Positions 1 through 44,336 are shown, counted from the stretch's first letter. The stretch: DNA of 44,336 nt from Candidatus Yanofskybacteria bacterium RIFCSPLOWO2_01_FULL_39_28 (GCA_001794635.1 MGKE01000015.1:1-44336); one strand, 5' to 3'. Notes: generated by a model not told the origin, from the letters alone. Numbers and translations: made by a program.

Positions 1-63
1 TGCTGGGATCATCTTTTAACAAATGACGTCTTACTGACGCCATTTGTATTTTATCAAGTTTAG

Positions 64-438
64 TTATTAAAAGGGAGTTTCGTAATTCACAGCTATATAG
101 GGGTACTCTTTGCTCCTAATCATAAGGGAATGCTAGTTGTGAATGGCAACTCCGGAATCAACCCCATTATTCAGCAAATAATCACGGCAAGAAATATTAA
201 AGGCGGTCAAATCATCAGTTTAATTTATGGGGGGCTTAATTACCAGATAGAACATCACCTGTTTCCTTTTATGCCAAGAAATAACTTGAAAAAGGCAAAG
301 CCAATCGTAGAAAAATTTTGCCAAAACCATCAGATTTATTATCACGAAACAAGCATGTGGCAGTCGTTTAGAGAAATAATTACGTGTCTTCAAAGAGAAA
401 GCCAAGTTACTACCACCATGTCGGCAAGCCCCAATTAG
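64..438 (+). pseudogene. C-terminal part of a membrane fatty acid desaturase, probably truncated or disrupted
   Basis: Frame reads ...GVLFAPNHKGMLVV...GGLNYQIEHHLFPFMPRNNL (desaturase His box QIEHHLFP); in-frame TAG at 61-63 with no recognisable N-terminal desaturase upstream; hairpin CCCCAATTAGGGG plus T-run follows. Confidence 0.55.
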
Positions 439-449
439 GGGTTTTGTTT

Positions 450-1559
450 TTATATCAAATCAAGAATTTGTTTTTGGAATTTTTCTACCGAAAATTTTTG
501 GGCCTGTGATTTAATAATTTCGGAATTGTAACTCTGATAATTCTCATTCAGTCGTCGCACCCCATCAGCTAAAGCCTCTGGAATCGGATCATCAAAAAAT
601 TCTCCGGTTTGACCCTCAAGTATTGTTTCAGTCGCTCCGCCTTTTCTCAAAGCCAAGACTGGCTTACCGAATGACATCGCTTCAATCGGAGTAATACCAA
701 AATCTTCCTCCTGAGGCATAATAAAAGCTTTGCAGTTTTGGTAATAATGTGGAAGTTCCTCATCAGGTAAAAATCCTAACATTCTAATTAATTCTAGATT
801 CTGAATTCTAGATTCTAGATTCTTTCTTTCTGGGCCAGCACCGATAATTAACAATGGTAGGTTTAATTTGTTAAATGCTTCAACGGCAATATCAATGTTC
901 TTGTTGGGATAGAGTCGGGAAACGATAAGATAATAATTCATGTATCCTGTATCATGTATCAATTCTGAAGATTTTTTATAGTTTTTTGATATGTGGTTTG
1001 TGATATATGAATTTATGGCAACGGGAGGATATATTACCTTCGCATTCTTTCTATAATATTTCTTTATTCTTTCTCTGACATGTTCCGATATCGCCACAAA
1101 TTCATCAACCCTATCCGATGCCTGCCTGTCCCAGATTCTCAAAAAATGCTGGCTAAGGGAATATACTATTGGGTGGTTAGCGTTATTGACCGAGTGTAAA
1201 TCCCAAACTTGGCGAGTCGGACTATAACAATAGCAGATATGTCTTGTTTTTGGTTTCAAAACAAGACCTTTTGAAAAAATTGCCGAAGAAGAAATGACAA
1301 CATCAAAATCAGACAGGTCAAAAGATTCTATCGCTGTTGGCATAAGGAAGAATAGGTATTTAAAGTTTCTAATTATACCCAGTATTTTTTGGAGAAAACT
1401 TGGCCTGATTTCAGCATCAGGAAAATATTGGGAAGTAAACTTTTTGTTTTCAAAAAGAGTATAAACTGGCGCCTCGGGAAACATTTTGTGCAATTCCAAA
1501 AGCACACGCTCGGCTCCGCTCAAACTAACCAGCCAATCATGAACTAATGCAATCTTCAT
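450..1559 (-). CDS. Glycosyltransferase family 4
   Basis: MKIALVHDWLVSLSGAERVL start; GT4 C-terminal signature FGITPIEAMSFGKPVLALRKGGATETI. Confidence 0.9.
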   Translation of the reverse strand: MKIALVHDWLVSLSGAERVLLELHKMFPEAPVYTLFENKKFTSQYFPDAEIRPSFLQKILGIIRNFKYLFFLMPTAIESFDLSDFDVVISSSAIFSKGLVLKPKTRHICYCYSPTRQVWDLHSVNNANHPIVYSLSQHFLRIWDRQASDRVDEFVAISEHVRERIKKYYRKNAKVIYPPVAINSYITNHISKNYKKSSELIHDTGYMNYYLIVSRLYPNKNIDIAVEAFNKLNLPLLIIGAGPERKNLESRIQNLELIRMLGFLPDEELPHYYQNCKAFIMPQEEDFGITPIEAMSFGKPVLALRKGGATETILEGQTGEFFDDPIPEALADGVRRLNENYQSYNSEIIKSQAQKFSVEKFQKQILDLI

Positions 1560-1789
1560 TTTATTTAGACTTTCGCCTTATCTTTTTTTCATCCGGTTCA
1601 CCGCATCAACAAATAATCGCTTCGCCTTAGCCCATTCGGGGCACGGCGTAAATTCTTGCTAGAATTTCGCCTTTTACTCCCGCCGTCGCGGTCCGTAAAT
1701 CCCCTCATAGGCCAAGGCTTCGCTCCATATTAATTTAACAGTATTCGTTGTATTGATTCAAAAGGAGCAAGGCTACGTCTAAATAAAAT
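1558..1789. repeat. About 232-bp element with long terminal inverted repeats (ATTTTATTTAGAC...GTCTAAATAAAAT)
   Basis: Outer arms pair over roughly 35 nt with mismatches; shares 19 bp TATTCGTTGTATTGATTCA with the 12.1-12.3 kb rod element. Confidence 0.55.
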
Positions 1790-1875
1790 ATCACTTTAAT
1801 TTAAATTCTAAACTCTTGACTTTTAATACAAATGTAATATTATACATAGACTGAAACTTAATAAAAAGAGGTGGT

Positions 1876-2328
1876 ATGAATTTAAGACAAAGAGCGCATG
1901 ATCTTTACTATGCTTATTTTAATGAAGCGATTAAAGAAGCACGTGGGATGAAATCTTCTTACACACAGTTTGAACTATCTGCCGCAATGGCTGTTGGAAA
2001 AGCACTTGGAATTCCGATAACTGAACTTGAATTTAGAAATTCAGAAGATTTCTTTGAAGAAGTAAAGAACCAATTAAACAATGACTTTGAAAGAAGCTTA
2101 GTCGTTAAGACAAAGAATGATGATACCTTGTTTCTTTATGGATTAACAAAAGAATATCTTGACTACAAGGAAGGTCTGTGGGAGATCGGTTCCTGTCCGT
2201 GTTGTGAAGTAGTGACTGTTTGTGGAGAACCAATAAAAAGCTTGTTCCAGTTTGGTCAACCAGGAAAAAGTCCTTGGTGGCATAAGAATGACTGTTCAGT
2301 TATTACTCCTTCCATACCCTGCCACTGA
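1876..2328 (+). CDS. Hypothetical protein with Cys-rich C-terminus (CPCC...C)
   Basis: 150-aa ORF, AAAGAGGTGGT Shine-Dalgarno, terminator hairpin downstream. Confidence 0.75.
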   Translation: MNLRQRAHDLYYAYFNEAIKEARGMKSSYTQFELSAAMAVGKALGIPITELEFRNSEDFFEEVKNQLNNDFERSLVVKTKNDDTLFLYGLTKEYLDYKEGLWEIGSCPCCEVVTVCGEPIKSLFQFGQPGKSPWWHKNDCSVITPSIPCH

Positions 2329-2333
2329 TTCCC

Positions 2334-2358
2334 TGCACCGATTCTCGGTGCTTTTTTA
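2334..2358 (+). terminator. Rho-independent terminator
   Basis: GCACCGATTCTCGGTGCTTTTTT. Confidence 0.8.
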
Positions 2359-2379
2359 TTTCCAACAACATCAAAACCA

Positions 2380-2502
2380 AGCAAAGAGATAACAGAAACA
2401 ATTTTGAGGGATTTACGGAGCGCGACTGGCACGAGTAAAAGGCGAAATTCTAGCAAGAATTTACGCCGTGCCCAAAAAATTGTTTCTGTTATCTCTTTGC
2501 TA
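2380..2502. repeat. Inverted repeat: 26-bp arms duplicating the mreB 3' end around a ~70-bp core
   Basis: AGCAAAGAGATAACAGAAACAATTTT at left; reverse complement at right, overlapping the last mreB codons. Confidence 0.8.
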
Positions 2503-3490
2503 CCACATTCTTTTTATAAACCTCCAAATTCTCCAATACTATCCCCGTCCCGCGAGCCACGCAAAAGAGGGGGTCATCGGCTACATGAGCCGGAACACCG
2601 GTAACACGATTAATTAGGATAGCTATGTGTTTAAGCATGGCGCCTCCGCCAGATATAGTAATTCCCCGATCCATTATGTCAGCGCAAAGTTCCGGAGGCG
2701 TTACCTCTAATACATTTTTAATTATCTGAACTATTTCCCGAAGCTGTTCGGAGATTGCTTCGGTTATCTCATTGGAACCAATTTCAATACTCTTGGGATA
2801 ACCAGTGGCCAGATCCCGACCTTTGATACTTATCTTTTCTTCTTCTGGTTGATGAATAGCGCTGCCAATTGAAATTTTAATTTGTTCAGCCGTTCTCTCT
2901 CCGATAGCGAGACCATGTTTTTTCTTAATATACTCAACGATTGCCTGATCCAATTTGTTTCCGCCAATACGAACGGAGTTCCAACTAACGATTCCGCCAA
3001 GAGAAATTACTGCCAACTCCGTCGTTCCGCCGCCAATGTTTAATATCATATTTCCGGCTGGACTATTGATTGGTATTTTAGCTCCAATGGCAGCAAGAAC
3101 CGGTTCCTTAACTAAATAGACGGCTTTAGCCCCAGCATTTAGCGTCGCTTCAATAACAGCCCTCTTTTCAGTTGAAGTAACTCCAGCCGGAACTGAGATA
3201 AGAACTTCTGGTTTAACAAAACTCATGAGGCCTATGGCTTTTTTAATAAAATATTTGAGCATTGCGCCAGTTACCCGATAATCTGCTATTGCCCCGTCTA
3301 CCAAGGGACGATGGACAACAATACTGTCTGGATTTCTACCAATCATTTCTTTAGCCAAATTTCCAACCGAGAGAAGCTTGTTGTCCAAAACCGAAATCGC
3401 CACCACTGATGGCTCATTGATAACTATTCCCTTGCGGGGAATAAAAACAACTGTGTTTGTAGTACCTAGGTCTATACCGATCTTGGGCAT
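2489..3490 (-). CDS. mreB: Rod shape-determining protein MreB
   Basis: MPKIGIDLGTTNTVVF, actin-like GGGTTELAVISLGG motif. Confidence 0.96.
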   Translation of the reverse strand: MPKIGIDLGTTNTVVFIPRKGIVINEPSVVAISVLDNKLLSVGNLAKEMIGRNPDSIVVHRPLVDGAIADYRVTGAMLKYFIKKAIGLMSFVKPEVLISVPAGVTSTEKRAVIEATLNAGAKAVYLVKEPVLAAIGAKIPINSPAGNMILNIGGGTTELAVISLGGIVSWNSVRIGGNKLDQAIVEYIKKKHGLAIGERTAEQIKISIGSAIHQPEEEKISIKGRDLATGYPKSIEIGSNEITEAISEQLREIVQIIKNVLEVTPPELCADIMDRGITISGGGAMLKHIAILINRVTGVPAHVADDPLFCVARGTGIVLENLEVYKKNVVAKR

Positions 3491-3527
3491 ATTCTAAAAA
3501 TTATAAATATATGATAAAATACCTTAA

Positions 3528-4280
3528 ATGACTAAAAGAGTAAAGCGAGTGTTTTTCTATTCTGCGGTGATAGTTTTTTTATTATTGAGTTATATTGTTA
3601 TTCTCTACGCTCAAGGTTACAAATACAGTTTTTCAGAGGGTAAATTCAAAAGAACCGGAGCAATTGCCTTAAAAGTAAACACTGGGTCTAAAGTTTATTT
3701 AGATGACGAATTTCAGGGAGATACTTCATTTTTCAGTAACTCATATAGTATTGACCGCTTGTTGCCCGGAACATATAAACTAAGCATTCAAAAAGATAAT
3801 TATTCTTCTTGGCAAAAAACAACTGCAGTTGAAGAAGGTTTTGTGGCTGATTTCCCAAACATTCTGCTTTTGCCGGAAGAAGGCGAGGAAGAACAGAAAC
3901 TTTTTCAAGAAGTCGGTTTACTCTTCAAAGAAGTTGAATTATCTAATAGGGCCAGTTTAAGTGCGGAGATTTTATCAGAACTCCCAACCAATATTAAAAG
4001 TTTCCGTTTATCTGAAAATAAAAACAAACTTGTCTGGTGGACTAATAATGAAGTCTGGATATTGTGGTTAAGCGATCAGAATTATCAGCCATTTTATAAA
4101 AAGGGCGATAAGGAACTAATTACCCGCTTTGCTCAGCCGATACAAAATGTGATCTGGTTCAGAGGCGAAGATCAACTTATTCTTGAACTTGAATCTCATG
4201 ATTCCAAAAACCGACCTTACTCTGTTTATAAGATGATGGAGATAGATAAACGAGGCGGACTAAATATTGTGGAGTTATAA
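3528..4280 (+). CDS. Membrane-anchored PEGA-domain protein
   Basis: N-terminal TM; TGSKVYLDDEFQGDT...LLPGTYKLSIQKDNY PEGA-like. Confidence 0.75.
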   Translation: MTKRVKRVFFYSAVIVFLLLSYIVILYAQGYKYSFSEGKFKRTGAIALKVNTGSKVYLDDEFQGDTSFFSNSYSIDRLLPGTYKLSIQKDNYSSWQKTTAVEEGFVADFPNILLLPEEGEEEQKLFQEVGLLFKEVELSNRASLSAEILSELPTNIKSFRLSENKNKLVWWTNNEVWILWLSDQNYQPFYKKGDKELITRFAQPIQNVIWFRGEDQLILELESHDSKNRPYSVYKMMEIDKRGGLNIVEL

Positions 4281-4284
4281 TTTT

Positions 4285-4830
4285 TTATCGTTTGCTCCAT
4301 GCTGGGGCCTTCCTTGCTTTCTTGAGACCATATTTGCGTCGTTCTTTGACGCGAGGATCGCGAGTTAAGAAACCGGATTTCTTTAATTTTTTGCGGAAAT
4401 TCAAATCAAACAAAACAAGAGCGCGAGAAAGTCCGTGTTTAACCGCGTCAGCTTGGCCGGAGATTCCACCACCTCGTACCCGAACCGTAGCTTTGAACCG
4501 ATTAGTTGACTTTAATTTTCTTAGAGATGATTCAACAATTGCCTGAAGAGTTTTATCGGTGAAATAGTTGCGATAGTCTTTATCGTTAACAGTGATAAGA
4601 GCATAATCGCCCTCAATTATGTCAGTTGATTTTTTGGTATAAAGACGCGTTATAGCTACTGACTCTTTACGTCGGCCCACAGCTTGAAAGTATTTTTCTT
4701 TTTTTCCATTTACCTCTTTTGCCTCTTCAACTGATCCTTCAACAATCGTCTCAACAGTAGAAATCTCCGGACTCCCTTTCAGGGGTTTTTCTTTCAGTTT
4801 TTTAGTTGTTTCTTTTTTGGTTTTTACCAT
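4285..4830 (-). CDS. rpsI: 30S ribosomal protein S9 with ~45-aa charged N-terminal extension
   Basis: C-terminal RDPRVKERRKYGLKKARKAPAWSKR. Confidence 0.97.
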   Translation of the reverse strand: MVKTKKETTKKLKEKPLKGSPEISTVETIVEGSVEEAKEVNGKKEKYFQAVGRRKESVAITRLYTKKSTDIIEGDYALITVNDKDYRNYFTDKTLQAIVESSLRKLKSTNRFKATVRVRGGGISGQADAVKHGLSRALVLFDLNFRKKLKKSGFLTRDPRVKERRKYGLKKARKAPAWSKR

Positions 4831-4832
4831 AA

Positions 4833-5174
4833 CTAGTTAAACTTCAAGTTTTTAATTATTTTGTCCCTAGTCCTGTTTACCGGCAGCATATTATAAACCA
4901 TTCCGCGCAATACTTGTTCTGGTTTTGATTCCCAAAGTTCCGATAATTTTCTAGCTTTAATTCCACCGTGATATCCGGAATAGTGGTAATATTTCTTCTG
5001 ATTGAACTTGTTTCCCGTAAATCTAGCGCCTTTTAAATTTTTAACTATAACTTCATTTTCTGGAAGTTTATTGGGTTCATAAGATGGTAAATTCTTACCA
5101 CGAAGAACTATGGCAACCTTACTTGCTAATCTGCCCAATGTTTGGTTTGTAGCGTCAATTTCTGTTTTTTGCAT
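4833..5174 (-). CDS. rplM: 50S ribosomal protein L13
   Basis: MQKTEIDATNQTLGRLASKVAIVLRGKN; start placed at the internal ATG. Confidence 0.95.
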   Translation of the reverse strand: MQKTEIDATNQTLGRLASKVAIVLRGKNLPSYEPNKLPENEVIVKNLKGARFTGNKFNQKKYYHYSGYHGGIKARKLSELWESKPEQVLRGMVYNMLPVNRTRDKIIKNLKFN

Positions 5175-5184
5175 AAAAATTAAA

Positions 5185-5532
5185 TTAACTCGTAAATTCC
5201 ACGATTGACATTTCTGACCCATCACTTATCCTTCTTCCTAACCTTAAAACTCGGGTATAACCACCTTTTCTGTCTTTAAACTTAGGACCAATTTCAGCCA
5301 TCAGTTTTTTGGTTGCCTTATCTCCCAGATAATGCCTTATTAAACGTCCTGATGCAAGGTCGCCCTTTTTAGCTTTAGTGACCAATTTATCGGTAAAACT
5401 AGAAACGGCTTTGGCTTTAGTTGAAGTGGTTTTTATTTTGCCATGCTCAATTAAAGCAGTCGCCAATGCTTTATATAACGCTTTTCGTTGCTTACGCACC
5501 CTGCCAAATTTTCTAATATTACCTCTCTGCAT
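5185..5532 (-). CDS. rplQ: 50S ribosomal protein L17
   Basis: RKALYKALATALIEHGKIKTTSTKAKAV. Confidence 0.97.
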   Translation of the reverse strand: MQRGNIRKFGRVRKQRKALYKALATALIEHGKIKTTSTKAKAVSSFTDKLVTKAKKGDLASGRLIRHYLGDKATKKLMAEIGPKFKDRKGGYTRVLRLGRRISDGSEMSIVEFTS

Positions 5533-5540
5533 GTTTTAAA

Positions 5541-6317
5541 TTATTTTTTAGTTTTTTTACTCTTGGCCTCCTTAGGTTCTTTAACTTCTTTTTTACCGCT
5601 TTTGGCTGGTTTCTTTGTTTCTTTGACTTCAGGTACGGCAACTTCGGAAACAATTTTGAAATGGTCAATCAAAATATTTGTTGCATCTTTCAAGGCCTGT
5701 TCCGGTTGGATTGATCCGTCTGTTTCCATCTCCATAGTAACCTTGTTGTAGTCAATTCTTTCTCCAACACGAGTATCTTCAACAGAAAAGTTAACTGATT
5801 TAACCGGAGAGAAAATTGCGTCAATAGCTATTACCCCGATTGGCAATTTTTCTTTTCTTCTTTGCTCAACCGAAACATAGCCAATACCTTTATCAATTTC
5901 TATTTCCATTGAAAAAGAAGATTTTTTTTCAGTTAGAGTGGCGATGTGTTGATTCGTATTAATTAGTTCTACATCGGAAGTTAATTTAATGTCTTCCCCG
6001 GCGACTTTTCTCTCTCCTGATGCTTCAAGAATAAGTTTAACCGGTCCCTCTCCATGAAGTTTAAATCTTAGTTTTTTAACATTTAGTATTATTTCAATAA
6101 CATCCTCTAATACACCCGGAATAGTTGAAAATTCATGTTCAACTCCTTTTATTTTTATTGAAACAACGGCTGTTCCAGAAAGAGATGAAAGCAGCACTCT
6201 CCTTAGCGGGTTAGCTATGGTTGCGCCATAACCAGGCATAAGCGGAGAAATTTCAAAAGTTGCTCGGTTACCATCTTTTGAAACGACCTTTATTTGTTCT
6301 GGTAGTTGTAAGCTCAC
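5541..6317 (-). CDS. rpoA: RNA polymerase alpha subunit, apparently without the usual alpha-CTD
   Basis: PLMPGYGATIANPLRRVLLSSLSGTAVVSIKI; Lys-rich C-terminal tail. Confidence 0.96.
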   Translation of the reverse strand: MSLQLPEQIKVVSKDGNRATFEISPLMPGYGATIANPLRRVLLSSLSGTAVVSIKIKGVEHEFSTIPGVLEDVIEIILNVKKLRFKLHGEGPVKLILEASGERKVAGEDIKLTSDVELINTNQHIATLTEKKSSFSMEIEIDKGIGYVSVEQRRKEKLPIGVIAIDAIFSPVKSVNFSVEDTRVGERIDYNKVTMEMETDGSIQPEQALKDATNILIDHFKIVSEVAVPEVKETKKPAKSGKKEVKEPKEAKSKKTKK

Positions 6318-6424
6318 GTTGTTCGCTTCCTACAAATTACTAATTTTACCAATATACTAATCTACAAATTAATAATTTATTCGTAGATTTGTACATTCGT
6401 ACCCATTTGTAATTAGTAGTAAAT

Positions 6425-7060
6425 TTATCTACTATAAAACTCAATTATTGATTGCAAATCATCTCCCCTGATTCCGCTTTCTTCCAAAACCGGATTACCT
6501 TTTACGGTTGCGGTTATTTTATTCTTATCAACTTCTATCCAATTGGGAGCTTCGTAACCTTTGAACCATTGCGGCATTAAACTGGAAAAATATGGACTCT
6601 TCATACTGCCCTCACGCACACCTATAACATCACCAGAAGAAACCTCATAAGAAGGAATATCTACCTTTTTTCCGTTAACAGTAATGTGGCCGTGAGATAC
6701 AATTTGGCGAGCTTGGTCGCGGGACTGGGCAAAACCGCTTCTGAAAACTATGTTATCCAGCCGGTGCTCAAGTTTATTCAAAATAGTATTATAGGGTTCT
6801 TTTTTTGAATCAAGGGCGCTCTTAATGTAATTTTTGAACTGTTTCTCAAGAAGACGATAAATATTTTTAACTTTTTGTTTAGATTTAAGCTGGAGCCCAA
6901 ATTCAGACGGTTTTCTTCCTCTTGAACGGCCATGAATGCCGGGAGGATAGGGCTTTTTGGTCATAGCTGATTTTTGAGAATGCGAACGCTCACCTTTCAA
7001 AAAAAGCTTTTCGCCTAATCTCCTCTCTATTTTTTCCCTTGGACCAGTATATCTAGCCAT
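6425..7060 (-). CDS. rpsD: 30S ribosomal protein S4
   Basis: S4 domain RLDNIVFRSGFAQSRDQARQIVSHGHITVNGKKVDIPSY. Confidence 0.97.
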   Translation of the reverse strand: MARYTGPREKIERRLGEKLFLKGERSHSQKSAMTKKPYPPGIHGRSRGRKPSEFGLQLKSKQKVKNIYRLLEKQFKNYIKSALDSKKEPYNTILNKLEHRLDNIVFRSGFAQSRDQARQIVSHGHITVNGKKVDIPSYEVSSGDVIGVREGSMKSPYFSSLMPQWFKGYEAPNWIEVDKNKITATVKGNPVLEESGIRGDDLQSIIEFYSR

Positions 7061-7140
7061 TTTTAGTGATTAGTAATTAGTGATTAGTGATTAGTGATTA
7101 GTTTTTCTAACCACTAGCAACTAGTCACTAGTAACTTCTT

Positions 7141-7587
7141 CTATACTCTACGTGGTTTCTTTGCCCTAACTCCATTATGAGCTATCGGTGTCGCATCCAT
7201 GATTGATAAAACATTTAATCCTGTACCAGAAAGACCTCTCATTGCCGCTTCTCTTCCGGGACCAATTCCTTTTACCACTATCTTGATGCTGTTTAGGCCG
7301 TACTTCTTAGCTTTTTCAACACAATCTTTAGCCACCAAATTGGCAGCATAAGGAGTTGATTTCTTTGTTCCTTTAAAACCGAGTAAACCGGAGGTGGACC
7401 AAGACAAAACTTCGCCTTTCAAATCAGTTATGGTGATAAGGGTGTTATTATATGAAATTGAAACATAAGCAACCCCATTGATTACTTGTTTCTTAGATGG
7501 TTTTTTTGAAACTGAACCAGCCGCTTGTTGTTCGGTATTAGCTGTATCGCCTTGAGTTGTGATAATTCTTTTCTTTCCCAAAGTCAT
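7141..7587 (-). CDS. rpsK: 30S ribosomal protein S11
   Basis: GEVLSWSTSGLLGFKGTKKSTPYAA...DATPIAHNGVRAKKPRRV; start moved to MTLGKKRI. Confidence 0.95.
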   Translation of the reverse strand: MTLGKKRIITTQGDTANTEQQAAGSVSKKPSKKQVINGVAYVSISYNNTLITITDLKGEVLSWSTSGLLGFKGTKKSTPYAANLVAKDCVEKAKKYGLNSIKIVVKGIGPGREAAMRGLSGTGLNVLSIMDATPIAHNGVRAKKPRRV

Positions 7588-7662
7588 ATAACACGCAACA
7601 TGCAACATGTAACAAAATATCTTTGACTGATATATGCTACATGATATATGCTACATGAATTT

Positions 7663-8049
7663 TTAAGTCTTCTCGGCTGATGATTTTCTTCCAGAACCCA
7701 TTGTTTTCCTGATATTACCCCTAAGTGTCCTTGAATTGGTCTTACTTCGGCCATGGATGGGTAGTTTGCGGGCATGACGCAAACCCCGCCAAGTTCCTAT
7801 TTCTTTTAATCTTTTTACATTTTGTCCAACTTCTCGGCGAAGATCTCCCTCCACCTGGTAACTTCTTTCTATGATTTTCTGGATTTTGTTCATTTCTTCA
7901 TCACTTAAGTCTTTGGCTCTTTTGTCCGAATCAACGTGGGCTGATTTTAAAATCAAGGCGCTTAAAGACGCTCCTATACCATAAACATAAGTTAAGGAAT
8001 GCAAGATCTTCTTATTATCTGGAATTGTGATGCCTAATATACGAGCCAT
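7663..8049 (-). CDS. rpsM: 30S ribosomal protein S13
   Basis: MARILGITIPDNKKILHSLTYVYGIG. Confidence 0.97.
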   Translation of the reverse strand: MARILGITIPDNKKILHSLTYVYGIGASLSALILKSAHVDSDKRAKDLSDEEMNKIQKIIERSYQVEGDLRREVGQNVKRLKEIGTWRGLRHARKLPIHGRSKTNSRTLRGNIRKTMGSGRKSSAEKT

Positions 8050-8165
8050 ACAATAATTAAAAAGTTGAAATTAAAAATTATAATTTAAAATCTTAAAATT
8101 GAATTAATTAAATTAATGGATTTTGAATTGAAATTTTGCATTTTGACTTTTGAATTTTGATTTTC

Positions 8166-8279
8166 TTATCCCTGACGTTGTTTATGTTTTGGATTTTTAC
8201 AGATACAATATAAGCGACCTTTTCGCCTTACTAATTTACATGCGCTACAAATTTTTTTTACACTCGCGCGAACTTTCAT
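8166..8279 (-). CDS. rpmJ: 50S ribosomal protein L36 (37 aa, not in ORF track)
   Basis: Manual translation [37 protein letters not shown]. Confidence 0.95.
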
Positions 8280-8281
8280 AA

Positions 8282-8494
8282 TTATAATCTTCTTATTATT
8301 CTTCCTTTTGTCTCATCGGGGCTAAGTTCTAATGTCACCTTATCCCCTATCATTACCTTTATGTAATTCAATCTCATCTTTCCCGCAAGATAGGCCAAAA
8401 CTTCGCGTCCATTATCAAGTTGGACCCTAAATTTAGTATCCGGCAGCGCTTCAATTATGACGCCATTAACTTTTAATTTCTCTCGATTTGACAA
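8282..8494 (-). CDS. infA: Translation initiation factor IF-1
   Basis: [45 protein letters not shown]. Confidence 0.97.
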
Positions 8495-8638
8495 AATAAA
8501 CCTTTACATCTTAAGAAGACGAAGAGATGCCTAAGCGTCACCGCTTAAAAATCGCGGGTCGTCCTTTATAAATGCTTTAAAGGTGGTAATATTTAGCTCT
8601 TATATGTTATCAAAACCCTGTTTAAAAGTCAACTCTCA

Positions 8639-10471
8639 TTACTCGTACTGTATTTCAAACCTTACTTTTTCCTTGTTTTTAGGCACTTTTGTGACCCAAA
8701 ATGGTGACAATAACACTCTGGCTGAATCAATACCATCAACACTTGTTAGATAGCTGGTGATTTCTTCTTCATTCTTGTTGACTAAATCAGAAATAATTTT
8801 ATCGCTGTCTATCTTACTATAAGCCGGCCCTTGAACTATAACTGAAAATTCTAAAACTTTAGTTTCTTTATTTAAACTAATATTATTAAACTCAAATTTT
8901 AATTTTTCTGGTAAAACTGTCAGATTATCAATATTGCTGACATATTGTGAAATTAAGTTATTTAAATCAGACTCCTTAAACCCGACCGTTTCTAATTCCG
9001 CTATTTGTGTAACTGAAAACGAATCAGCGGCTTCATCCGGTTGAGCGCTGGAAGTTAATTCTTTCAAAACTGGTTTTGATTCAGTTATTATCTTTAGTCC
9101 GGCAGATTGAGTTTCCAGTTCATTTTTGGTAACAGAGATTAATTTATCAGAAACTTGTTTAGTCGCGTTTATATAATCTTCACTGGTTACAACTTTAGCT
9201 TGACCGACAATTCCGCCTTTCATTTGTTCGTCAGAGATACCATAATATTTCTCATATCTTCCAGTATCACCTCTTTCCTTAAAAGCCATTATTCCAAAAC
9301 GTCCCGATCCAACATTGTATAATTCTCCGGCTTTGTCGGCAATTATCTCTACCTCTATTTTACCTGGTGTTATTTCACCGTTTCTGACGGTCATACCAGA
9401 CACAGTAATTGTTTTGAGTGTTCTAAATACTAATCCGCCTGAAGATTCAAATCTGGTTGTAGCAACCAAAACTTGAGGAGCAGTTCCATATTCGTTATAG
9501 ACAGTAATTTTACCCCGGGCTTTCTGGGCCACATCGCGTAGGCCGGTTGATGTAAAAGATTCCTCTAACCTTTTCTCAATTGAGAATAATTGGCCGGGAA
9601 TTCTTCTAGATTCCCAGTTAACATTAGAAAACTGGTCAGAAACGGTTATTTTTAAGTTTAGGTTTAACTCATTAACTACGGGCTTAACTATAACCTTGGC
9701 ACTGCCGACGGAAACATAAATTACAATTGTAAAAATAATAACTACGGCAACAGCGAATAAAGTGAGGGTTTTGTTTTTAAAATCAATATTAAATCCGGGG
9801 CGATGGAAAGAAAGAGGTTTTTTGGAAAAAGTTCTTTTAGGAGCCAAGAATTTTTCAGCTGGTCTTGATTGCCAAACGCTCTCTATTTCATCCAAGGCCT
9901 TTTTTTCTTTTCTTTTAACTTCAATATTTAGAATTGGTTCTGATTTTTTGGAGATATTAACTTTTATTCCGTCGTTTTTAGGAAGTTCAACAATATCTGA
10001 AATACTCTTGGTTTGCCTTTTCATGGCAGCCAACTCAATTTCCGGATCGGAACTATTGATTACATCCCGTTGAAACTGTTCAAAGGCAGTCGAAGACCCT
10101 CCTTCGTCCTCCAATTTTGATTCCTCTTCGCTTGTATCATCTTGACCAGAATCGTCACTTTCACCTTCTTCTGACTCTGGCGCTGGTAATGGTTTTGGTT
10201 CAATTTTATCTTCCCTATTCTTACCGCTTAAAACTCCGAAATTATATTGAAGAGCGAGATTTTTAATAGTTGGGTTAGGGCTAAGAATCAAAACTGAACG
10301 GTTATATTCTTGAGACATTGCCGATAAAATTTCAAAATCAGTTTCATTGGCTAGAGCTTGGTGTCTTTTTGGCAACACAAAAATAACCTCATCAGCCAAA
10401 GCTTTTTTAAAAATATCCAGAATTTCCTCAAAGCGATCATCTTTGAGGATATTTATAATCTTAGTTGACAC
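8639..10471 (-). CDS. Large single-TM protein, baseplate J/gp47-like extracytoplasmic region
   Basis: 610 aa; acidic linker, TM TLTLFAVAVVIIFTIVIYVSV, beta-rich C-terminal half; family call is inference. Confidence 0.6.
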   Translation of the reverse strand: MSTKIINILKDDRFEEILDIFKKALADEVIFVLPKRHQALANETDFEILSAMSQEYNRSVLILSPNPTIKNLALQYNFGVLSGKNREDKIEPKPLPAPESEEGESDDSGQDDTSEEESKLEDEGGSSTAFEQFQRDVINSSDPEIELAAMKRQTKSISDIVELPKNDGIKVNISKKSEPILNIEVKRKEKKALDEIESVWQSRPAEKFLAPKRTFSKKPLSFHRPGFNIDFKNKTLTLFAVAVVIIFTIVIYVSVGSAKVIVKPVVNELNLNLKITVSDQFSNVNWESRRIPGQLFSIEKRLEESFTSTGLRDVAQKARGKITVYNEYGTAPQVLVATTRFESSGGLVFRTLKTITVSGMTVRNGEITPGKIEVEIIADKAGELYNVGSGRFGIMAFKERGDTGRYEKYYGISDEQMKGGIVGQAKVVTSEDYINATKQVSDKLISVTKNELETQSAGLKIITESKPVLKELTSSAQPDEAADSFSVTQIAELETVGFKESDLNNLISQYVSNIDNLTVLPEKLKFEFNNISLNKETKVLEFSVIVQGPAYSKIDSDKIISDLVNKNEEEITSYLTSVDGIDSARVLLSPFWVTKVPKNKEKVRFEIQYE

Positions 10472-10529
10472 TACTTTAATTATACAACGAATCTAGAAAA
10501 ACGAAATCAACAGGGTCTTTTTTAAACAA

Positions 10530-10547
10530 AAAGTCCCGGATAGGGAC
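10530..10547 (-). terminator. Rho-independent terminator
   Basis: AAGTCCCTATCCGGGACTTTTTG on minus strand. Confidence 0.75.
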
Positions 10548-10553
10548 TTGGTA

Positions 10554-10706
10554 CTAAAACTCTATGCGTCTAGTTTGTCTGGTAAAAAGGTCGAAGTAAA
10601 ATAATTGACAAATAGATCGGAAAGAAACCCCGGGTCTTAAATTTGCCCAATAATCAGCTCTTGATTGAATCTCTTGAACAATCTGTTCTGGAGTTTTTCT
10701 TTCCAT
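10554..10706 (-). CDS. Small hypothetical protein, 50 aa
   Basis: Manual translation MERKTPEQIVQEIQSRADYWANLRPGVSFRSICQLFYFDLFTRQTRRIEF; upstream AAGAGG; terminator downstream; below ORF-track cutoff. Confidence 0.65.
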   Translation of the reverse strand: MERKTPEQIVQEIQSRADYWANLRPGVSFRSICQLFYFDLFTRQTRRIEF

Positions 10707-10748
10707 AATAACCTCTTTTTTCAAGGGTTCTTATCAATAATTAATATA

Positions 10749-11810
10749 TTATTTTAACTTTGTCAATATTTCTAAAACTTCTGACCTACTTTTTGTATTC
10801 ATCAGTTCTGTCCTTAACTCCTTAGCTCCACCAAAACTATTAATATAAATCTTGAAGAATCGTTTCATGACATCAAAATTTTTGCTTGCCCCGTGATTGC
10901 GAAGCAATTTTATGGGGCCTTCCGGCCACAATTTCTCAAAATTATCTAAGTGTTTTAATAGCAGGTTAACTCTATCCTTTTGCGCATGTTCCGCATTTTC
11001 CGCATCTGTAAAAAACCAGGGATTCTCAAATATCCCCCGCCCCACCATAATTCCGTCTAAGCCATATGCTTTCGCTTTTTGTCTGACATCAGCCATATTT
11101 TTGACATCCCCATTGCCGATTATCAACGGTTTCGTTGATAATCGTCCTGAGCTTGCCGAAGGACTTCCATGAATTTCTTCGGCTATTTTTGCTATCTTAT
11201 CCAGCTCATCCCAATGAGCGAGAACTTTGGACATTTCTTTGCGGGTACGGGCGTGAATTGAAAGAGCGGTAATTTCTGTATCTAAAAGATTCTTAATCCA
11301 ATCGTGGTCAATTTTATTAACTCCGAGTCTAGTCTTGACAGAAACTGGTAGTGGACCGGCGCCACGAATGGTTTCTTTAATTATTTCTTTTGCCAGTTCT
11401 GGGTTTTTCATCAAAGCTGCGCCAGCGCCTTGTTTTTCAACTGATTTATCGGGGCAACCCATATTTACATCAACTCCATCAAATCCTAATTCTTGAGCCA
11501 GTTGAGCGCACTTATACATATTCTCTGGTTTAGAACTAAAAAATTGAACAACTATTGGCCGTTCGTTTTCAGTAAAATATAATTCTCCTTTAAATTTTTC
11601 CGGACCAATTGCACAAATACCATCTGCTGAAATAAATTCCGTGAAAAAAACATCGGGTTTACCCGCCTCAATAACAACCTGCCTAAACGCCCAATCAGTC
11701 ACATTCGCCATCGGCGCCAGCACCGTAAAAGGCTTATTTAGTTTTTCCCAGAAATTTTGAGACATAAAAAATCTCTCGCTTTTTGTTTGTTGATTGTTTA
11801 GTTGAATCAT
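10749..11810 (-). CDS. dus: tRNA-dihydrouridine synthase
   Basis: FTVLAPMANVTDWAFRQV, DGVDVNMGCPDKSVEKQGAGAALM. Confidence 0.93.
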   Translation of the reverse strand: MIQLNNQQTKSERFFMSQNFWEKLNKPFTVLAPMANVTDWAFRQVVIEAGKPDVFFTEFISADGICAIGPEKFKGELYFTENERPIVVQFFSSKPENMYKCAQLAQELGFDGVDVNMGCPDKSVEKQGAGAALMKNPELAKEIIKETIRGAGPLPVSVKTRLGVNKIDHDWIKNLLDTEITALSIHARTRKEMSKVLAHWDELDKIAKIAEEIHGSPSASSGRLSTKPLIIGNGDVKNMADVRQKAKAYGLDGIMVGRGIFENPWFFTDAENAEHAQKDRVNLLLKHLDNFEKLWPEGPIKLLRNHGASKNFDVMKRFFKIYINSFGGAKELRTELMNTKSRSEVLEILTKLK

Positions 11811-11889
11811 TATACCAAAAACCTATAATTTATTAATACTACTTTACATATACTTAACTTTGTGCTATTATATAAGTTGGGGGTGTAAA

Positions 11890-12033
11890 ATGAAGAAGCA
11901 GTATCCTGATGACTATAATCCGCCCAACCATGGAAAATGTGAGAGGTGCGGATACTCCACAAAATCTCATAACCCACGATGGCTAGTCTTGTGTCCTGAG
12001 CACTGGCAAGAACTCGCCAAGAGAAGTTCATAA
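11890..12033 (+). CDS. Small putative zinc-binding protein, 47 aa
   Basis: Manual translation MKKQYPDDYNPPNHGKCERCGYSTKSHNPRWLVLCPEHWQELAKRSS; CxxC...CxxH; hairpin downstream. Confidence 0.7.
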   Translation: MKKQYPDDYNPPNHGKCERCGYSTKSHNPRWLVLCPEHWQELAKRSS

Positions 12034-12089
12034 ACGCCTGCCGGTACATCCGACGGGCGTTTCTTAAAAAATAAAATATTAATAAAATC

Positions 12090-12312
12090 CCGTAGCCCTA
12101 CCCCATCTGAATCAATACAACGAATAGATAGAGTTATAGGCTGAATGACGCATTTTTGCCGGGAACCGATGGGGGTGGTCAGGCTCGGTCGGGATTTTGG
12201 CCGATCCGCATGGCCTGACCGGGGGTAACCCCCAGCGGTCGGATAAAAATAGGAATGAAGCCTATATAACTCTCTATGAGGCGTAGTCCTTTGATGAAGA
12301 TGGGGTGGGGCG
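12090..12312 (-). ncRNA. Rod-shaped structured RNA candidate or hairpin repeat
   Basis: GCCCTACCCCATCTGAATCAA (12095) pairs with TTGATGAAGATGGGGTGGGGC (12291); GAGTTATAGGCT pairs with AGCCTATATAACTC; GGTCAGGC pairs with GCCTGACC; strand guessed from U-rich tail. Confidence 0.55.
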
Positions 12313-12320
12313 AGAGGGAG

Positions 12321-13160
12321 TTATAAGTTAAGAAGAAAATTCTCCAATGCCAATCGGTGATTATATTGCGGTTGAGAGATAAGTTGGTTGAGAGCGAGCA
12401 GGTTCTCAACAATTTTTTTATTTTTAGGCGAGCTAGCTAAATGAGCTGAAATCCAGTGAAGCCAGTAGCTCGCTGTTTCGGTGTATTTCTCACTTTCATA
12501 CATCTTCTTGGCATACTCCATTCTTTCAAAAATTCCTCTATTCAAAAGCTTCCTTAAGTCATCTATTGATGCCTTGATTTTGGCCAAATCGCCTGAATCA
12601 ATTATGTTTTTAATTAAACCGATTCTGCCTCCAGAAATTTTAATCAAAAAATCTTTATCTTCTTTGTTTAATTTTTTATTTTGAGAAACAAAATCACTTA
12701 TTTCCCGATTGTTTAACGGTAAAAATTTAACCTCTTCACACCTAGACAAAATTGTTGCCGGCAAAAGTCCAGAAACAGAACTAATTAATATAATTGTGGA
12801 ATCGGACGGCGGTTCCTCCAGTATTTTTAAAAAAGCATTAGCCGCCTCATTGGTTAAGCTGTGAGCATTATTTATTAAAACTATTCTCCATCCCCCGTTA
12901 TATGATTTGAATGATAAAAATCTCCTTAAGTCTCGAATGTCTTCAATGTATAGTTTTGTTTCCTCGTCTGCAATTTTGGGTTCAATAAATTTAAAATCTT
13001 GATTTTGTTCAACTTCGCCGAATATAGATTTAGCCAATTCTAAAGCAAAAGTTTTTTTACCAATCATTTCTGGACCAGTAAATAGGTAAGCATGCCCAAG
13101 AGTGTCATTTTTAATGAGATTTTTAAAATATTTTAATTGTTTCGTATGACCAATCACCAT
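12321..13160 (-). CDS. holB: DNA polymerase III delta'-like AAA+ subunit
   Basis: VIGHTKQLKYFKNLIKNDTLGHAYLFTGPEMIGKKTFA, NAFLKILEEPPSDSTIILIS. Confidence 0.9.
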   Translation of the reverse strand: MVIGHTKQLKYFKNLIKNDTLGHAYLFTGPEMIGKKTFALELAKSIFGEVEQNQDFKFIEPKIADEETKLYIEDIRDLRRFLSFKSYNGGWRIVLINNAHSLTNEAANAFLKILEEPPSDSTIILISSVSGLLPATILSRCEEVKFLPLNNREISDFVSQNKKLNKEDKDFLIKISGGRIGLIKNIIDSGDLAKIKASIDDLRKLLNRGIFERMEYAKKMYESEKYTETASYWLHWISAHLASSPKNKKIVENLLALNQLISQPQYNHRLALENFLLNL

Positions 13161-13214
13161 GAGTAGTAAGTAGTAAGTAGTAAGTAGTAAGGTTTCAAAA
13201 ACCTTTAATACATA

Positions 13215-14318
13215 CTACCTAATACTTGATACAAGCTCCCGTGCGATAATATCTGCTGCATCGGGTGTGGCGAATTTTTTTATACTATCGCTAATTTTAA
13301 TATAATTATCGGGATTTAAAATATTCTCAATTGTTCTAAGTAAACTGTCAGAGTTAAAATTTGGCTCTTCTATTAGTCGTCCGCCGTAAGAGCTGAATTC
13401 GGCGGCATTTAGGTATTGATGATTAGCCGGTGAATTTAAAATAGGCACCACTATCGCCGGCTTGCCAACTTGAGCAATTTCAAACAAGAGACTGCCGCCG
13501 GCTCTTGCAACTATAATATCGGCCAAAGAATAAGCTAAAGTAAGCTGGTTTTCATCTAAAAACGAGTACAGACGGTAACTTTCAGGGGCTATTTTATCGG
13601 CTTCAGTTTTAACCGAATCGTATTGGCTCTCTCCGCATTGATGAATTATATTAAGCTTTTGGATTAATGCCGGAAGACCAGATATAACCACATCATTTAA
13701 TACCTTAGCGCCCCGACTTCCACCTAAAACAAGAACCGTCGGTTTAGGTTGGCTGAAATTAAAATATTGAATAGCTGAATTCTTGTCGCCTTGGCTGAGA
13801 TCTTTACGGATAGGATTACCGGTTAATATTGTTTTTGCGACATTTAAATATTTTGCCGAATCACTAAATGAAATAAATATTTTTTTTGCAAATTTACTTA
13901 TAATTTTATTGGCTAATCCAGGCACTGAATCAGACTCATGCGTAAAAACTGGAATCATATAAAGCTTCGCCACCAGAGCAGGAACTACCGAAACATAACC
14001 GCCCTTAGTAAATACAACATCGGGCATAAATAAAAAAAGATACCATAACGACTGGACGAAACTTGCCAGAACTTTAAAGGGATCGGCCAGAGAGGCCAAG
14101 CTGGGGTACCTTCTGAATTTGCCGGCGGTTACTTTTTTGAAAGGAAGATTGTTTTCTTTTGCCGCCCTTTCTAAAAAAATACTGCTCCCCAGCATCATCA
14201 ATTTTAAATTCAAACCCTGAAGTGAAGCTTGTTCTTTCAGAGATCTAGCCACGACAACAAGCGGATACACGTGTCCGCCCGAACCCCCGCCAACCAAAAG
14301 AATTCTTCGTTCTATCAT
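13215..14318 (-). CDS. murG: UDP-GlcNAc:lipid II GlcNAc transferase MurG
   Basis: ILLVGGGSGGHVYPLVVVARSL; VLGGSRGAKVLNDVV; ADIIVARAGGSLLFEIAQVGKPAIVVP. Confidence 0.95.
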   Translation of the reverse strand: MIERRILLVGGGSGGHVYPLVVVARSLKEQASLQGLNLKLMMLGSSIFLERAAKENNLPFKKVTAGKFRRYPSLASLADPFKVLASFVQSLWYLFLFMPDVVFTKGGYVSVVPALVAKLYMIPVFTHESDSVPGLANKIISKFAKKIFISFSDSAKYLNVAKTILTGNPIRKDLSQGDKNSAIQYFNFSQPKPTVLVLGGSRGAKVLNDVVISGLPALIQKLNIIHQCGESQYDSVKTEADKIAPESYRLYSFLDENQLTLAYSLADIIVARAGGSLLFEIAQVGKPAIVVPILNSPANHQYLNAAEFSSYGGRLIEEPNFNSDSLLRTIENILNPDNYIKISDSIKKFATPDAADIIARELVSSIR

Positions 14319-14325
14319 AAACTAA

Positions 14326-14580
14326 TTATATCATTACCCTTTCACTGGTTAAAATTTCTTTTTTAATTTTTGATCCCCTGTTATATCCGCCTATTTGACC
14401 GTCGCTTCGGACGACTCTATGGCAAGGAATTGACGGATCATAATTTTTATTCAAAATATTTCCCACCGCCCGAAAAGCTTTCGGTTTTCCAGACAACTTT
14501 GCCACTTCTTTGTATGTTAAAACTTTACCCCTCGGGATCTTACTTACAATTCTGTAAACCTTTTCTTTAAATTTAGTCAT
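14326..14580 (-). CDS. MGMT-family DNA alkyltransferase/alkyltransferase-like protein
   Basis: IPRGKVLTYKEVAKLSGKPKAFRAVGNILNKN...IPCHRVV. Confidence 0.9.
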   Translation of the reverse strand: MTKFKEKVYRIVSKIPRGKVLTYKEVAKLSGKPKAFRAVGNILNKNYDPSIPCHRVVRSDGQIGGYNRGSKIKKEILTSERVMI

Positions 14581-14592
14581 TGTCAGAAAGAC

Positions 14593-14621
14593 TTGACAAG
14601 TTAATTAAATTTTGATATAAT
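14593..14621 (+). promoter_or_regulatory. Consensus sigma70-type promoter TTGACA-N17-TATAAT
   Basis: TTGACA at 14593-14598, TATAAT at 14616-14621. Confidence 0.85.
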
Positions 14622-14627
14622 TGTCAT

Positions 14628-15022
14628 ATAAGCTAAAGTGGGTTCACTAGTGTAAACAATACAAGAAAAAGGCGATTATTTCTACTAGTGAGCCCCCTGG
14701 AATGTCCTTGAGGCAGGCCTGCGTCACGCATGAGGACGTAGTGGGGCTCTTTAAAAATAAAAGCAAAAGAAAAACTAAAAAACAGAAAGCCTTGATTACT
14801 GGAACGCGGCCGCGATTCACCAGTCATCAAGGGAGGTTAGGAGGTCCAGGGGCGGCACTCCGGATGGAGACCTACCCCTGGTCCCAAGAGCTGATTGCGC
14901 CCACTGGGGCAATCTCCCGCGACTCACGCGGGGCCGACCGAAGGAAGGGCCTGAGAACCCAACCAGAGGCAAAGCTCTGTTCTTTTTCCAAGGCCGGTTG
15001 CTGAACAAGCACCGGTCTTTTA
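14628..15022 (+). ncRNA. Unidentified ~390-nt structured RNA candidate
   Basis: Consensus promoter, at least five strong helices (14641-14651/14684-14694; 14790-14802/14820-14832; 14846-14852/14875-14881; others), intrinsic terminator. Confidence 0.65.
14992..15022 (+). terminator. Rho-independent terminator
   Basis: GGCCGGTTGCTGAACAAGCACCGGTCTTTT. Confidence 0.8.
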
Positions 15023-15349
15023 TTTAATAGGAGTTCCCTCCTTAACTTCCGACTCTGGAGCAAGTAGTACTGGCCCCAGTTCATCGGAGGCCGCCAAGAG
15101 CATGCCTTGGGACTCATGACCCATCAGTTTACGAGGTTCGAGATTCGCGACAATTACTATCTGTTTACCAATCAAAATCGCCGGTTCATAAACTGTGCCG
15201 ATACCGGCCACTAATTGCCTCTCTCCTAATTCACCAACTTCAATTTGCAATCTCACTAACTTATCCGAACCCTCCACTCTTTGGGCTTCAAGGATTTTCG
15301 CCACTCTCAAGTCTAATTTTTTGAAGTCATCGTAAGTAATCGCATCCAT
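15020..15349 (-). CDS. tRNA-binding domain protein (MetRS C-terminal/CsaA-like)
   Basis: MDAITYDDFKKLDLRVAKILEAQRVEGSDKLVRLQIEVGELGERQLVAGIG; start placed at 15349. Confidence 0.9.
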   Translation of the reverse strand: MDAITYDDFKKLDLRVAKILEAQRVEGSDKLVRLQIEVGELGERQLVAGIGTVYEPAILIGKQIVIVANLEPRKLMGHESQGMLLAASDELGPVLLAPESEVKEGTPIK

Positions 15350-15350
15350 T

Positions 15351-15659
15351 TTATTTATTGAATAAATGTTTTTTAAATTCTGACCACGATTTAACACTGG
15401 TATAATAGTTGGCTTTTTCAAGAACATTGAATGGATCAAACAGAAACTTATTTGGAACATCATTCAAAATATTGATAACTCTTAACTCATCGTCCACATA
15501 ATGAGTAAGACCCAATCTAATTGCTTCTTTGTTTTTATCTTCCGGCTTGTCTACAAAAAATGAATTTTTATCATTAAAGTAACGTGGCCACATAGAATGC
15601 TTGGATAATATTTTTTTGGCCATTTCTGGCATTTTGTGTCTGGAAATTAAAAAATACAA
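15351..15659 (-). CDS. HAD-like hypothetical protein; N-terminus unclear
   Basis: LGLTHYVDDELRVINIL resembles HAD motif IV; open frame continues upstream of the listed start without a clear ATG. Confidence 0.4.
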   Translation of the reverse strand: MYFLISRHKMPEMAKKILSKHSMWPRYFNDKNSFFVDKPEDKNKEAIRLGLTHYVDDELRVINILNDVPNKFLFDPFNVLEKANYYTSVKSWSEFKKHLFNK

Positions 15660-15832
15660 AATCCTTTTGTCTTCTAGTTCAGAAAGGAGCTTTCTTGTTC
15701 CTCTTCTTAGTGGAGTTGATAATGCTACGATTGGGTTATCGTGGCACGAACAGAAATCACCACATAACCCAGGTAAGCCGAAATTTACCAGACATGCTTT
15801 ATTAGTATATCAAGAACGAAAGAAAAGGTATA

Positions 15833-16525
15833 ATGAGCAAAAAACATGTTACCACTTCAGAAATGACAATAAAACAAGCCACCGACGAAGCTCTTAGATA
15901 CATTCTGCCAACTCTTTGCATCAGATACAAAGTACCTGATTATACGTTTATGCCTTATGCTTTATCATTGGTTCAAAGAATAGCTGTTAACTCTTCGTAT
16001 TTTGAGGAACAGCTCAAGCTTTACGGCCATCCCGAAACAGAAACCATATTAAGATCTGGTTGGAAATTTATAAGAGAGGGTGTGGAAACAGATACTTACA
16101 TAAATCCTAAACCTAATACGCTAGTGGATCCACAAGGAGAAATTCTTAGATTAAGAAAAGAGGGCGATAAAAATAAATTCATGTATAAGGGTCCGTCTAG
16201 AGACCAGCTCCTTTCTCATCGTCTTCCGCATACTTTGGCAGTTGAGGAAAGTGAGGCTGAAAATATTCTTAAAAAATACGAGGCCATTGTTACTTTAAAT
16301 AAAAGTCGTTCACATTTCAGAAAAGAAGGCACAACCGGAGACGGACACTTTTTTACACTTCATGTGGACTCAATAAAAGAATTAGGTAATTTTACTGAAA
16401 TAAGAGCGCGAGGAAGCCAGGACAAGAATCACACCAGAGAACTTCTTGCTTTAGCAGAAGAACTCGGATTCAACACCAGTTCCATAGTAAATGGTAACTA
16501 TTTATCACTTGCCATAAATAGCTAA
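15833..16525 (+). CDS. CYTH-like triphosphate-binding domain protein
   Basis: EILRLRKEGDKNKFMYKGP...LHVDSIKELGNFTEIRARG resembles CYTH strands. Confidence 0.5.
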   Translation: MSKKHVTTSEMTIKQATDEALRYILPTLCIRYKVPDYTFMPYALSLVQRIAVNSSYFEEQLKLYGHPETETILRSGWKFIREGVETDTYINPKPNTLVDPQGEILRLRKEGDKNKFMYKGPSRDQLLSHRLPHTLAVEESEAENILKKYEAIVTLNKSRSHFRKEGTTGDGHFFTLHVDSIKELGNFTEIRARGSQDKNHTRELLALAEELGFNTSSIVNGNYLSLAINS

Positions 16526-16546
16526 AAACACCCCTCAGGGTGTTTT

Positions 16547-16963
16547 TTATTGAGCTCCCAATCCTTCTTTCTCCCAAGCCGACACCAGACAAGCCACCAG
16601 TTCTTCAGTCGGGGTCCAACCGCACTTGCCATCTTCTTGCTGTTCGCATTTAGCGGTTCTGTAGCAAGCATATTCTTCTTTGAATTCACAGGTGGTAGTC
16701 ACTTTTTCATCAGAACATATTTGTCCCGAACAGCCAGTAACCAGACACTCTTTTTTTGTTATCGGCAAAAGTGTTTCTGTCGGTTCAACAGACACATGTG
16801 GACTTTCTGATAAAGCAGGGGTTAGTGTTAACTGCGGCGATTGTATTGGATTTATCCTGACATCAACTCCTCTCTCGCTATTGAAGACCATCAAGCCCGC
16901 TCCCGTAAGAAATACTATAATCAATATTAATTTGGCTTTATTAGAGAATTCTTTTAATTTCAT
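16547..16963 (-). CDS. Membrane-anchored protein with eight-cysteine cluster
   Basis: N-terminal TM, then CLVTGCSGQICSDEKVTTTCEFKEEYACYRTAKCEQQEDGKCGWTPTEELVAC. Confidence 0.75.
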   Translation of the reverse strand: MKLKEFSNKAKLILIIVFLTGAGLMVFNSERGVDVRINPIQSPQLTLTPALSESPHVSVEPTETLLPITKKECLVTGCSGQICSDEKVTTTCEFKEEYACYRTAKCEQQEDGKCGWTPTEELVACLVSAWEKEGLGAQ

Positions 16964-17246
16964 TTTCGTATTGAGGATATAATCTGATTATATCGTTTAA
17001 ATTAAATTTTTTCATAATCATCTCTTTGGGGGTTTTTTCCAGCAAAAATTTAAAAGTCGCCTCAATTAACCCGGCCGGTTCAACACGTCTACTAGTAAGT
17101 TGGGTCCAGTAATCACGATTAACCTCAACATAACATTCAACCAAGTTATCGCCATGACCCAACTCAACCAAAAAAGTCCAACTATTTTCACGTTGGTTTA
17201 CTTCCGTAACTCTTATACCGTCAAAATCTTCATTATATTCCGCCAT
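16941..17246 (-). CDS. Hypothetical protein
   Basis: 101-aa ORF MAEYNEDFDGIRVTEVNQRENSWTFLVELG. Confidence 0.65.
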   Translation of the reverse strand: MAEYNEDFDGIRVTEVNQRENSWTFLVELGHGDNLVECYVEVNRDYWTQLTSRRVEPAGLIEATFKFLLEKTPKEMIMKKFNLNDIIRLYPQYENEIKRIL

Positions 17247-17253
17247 GGAAATA

Positions 17254-18261
17254 TTATATCAATTTGCCTCGCCAATGCGAATCCACATAAGACGCCGCTT
17301 CACTAAGTTTAAGTCCGGTTGTTCCGTTACCAGTTCTTATGTAAAACTCTTCTTGATCGTCTAATTTTAAATATGTCGGTCGATTAGCTGATAAAACGCT
17401 GATTAAACAACAGTTCTTATCATCAACTTCATGAAAAGTTAGTTCTATAAACTGTCTAAATTCCGGGCCAATCATAGTATGAAAAACATTAGTAAAGTGA
17501 TTTTGGAAACCATCAGTATTTGATTTGGGTAACGATTTAAAATCATTCTCTAAACCAACTATTTTACCCGTATCGTCAATGCCAATCACCAACCTACCTC
17601 CTTCAGAATTTAAAAAAGCAACGATTGTTTTCATTACCGCCTTTTCCAGGTTTTTATTTACCTTATCCTGGTGAATATCCCAGCGGAACGAAGTTTTAAA
17701 CTCAAGTCCTTCATGTTCGCCTTCAGCAATAATTTTCCTTAACGGTTTGTTTACGTGGTTGCCGGTTTTTTGGATGTTGTTTTTAAGGTGAGTTATTAAC
17801 TCAACATACTGTTGCGGCTCCGGAATATTGTCCAGAATAATCGGCTTGCCGGAATTGCTTTCTCTTAATTCAATATGGCCATATTTGGTCAAACGGCCAA
17901 GCGGTCCCTGCCTATAATCAACTGAATAAATAGCGCCGATTGGAGTTGTGCTTTTTTTCCTGAATATTATACCCTCGGCATGGGTTATCTGGTCTCTCTG
18001 GATACTGTAATATTCCTTGTGCCAGGAAAAGAAAATATAAAAAACCAGAATTGTTTCCAAAACAAAAATTCCAGCTATTTCAGCAATATGAAAAGAAAGT
18101 GATTTTGAAAAAGGCAAGTTAGAATACAGCTCGCCGTAATCAGCCGCTACGCCGGCCAAAAAGAAAACCGCCACCGCGGTCAATTGAAGCACTAAAAAAG
18201 TTTTGACTATCACTACCGGACTTTTCCTGACAATCGTTTGATTGTTGAATTGCCAGTTCAT
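17254..18261 (-). CDS. Membrane protein: two TMs plus bPH2-like segment fused to AlbA_2/Schlafen-type domain
   Basis: HAEGIIFRKKSTTPIGAIYSVDYRQGPLGRLTKYGHIEL then GEHEGLEFKTSFRWD...VAFLNSEGGRLVIGIDDTGKIVGLE. Confidence 0.75.
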   Translation of the reverse strand: MNWQFNNQTIVRKSPVVIVKTFLVLQLTAVAVFFLAGVAADYGELYSNLPFSKSLSFHIAEIAGIFVLETILVFYIFFSWHKEYYSIQRDQITHAEGIIFRKKSTTPIGAIYSVDYRQGPLGRLTKYGHIELRESNSGKPIILDNIPEPQQYVELITHLKNNIQKTGNHVNKPLRKIIAEGEHEGLEFKTSFRWDIHQDKVNKNLEKAVMKTIVAFLNSEGGRLVIGIDDTGKIVGLENDFKSLPKSNTDGFQNHFTNVFHTMIGPEFRQFIELTFHEVDDKNCCLISVLSANRPTYLKLDDQEEFYIRTGNGTTGLKLSEAASYVDSHWRGKLI

Positions 18262-18338
18262 AATAAACTATTATTACCCTATTTAATTATAAAAACAAGA
18301 GACTAAAAAGCCGAGATTAATCTCGGCTTATAATAAAA

Positions 18339-18719
18339 CTATCCTAACTTAGACAATTTTTCCTTTAAAATTTGTATTTCTTTCTGTAAATCAGTCACGT
18401 CTTGGCATCTACCAGCTTTACCGGCAATAATTACAAGCTCATCAAGTCGTGTCTTAAGCAACCTTTTTTCGTTCTGGCCACAGTATAACCCGAACCAGAA
18501 AGCAGCAGCTATATTATCTATGGCCGCTTGTGAGTCCTTATTCATATCAATAAGTATCTGTATTTTATCAACCACAACTTCAGGCACATTCTCTGTTGTT
18601 TCTATTTCATACCATAGGTCCCAATTGGGACCGCATCGTTTTTTATATTCCTCCAGGTTTTCGGCAAAGATAAAATGGCTTGATTTGAAAACTTTATTCC
18701 AGATACCGATAACTATCAT
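18339..18719 (-). CDS. Hypothetical protein
   Basis: 126-aa ORF, terminator AGCCGAGATTAATCTCGGCTT downstream. Confidence 0.6.
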   Translation of the reverse strand: MIVIGIWNKVFKSSHFIFAENLEEYKKRCGPNWDLWYEIETTENVPEVVVDKIQILIDMNKDSQAAIDNIAAAFWFGLYCGQNEKRLLKTRLDELVIIAGKAGRCQDVTDLQKEIQILKEKLSKLG

Positions 18720-18801
18720 ATCTCCCTCATTATTGTTAACGAGCCCAGATAAGCAAAACGCCCTATCTGGCCAGGGCGTTCTTGAGAGATTTGATTGAAA
18801 A

Positions 18802-18906
18802 TTAGAAAGTTTCTAAATCAAAACCGCCATGGTCAAATAAGCCCGAAGGGCTGTATTTCTTATAACCATAGCTTTTAACAACTAGATTGTGATTTTGATT
18901 TAACAT
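18802..18906 (-). CDS. Tiny leaderless-type ORF, 34 aa
   Basis: MLNQNHNLVVKSYGYKKYSPSGLFDHGGFDLETF; consensus promoter immediately upstream; terminator AACGCCCTGGCCAGATAGGGCGTTTTG downstream. Confidence 0.55.
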   Translation of the reverse strand: MLNQNHNLVVKSYGYKKYSPSGLFDHGGFDLETF

Positions 18907-18915
18907 TGTTGTTTA

Positions 18916-18944
18916 ATTATAATTTATCCGTTAATTTTTGTCAA
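18916..18944 (-). promoter_or_regulatory. Consensus promoter TTGACA-N17-TATAAT (minus strand)
   Basis: TGTCAA 18939-18944 and ATTATA 18916-18921 on plus strand. Confidence 0.85.
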
Positions 18945-18952
18945 TTTCAATG

Positions 18953-19111
18953 CTAATCTCGCTCGGCCTGAATCTCACGACGAGTCTTCGCCTTTTCCTG
19001 TTCACGACGGTATTTACCACCTTTTTCGGGTTGGTGCGCTCCGCCTCCGGCTGTCTTAATAGCCGGCAGACGAACCCGCAAATACATCGGTTTCATTTTC
19101 TTTTTCCTCAT
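18953..19111 (-). CDS. Small basic protein, 52 aa
   Basis: MRKKKMKPMYLRVRLPAIKTAGGGAHQPEKGGKYRREQEKAKTRREIQAERD; TATAAT nine nt upstream of ATG. Confidence 0.6.
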   Translation of the reverse strand: MRKKKMKPMYLRVRLPAIKTAGGGAHQPEKGGKYRREQEKAKTRREIQAERD

Positions 19112-19145
19112 AATGCCTCCATTATAGCAAATTGGAGTGGGCGCG

Positions 19146-19640
19146 TCAGACGCGCCCACCTGCCCAACAAAGAACACCGCTCTTGGGATGGATGTAGAGA
19201 CCCTTGATCTCGTACCTTCGCCCATAGTGGGCTTCTTTTTGATAGACTTTACCGTTCTCAATGACAACATCCTTCTCCACATACTGCCAGACGTGGATCC
19301 AGATGTGACGGCCGGTCAGCGACCGCTTATCCAGATTCCGGGACAGTTCGCCGTAAACCTCGTCCCAGTGACGCCCGACCTGCCGGCGAAGAAACTTCTT
19401 CAGCGGACCAAGCCGATCGGAGAACTCCTTCGCATCCCAGCCATGCTGGCGACTGCGGGATGAAGCAACTCTCTTCGGTAAATCGTCCAGGTGATCCTCG
19501 CCATTGTAGCGGCGAGTTCGCAGACTCGTCTTCTTGCTCCGGTTGGCGTGACCATAGCGTGGTTTCTCGGTCACCACTTTTGCCATATCTCGACGCACAA
19601 TTTTCCTCCTTTTTAAAAATCTCCCACCAAAATCCCCCAT
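19146..19640 (-). CDS. Uncharacterised protein; real start probably near VRRDMAKVVTEKPRYGH
   Basis: AAGGAGGAAAATT SD before GTG/ATG; coherent GPLKKFLRRQVGRHWDEVYGELSRNLDKRSLTGRHIWIHVWQYV. Confidence 0.65.
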   Translation of the reverse strand: MGDFGGRFLKRRKIVRRDMAKVVTEKPRYGHANRSKKTSLRTRRYNGEDHLDDLPKRVASSRSRQHGWDAKEFSDRLGPLKKFLRRQVGRHWDEVYGELSRNLDKRSLTGRHIWIHVWQYVEKDVVIENGKVYQKEAHYGRRYEIKGLYIHPKSGVLCWAGGRV

Positions 19641-19694
19641 TGTTATAAATTAAGCAATTGCCTAATTTATAACAATGGACAAAACTTTGGTAGG
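19621..19694. repeat. Spacer repeat copy C with near-perfect 42-bp palindrome
   Basis: CTCCCACCAAAAT - CCATTGTTATAAATTAAGCAATTGCCTAATTTATAACAATGG - ACAAAACTTTGGTAGG. Confidence 0.8.
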
Positions 19695-19696
19695 AC

Positions 19697-19727
19697 GCCG
19701 AGCTGACCACCTGATCAGCTCGGCGTA
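19697..19727 (-). terminator. Strong GC hairpin, probable terminator
   Basis: CGCCGAGCTGACCACCTGATCAGCTCGGCG. Confidence 0.6.
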
Positions 19728-19834
19728 GACTTAGGATCATCGGCAACTTTGTCCCACAATGGACGGGTAGCTTAACTCCCTTTAACGTGAGTCGCCCCAA
19801 AAAGCTCACGGGAGGATGAAACCTCCACCACCTA

Positions 19835-20278
19835 TCAGTAATGGCCGTAATAGCCGTAGAAGTTGACTACTTCAGCCACATACTCATCAAGACCAGCCGG
19901 AACAACTGGAAATCCTGACTCGTCAAGAACGAGTGGGTTTCCATCCATGTCCACCCGACAACTCTCACCAGCAGAATAGCGGAATCGTTTTCCGTTCCCG
20001 TCGGTGCCGGCGTAAAATTCATGCGACGCGTTGCGGCCAACGCGCCAAAACTTCACGCCGTTGATGACATGGGGTTCGTCAATCCGTGGCGTTCGCGGAT
20101 TGTGACCCTTACCCCAGTTATAGCGAAGATGCCAGAAAAGCACCTCCACCAGAACTGTATCATCGCCAGAATTGTCCTGAGCAACTTGCTGAAGCCGCCC
20201 GAGAATCTCTTCTTCCGACCGCCGACGACGTTCTTCTTTTTTCATATAACTTGGGATCTCTCCCACCAAAACTTTCAA
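19835..20278 (-). CDS. Hypothetical protein; real start probably MKKEERRRRSEEE
   Basis: 147-aa ORF, plausible composition, terminates ...VVNFYGYYGHY. Confidence 0.6.
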   Translation of the reverse strand: MKVLVGEIPSYMKKEERRRRSEEEILGRLQQVAQDNSGDDTVLVEVLFWHLRYNWGKGHNPRTPRIDEPHVINGVKFWRVGRNASHEFYAGTDGNGKRFRYSAGESCRVDMDGNPLVLDESGFPVVPAGLDEYVAEVVNFYGYYGHY

Positions 20279-20346
20279 AAATAAATATTTATAACTATAG
20301 CGTAGGATATAGTTATAAATTTATAAATATTGAAAACTTTGGTAGA
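20259..20346. repeat. Spacer repeat copy B
   Basis: CTCCCACCAAAACTTTC - ATAACTATA/TATAGTTAT inverted repeat - GAAAACTTTGGTAGA, followed by CCCTCCC...GGGAGGG hairpin. Confidence 0.8.
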
Positions 20347-20395
20347 AACCCCTCCCTATTTTTAAAAAAATGGGGAGGGATGGATCACCATCTCT

Positions 20396-20725
20396 TTAGA
20401 GATAGCGGTGGAAGGCCTGGCGGGCGGCCGCCTTGCGCTCAACGCGGCGCCGCTCTACTTCCACTACCGTCTTCTGGTAGGAGTAGAAACGGAGACCGGC
20501 TTTGCGGCCAAGAGCTGCGCACCGACCACAATGAATGTGGTCAGCCAGGTCCTTGGCCAAGGAAGGCCAACGCCCAACCATCTTGCAGATGGCGGCGAGC
20601 GTCGGCACCCAGGCCTCGGCCTGCGTCAGCTTCGCTTGGCACGGCTTCCCTGGATGGGGCTCGCCATGACACACGAAGGGCTTGGCCGGCGCCTCGGACA
20701 CTGCGACAACAGTCATCTCATTCAT
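20396..20725 (-). CDS. Hypothetical protein with CHGEPHPGKPC and HCGRC motifs
   Basis: 109-aa ORF, AAGGAG SD before ATG. Confidence 0.6.
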   Translation of the reverse strand: MNEMTVVAVSEAPAKPFVCHGEPHPGKPCQAKLTQAEAWVPTLAAICKMVGRWPSLAKDLADHIHCGRCAALGRKAGLRFYSYQKTVVEVERRRVERKAAARQAFHRYL

Positions 20726-20856
20726 TCTGATCTCCTTGAAGAGTAAGGGTTTGTTGAAAAAAGAACTATTATAGGGAATCGCGAAGGTTTCCTACTTCTC
20801 CTACACCTCTCTTCTCGTATGCCGAGACAAGTGTTCTGTTCGATTTAAACTACCGA

Positions 20857-20916
20857 CTCCCATCAAAATTTTCAAATCCTGTTATGGTTCATCATAACAT
20901 TAAAAACTTTGGTGGA
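20857..20916. repeat. Spacer repeat copy A
   Basis: CTCCCATCAAAATTTTC - TGTTATG/CATAACA - TTAAAAACTTTGGTGGA, followed by CCCTCC...GGGAGGG hairpin. Confidence 0.8.
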
Positions 20917-21179
20917 AGCCCCTCCGTATTTTTATTTGAAAATAGGGAGGGACGAATGAGTTATGAGAACAAAGAGCAAAGAAAGGGGGACATTCTAATG
21001 TCAATTCATGCCCCGGGTGAATTTCGTCTGGGTGACCCCAGACTCCAAGCCTTGGCTTGTGCTATCCAAGACGTATAATCCATTGCTGGATTTCTGGCTC
21101 TCCATAGCCATGACTTTGAATCTGTTTTTAGGTTCAAGGTCATGGCTATGAGAATTTAATAATTTTCAAAAAGAACTTT

Positions 21180-21428
21180 CCCCTTTCTAGGCCGGCATGC
21201 GCGCTGACGATTCAGGACGAGATTACCATCTCTCGCCCTCATCTCCTGGACCGTCCGCACATTCCGGTCTGGAAAGAGGCCCCAATTTTGGCTGGACTGG
21301 ACCGAGTCTAACTCAGTGGGGTCACCCTTTTTATTTGGAACCGAAGTTGGTTGGATGGGAGCCGCGATTATTATCTAGACGGCTTGGACCCAAGACCTGA
21401 ACTAACTTCTGCTCCAAACTTTACTTTC
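21180..21428 (-). ncRNA. Structured RNA candidate or leader of the minus-strand cassette unit
   Basis: Consensus promoter at 21435-21463; hairpins ACTGAGTTAGACTCGGT and GGGCGAGA...TCTCGTCC. Confidence 0.45.
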
Positions 21429-21434
21429 CGCTGC

Positions 21435-21463
21435 ATTATACACCCTAACCAAAAATTTGTCAA
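21435..21463 (-). promoter_or_regulatory. Consensus promoter TTGACA-N17-TATAAT (minus strand)
   Basis: TGTCAA 21458-21463, ATTATA 21435-21440 on plus strand. Confidence 0.85.
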
Positions 21464-21601
21464 GACCCTTTGACAGATTTTATAAAATTTTAATCCTTTA
21501 AAAAATTAATTTTATTACCAAATAGCCCAAAAAGTGTCAGCTTAAAATAACAAAAAAACCAGTTAAAAGCTGGGTTTTTAAGTCTTTTTTGTCAAAAAGA
21601 C

Positions 21602-21630
21602 TTGACAAAAAGTTAAATACGGAATATAAT
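21602..21630 (+). promoter_or_regulatory. Consensus promoter TTGACA-N17-TATAAT
   Basis: TTGACA 21602-21607, TATAAT 21625-21630. Confidence 0.85.
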
Positions 21631-21698
21631 GGATACGATAGCCAAAGCGGCTGTCGCCCAGAGCATTCCGTCCGGGCAACCCCTCGCAGGAGGCAAAC

Positions 21699-21812
21699 GT
21701 GTCCAAGTCTTCCAAACGCCAAGAAAATGATGATCAAGGCGACATAAGGAAGATAAAAGACAATCAAGCCCACTTCCTCCTACTAACACAGGAGGCTGAA
21801 ATGGGCTTTTAA
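21699..21812 (+). CDS. Possible tiny protein, 37 aa, GTG start
   Basis: AGGAGG-CAAAC-GTG; MSKSSKRQENDDQGDIRKIKDNQAHFLLLTQEAEMGF; 3' end overlaps a hairpin. Confidence 0.45.
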   Translation: MSKSSKRQENDDQGDIRKIKDNQAHFLLLTQEAEMGF

Positions 21813-21848
21813 AAAGAGCGGCGGTAAGAATTCATAGGGTCTTTGGCC

Positions 21849-21887
21849 CCGGTCAACGCAAATGCGAACCGGGGTTTTGTTTTTTTA
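21849..21887 (+). terminator. Strong Rho-independent terminator
   Basis: CCCCGGTCAACGCAAATGCGAACCGGGGTTTTGTTTTTTT. Confidence 0.85.
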
Positions 21888-22637
21888 GTCACCCAGAGAG
21901 TCCCAGAGCAAATTAAACAAAGACTTAAAAGATTCGGCTATTTCTTTGTGGGTTATAATGACCCCAACAACTTTTCCCTGGAGAGCACTTATGCTTATAT
22001 TATCGCCATAAATAGCAATATCTGATTTGAATGGAAATTTATCTGGTGAAACATATTTAGTTTCACGCAACATATTATCATCTTGTTTTTTCAATATAAC
22101 CCCTCGTTCGCTAGTGTAGATTAATCTTGATTTAATGCCTTTTTGAACTCGTTTTTGAGAAAGAACTTTGGGGTGATCAGGAAAAACTCTAATAATATCA
22201 TCGGCCGAAGAAAAACTGACTACTTCTTTGGTGTCAGATTTCAATAACTCGGTTTGCATTTTAAGAAGGCCTTCTTTTCCTTCAAAAAACCTAACCTGCG
22301 GTTTCTCACCGGCTAAGTTGAACAGGTTAGTTAATTCGGGCAAGAACTTGGTTAGTTCTTCTTTTTTCTGTTCTATTTCTTTTTTCTGGTTTTCTATAAT
22401 AAATTCCAGTTGTTCTGGAGACTCTGGTATAAAGAGTTGTTTTTTACCTTTGGTTTGAACACTAACCAAACCCAGTTTTTTGAGAGATTCTATTTGGACA
22501 TAAGTAGTCGGACGGTTAACTCCGGCTTTGACAGAAATTTCAAGAACCGTCGCCGGACCAAGTTCCAACATGGCCATATAAACCTTGGCTTCGTTATCAG
22601 ATAATCCCAAGCTAGTAAGTTGTTGTAACATAACCAT
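21885..22637 (-). CDS. TrmB-family transcriptional regulator
   Basis: LTSLGLSDNEAKVYMAMLELGPATVLEISVKAGVNRPTTYVQIESLKKLGLV. Confidence 0.9.
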   Translation of the reverse strand: MVMLQQLTSLGLSDNEAKVYMAMLELGPATVLEISVKAGVNRPTTYVQIESLKKLGLVSVQTKGKKQLFIPESPEQLEFIIENQKKEIEQKKEELTKFLPELTNLFNLAGEKPQVRFFEGKEGLLKMQTELLKSDTKEVVSFSSADDIIRVFPDHPKVLSQKRVQKGIKSRLIYTSERGVILKKQDDNMLRETKYVSPDKFPFKSDIAIYGDNISISALQGKVVGVIITHKEIAESFKSLFNLLWDSLGD

Positions 22638-22714
22638 TATTATACCACGCTTCTAGTTTAAAGTAAATCACCGAGCTAACACTCGGTGCTTTACAAACCT
22701 ACAATGTCATTAGT

Positions 22715-23026
22715 TTATAAACTATTAAGATCTTGATCAATTGATTTAAACTCAGAATCTAAATCGCCTAAATCTACCTCTCCCACTTCTGAATTAAGTT
22801 GGGCATCTAATTGAGCTTCGGTTTGAGGAGTTGGGGTAGGAATTGGAAGTTGAGGAAGAATGCCTTGTTTTGAGCCAAAATACCAGATAAAACCAGCAAC
22901 AACTACAGCAACAGCAACACTTACCCAAATCCAAAGTTTTTTACCATTTCTTGAACCCGAAGGCATTAAAGGAGGTGTAACATTCGGATTTTGCATTTGT
23001 GGATTGAAATTTAAGTTGTTTTCCAT
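22715..23026 (-). CDS. Single-TM hypothetical protein
   Basis: WIWVSVAVAVVVAGFIWYFG TM. Confidence 0.65.
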   Translation of the reverse strand: MENNLNFNPQMQNPNVTPPLMPSGSRNGKKLWIWVSVAVAVVVAGFIWYFGSKQGILPQLPIPTPTPQTEAQLDAQLNSEVGEVDLGDLDSEFKSIDQDLNSL

Positions 23027-23052
23027 ATGTAGTAATTTTTAAAAATTATTTA

Positions 23053-24033
23053 TTAGTTATTAGGGGTTGGGGTTACACTCGGACTTGGGGTTACGCTTGA
23101 AGTTGGAGTTGCACTTGGGATCGAACTTGGACTGGAAGTTGGGGTTACGCTTGGAGTTGACTTGTCGTCATCACCGCGCACTCCAGCCAAAGCTCTAGCC
23201 GCGTTATGAACAGCTTCTTTGGCCAATTTAACCTTTTCAAAGACCAATTTTATTTCCCGATGTAAATCTTGCCTGGCTTTACCGACATCTGTTTTTAATT
23301 TATCCTCAGTAGTTACTAAGATAGTATGGGTTTTACCAGCTTGAGCTTCTATTGCCGATCTTGCTTCAGCAATAGCCTGACGAGCTTTTTCAATCGCCGT
23401 TCTGACGGTTGATACATCATAACCAGCATCCTCGGCCTTATCGGCTCTTTCGTTTATTCTAATCAAAACCCCATCTAACTTCTCCAGAACATTGGCAAAA
23501 TGTTTCATCATTCGATCATTTAAATCATCAAGAGATTTATCAACTTTCTCAACAACTTGTTTTTTGCGTTCATCTTTAACTACTTTGAGTCGTTCTTTGA
23601 GTTCTCCTCTTTTGGTTTCAATCCTGTCTTTTAGTTCTTCTCTTTTTTGTTCTAAACTTTGTTTCAGAGCCTCTCTTTTTGATTCAATATCCTGTTTTAA
23701 TGCCTCTCTTTTTACCTCCATTTCTTGCTTAAGAGCTTCTTTTTTCACTTCAAATTCCTTTTTTAAAGTTTCTCTTTTTTCTTCCATTTCCTTTTTCTGA
23801 TCGTTCATCACTTCTTTTCTTTCTTCCATTTTTTCTTCTCTTTTTTCTTCCATCTCCTCTTTCATTTCTTGTATATTTTCTTTTCTGGTATCTCTTATTT
23901 CTTGTTTTACTGGAGTTTTTTCCGGACTCCTGCTTGGAGTTGGACTAGTTGTAGTATCATTTTGCGCTGAAGCAAAAAGAACCAAGCCGAAAAAGACTGC
24001 AAATATGACTGAATATTTAATTAGTTTACTCAT
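23053..24033 (-). CDS. Exported coiled-coil protein with 11-residue repeats and Ser/Thr/Pro tail
   Basis: Signal peptide; EVKREALKQDI ESKREALKQSL EQKREELKDRI ETKRGELKERL. Confidence 0.8.
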   Translation of the reverse strand: MSKLIKYSVIFAVFFGLVLFASAQNDTTTSPTPSRSPEKTPVKQEIRDTRKENIQEMKEEMEEKREEKMEERKEVMNDQKKEMEEKRETLKKEFEVKKEALKQEMEVKREALKQDIESKREALKQSLEQKREELKDRIETKRGELKERLKVVKDERKKQVVEKVDKSLDDLNDRMMKHFANVLEKLDGVLIRINERADKAEDAGYDVSTVRTAIEKARQAIAEARSAIEAQAGKTHTILVTTEDKLKTDVGKARQDLHREIKLVFEKVKLAKEAVHNAARALAGVRGDDDKSTPSVTPTSSPSSIPSATPTSSVTPSPSVTPTPNN

Positions 24034-24072
24034 GTTTACAATTATATTTTAAAAACAAATTGTCGGCAATTA

Positions 24073-24780
24073 TTATTTATGCACAGCCAGGTATGTTCCA
24101 ATTATAGCTGCAGTTTCAGCCCGTAGGGTGGTTTTACCCAGAGAAACTATTTCAAAACCAGCATCTCTCGCTGTTTGTAGCTCTTCCGGAGTCCAGCCAC
24201 CCTCGGGACCCACGAAAATAGCTAGTAGTTTGTAGGAAGTAGCTTGTAGTTGAGAGCGGAGATCGGTTTTTCCAAATTGATCAAAAATAATTTTAACGTC
24301 ATTGTCCTCTGACAATTTAATTGCTTCTTGGAAGTTAACGGGATCGTACAAAACTGGGACAACTCCACGACCGGACTGTTCGGCCGCTTCTTTGATGATT
24401 TTTTCAAGACGGTCTTTACGGATGTCTAATTTAACAGTTCTGGCGGTAATAATCGGCACAATCTCTTTAACTCCGATTTCAGTCGCTTTCTGAACAACCA
24501 ATTCAAAATTTTCTTTTTTTAGAATTGAGCAATACAAAACAACGTTTCTTTCTGGTTCGTTTTGATTTACGCTAATTTCTTGGATTTCAACTTCAACAAG
24601 ATTTTTACCATACCCTTTAATTTCTGCGACTCCTTCTTTGTTATTTCCATCGCAAAGAATTACTTTCTCGCCAACTTTTAATTTCAAAACATTTCTTATC
24701 TGATTAACCAACTCAAAATCGGATATTTTAAATATCCCCGGTACAATATTAAATTTTCCAATAAAACGATGTTGTTTCAT
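24073..24780 (-). CDS. rsmE: 16S rRNA (uracil1498-N3)-methyltransferase RsmE
   Basis: KATEIGVKEIVPIITARTV...FVGPEGGWTPEEL...LGKTTLRAETAAI. Confidence 0.95.
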   Translation of the reverse strand: MKQHRFIGKFNIVPGIFKISDFELVNQIRNVLKLKVGEKVILCDGNNKEGVAEIKGYGKNLVEVEIQEISVNQNEPERNVVLYCSILKKENFELVVQKATEIGVKEIVPIITARTVKLDIRKDRLEKIIKEAAEQSGRGVVPVLYDPVNFQEAIKLSEDNDVKIIFDQFGKTDLRSQLQATSYKLLAIFVGPEGGWTPEELQTARDAGFEIVSLGKTTLRAETAAIIGTYLAVHK

Positions 24781-24816
24781 TTATTTAAAAAGCCGAGTTG
24801 AATCGGCTTACTATTT

Positions 24817-25464
24817 CTAATCTAGGGATAAATACCTTCCTCTATATATATCATCTAGTCTCTTTTGACACTGACCACATTTTACCACGTGGGCTAATGC
24901 AGCATAATAACCAAGAATGTGTCCGGTATGGCGTGCAACCTCTATTACATCATGTGATAAAGCATTATACTTATATCCAAGCCGAAGCCGAAAATAATCT
25001 AATAAATCCTTGGCAATCTGGGGGTGTAGTGGTTCTAAAGCTCTATCACTCTTCGGTGCCTGCCGATTCCAAGGTTTTCCGGCAATCATAATACTTGCCG
25101 ATGGACCATCCAAAGGTCTGACCAAATGCCACGAATTGATATTTGTCATTTCATATTTTGCGCCTTCTGGAAGTTCAATAATTGAAGCAACTGGTGGCGG
25201 ATTGTTTTCTTCTCCGTAACCAACAGTCATTTCATATTTACCCGAAACTATTTCCATAGCCGACGGCCAAGGATGGGGATGAAATAATGCTTCTTCTCTT
25301 GAACATGGATAAATTATGTGGAGATAAACCCGATAATCTCGCCACTCTCTCCATAAGCGATTAACAAGGGGTGGATGATAATCTATACGTAAACTCTGCC
25401 AAGACCCGGCATCAACCAAAAGCGCCGGTAATTCAACTTTAAGTTCATCTAACAATTCAAGCAT
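24817..25464 (-). CDS. Cupin-like hypothetical protein
   Basis: EALFHPHPWPSAMEIVSGKYEMTVGYG pattern. Confidence 0.5.
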   Translation of the reverse strand: MLELLDELKVELPALLVDAGSWQSLRIDYHPPLVNRLWREWRDYRVYLHIIYPCSREEALFHPHPWPSAMEIVSGKYEMTVGYGEENNPPPVASIIELPEGAKYEMTNINSWHLVRPLDGPSASIMIAGKPWNRQAPKSDRALEPLHPQIAKDLLDYFRLRLGYKYNALSHDVIEVARHTGHILGYYAALAHVVKCGQCQKRLDDIYRGRYLSLD

Positions 25465-25593
25465 TTTGAATTCTTGTTAAAGAAAAGAAGGTATGGATAA
25501 TTTAACTCATTTTACTAAATATGTCAAAAAATTAACTCAAAAAAATAAGAAATTAGATAAATAAAAAGAACTCGCTTAACGAGTTCTTACAAA

Positions 25594-26238
25594 CTACTTT
25601 ACCTGAAGCGGTGTCTCAACACCGGTTTCAAATGACTTGTTAACATTGGCTGTACTGATCGGTTCGGCCATCTTCTCCAAAGCCTCGGTGGCGTAATATT
25701 TCACGCCTCCGACGCTAAACTCCAAATCTCGGCTTGGATAAAGTCCAGACAAAACCCATGCCCGGAAAATACCCTCTTTGCGCCAATAGTTATAGGCCTG
25801 GGCTTTTTCAATGCGCAGATTCTGCTTATTTCTGATTGCTTCACGACCAGCACTGACAGTCGGAAGAATCTTGTCATAGATATTCAAACCACTGGTATCC
25901 GGATAGGCTTCGGCTATCGCCTGGAGCAAAGCCTGTCCCTGATTAGGGTTGTCACCATAGCGCCCTTCTAAAGCGTTAGTGATAATAGTGTCCATCTTTG
26001 CCGATTTTAGATTAGCCAAACCAGTCTGTTCATAAAAAGTATTCTCATAAGTAGCACGTTCAGATACCTCCACTCGAATTACAGCATTTAATTCTGTTTC
26101 CCAAGCCAGTGCTTGATTACGAATACTGGCAGCATAGCCGTAAAGGCCAAGTCCAAAAAGGACAACTCCGCCAACAATCAATAAGGTTGCAATTAAACCA
26201 ACACTAACGGCTCCGGCATCAGAAAGTCTCTTTCTCAC
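25594..26238 (-). CDS. Single-TM LemA-like protein
   Basis: N-terminal TM followed by helical region; family match tentative. Confidence 0.55.
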   Translation of the reverse strand: MRKRLSDAGAVSVGLIATLLIVGGVVLFGLGLYGYAASIRNQALAWETELNAVIRVEVSERATYENTFYEQTGLANLKSAKMDTIITNALEGRYGDNPNQGQALLQAIAEAYPDTSGLNIYDKILPTVSAGREAIRNKQNLRIEKAQAYNYWRKEGIFRAWVLSGLYPSRDLEFSVGGVKYYATEALEKMAEPISTANVNKSFETGVETPLQVK

Positions 26239-26341
26239 CTTTCCTCCTCGTTGTAAAAAATCTTGTGCGAATTTGCCGCAAACAGCAATTTCGCCACGGT
26301 ATTGATTATGATTGATTTGCTATTTTTGTCAACCACGATTA

Positions 26342-27751
26342 TCAGCGACGCCAATTGTAAACTCCCTCTGACGGGTCATAATGATTTGCTGCCCAAACCC
26401 AAACTCCACAACTTATAAGAAATGCGATTATGAGAATCGCCCAAACTTGACCAGCACTTGGCTGAATTTCATTCTTAAGATAGAGAAATCCTCCTTGACT
26501 ATCATCGCCGGACATACTGATTCTTTTGAATTTGGTAGCTGGATCATCTATACCCCAAATAATGCGCTGAATCGGACCTGGCTGACCACCACCTGGAGGA
26601 TAAAAAACAGTATTTCCGTTCCTCTGGCTAAATAAAGGCCCGAGAAGTGTTTCTGGGTTTAAGGACAGGCCTTTTAATCCATCCCGCATCACAACAATAA
26701 ATTTTTCATTACCAAGAGGCATACCAGTAAATGCCCTGCTCCAAGAAACAGTTGTTCCATCCGTTCCAACTAAAACGACTATGGCATTTTTAGAAAGAGC
26801 ATTCTTACCAAATACTTCTTTATTCTGCCAGTAAGCCTTTAAGGCCAAGGAATAACGATCTGGATTTGAAGCAATCTTATCGTTTTTTACAACAACCAAA
26901 TGAAGATCACCTTGTAACTGGTAACCAAGATTAGCATTTACATATGCAATCGTATTTTGCCACAAAACCGGATTATTTGATTTTAAACCAACAAAATAAA
27001 CTTTATTGGCATAGTAAAGATTCTCTACGTTATTTACTAAGACTGGCAGTAAATTACTTTTTTGGTACTCAGCGATATCGCTTGAATACTCTTTCATCAA
27101 AGTTCTTTCTGAGGCCAAAATATAATTTACATAATCCTTGCGAGCTGTAACAGGACCGGGGCGATTTGCCTCACATCTATCTTTAACTGACAGCCAAAAT
27201 GATGGTTCGCCTGTACCGGCATTAGAAATAATATACTGTGGAATAGAATGACCTGTCCGCCAGCGATTTGCTTGCGGATTTTCAGGAAAAACATTAGTCG
27301 CAACTGTATAACGACCAAGCGTCGTATCAACATAGAAATGATATTCACGGTTAACATAGGGACAAGAATGATAACGAACTTCTTGGTGACACACCTGATG
27401 ACACGAGCGGTCGTCTCCTGTACCACTACATTCTTCGTGACAAACTGTTACCCAATATGGATCACAGTCATACTCCCAACGACACGAACCGTCTCGAGTG
27501 CACTGAGTATACTCTTTAATAGCGGCCACTTCCCAACCATTCCAGTACTCATTAAAATTAACTTTGCTGTTTTTGGCCATAGACCAACCAGCCCAGGAAA
27601 CTAATACTGCCACAAGAGGTGAAATAGCCATGCCAATAGCGTATTCACGCCAAGTTATACGAGCCCTGGTTTTCTTAAATTCAAGAAAATATTTAACAGC
27701 CAAACCGGCCAAAGCCACTGAAATAATGGCACTAAGAATCACTATGAGCAC
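26342..27751 (-). CDS. Membrane protein with Cys-rich insert and possible TPM-like domain
   Basis: N- and C-terminal TMs; CTRDGSCRWEYDCDPYWVTVCHEECSGTGDDRSCHQVCHQ. Confidence 0.6.
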   Translation of the reverse strand: MLIVILSAIISVALAGLAVKYFLEFKKTRARITWREYAIGMAISPLVAVLVSWAGWSMAKNSKVNFNEYWNGWEVAAIKEYTQCTRDGSCRWEYDCDPYWVTVCHEECSGTGDDRSCHQVCHQEVRYHSCPYVNREYHFYVDTTLGRYTVATNVFPENPQANRWRTGHSIPQYIISNAGTGEPSFWLSVKDRCEANRPGPVTARKDYVNYILASERTLMKEYSSDIAEYQKSNLLPVLVNNVENLYYANKVYFVGLKSNNPVLWQNTIAYVNANLGYQLQGDLHLVVVKNDKIASNPDRYSLALKAYWQNKEVFGKNALSKNAIVVLVGTDGTTVSWSRAFTGMPLGNEKFIVVMRDGLKGLSLNPETLLGPLFSQRNGNTVFYPPGGGQPGPIQRIIWGIDDPATKFKRISMSGDDSQGGFLYLKNEIQPSAGQVWAILIIAFLISCGVWVWAANHYDPSEGVYNWRR

Positions 27752-27821
27752 ATGCTCTCCTTTTCTTTTTCAAGGAACTTTAAAGAAGTAATATAATACT
27801 ATAAAACACGAACAGAGTCAA

Positions 27822-28667
27822 TTACCTAAATCCGAACTTTTCTTGAAGACTTTTGAAGAAATAATTCTTTTCTAGTTCAGCAAATTTAACCAGATGGGGA
27901 GAACTCTCAATTACAACTTCGTCTTTTTCTTCTAGAGGAAATAGTGACTCGCCATCAGCCATAAATAAAACGTCTATTTTAGTATTATTTTTTGAAAGCG
28001 AGATAACACCCCTTTTCCTGAAAGAAACAACCTTGAGATTAACAATATTAGTATATTTAACCACAATACTCGGACTAGGTATGCTGTGATCCAAAACCTC
28101 TGTTATTATAAAACATTTAATATCTGGCATAACTATCGGCCCGTGAGCCGAAAGATTGAAAGCAGTTGAACCGGTGGCCGTAGAAACTAAAATCCCAGTT
28201 CCTTGAATGTGTTTAACCGGATGATCGGCTATTCGCGCTTCAAGCTCAACCATACCCAGCGGGCTTTTAACCACTACCTCATTCAAGGCCTCGGCTTTAA
28301 AAATAACTTTATTTTTTCTTTTAACTTGAGCGGTCATCATCATTCTTTCAATGATTCCGTATTTACCTTGGAAAAATTTATCAAGAGATTTTAAAAATTC
28401 TTTTTCTTGCCTAACTGATGCCAAAAAACCGACATGGCCGAGATTTAGTCCCAAAATTATCGAGCCAGATTCATGGTGTTTGCGAGCCGCCTCAAGAATA
28501 GCTCCATCCCCGCCCAAAACAATTACAACATCTGGTTTTTTGCTGTAACTTTTGAGCGCTGGATATTTTTTCTTAAGAAAAGAATTAATCTGTTTAGACC
28601 AAATTACAGCTCGTTTGTTTTGAGAATGATAAAAAATGTGAAATGTTTTTAGGGGTTGACTTGCCAT
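27822..28667 (-). CDS. nadK: NAD kinase
   Basis: VVIVLGGDGAILEAARKH; GILVSTATGSTAFNLSAHGPI. Confidence 0.95.
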   Translation of the reverse strand: MASQPLKTFHIFYHSQNKRAVIWSKQINSFLKKKYPALKSYSKKPDVVIVLGGDGAILEAARKHHESGSIILGLNLGHVGFLASVRQEKEFLKSLDKFFQGKYGIIERMMMTAQVKRKNKVIFKAEALNEVVVKSPLGMVELEARIADHPVKHIQGTGILVSTATGSTAFNLSAHGPIVMPDIKCFIITEVLDHSIPSPSIVVKYTNIVNLKVVSFRKRGVISLSKNNTKIDVLFMADGESLFPLEEKDEVVIESSPHLVKFAELEKNYFFKSLQEKFGFR

Positions 28668-28683
28668 ATGTGGTTTGATATAC

Positions 28684-28704
28684 TTAGTGTAACATAAACA
28701 CTTA
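28684..28704. promoter_or_regulatory. 21-bp palindrome TTAGTGTAACATAAACACTTA, candidate NrtR box
   Basis: Between divergent nadK and nrtR-like gene, inside a TTGATA-N17-ACACTT promoter. Confidence 0.65.
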
Positions 28705-28715
28705 ATAAAAACAAT

Positions 28716-29378
28716 ATGCTAAGGTCTTACCAGTCTGTTACAACCGACATAGTAATATTTACCATAGAACAAGAAGAACTTAAAGTCCTCTTAATCAAGC
28801 GGGCCAAAGAACCATTCAAAAATAAATGGGCTTTACCCGGTGGTTTTATTTTGGAAAACGAAGAACCGGAAAAAGCCGCTTTGAGAGTTTTAAAGAACAA
28901 GGCCGGTGTCAGCAATATCTACATGGAGCAACTCTACACATTTCCCGGTTCCGGAAGAGATCCAAGGGGCAACGTTATCACTATCACCTACTTTGCCTTA
29001 GCACCTACAGAAAAAATAAAAATTCAAAAATCAAAAGAAACTCAAACACCAACATTTTACTCTCTTAAAAAGCTCCCTCAATTGGCTTTTGACCATAAAA
29101 AAATTATTACTTACGCCCTAAAACGTCTTCGTTCAAAGCTTGAATATACAAATGTTGTTTATTCTTTGCTTCCTCAATTTTTTACTTTCAACCAGCTCCA
29201 AGAAGCTTATGAAACAATATTAGACCGCGAATTGGACAAGAGAAATTTTAGAAAGAAATTTATCCTACTCAATCTTATTCGATCAACCAAAAAGGTCCAT
29301 AAAGGCATCCGCCAACGCCCGGCACAACTTTATCAATTTATTAGCTGCCGCCCGACAGAGTTAAAAAAGTTTTTTTAA
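28716..29378 (+). CDS. nrtR: NrtR-like Nudix-related regulator
   Basis: Nudix-like N-terminus LLIKRAKEPFKNKWALPGGFILENEEPEKAALRVLKNKAGV with degenerate box, C-terminal winged-helix-like FTFNQLQEAYETILDRELDKRNFRKK. Confidence 0.85.
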   Translation: MLRSYQSVTTDIVIFTIEQEELKVLLIKRAKEPFKNKWALPGGFILENEEPEKAALRVLKNKAGVSNIYMEQLYTFPGSGRDPRGNVITITYFALAPTEKIKIQKSKETQTPTFYSLKKLPQLAFDHKKIITYALKRLRSKLEYTNVVYSLLPQFFTFNQLQEAYETILDRELDKRNFRKKFILLNLIRSTKKVHKGIRQRPAQLYQFISCRPTELKKFF

Positions 29379-29384
29379 TATAAC

Positions 29385-29428
29385 AACTGTCTTATAACTA
29401 TGCATATGCACAGCTATAAGACAGTTTG
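29385..29428. promoter_or_regulatory. Long inverted repeat, terminator or operator
   Basis: AACTGTCTTATAACTATGCATATGCACAGCTATAAGACAGTT. Confidence 0.6.
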
Positions 29429-29442
29429 GATGAAAAGAAAGT

Positions 29443-29964
29443 ATGACTAAAAATTTAAAAATAAAAATGAGCCCGTTAAAATTAGGAGATGTTAATTATA
29501 TTATGACCTGGGTAAACGACCATGAGATTGTTAAGAATTTACAGCATTTTGATAAAAAGTTCACCAGAAAAGATGAAGAAAAATATGTTAAAAAAATTTT
29601 AAACAGCAAAAACGATTTCGTATTCTCATTTTTTACTAAAAACGAAGAATATATCGGTCAAGGAGGAATTCACCAGATAGCTTGGGAAAACAAGCTTGGC
29701 AGACTATCAATCATCATAAAGCGGGAACATTGGAATAAGGGTTATGCCCAAGAGATACTACCCGCTCTCGTGAATTACGCTTTCAAAGAACTAAAACTTC
29801 ATAAAATCTGGCTAATGCATTGGAAGGAAAACAAAAAAGCAGGTCATTTGTATAAAAAACTCGGTTTTATAAAAGAAGGGGTCCTCAAGGACGAGTATTT
29901 CTGGCAAGGCAAATATCACGATATAATCAGAATGGCTGTGATTAGAACTACTCGCTTGAAATAA
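29443..29964 (+). CDS. GNAT acetyltransferase (RimJ/RimL type)
   Basis: EYIGQGGIHQIAWENKLGRLSIIIKREHWNKGYAQEILPALVNYAFKELKLHKIWL. Confidence 0.9.
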   Translation: MTKNLKIKMSPLKLGDVNYIMTWVNDHEIVKNLQHFDKKFTRKDEEKYVKKILNSKNDFVFSFFTKNEEYIGQGGIHQIAWENKLGRLSIIIKREHWNKGYAQEILPALVNYAFKELKLHKIWLMHWKENKKAGHLYKKLGFIKEGVLKDEYFWQGKYHDIIRMAVIRTTRLK

Positions 29965-30047
29965 GTTCTAATAAAAATAGCCATTTTAATAATTTGGTGT
30001 TATAAATTACGGCAGTTTTGTTAACAATCTATAACACACGGAGACTC

Positions 30048-31919
30048 ATGAAAACATTACAAGGTCTTAAAATTTCACTCTGCCAAATGAGGGTTGTTCC
30101 GGGAAGGCCGGACCTTAACGCCGAATATATAATCAGCGAAATTCAATTCGCTTCAAAACGAGGAGTTGATATTATTGTTTTTCCAGAACTAGCCACTTCT
30201 GGTTATGTTATCGCCGACAGATTTGAAGATGCCAGCTTTATTAACGATGTCCAATTTTTTAACCAAAAAATTGTTGAATCAGTGCCGGAAAAAATTACAG
30301 CAATTTTTGGAACAGTCATCGCCGAGTTTGATAAAAAGGGCGAAGATGGCCGTCACCGGATGCATAATGCAGCCATTATCGCCCAAGGTGGTAAGCAGCT
30401 TGGTTATGTGGTTAAGACTCTTCAGCCTCATTATCGTTATTTTGATGACGATAAGCACCTTTTTTCAGCAAGAAAAATTGCTGAAGAACAAGCTGAACTT
30501 CATCGTCAAAATAAAGACACAAGAGGAATTGAAAATTGCTCAATTCATGATTTGGCTAAAGTATACCAATTACAAACCTCTGTCGGCATTATTCCGATAG
30601 GTATTGGCGTTTGCGAAGATCTTTGGAAAGACGATTATGCTTTTAACCCGTCTAAAATTTTGGCTGAAAAGGGAGCAAAACTTCTCATTGCTCTATCTGC
30701 CTCCCCTTGGGGTTGGCAGAAAAATAGGAAACGCCACCAAGTTATCAAAAATCTTATCCAAGAAATTAAGGTTCCCATCGTTTATGTAAACAATACCGGC
30801 TGTCAGAATAATGGCGATAATGTTGTTAATTTTGACGGCGCCTCAACCGTTTATGACAATAACGGAAATATCGTCCACGAAGTTGATTCATATTTTTCTG
30901 GCGTTCAAGATGTAAATTTTGATGGCAACCTAAAACCTGTTCAATCTAAAAACCAGAACGACACAAAAGAACTTTACTTGGGCATCCGGACAGCAGTAAA
31001 AGAGATGCTGGACATGTTACCCGAGAAAAACAGAAGAGTTGTAATCGGCTTAAGCGGAGGAGTTGATTCGGCAACAATTGCTGCTTTGATGGTTGACATT
31101 TTGGGGCCGGAAAGAGTTCATCTGATAAATATGCCTTATGAATATAGTGATCCAAGTATTGTGGCTCTAGCTCAAAAAGTGGCTGACAATTTAGAAGTGC
31201 CTCTTGAAATTAAACCTATTAAAGGAATAGTTGATGCCGTATCAGCAGAAACGGGTGTAAAAAGAGGTGAATTCGCCCACCAGAACATCCAAGCCCGCGC
31301 CCGCATGGAAATACTTGCATCAGTAGCTCAGAAATTGGGCGGGGTATTTACCTGCAATGCCAACAAGGTTGAGGTTGCTTTTGGTTATGGCACTCTTGAC
31401 GGTGATATGCGTGGCTGGCTGATTCCTTTTGGCGACTTAGTTAAAAGAGAAGTCCGCCAACTGGCTCAATATTTAAATATTGAGGTATTTAAACGGGAAG
31501 TTATTCCCCAAGAATGTATTGACCAAATTCCATCAGCCGAACTTGAACAAAACCAAAAAGACCCGTTTGATTACGGCTATCCAACCAAACGCGGCTATCA
31601 CGATGAATGGGTCAGAGCTGTTACGGAATTCCGCTGGAATCCGGAAAAGTTTTTGGAAATGTATCTGGATGGAAAATTAGAAAAAGAATTAATGCTTGAA
31701 CCGGGCACATTAAACCGCCTCTTCCCTACTCCTGAAAAATTTATTGCCGATTTAGAAAAATGCTGGAGAATGTTCAATAATTCGTTCTTCAAAAGAGTCC
31801 AAGCCCCACCGATAGTTATTGTTTCCCGCCGAGCCTTCGGCCGAGATCTGGAAGAATCAATGTTATCAGTCCACTTTACCAATTGTTATCTGGAACTAAA
31901 GAAAAGAGCTCTCAATTGA
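30048..31919 (+). CDS. nadE: Glutamine-dependent NAD+ synthetase
   Basis: N-terminal nitrilase-type domain (DIIVFPELATSGY); VVIGLSGGVDSATIAALMVD; SD GGAG before ATG 30048. Confidence 0.95.
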   Translation: MKTLQGLKISLCQMRVVPGRPDLNAEYIISEIQFASKRGVDIIVFPELATSGYVIADRFEDASFINDVQFFNQKIVESVPEKITAIFGTVIAEFDKKGEDGRHRMHNAAIIAQGGKQLGYVVKTLQPHYRYFDDDKHLFSARKIAEEQAELHRQNKDTRGIENCSIHDLAKVYQLQTSVGIIPIGIGVCEDLWKDDYAFNPSKILAEKGAKLLIALSASPWGWQKNRKRHQVIKNLIQEIKVPIVYVNNTGCQNNGDNVVNFDGASTVYDNNGNIVHEVDSYFSGVQDVNFDGNLKPVQSKNQNDTKELYLGIRTAVKEMLDMLPEKNRRVVIGLSGGVDSATIAALMVDILGPERVHLINMPYEYSDPSIVALAQKVADNLEVPLEIKPIKGIVDAVSAETGVKRGEFAHQNIQARARMEILASVAQKLGGVFTCNANKVEVAFGYGTLDGDMRGWLIPFGDLVKREVRQLAQYLNIEVFKREVIPQECIDQIPSAELEQNQKDPFDYGYPTKRGYHDEWVRAVTEFRWNPEKFLEMYLDGKLEKELMLEPGTLNRLFPTPEKFIADLEKCWRMFNNSFFKRVQAPPIVIVSRRAFGRDLEESMLSVHFTNCYLELKKRALN

Positions 31920-31926
31920 GAGCTCT

Positions 31927-32457
31927 TTAAATTTTCTTAAACTTCTCCCACTTTTCAGAGAAACATTGTTTGATTTCTTCAATCACAAGAGGGTTAACCA
32001 ATCCATCTATGGGCCTTTTCTCAATAAGAGCATCTCTGACTTTAGTGGCTGAAATTTCGGGAGTCGTTCCATCAAAACGATTCATGATTTCAACCTTTCG
32101 ATTGAAACGATAGAAAAAATCTATATCTTGCCGGGATCCGCCGTAAAAGACAACATCTTTCGGATTCATTCCAGACACGGAAAGTATATCGTCTAAAGCA
32201 GTCATCCACACGGCATCATCATGATAATCTGGAAGGCCGACGAGTTTAAGACCAGGAAAAATTTTTGATAAAAATTGCCGTCTTTCAGTATAAGAGAAGA
32301 AGTGTAAAACACTGACCAGGTGGTTTGAGCTGCCAATAATAACCAGGCAGTTATCAATGCCGAAATTATCAATCATGGACCGGATTACTTTTTCATGCCC
32401 GATATGCACCGGACAAAACCTGCCGACAATAACTGCTTTGGTTTTGCTCTTGTTCAT
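31927..32457 (-). CDS. Nicotinamide-nucleotide adenylyltransferase, NadM-like
   Basis: VIVGRFCPVHIGHEKVIRSM and ISATKVRDAL. Confidence 0.85.
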   Translation of the reverse strand: MNKSKTKAVIVGRFCPVHIGHEKVIRSMIDNFGIDNCLVIIGSSNHLVSVLHFFSYTERRQFLSKIFPGLKLVGLPDYHDDAVWMTALDDILSVSGMNPKDVVFYGGSRQDIDFFYRFNRKVEIMNRFDGTTPEISATKVRDALIEKRPIDGLVNPLVIEEIKQCFSEKWEKFKKI

Positions 32458-32520
32458 TTAATTATTTTGACAAAACTTGGCTTTTTGTCAAAAATAAATA
32501 AAAGGAGCATGCACTGCTCC

Positions 32521-32868
32521 TTAGGATAGCTTTCTGATAAATTCTAAATCATTGGGAATATCTACGGCTGGACCCAGAATTAAGCCGGAAATTATAAAGA
32601 ACTTGGCAACATCAGCAAATCCGTCGTATCTTTGCAGATTTCTTATTAATGAAATAATCTCAGGGTCAACATGGCTCATATGCATTGACCTAATTATCCT
32701 AACACCGTCTATTTTGGCTAATTGCTGCTCCAATAAATACAAAGACCCAAATGAAAACTCACATGAAAATTCACCATCTTTTTCAATATAAACAACGGCT
32801 ACAGTTCTTACCTCATCAAGGTCCACTACACTATTCATTTTCAATCTCCGCTTGTTTTCTAGTGTCAA
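32521..32868 (-). CDS. Hypothetical protein
   Basis: 115-aa ORF with terminator GGAGCAGTGCATGCTCC downstream. Confidence 0.6.
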   Translation of the reverse strand: MTLENKRRLKMNSVVDLDEVRTVAVVYIEKDGEFSCEFSFGSLYLLEQQLAKIDGVRIIRSMHMSHVDPEIISLIRNLQRYDGFADVAKFFIISGLILGPAVDIPNDLEFIRKLS

Positions 32869-32985
32869 TAATATATATCAAACTTATCCTAAAGTCAAAA
32901 AACGTTTTTACCAAATAAATTTATCAGATTGTCAAAAAGTAATAAGTGTGGTATTGTAATGCAAATTGTTTTTTGAAAACAGCCA

Positions 32986-34377
32986 ATGATACCACTAGTA
33001 GAGCTAGCCTTAAGCGACCGGAGGAAAAGACTAAAATCAATTTTAGACACTTCCCCGGCAGATCTAACTGAATTACACACCGAGTTATCTAACTTCTTAT
33101 TAGACGAGGAAAATATAAGAATTATACTTTATCTTCCTTTCAACCTTCTCCCTTCTCCGGGAACAACTTTTGCGGATATTTATTTGAAGAGTTGGAAAAA
33201 ATTACTTACTGCAAATGAAAACGACCTCCGGACAAACTTTGTGGATGGGGATGTGCTCGAGCCAGAACTAGGAGAAAATCCCCGAGTCAGAAAAGCAGCC
33301 CACTTAATTCCAAAGTTGGTTGATAAGGGTCTCTTGTCACCATCGGATGTTGTTTCTTTATTTACAGATTCAAAAGGTGATAAAATCCTCCATGATAGTA
33401 TTGCAGACACCCTTCCAATTCTTGCTTGTTTGGGATTGGTAAGATCTGATTTAGTAAAAGCTCAAACCAAACCAGCCAAACCGACCTGTCCACCTAATTT
33501 AAAAGCCAGGATTGCCTGGGAAGATCAAGAAAGAAAAAATAAAAAGATTATAGAATTTACCGATAGATCATTTGCATATGCAAAATATTTTTTGGAACTT
33601 TTTACCCTAATTTGGGGAAAAAGTAATTTAGAAACCAGGGAGGATTTGGCCACCATATTATTTCACTGGTTATCAATGGGGGTTATTAAAGAAAGTGATC
33701 TTAAAGTATTTAACCTTAAACGTCCCGATCTTGAATCAACCCAAAACGATGACATTACAAAAGAAGTTGATGATTTAAATGAAAAAATTAAGTCAAACGA
33801 AGAGTTATTTAGAATTCTATATCCCGTAGGGATAGCATTCGGTTCTCGCGTTAAGGGTTATGCTAAATTAACGGCCGATCTGGATATTGCGGTTTTTGTC
33901 AGGCCAGGCGTTCCCTGGACTGAAAAAAGTAAAATTTATAAAACATTGGGCAAGGTAACTGAGTTTTGGCTAGAAGAAAAAGATAATGATCTTGTTGTTC
34001 GCTCTATGCCTCTTGAAGAAAATAACGTAGCCGAAAAAGACTGGATCCACATTCCTCTTCAAGGAATATGGCTGGGTGAACCTAGCCAGATTAGATATCT
34101 GCAGCAAAAATTCCTTCCCCGATATCTAAACAGCACGAACAGAACAGAACGAACAACCTGGTTAAGGCAATTAGAGCTTGAGGCGCTACAATATCGCTTG
34201 ATGCATAAGGGCTATGCACGTTTTTACCCAGTTAACACGGCCGACACAGCAACGGCTAAATATTCATATCTGATTGATTCGGACAGTGTTTTTTGGGACT
34301 CGGGATACAGATTACTGGCAACTAAATTATTTATCTCCCGGGTATTTTTACCAAAAATGAAAGATTTAGAAAAATAA
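32986..34377 (+). CDS. Pol-beta-superfamily nucleotidyltransferase-domain protein
   Basis: GIAFGSRVKGYAKLTADLDIAVFV (GS..[...]DxD pattern). Confidence 0.75.
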   Translation: MIPLVELALSDRRKRLKSILDTSPADLTELHTELSNFLLDEENIRIILYLPFNLLPSPGTTFADIYLKSWKKLLTANENDLRTNFVDGDVLEPELGENPRVRKAAHLIPKLVDKGLLSPSDVVSLFTDSKGDKILHDSIADTLPILACLGLVRSDLVKAQTKPAKPTCPPNLKARIAWEDQERKNKKIIEFTDRSFAYAKYFLELFTLIWGKSNLETREDLATILFHWLSMGVIKESDLKVFNLKRPDLESTQNDDITKEVDDLNEKIKSNEELFRILYPVGIAFGSRVKGYAKLTADLDIAVFVRPGVPWTEKSKIYKTLGKVTEFWLEEKDNDLVVRSMPLEENNVAEKDWIHIPLQGIWLGEPSQIRYLQQKFLPRYLNSTNRTERTTWLRQLELEALQYRLMHKGYARFYPVNTADTATAKYSYLIDSDSVFWDSGYRLLATKLFISRVFLPKMKDLEK

Positions 34378-34381
34378 ACAA

Positions 34382-34422
34382 AAAGGGCAGTACCGTTAAA
34401 CGGTCTGCCCTGTTTTTATTGT
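34382..34422. terminator. Bidirectional terminator
   Basis: AGGGCAGTACCGTTAAACGGTCTGCCCTGTTTTTA. Confidence 0.75.
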
Positions 34423-35840
34423 AAAATTCCCAGATCAATTTGATATTTCAGTTCAATGCAATCTTTATTCATCGGTCCGGTTGACACAGCATAAACGGGT
34501 ATATTTAATTCATCTCTAATAAACTGGAAGCCGATAAAGAGAGGATCTGTTATTTTTAATACTTCTATGTTTGGAAAACATTGGTAAAGAAACCGGCCAA
34601 GTTCTTCCTGACGTTCAATCTGTAATCTACCACTACTATCAGAAACTTTAATACCGATAATCTCATCCGTACTATTTTGCAAAAAGAAATCAGAAATAAA
34701 AAATGGGTTAATATGTGGATCACTATAAGACCTGCAGACTTCCCATCTTCCGAGAGATTGGATTCTGTCTACACAGGTAACCACCAGGCCATCAAGTTGG
34801 CCTTTGCAAACTTCCACAGCATATTTTGCCAATACCACATCAAAGCAACCTACTCGGAAATTACCCTGCCACTGATGATTTTGATTACTTGGGTCTGGTA
34901 AACATCTCGTTAATTCAGTTGACTCAGTAACGAACGGGCCTCCGCCATGGCGAGTGTGATATGCCCGCAATACGCCCAGACTAGTAACCTCGCCGTCGTA
35001 GTCACATTCTTTAAGCAACGAAAGCGCTGTTTCGGGAATAGTTCTGACCTTAGTCGTATACGGATGAAAGCCGTAAAAGCGATCCAGAAGCACACCTTGA
35101 GAACCTTCAAAAATAACTGTTCCAGATCGGCCAAGAATTTTTTCAGCAACATAACTTGTATCAACAATACCTACTAAAGAAGCTATCTCTATGAACCAAC
35201 TAAGAGCCCACTCTATAGTTTTCTCACTCTGAAGATTAGCTGCTTCAAAATGTGCTCTGTCCCGAAGAGTTTCTGGTAATTTATCAATGCGACTGATAAT
35301 TTCTTCCAGTTCCAATATTTTTCTTTTTTGAATTGATTCGAGTTTATCTTTCAGGTTTGGCTGATAAAGATCTTTGGCCCTGATCGCTTCTTCGGGAAAA
35401 GCTTCGGCATCCAAAACAGTCTCGCCCACACCAACTCCGACAGAGCCATATCTTTTATCACTTCTGGAAAGCTCCTTCAAACGATTAGCAATGGCATGAA
35501 ACGGTGTAATTACCAAAGCATCTTCATGAATTGTTATCTTGTCAAAGATGTCTCTGATACCATGTTCTTTTTGCAAAGACCGTCCTTCAGAGATTATGGC
35601 ATAAGGATCAATGACCATATTCTTAGACAAATGTGTTCTTGCTCCGGCAAGAGTTCCACTCCCAAACTGAGCATGGACATGTTCATGTCCGTCTGAAGTT
35701 ACAACTCTATGCATCGCCTGGGGTCCACCCGTTCTTATTACCGTATGAGCTTTGTGTTTTGAAGAAAGCCAGAGAGTTACCTTGCCTTTTCCTTCGTCAC
35801 CATAGCCAAGTCCCGTTATAACAAAAGCTTTTTTGCTCAC
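34416..35840 (-). CDS. Divergent adenylosuccinate synthetase (PurA) paralogue
   Basis: LGYGDEGKGKVTLWLSSKHKAHTVIRTGGPQAMHRVVTSDG; IFEGSQGVLLDRFYGFHPYTT; VYAVSTGPMNKD. Confidence 0.85.
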   Translation of the reverse strand: MSKKAFVITGLGYGDEGKGKVTLWLSSKHKAHTVIRTGGPQAMHRVVTSDGHEHVHAQFGSGTLAGARTHLSKNMVIDPYAIISEGRSLQKEHGIRDIFDKITIHEDALVITPFHAIANRLKELSRSDKRYGSVGVGVGETVLDAEAFPEEAIRAKDLYQPNLKDKLESIQKRKILELEEIISRIDKLPETLRDRAHFEAANLQSEKTIEWALSWFIEIASLVGIVDTSYVAEKILGRSGTVIFEGSQGVLLDRFYGFHPYTTKVRTIPETALSLLKECDYDGEVTSLGVLRAYHTRHGGGPFVTESTELTRCLPDPSNQNHQWQGNFRVGCFDVVLAKYAVEVCKGQLDGLVVTCVDRIQSLGRWEVCRSYSDPHINPFFISDFFLQNSTDEIIGIKVSDSSGRLQIERQEELGRFLYQCFPNIEVLKITDPLFIGFQFIRDELNIPVYAVSTGPMNKDCIELKYQIDLGILQ

Positions 35841-35897
35841 CCTACCTCCTTTGTTGAAAAAGAGCGGTCAAATGACCGCTCAGTCTGTCTCTGGAAG

Positions 35898-37040
35898 TTA
35901 GATCTTCCAATCCTTGCCCTTCTTGCCACTTTTCTTGCCTTCGGCTAAAGGCCGAGTTTTTTCTTTCTTTGAAACACTTGTTCCGATCGGCCAAATATCG
36001 TCACGGCCCTTGAATCGAGCGCCAGCCAAAGGAATCTTGTTGAAATTCGGATAGCTTGCCTGAAGACCGATTGGAATACCCGAAACCGCTTCAACGATCC
36101 GGGAAGACTTGCCACGATCTGACTTTGATCCGCCTAAGAACTCAACGGCATTCTGTAGATCCAGAACGCCTTCGGTAAGACCAATAATGACCGCTTGGAC
36201 TTCGGCAAGATCTTCGGTCCGAGGCAGTTTTACAACATGATCTTTTCCAAAAAGCTTGGCCCACCAATCAGTAGCATACGGATTATCATAAACCTGGAGA
36301 TAAAAAGGGTACCAATTTTTGACTAACTCACCAGCAATTTCTGAGGTTGAAGGAAGTACTTTTGTAGGATTTGAACCAAATGCCCTCTCTAACACATCGC
36401 TTCCAAAAACCTGTTCAAGAACCCTGGCATCTAATTTATCACGGCCCCTCTCATCACCAACCACAAAATAATATCCTTTTAAACCATAATCATTAATACT
36501 TAATTTGGTAAGATATACGGCCATAAAAAGTCCGAGCTGATAATCTTCAGTTGCATCTCCTCCACTTCTGTTTGGAACTAAAAGGCCCATCTGGCGTTCA
36601 ACCTCATTATCAGGTTCAAACATAGTTCGCAAATAAGGATACTGATCAACTCTATCCTGGACAATACCGGTTGCGATTTGGGTATGGTATCTTTTCAGAA
36701 CCGCGTTTTCGCCTTGAATCAAAAGATTCTGGACCTTAGGTAAAGCTTTGAACGCAAGATCAACGTTACCGCCCATTGATCCGGTTGTATCCAAATCTGA
36801 CTGAACAGGAATAGCCACTCCAAACGGCGCCACAAACTCATCGCCTTCAGGAACCAAAAGAGTATTTGAACCCCTTTTGTTTTGATCGGTGTATTTGCTC
36901 GGATCAACTAAAGGATCAAGAGCTTCACCCTGGCGAGCTCTTTCTTCACCTTTAAAAGTAGCCCTGCCAGCTCCTTTTTCTTCTGCCTCGCTTACCCTTG
37001 ACCTGTAAGTTGCATCAGACCACGAACCCTTGCTTCTCAT
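35898..37040 (-). CDS. vWA-like protein 1
   Basis: MIDAS-like DLDTTGSMGGNVDLAFKALP; C-terminal KKGKDWKI. Confidence 0.7.
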   Translation of the reverse strand: MRSKGSWSDATYRSRVSEAEEKGAGRATFKGEERARQGEALDPLVDPSKYTDQNKRGSNTLLVPEGDEFVAPFGVAIPVQSDLDTTGSMGGNVDLAFKALPKVQNLLIQGENAVLKRYHTQIATGIVQDRVDQYPYLRTMFEPDNEVERQMGLLVPNRSGGDATEDYQLGLFMAVYLTKLSINDYGLKGYYFVVGDERGRDKLDARVLEQVFGSDVLERAFGSNPTKVLPSTSEIAGELVKNWYPFYLQVYDNPYATDWWAKLFGKDHVVKLPRTEDLAEVQAVIIGLTEGVLDLQNAVEFLGGSKSDRGKSSRIVEAVSGIPIGLQASYPNFNKIPLAGARFKGRDDIWPIGTSVSKKEKTRPLAEGKKSGKKGKDWKI

Positions 37041-37090
37041 CTTCTCTCTCCTTTGTCCTCCGAAGCTTTGTGCGTAGGAGGATTTGTTGT

Positions 37091-37141
37091 CAAAAAACGT
37101 GATTGGAGGTGGTCAACCTTGATGCCTCCTCAATCGGCATC
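37091..37141 (-). promoter_or_regulatory. Candidate leader attenuator with mutually exclusive hairpins
   Basis: GATGCC/GGCATC (37121-37141) versus GATTGAGGAGG/CCTCCAATC (37101-37135) followed by T6. Confidence 0.5.
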
Positions 37142-37202
37142 AATATATTAGAACGGTTGCCTATATTTGTCAACCGTAGTTTTGGCCGACCAACTCCATT
37201 AC

Positions 37203-37223
37203 TTAGTGTATTAAAAACACTAA
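37203..37223. promoter_or_regulatory. 21-bp perfect-arm palindrome TTAGTGTATTAAAAACACTAA within a minus-strand promoter
   Basis: Same arms and N7 spacing as 28684-28704; promoter TTGACA-N17-TACACT spans 37205-37233. Confidence 0.65.
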
Positions 37224-37280
37224 ATAGTGTCAACAGAACATAAAATAAATCCGGATAAAAATTATCCGGATCAAACTTGC

Positions 37281-38189
37281 TCAAAGACTGTTATTCCACT
37301 CTTTCCAGAATTTAATAGCGGCTGGAAAATGTTCTCTTGAAATACCGTCTGAGAACATAAAATCTTTATACCCAAGTGATAACATATATTCAAGGTCGGA
37401 AACATCCGCCATTGACACGCTTCCACTCTCAAGACCGATCAAAAGACGAGAAGCACAAATAGCATTGGGGTCCTTGTTAACAATCATATTCAAAGATTTG
37501 ATCATATTTAAAATTCCTATCTGAATCATTAAGTCATCACGAGCAGCCATAAGACGATATCCTTTTAATAAGGAGGCATCGTTTTGAAATACAAAATCCA
37601 AACCTGCTTGAGACTCAATTTTGAGACAAATAGTGCTTTTAGAACAATGTTTTCCCAAAGCATCCTCCAACTCCAGAATATTATTCCAGCCCTCAACAAA
37701 AGAAAGCATGAAATTAAAAACTCCATTCTGGACTGCAACATCAATATATTCATGGTCCAGCGGAAGAAGTCCGCCTTCAACCTCAAGTTTTTCAGAAAGT
37801 ATATTGACTGATTGGCCTCGACCTACTGGTGCCTTGGGTAATGGGTCAACGTATAACTTATTGCCGTCAACCACTTTTTTTAATTCACAACAGTCGTCAC
37901 CCCGGAAACAAACTTTAGCCGGCAACTTAACCTTAACCCGGTGGTTAAGCACTATCGGACCATAGGGTAGATTCGCCCACTCAATAACTCTAAGTTGCCT
38001 TCCTTTAAGATCAATCCAAACTGGTTTATTTAATGGCCGCGCTAGATTCTGTATCCTCTGTATAACCTCTCTCGGTGAATAAGCCGAACTCATTCCGGTA
38101 TTGTAACGAACTGCCCCCACACTGGGATGAGTAATAATTTCCTTAAGTAAATCTTCCTGATGGACTGGCGGAAGACTGACGATAAGCAT
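37281..38189 (-). CDS. Pyruvate-kinase-like TIM-barrel protein, short
   Basis: KPVWIDLKGRQLRV; YIDVAVQNGVFNFMLSFVEGWNNILELEDAL; ICLKIESQAGLDFV; LMAARDDLMIQIG. Confidence 0.75.
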   Translation of the reverse strand: MLIVSLPPVHQEDLLKEIITHPSVGAVRYNTGMSSAYSPREVIQRIQNLARPLNKPVWIDLKGRQLRVIEWANLPYGPIVLNHRVKVKLPAKVCFRGDDCCELKKVVDGNKLYVDPLPKAPVGRGQSVNILSEKLEVEGGLLPLDHEYIDVAVQNGVFNFMLSFVEGWNNILELEDALGKHCSKSTICLKIESQAGLDFVFQNDASLLKGYRLMAARDDLMIQIGILNMIKSLNMIVNKDPNAICASRLLIGLESGSVSMADVSDLEYMLSLGYKDFMFSDGISREHFPAAIKFWKEWNNSL

Positions 38190-38291
38190 AAATCACTCCC
38201 AAGTTTTCAGTGAACTTTTGACCAATAAATTACCATGGTTATTTAAATTGGTCAATTAAAATCCGCTAGAATTACTCGCGGTTGTTTGATG

Positions 38292-39329
38292 CTAGATCTT
38301 CCAGCTCCTATCGCCTTTCTTGCTCGCTTTTTCTTTCTTACTTGAAACAGAAGTTGATTTATTCTTTTTTGTGACAGTAACGGTTGAGCGAACCGATTTA
38401 ACTGGTTTGAAATCTTTCAGTGGCTGTAAAGCTTCGTCTACTTGTTTGATACGTTTATCAGATTGGGGTTCATATTTTATCCCTTCGCCAAGATCAAGCG
38501 GTCTAGTACGCATATCTTCTAGATACTGTTTGAGTGTTCGCGTACCGGATACAATAGCATATACTCCAAGCGTAATATCACCAATAGCTAAATCATCAGG
38601 AAGATGAATAACTCGTTCTTGGCCAAGAACTCCTTCCCATTGATCCACAATTTTTCTTTCCGTCCATCCCTCGCTTCCGATACCAGCGTATCTACGATGA
38701 ATGAGAAAAACATTTTCCTTGAATTTCTCCACAAGATCATCAAAAACTTTTTTAGCAGTAGTATCGCCATGTTCGCCACCAAAATGTTCACGCAAATCGT
38801 CAGCATAAAGATTCTCAACAAAAGCTTCGTCAGCCGTAATAAGATAGATAGGATTCTCTACCTTAGGCATGTCACAAATATAAGCATAGTAATATGCTGT
38901 CATAGCATAAGATTCGCTACCCTGACCTCCACCATTACCTTCGAAATGTATTTTCTTAAACCATTTATCCAAATTTCTCAGAGCAGAAAAATCCGCCATC
39001 TGTAAAGGCGAGCGATCTGAACGAATATCGCCAGTAGCAGCAATACTCATCTGCGGGTCAGGTAAATATTTACGAGCTACGATTTGACCGACAATTCCTG
39101 GCCACTTATCATAGATAATCTTCGGCAGATTACCAAGTGAACCAGTAACATCGGGATTATATACCAAGGGATTCTTAGCCATACAAATAACTCTACGATT
39201 TTTCGGTAACAATGCCGGATCCATACTGCTTTGCCTTAATTCTCTTTCAGTAGTAGTCGTATAACCCGCAGAAGTTCTGAATGATTTATCCGTTACATCG
39301 CGATCATAATAGCTTCCGCCGCCACCCAT
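38292..39329 (-). CDS. vWA-like protein 2
   Basis: NPDVTGSLGNLPKIIYDKWP; C-terminal KKGDRSWKI. Confidence 0.7.
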   Translation of the reverse strand: MGGGGSYYDRDVTDKSFRTSAGYTTTTERELRQSSMDPALLPKNRRVICMAKNPLVYNPDVTGSLGNLPKIIYDKWPGIVGQIVARKYLPDPQMSIAATGDIRSDRSPLQMADFSALRNLDKWFKKIHFEGNGGGQGSESYAMTAYYYAYICDMPKVENPIYLITADEAFVENLYADDLREHFGGEHGDTTAKKVFDDLVEKFKENVFLIHRRYAGIGSEGWTERKIVDQWEGVLGQERVIHLPDDLAIGDITLGVYAIVSGTRTLKQYLEDMRTRPLDLGEGIKYEPQSDKRIKQVDEALQPLKDFKPVKSVRSTVTVTKKNKSTSVSSKKEKASKKGDRSWKI

Positions 39330-39396
39330 GGCTTGACCTCCTTCTCAAGGAACACGTTTGTAAAATAATACAATAAACTAATTTTGTCAAAGCAAA

Positions 39397-39422
39397 TTAA
39401 AACCGGCACAGTGTGCCGGTTA
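39397..39422 (-). terminator. Rho-independent terminator
   Basis: AACCGGCACACTGTGCCGGTTTT on minus strand. Confidence 0.85.
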
Positions 39423-41399
39423 ATTCATGATTTTACGAACTTCAATCGGTAAATCAACTTCTAGATCTAGTTTGACAATGTTACGGGCTTCAATCTGGTC
39501 AATAAGCTCAAGACAGCCTGGAACTATATTTCTCTTCCTAATCTGCTGAATAATCTCTTTTGAATTAGGTGGCAGGAGCCGGCGTGAAGATGATTCGGAA
39601 ATTGCCAACAAAGTCATCAGGTCAATTTCTGCCTGGCTGGCCGAAGGAATAAAGTCCGCAATCGCTTCTTGTAAAGAAGCATCGTCTACTTCTTTTTTAC
39701 TGCTCAAAGCTGAAAACTTAAAGGCGTCTAGAACTATTTTGCGAATATCGGCGCCGGAAATTCCATCGGTCAATTTAGCATAAGGCCGGAAGTCCTTTAT
39801 GGAAGTCTTGATCTTATATTTCTTAAACATAACGACAAAAATTGGATCACGCTCTTCAACCGAAGGCATCAAAAGAGCAATCCTGTCGTCAGATCGGCCC
39901 GATCGTTTCATAGCCGCATCCATTCTGTCGGGACGGTTTGTGCAGTTAATAACAATAACCTTGCCCTGAATTTTTGGATCGGATAAAAACTTCATCCAGG
40001 ACTGCATGATTCTTTCGGAAACACCCGAGTCGCCTTTTGGAGCGTCCCGGTTTGCTTCACCAAGGTCAGCTTCATCGTTCATTACAACGACTGGAGCCAA
40101 GGCCCATAAGCCCTGAATCTGTCTTTCAGTTCTTTCTTCCGATTGTCCAACCCACATGGAACGGGCATTTTTCATTTTGACAAAGTTATAACCCGCTCCC
40201 TTGGCAAGAGCTTCAACAAGAGCCGTTTTTCCTGTTCCAGGCGGCCCCATAAGTGTTATCCCCTGGGGAACTGATCTGATTTCACCTTTCTTAATTGCAC
40301 TCAACACTTCCCGAAAATACATTTTTGGTTTTTCCAAACCGCCAATGTCTTCAAGTCCCCAGTCTGGATCTATAATTTCCATAACATCACCATATTCGCT
40401 GTTAAGAATCTCTGCCTTTTTTGCTTTAACAAAAAATAGATCAACCATCTGTTCTTTTTGACGGCTAAGACGAAATATCTCCAAAATCTGCCTCAAGCTC
40501 ATACCCTGGGTTGCGTTAACAAATACATCTATATCAAAATCATCTGGCACTGGAAAAATTGAAGGAAAGTCCTTTAATTGCTCGGTTAAGTTAGAGATTT
40601 CTTCTTCAATTTCTGCTTTTTCACGTTTAGTACGTTTGAGTTTTTTGACCAATATCTTTATCTGATTTTCAATTTCCTGAAATTGAGAACTTCCTTTAGT
40701 AAGTCTTTCAAGATATCTCTTACACTCTTCCGGAGTTGGTTTGGGAATAAAAACCGTAGAAATCCTGCTTGAAGATTGACGCAACTCTCCAGAAATCTTG
40801 GAAGCAAGGTCTGTAAAAAGCAGAACTATGTTTCGCCTTTTTTTCATTCCACTGTCTTGAGCCCAATTTCTAAATCTCTCTATGTGAGTCCGCTCATTTG
40901 GAGTAAGTGATGGCCCGTTTGATTCAGAGGCAACAAAGTGGGCTGATTCAACAATAACAGCAACGTTCTCCATTTTCTTTAAAACTTTCTCAATTAAGGG
41001 CAGGCACAATTCTGGTTCTCGTGGAGTCGGCCGCTTAGCGGCTAGACCGGCTTTAGCAGCTGCCACCGGATCGCTTCCATCAGCAGAACCATCTTCTTTT
41101 TCCAACTCTGCTATTTTTCTGAAAGTATTTTCCATTTCCGGCTTAAGAAATCTCGGACCGGAAGCAATGTTGTAGAATATAACCATCTCTCTTTCATCAA
41201 AAACTCGAGACAAGAATTCATTCAACGGCACGTAAGGCCATTGGATTTCTGAGTCGGCGTAGGGATTAGGAACAAGACAGGTTATATCACCATGCAAAAT
41301 AAACACAGATGAAATCCCAGCCTTAAAACGGCTAGCTATGCCTTCTGTAAACCACTCCGGTATTACCGGTCCGACAACTGACTCTTTGGCTACCATCAT
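39420..41399 (-). CDS. AAA+ ATPase with long N-terminal region (Ycf46-like architecture)
   Basis: Walker A GPPGTGKTALVEALAK, Walker B VVVMNDEAD, sensor/Arg region NCTNRPDRMDAAMKRSGRSDDRI. Confidence 0.85.
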   Translation of the reverse strand: MMVAKESVVGPVIPEWFTEGIASRFKAGISSVFILHGDITCLVPNPYADSEIQWPYVPLNEFLSRVFDEREMVIFYNIASGPRFLKPEMENTFRKIAELEKEDGSADGSDPVAAAKAGLAAKRPTPREPELCLPLIEKVLKKMENVAVIVESAHFVASESNGPSLTPNERTHIERFRNWAQDSGMKKRRNIVLLFTDLASKISGELRQSSSRISTVFIPKPTPEECKRYLERLTKGSSQFQEIENQIKILVKKLKRTKREKAEIEEEISNLTEQLKDFPSIFPVPDDFDIDVFVNATQGMSLRQILEIFRLSRQKEQMVDLFFVKAKKAEILNSEYGDVMEIIDPDWGLEDIGGLEKPKMYFREVLSAIKKGEIRSVPQGITLMGPPGTGKTALVEALAKGAGYNFVKMKNARSMWVGQSEERTERQIQGLWALAPVVVMNDEADLGEANRDAPKGDSGVSERIMQSWMKFLSDPKIQGKVIVINCTNRPDRMDAAMKRSGRSDDRIALLMPSVEERDPIFVVMFKKYKIKTSIKDFRPYAKLTDGISGADIRKIVLDAFKFSALSSKKEVDDASLQEAIADFIPSASQAEIDLMTLLAISESSSRRLLPPNSKEIIQQIRKRNIVPGCLELIDQIEARNIVKLDLEVDLPIEVRKIMN

Positions 41400-41408
41400 T
41401 ATCTCCTA

Positions 41409-42095
41409 TCAGTGCTTGTGATTGTGGCTATGACCATGATGATGGTGATGATCGTGGGTATGGCGGTTTTCGCCAGGAAACGGATCGCCTTCAGATGTGG
41501 TTGATTCTCTGATAACAATTTTTACGCCCAGCTTTTGAGCAAGAGATAGAAACTTAGCTGTTTCTACTTCTAAAGCTTTGCGGGACTTAAAATGTTCAAA
41601 AACAACAGTCGCGTCCCCGTCTTTCTTTGTAATTTTTATATAATCGCAAGGATGAGACTTGCCTTCTTCTTCGGCTTCAAGAATAAACTCGTCACCGTTT
41701 TGAGTAATCTTGACTTCGTAATCAAGCAGTTCGGCCACAATACCAAGAATTTCAAACTGCCAGCGTTCAGAAACACGAGAAAAAGTTTCAGACAAATTTT
41801 TCTTTTCCTTGGCATCCACATAACTGCCTTTTGCTTCAAGCTCCCCTTTATCATTGACTGATAATTCAATTCCCTTAATTGACAACTTAGATAAAGCCCT
41901 CTTGAGAGCTTCTTTGAGAAGCGGCTCCGTGTTAAGTTCTGTTAACCACTCTGAAAATTCCTCATCTTCACTGCCAAGCTTAGCTAAAAGATCAGCATCA
42001 ATCTTGGGAGCATCGGCTTTGGCTTTAAATGTTTGGGGCTGAGGCGCAGGAATTTGAACCCTGGCAATGCTTTTATACCCGATATTGCATGGCAT
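41409..42095 (-). CDS. AAA+ partner protein with natural His-rich tail
   Basis: MPCNIGYKSIARVQIP start with AAGGGGGAAGTC SD; tail HTHDHHHHHGHSHNHKH; middle region loosely resembles DUF1257/Ycf35. Confidence 0.65.
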   Translation of the reverse strand: MPCNIGYKSIARVQIPAPQPQTFKAKADAPKIDADLLAKLGSEDEEFSEWLTELNTEPLLKEALKRALSKLSIKGIELSVNDKGELEAKGSYVDAKEKKNLSETFSRVSERWQFEILGIVAELLDYEVKITQNGDEFILEAEEEGKSHPCDYIKITKKDGDATVVFEHFKSRKALEVETAKFLSLAQKLGVKIVIRESTTSEGDPFPGENRHTHDHHHHHGHSHNHKH

Positions 42096-42223
42096 GACTT
42101 CCCCCTTCTTTGGTTTGTTAAAAATACTGGCTATTTGATACCATAAATATAATATATTGTCTACTTGACACAATAATATATAATCTATACACTAATTGTA
42201 GCATTATTGTAAAAAAAGGGGGG

Positions 42224-42460
42224 GTGATGATACACACTGAATTGATTACTATTACCTTAACCGAAGGAAATACGAATGATGAAAACTTGACGCTAATCTT
42301 TAACGAAAAGATTGAAGAAGGAGTTCATAGATTTGGGGAATATAAAGGATCCCTGCTATTGTCTGATTACACTAACCTAGCTGGCAGCAGATTTGTTAAA
42401 TTTTTTGCCACCTTTGCCATTAAAGACATGCCGGGATTTAGTCCCAGCAAGAAAGGATAG
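42224..42460 (+). CDS. Hypothetical protein preceding pncA
   Basis: 78-aa ORF, AAGGGGGGG SD, four nt before pncA start. Confidence 0.6.
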   Translation: MMIHTELITITLTEGNTNDENLTLIFNEKIEEGVHRFGEYKGSLLLSDYTNLAGSRFVKFFATFAIKDMPGFSPSKKG

Positions 42461-42464
42461 TCCA

Positions 42465-43052
42465 TTGAGAAAAGCGTTGCTGATTGTTGATGTCCAGAAT
42501 GACTTTTGTCCGGGCGGGGCATTAGCCGTTCCAAATGGTGATCAGGTTATTGAACCGTTAAATAAGATGATGGGACATGCGAATAATAAGAATGGGCGTA
42601 TTCTTGCGTCAAGAGATTGGCATTCAAGAAACAATAAAAAACATTTTAGCAAGTGGCCTCCGCATTGTATCCAAAATACACCCGGTGCTGAATTCCATCC
42701 TCTCCTGCAATTGCCGACTAGAGCATTTACGATTTCAAAGGGGTACACGAATGAAGATGATGGATATTCATTGTTTGAAGGAGTATATATTAGAAAAGAC
42801 GATTGGCCGTTATCCGCAGGATCATTACTCTATGGATTTAACGAAATCTGCGTTGGCGGGCTAGCAACTGATTATTGCGTAAAAGCTACCTGTTTAGACG
42901 CTGTAAAACTTGGTTATAAGGTTTATCTTCTAACTGATGCTTGCCGAGCGGTTAACCTTAAACCAACGGATGAAGCCGATGCTCTTGAAGAAATGCGTCA
43001 AGCCGGAATAATTTTCACTACTACCGACCAAGTCATTAGCGAGAGCCGATAG
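42465..43052 (+). CDS. pncA: Nicotinamidase/isochorismatase family
   Basis: LLIVDVQNDFCPGGALAVPNGDQVI; VGGLATDYCVKATCLDA; TTG start after AAAGGA. Confidence 0.92.
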   Translation: MRKALLIVDVQNDFCPGGALAVPNGDQVIEPLNKMMGHANNKNGRILASRDWHSRNNKKHFSKWPPHCIQNTPGAEFHPLLQLPTRAFTISKGYTNEDDGYSLFEGVYIRKDDWPLSAGSLLYGFNEICVGGLATDYCVKATCLDAVKLGYKVYLLTDACRAVNLKPTDEADALEEMRQAGIIFTTTDQVISESR

Positions 43053-43131
43053 ATATCGGCTCTTTTTTATTTGACATATTAAACTTTTATGATATCATAT
43101 AGCAGGTTTTCCTTAACAATCGGGAGGTTAA

Positions 43132-44175
43132 ATGAGACCAGTCCGAGTGGCAATCAACGGCTTCGGCCGGATTGGTAGAACATTATTAAGACAACTTTTG
43201 CATCCTGGTAACAACATATTTAAAGTTGTGGCTGTAAACGATCTTCAACCAGTTGAAACACTTTTGTATTTATTCCAATATGACTCCGTTCATGGTAGTT
43301 TACCCTCAACCATTGGCATAACTCAAGAAGCTGATTACTTTTTTGCGGGCAATCAAAAAATTAAAACTTTTTCTGAAAGATCACCGGAAAAATTGCCTTG
43401 GCGGAACCTTGATGTAGATATTGTAATAGATGGAATATTTCCCACCTATCCCCTATTGGCAAAACATCTTGAAGCTGGAGCAAAACGAGTTGTTCTGACA
43501 GCACCGGCAAAGGATAAGGAAGTTTTTACTTTTACTCCAGGAGTAAATGAGAAAAATTTAACCAAGAATCATCTAATCACATCCAACGCTTCATGCACAA
43601 CCAATGCGGCAGTTCCTATTATTAAATCAGTTCTGTTGCCACTAGGAATCAGACGGCTTCAGATTGGGACAATCCATGCTTATACAGCCAGTCAAACTCT
43701 GGTGGATTCACCGGTTGGCAAAAAAGACCTGCGAGGCAGCCGAGCGGCAGCAGAAAATATAATTCCCTCAACTACTGGCGCCAGCCAGGCCATTCCCCTG
43801 CTCTTCCCAGAACTTAAAGGTAAGGTTGACGGTTACTCAATTAGAGTTCCTGTTCCAAACGGATCCCTTGTCGTTTTAACAACTGAAGTTGAACAAAATG
43901 TATCGTGTATAGCAGAGCTTAACTCGGCAATTATAAAAGCTGCCCGTCTGGATGATTGGCGATTCAGAAAAATCCTCGGAACAACAAATGAACCTGTCGT
44001 TTCAAGAGATATAATTGGCAATGATTACGGAAGTTTTGTTGACCTAGGCATGACTTCGGTAATTGATGGGTACATGCTAACTATTGGGGCCTGGTATGAC
44101 AACGAGTGGGGTTATTGCTCCATGTTAAAGCATCATTTATTCAAAGTCGCCCGAACCGCCGGATTTATTTCGTAA
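43132..44175 (+). CDS. gap: Glyceraldehyde-3-phosphate dehydrogenase
   Basis: VRVAINGFGRIGRTLLRQLL; ITSNASCTTNAAVPIIK; WYDNEWGYC. Confidence 0.96.
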   Translation: MRPVRVAINGFGRIGRTLLRQLLHPGNNIFKVVAVNDLQPVETLLYLFQYDSVHGSLPSTIGITQEADYFFAGNQKIKTFSERSPEKLPWRNLDVDIVIDGIFPTYPLLAKHLEAGAKRVVLTAPAKDKEVFTFTPGVNEKNLTKNHLITSNASCTTNAAVPIIKSVLLPLGIRRLQIGTIHAYTASQTLVDSPVGKKDLRGSRAAAENIIPSTTGASQAIPLLFPELKGKVDGYSIRVPVPNGSLVVLTTEVEQNVSCIAELNSAIIKAARLDDWRFRKILGTTNEPVVSRDIIGNDYGSFVDLGMTSVIDGYMLTIGAWYDNEWGYCSMLKHHLFKVARTAGFIS

Positions 44176-44336
44176 TTTCAAATCAAAAAGAGCCATAACG
44201 GCTCTTTGTTTTTTATTAAGCGCAACTCTCCGCCTCAATATCAAAGTGACCTGGACCCCAAATTTCAGACACTTGGTCGAAGTTGATATAATGTAAAAAT
44301 GAATAAATTAAATAACCAAGTGCTTATGGGAAAAAG

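Follow-up and report, generated by a model that had tools for sequence, protein, structure and literature searches.

Candidate NrtR operators at NAD genes and at a vWA1–PurA-like gene unit in a Candidatus Yanofskybacteria genome

The 44,336 bp stretch of DNA analysed here, referred to as the window, is contig C15 of the genome of Candidatus Yanofskybacteria bacterium RIFCSPLOWO2_01_FULL_39_28, which is 815 kb long and judged 86% complete. The features of interest are listed in Table 1. Six of the genes form a minus-strand cluster in the order His-tailed protein, AAA ATPase, vWA2, PK-like enzyme, vWA1 and PurA-like enzyme, and beyond this module are a nicotinamidase-like gene and a GAPDH gene.

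Table 1. Genes, promoters and predicted NrtR boxes of the window, with the profile matches or motifs by which they are named.
Feature	Coordinates	Strand	Match or remark
nadK, NAD kinase, divergent from nrtR	27822-28667	-	PF20143 2.1e-17; PF01513 3e-12
nrtR promoter	28656-28684	+	TTGACT-N17-TATACT; box starts at last base of the -10
NrtR box (predicted), nadK/nrtR divergent region	28684-28704	.	TTAGTGTAACATAAACACTTA; 21.2 bits
nrtR, Nudix-like sensor with NrtR winged-helix domain	28716-29378	+	PF21906 1.5e-20; PF00293 1.5e-16
GNAT acetyltransferase, after nrtR	29443-29964	+	PF13302 1.8e-22
nadE, glutamine-type NAD synthetase (CN_hydrolase and NAD_synthase)	30018-31919	+	PF02540 3.5e-43
NMN adenylyltransferase-like, NadM/NadR type	31927-32457	-	NF002243 8.8e-12, below cut-off
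Polbeta-type nucleotidyltransferase	32986-34377	+	homologues beside several modules
PurA-like enzyme	34416-35840	-	PF00709 1.4e-54
vWA1, vWA-like, first gene after box	35898-37040	-	MIDAS-like DTTGSM motif
Proximal vWA1 promoter, without box	37145-37173	-	TTGACA-N17-TAATAT; similar ones in module-bearing relatives
NrtR box (predicted), vWA1–PurA-like unit	37203-37223	.	TTAGTGTATTAAAAACACTAA; 25.8 bits, highest in window
Distal vWA1 promoter	37205-37233	-	TTGACA-N17-TACACT; box covers spacer and -10
Terminator-like hairpin between PK-like gene and box	37248-37272	-	
PK-like TIM barrel enzyme	37281-38189	-	PF00224 6.9e-10; pyruvate-kinase active-site motifs kept
vWA2, vWA-like, best module marker	38292-39329	-	MIDAS-like DVTGS motif
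AAA ATPase, classical CDC48/PAN/FtsH type	39420-41399	-	PF00004 1.2e-23
His-tailed conserved protein	41409-42095	-	starts MPCNIGYK; open frame extends to 42173
Isochorismatase-family protein, probable nicotinamidase (PncA)	42393-43052	+	PF00857 4.9e-29

By its sequence, the product of the nrtR gene belongs to the NrtR family. Its PF00293 and PF21906 matches are both above cut-off, there is a palindrome at its own promoter, and its Nudix box (GGFILENEEPEKAALRVLKNKAGV) is degenerate: the catalytic glutamates of the REUxEE motif are missing in an alignment of 10 orthologues, as expected for a sensor and not a hydrolase. Matches to PDB sequences extend over nearly the full length of the protein and include BtAraR (5bs6, 1.2e-37) and Shewanella NrtR (3gz5/3gz6, 1.2e-29).

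The PurA-like enzyme retains the GDEGKG and FEGAQG motifs and the catalytic histidine; the Asp-binding loop is not kept, its place being taken by an invariant WQGxFR, and the protein scores 148.6 bits against the adenylosuccinate synthetase equivalog, for which the cut-off is 402. It is not the cell's own PurA, as a canonical-scoring copy is also present in six genomes. The residues of the PurA-like and PK-like enzymes are assigned catalytic roles from what is established for PurA and pyruvate kinase. Pfam names neither vWA1 nor vWA2, and we refer to both as vWA-like on account of their MIDAS-like motifs (DTTGS and DVTGS, respectively), which are conserved in alignments of their homologues, and in the case of vWA1 also its predicted fold: an AlphaFold2 model (pLDDT 80) finds integrin I-like domains and the NorD vWA (9qhd, 9qh6) in Foldseek searches (best 8e-6). 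Both have Lys-rich tails closing in WKI, and their homologues mostly have Lys-rich ends, several of them closing in WKL or WKI, which might suit a tail destined for an AAA pore. No structural match with E below 0.001 was obtained for the His-tailed protein; its His-rich C-terminal tail (HDHHHHHGHSHNHKH) is common to several homologues, and the protein family starts with MPC and often has such a tail.

Parcubacteria have the same order of the six genes (loci L077-L080, with L076 ending at a contig edge), and a nucleotidyltransferase gene often adjoins the module. NadE of the window type is encoded in or beside the module in genomes G017, G018, G065 and G398, and in G018 and G065 it has a C-terminal CTP_transf_like domain of the NMN adenylyltransferase type, the fused genes lying inside the module (L071 10597-13017 and L084 14352-16790). 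More broadly, module genes are linked to nadE, NMN adenylyltransferase, pncA, nadK or ADP-ribosylglycohydrolase genes, whether or not a box is present. A phage origin of the module is not supported, there being no vWA2 relative in viral contigs. A literature search, with most subscription papers lying outside it, found no paper connecting a vWA/AAA/PurA module with NAD, and none joining NrtR with the Candidate Phyla Radiation.

The original prediction drew attention to two 21-mers, and both are found in the window, at 28684-28704 and 37203-37223. They share the pattern TTAGTGT-N7-ACACTWA, the second having perfect arms and the first being one arm base short of a perfect palindrome. With no more than one mismatch the pattern is present at only three places in the whole 815 kb genome, the third of which (C8:5306; ATAGTGTAAATATAACACTAA) is directly upstream of nadA (quinolinate synthase), with 44 bases from the first base of the box to the called nadA start. 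If two mismatches are allowed, a reversed-pattern control gives as many matches in the genome as the pattern itself, and only the top three stand out. We also constructed a weight matrix from 28 boxes of NrtR-bearing genomes, most of them at nrtR or NAD genes and none from vWA modules. In the window this matrix ranks the site at 37203 first (25.8 bits), although it is outside the training set; the site at 28684, itself in the training set, scores 21.2 bits, and the third-best place scores 10.0 bits. A Markov background of 2.66 Mb contains no score of at least 18 bits, and 3 Mb of random sequence resembling the window contains none of at least 14 bits; the pair, which was to be set against random genome-wide density, is thus not a matter of chance.

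There are three further observations on sites of this kind. A degenerate half box (ATAGTGT, 37224-37244, 6.8 bits) lies directly against the vWA1 box, their centres being 21 bases apart, and covers the -35. Two sites upstream of the gene that opens the cluster (42154 and 42175) are too weak to be considered boxes, at 8.2 and 5.8 bits. On contig C8 the box and nadA lie together with genes for an ADP-ribosylglycohydrolase, a Nudix protein, NAPRT, an HD-like protein and another Nudix protein (L009 371-6973), a group that forms a second NAD cluster in this genome.

A scan of this and related genomes bore out the expectation that the motif is conserved, and across the Patescibacteria it tracks NrtR and NAD genes. 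Among NrtR-bearing members, the palindrome WTAGTGTA-N5-TACACTAW recurs before nrtR, nadK, nadA, pncA, pnuC and ADP-ribosylglycohydrolase genes. The divergent nadK/nrtR position is repeated in G017, and G001 and G003 have a box before nadK and before nrtR-side genes; other examples precede nadK in G065 and G017, nadA in G001 and G003, pnuC in G003 and G065, pncA in G060, and the ADP-ribosylglycohydrolase gene in G017 and G065. Because it recurs before NAD genes in NrtR carriers, this palindrome is almost certainly the NrtR box of these Patescibacteria, and by box position the targets of the predicted regulon are genes of NAD metabolism. The link between site and regulator comes from comparative genomics only, and in principle another regulator could recognize the same site, the nearby NrtR being incidental. 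However, in nearly all genomes with an NrtR orthologue in the first set of relatives the box precedes nrtR or the operon that holds it, and in NrtR-less genomes the pattern counts are mostly not above control, such that we regard a different regulator as very unlikely.

We note that genes for an ADP-ribosylglycohydrolase, a nucleoside deoxyribosyltransferase-like protein (PF15891) and PncA are in a row at L061 13059-17544 and L063 13172-16057, and that in G017 such a row is under a box. The NadE beside nrtR in G001 (L063 16883-17239) is a 118-residue CN_hydrolase fragment, possibly a broken gene or a frameshift.

The boxes are positioned differently at the two promoters. Both had been predicted to lie between the -35 and -10 elements, and this is so at vWA1, where the box fills the spacer and -10 of the distal promoter (TTGACA 37233-37228, N17, TACACT 37210-37205, minus strand). 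At nrtR, the -10 (TATACT) of the best promoter ends at 28684, which is the first base of the box, and the operator then covers the region just downstream. Most boxes, including those of relatives, overlap a -10 element or lie directly against one, in promoters that fit the TTGACA/TATAAT type well, an arrangement that suits a repressor. Following the PK-like gene on the minus strand are the hairpin, the distal promoter with its box, the proximal promoter without one, and vWA1. Relatives without NrtR have a proximal-type promoter and no box, and G060, which has NrtR, has both (as read by eye). Because the second, box-free promoter lies between the box and vWA1, NrtR control of vWA1 is probably partial. 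In the upstream half of the cluster, from the His-tailed protein to the PK-like enzyme, no box reaches significance (best 8.2 bits), and most likely the vWA1 box gates only the vWA1–PurA-like unit, behind the terminator-like hairpin, leaving the rest of the cluster outside its control.

Module-bearing genomes were collected and then tested for a full-length NrtR; the genomes drawn are samples of larger groups and vary in completeness, and the genes of relatives are mechanical open frames named by BLAST against window proteins. Genomes represented twice (G200 and G065 are one genome, G017 is L083 and G030 is L081) were counted once. A box is present within or directly before the module in six of the 13 genomes with NrtR and in none of the eight without a full-length NrtR (Fisher one-sided p = 0.03, without tree correction), some of the scanned modules being divergent, with a single vWA and no AAA found. 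The former group contributes 94 kb of module sequence, in which about 0.05 boxes of at least 14 bits are expected by chance; in the 72 kb of the latter the maximum is 7.1 bits. The box-bearing modules are those of this genome (G000), G060, G065, G644, G164 and G692, with scores of 14.2-25.8 bits, and nrtR is within a few kb of the module in three of the five further genomes. G060 has its box in the same PK-like/vWA1 gap as the window, G164 has one identical 21-mer before both the module operon and nrtR, and in G692 the box is between nrtR and a vWA/PurA-like operon. The order in G644 is nrtR, box, two genes, vWA1, PK-like, PurA-like, PncA, NadK-like and ADP-ribosylglycohydrolase. No box is present in the modules of seven NrtR-bearing genomes (G017, G066, G064, G438, G747, G261 and G165); the association is recurrent, not universal. 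NrtR is also commoner among module-bearing genomes (13/25) than among module-free relatives (8/55; p = 0.0007, without tree correction), the first count being rough in that four of the 25 (G281, G173, G348 and G379) were classed by vWA2-profile matches only.

These data also bear on whether the vWA1 site could be a chance palindrome of an AT-rich promoter, with TACACT serving as a -10 and no relation to NrtR. AT-rich promoters do yield inverted repeats, the right arm of the box doubles as the distal -10, and the second promoter already serves vWA1. Nonetheless, the site reaches its score with a matrix from which it was excluded, no such score is seen in 2.66 Mb of random sequence, and equivalent boxes are present in the modules of five other genomes that have NrtR and absent from those of the eight that lack it; a chance origin is therefore most improbable. 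The presence of the box in the vWA1–PurA-like promoter, its recurrence with NrtR and its absence without it support membership of this unit in the predicted NrtR regulon. The original prediction had placed the vWA cluster as a whole in that regulon, and this stands for the vWA1–PurA-like unit and not for the half that lacks a box.

As the sites are shared with nrtR and NAD genes and recur at the module, we think it very probable that both palindromes serve as operators for the NrtR encoded in the window and that the vWA/AAA/PK-like/PurA-like module is NAD-linked. By occupying the -10 or the bases just beyond it, NrtR would repress its own promoter and, in all likelihood, also the divergent nadK, nadA on the other contig, and the distal vWA1–PurA-like promoter. 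When an NAD-breakdown signal rises (ADP-ribose in the studied family members), NrtR would be released and the promoters would fire together; the box-free proximal promoter would maintain a basal level of vWA1, to which NrtR would add an NAD-dependent boost. Binding, repression, ligand and module role are all things that we infer.

Several NrtRs that have been studied respond to ADP-ribose, and NrtR regulons of NAD metabolism are known (PMC6800001, PMC4666351); by analogy with the family, ADP-ribose may be the signal here. It is possible, if somewhat less than probable, that NrtR reads these boxes but that its ligand is instead NAD, a compound from which NAD is made, or something produced by the PurA-like/PK-like pathway. 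The family is varied: the Bacteroides AraR branch responds to arabinose and NdnR of Corynebacterium glutamicum to NAD (PMC4666351, PMC6800001), and the closest solved structure by sequence is BtAraR (5bs6), not Shewanella NrtR. The AraR/XylR branch has the same two-domain design (PMC4666351), although AraR binds arabinose and controls sugar use, whereas the genes here are NAD genes; moreover, a regulon of NAD synthesis, salvage and ADP-ribosylglycohydrolase genes matches those of the ADP-ribose-responsive members.

Returning to the NAD-linked module, our best guess at its function is AAA/vWA remodelling of an NAD-linked pathway, and a remodelling or metal-loading AAA/vWA complex attached to an NAD-derived nucleotide pathway would fit. 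A more specific proposal, which we make tentatively and consider doubtful, is of a Patescibacteria NAD pathway in which NadE with NMN adenylyltransferase, a PurA-like ligase and the PK-like enzyme would make or alter an NAD-derived nucleotide, the complex of AAA, two vWAs and the His-tailed protein would load metal into or remodel the protein that uses it, and NrtR would provide the boost according to NAD status. The analysis offers a testable candidate NrtR box for a rarely cultured bacterial group, and ties conserved unassigned genes (two vWA, AAA, PurA-like, PK-like and His-tailed) to NAD by two independent lines, the shared operator and the nadE neighbourhood, which narrow the search for a substrate to NAD-derived molecules.

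The NrtR regulons of Shewanella, Synechocystis, Mycobacterium and Streptococcus resemble that proposed here in having a Nudix-like sensor with a winged helix, a box at the regulator's own promoter and targets in NAD synthesis and salvage. The M. smegmatis NrtR box (GTTTTCGA-N7-TCGAAAAC; PMC6800001) likewise has two arms with an N7 centre. Departures from the known regulons are the arms (TAGTGT/ACACTA), the patescibacterial host and the uncharacterised vWA/PurA-like target.

A second comparison is with the neighbourhoods of a Nudix repressor, an ADP-ribosylglycohydrolase (ARG) and a vWA protein predicted by Iyer and colleagues (PMC9503650, section 3.8), and it raises the question of whether the module is a conflict or repair system that undoes hostile ADP-ribosylation and is turned on through NrtR when ADP-ribose appears. 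A Nudix repressor and a vWA gene are common to both, G644 has an ADP-ribosylglycohydrolase in the same neighbourhood as vWA1, PK-like and PurA-like genes, G017 has one that is preceded by a box and lies some 3 kb from its PurA-like gene, and in this genome one is near nadA on contig C8. However, the window has no ADP-ribosylglycohydrolase, G644 alone having one in the module neighbourhood, and there is no phosphatase among the window genes at 27822-43052, whereas just over half of the described ARG-centred systems have a coupled phosphatase (PMC9503650). The ADP-ribosylglycohydrolase is absent from eight of 20 genomes searched, seven of the eight being module-bearing, and PADLOC returns only weak AAA-type matches and one marginal LmuA match. 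The steady partners are instead the PurA-like, PK-like, AAA and NadE proteins, the core here also including the His-tailed protein, and we consider a conflict or repair role unlikely.

The module has two further points of reference. The PurA-like enzyme shares the PurA fold and the GTP-site and catalytic motifs of adenylosuccinate synthetase and PurZ, and differs from them in falling far below the equivalog cut-offs, in its replaced Asp loop and in its occurrence beside a canonical-scoring PurA. The AAA+/vWA metal insertases (NorQ-NorD, CbbQ-CbbO and RavA-ViaA) differ from the module in that its AAA protein is not of the MoxR type, with best matches to PF00004 and to CDC48/PAN/FtsH models, and in that its partners are nucleotide-type enzymes; they resemble it in pairing an AAA ATPase with vWA partners that have conserved MIDAS motifs and a vWA-like fold, the vWA1 model itself matching the vWA of NorD.
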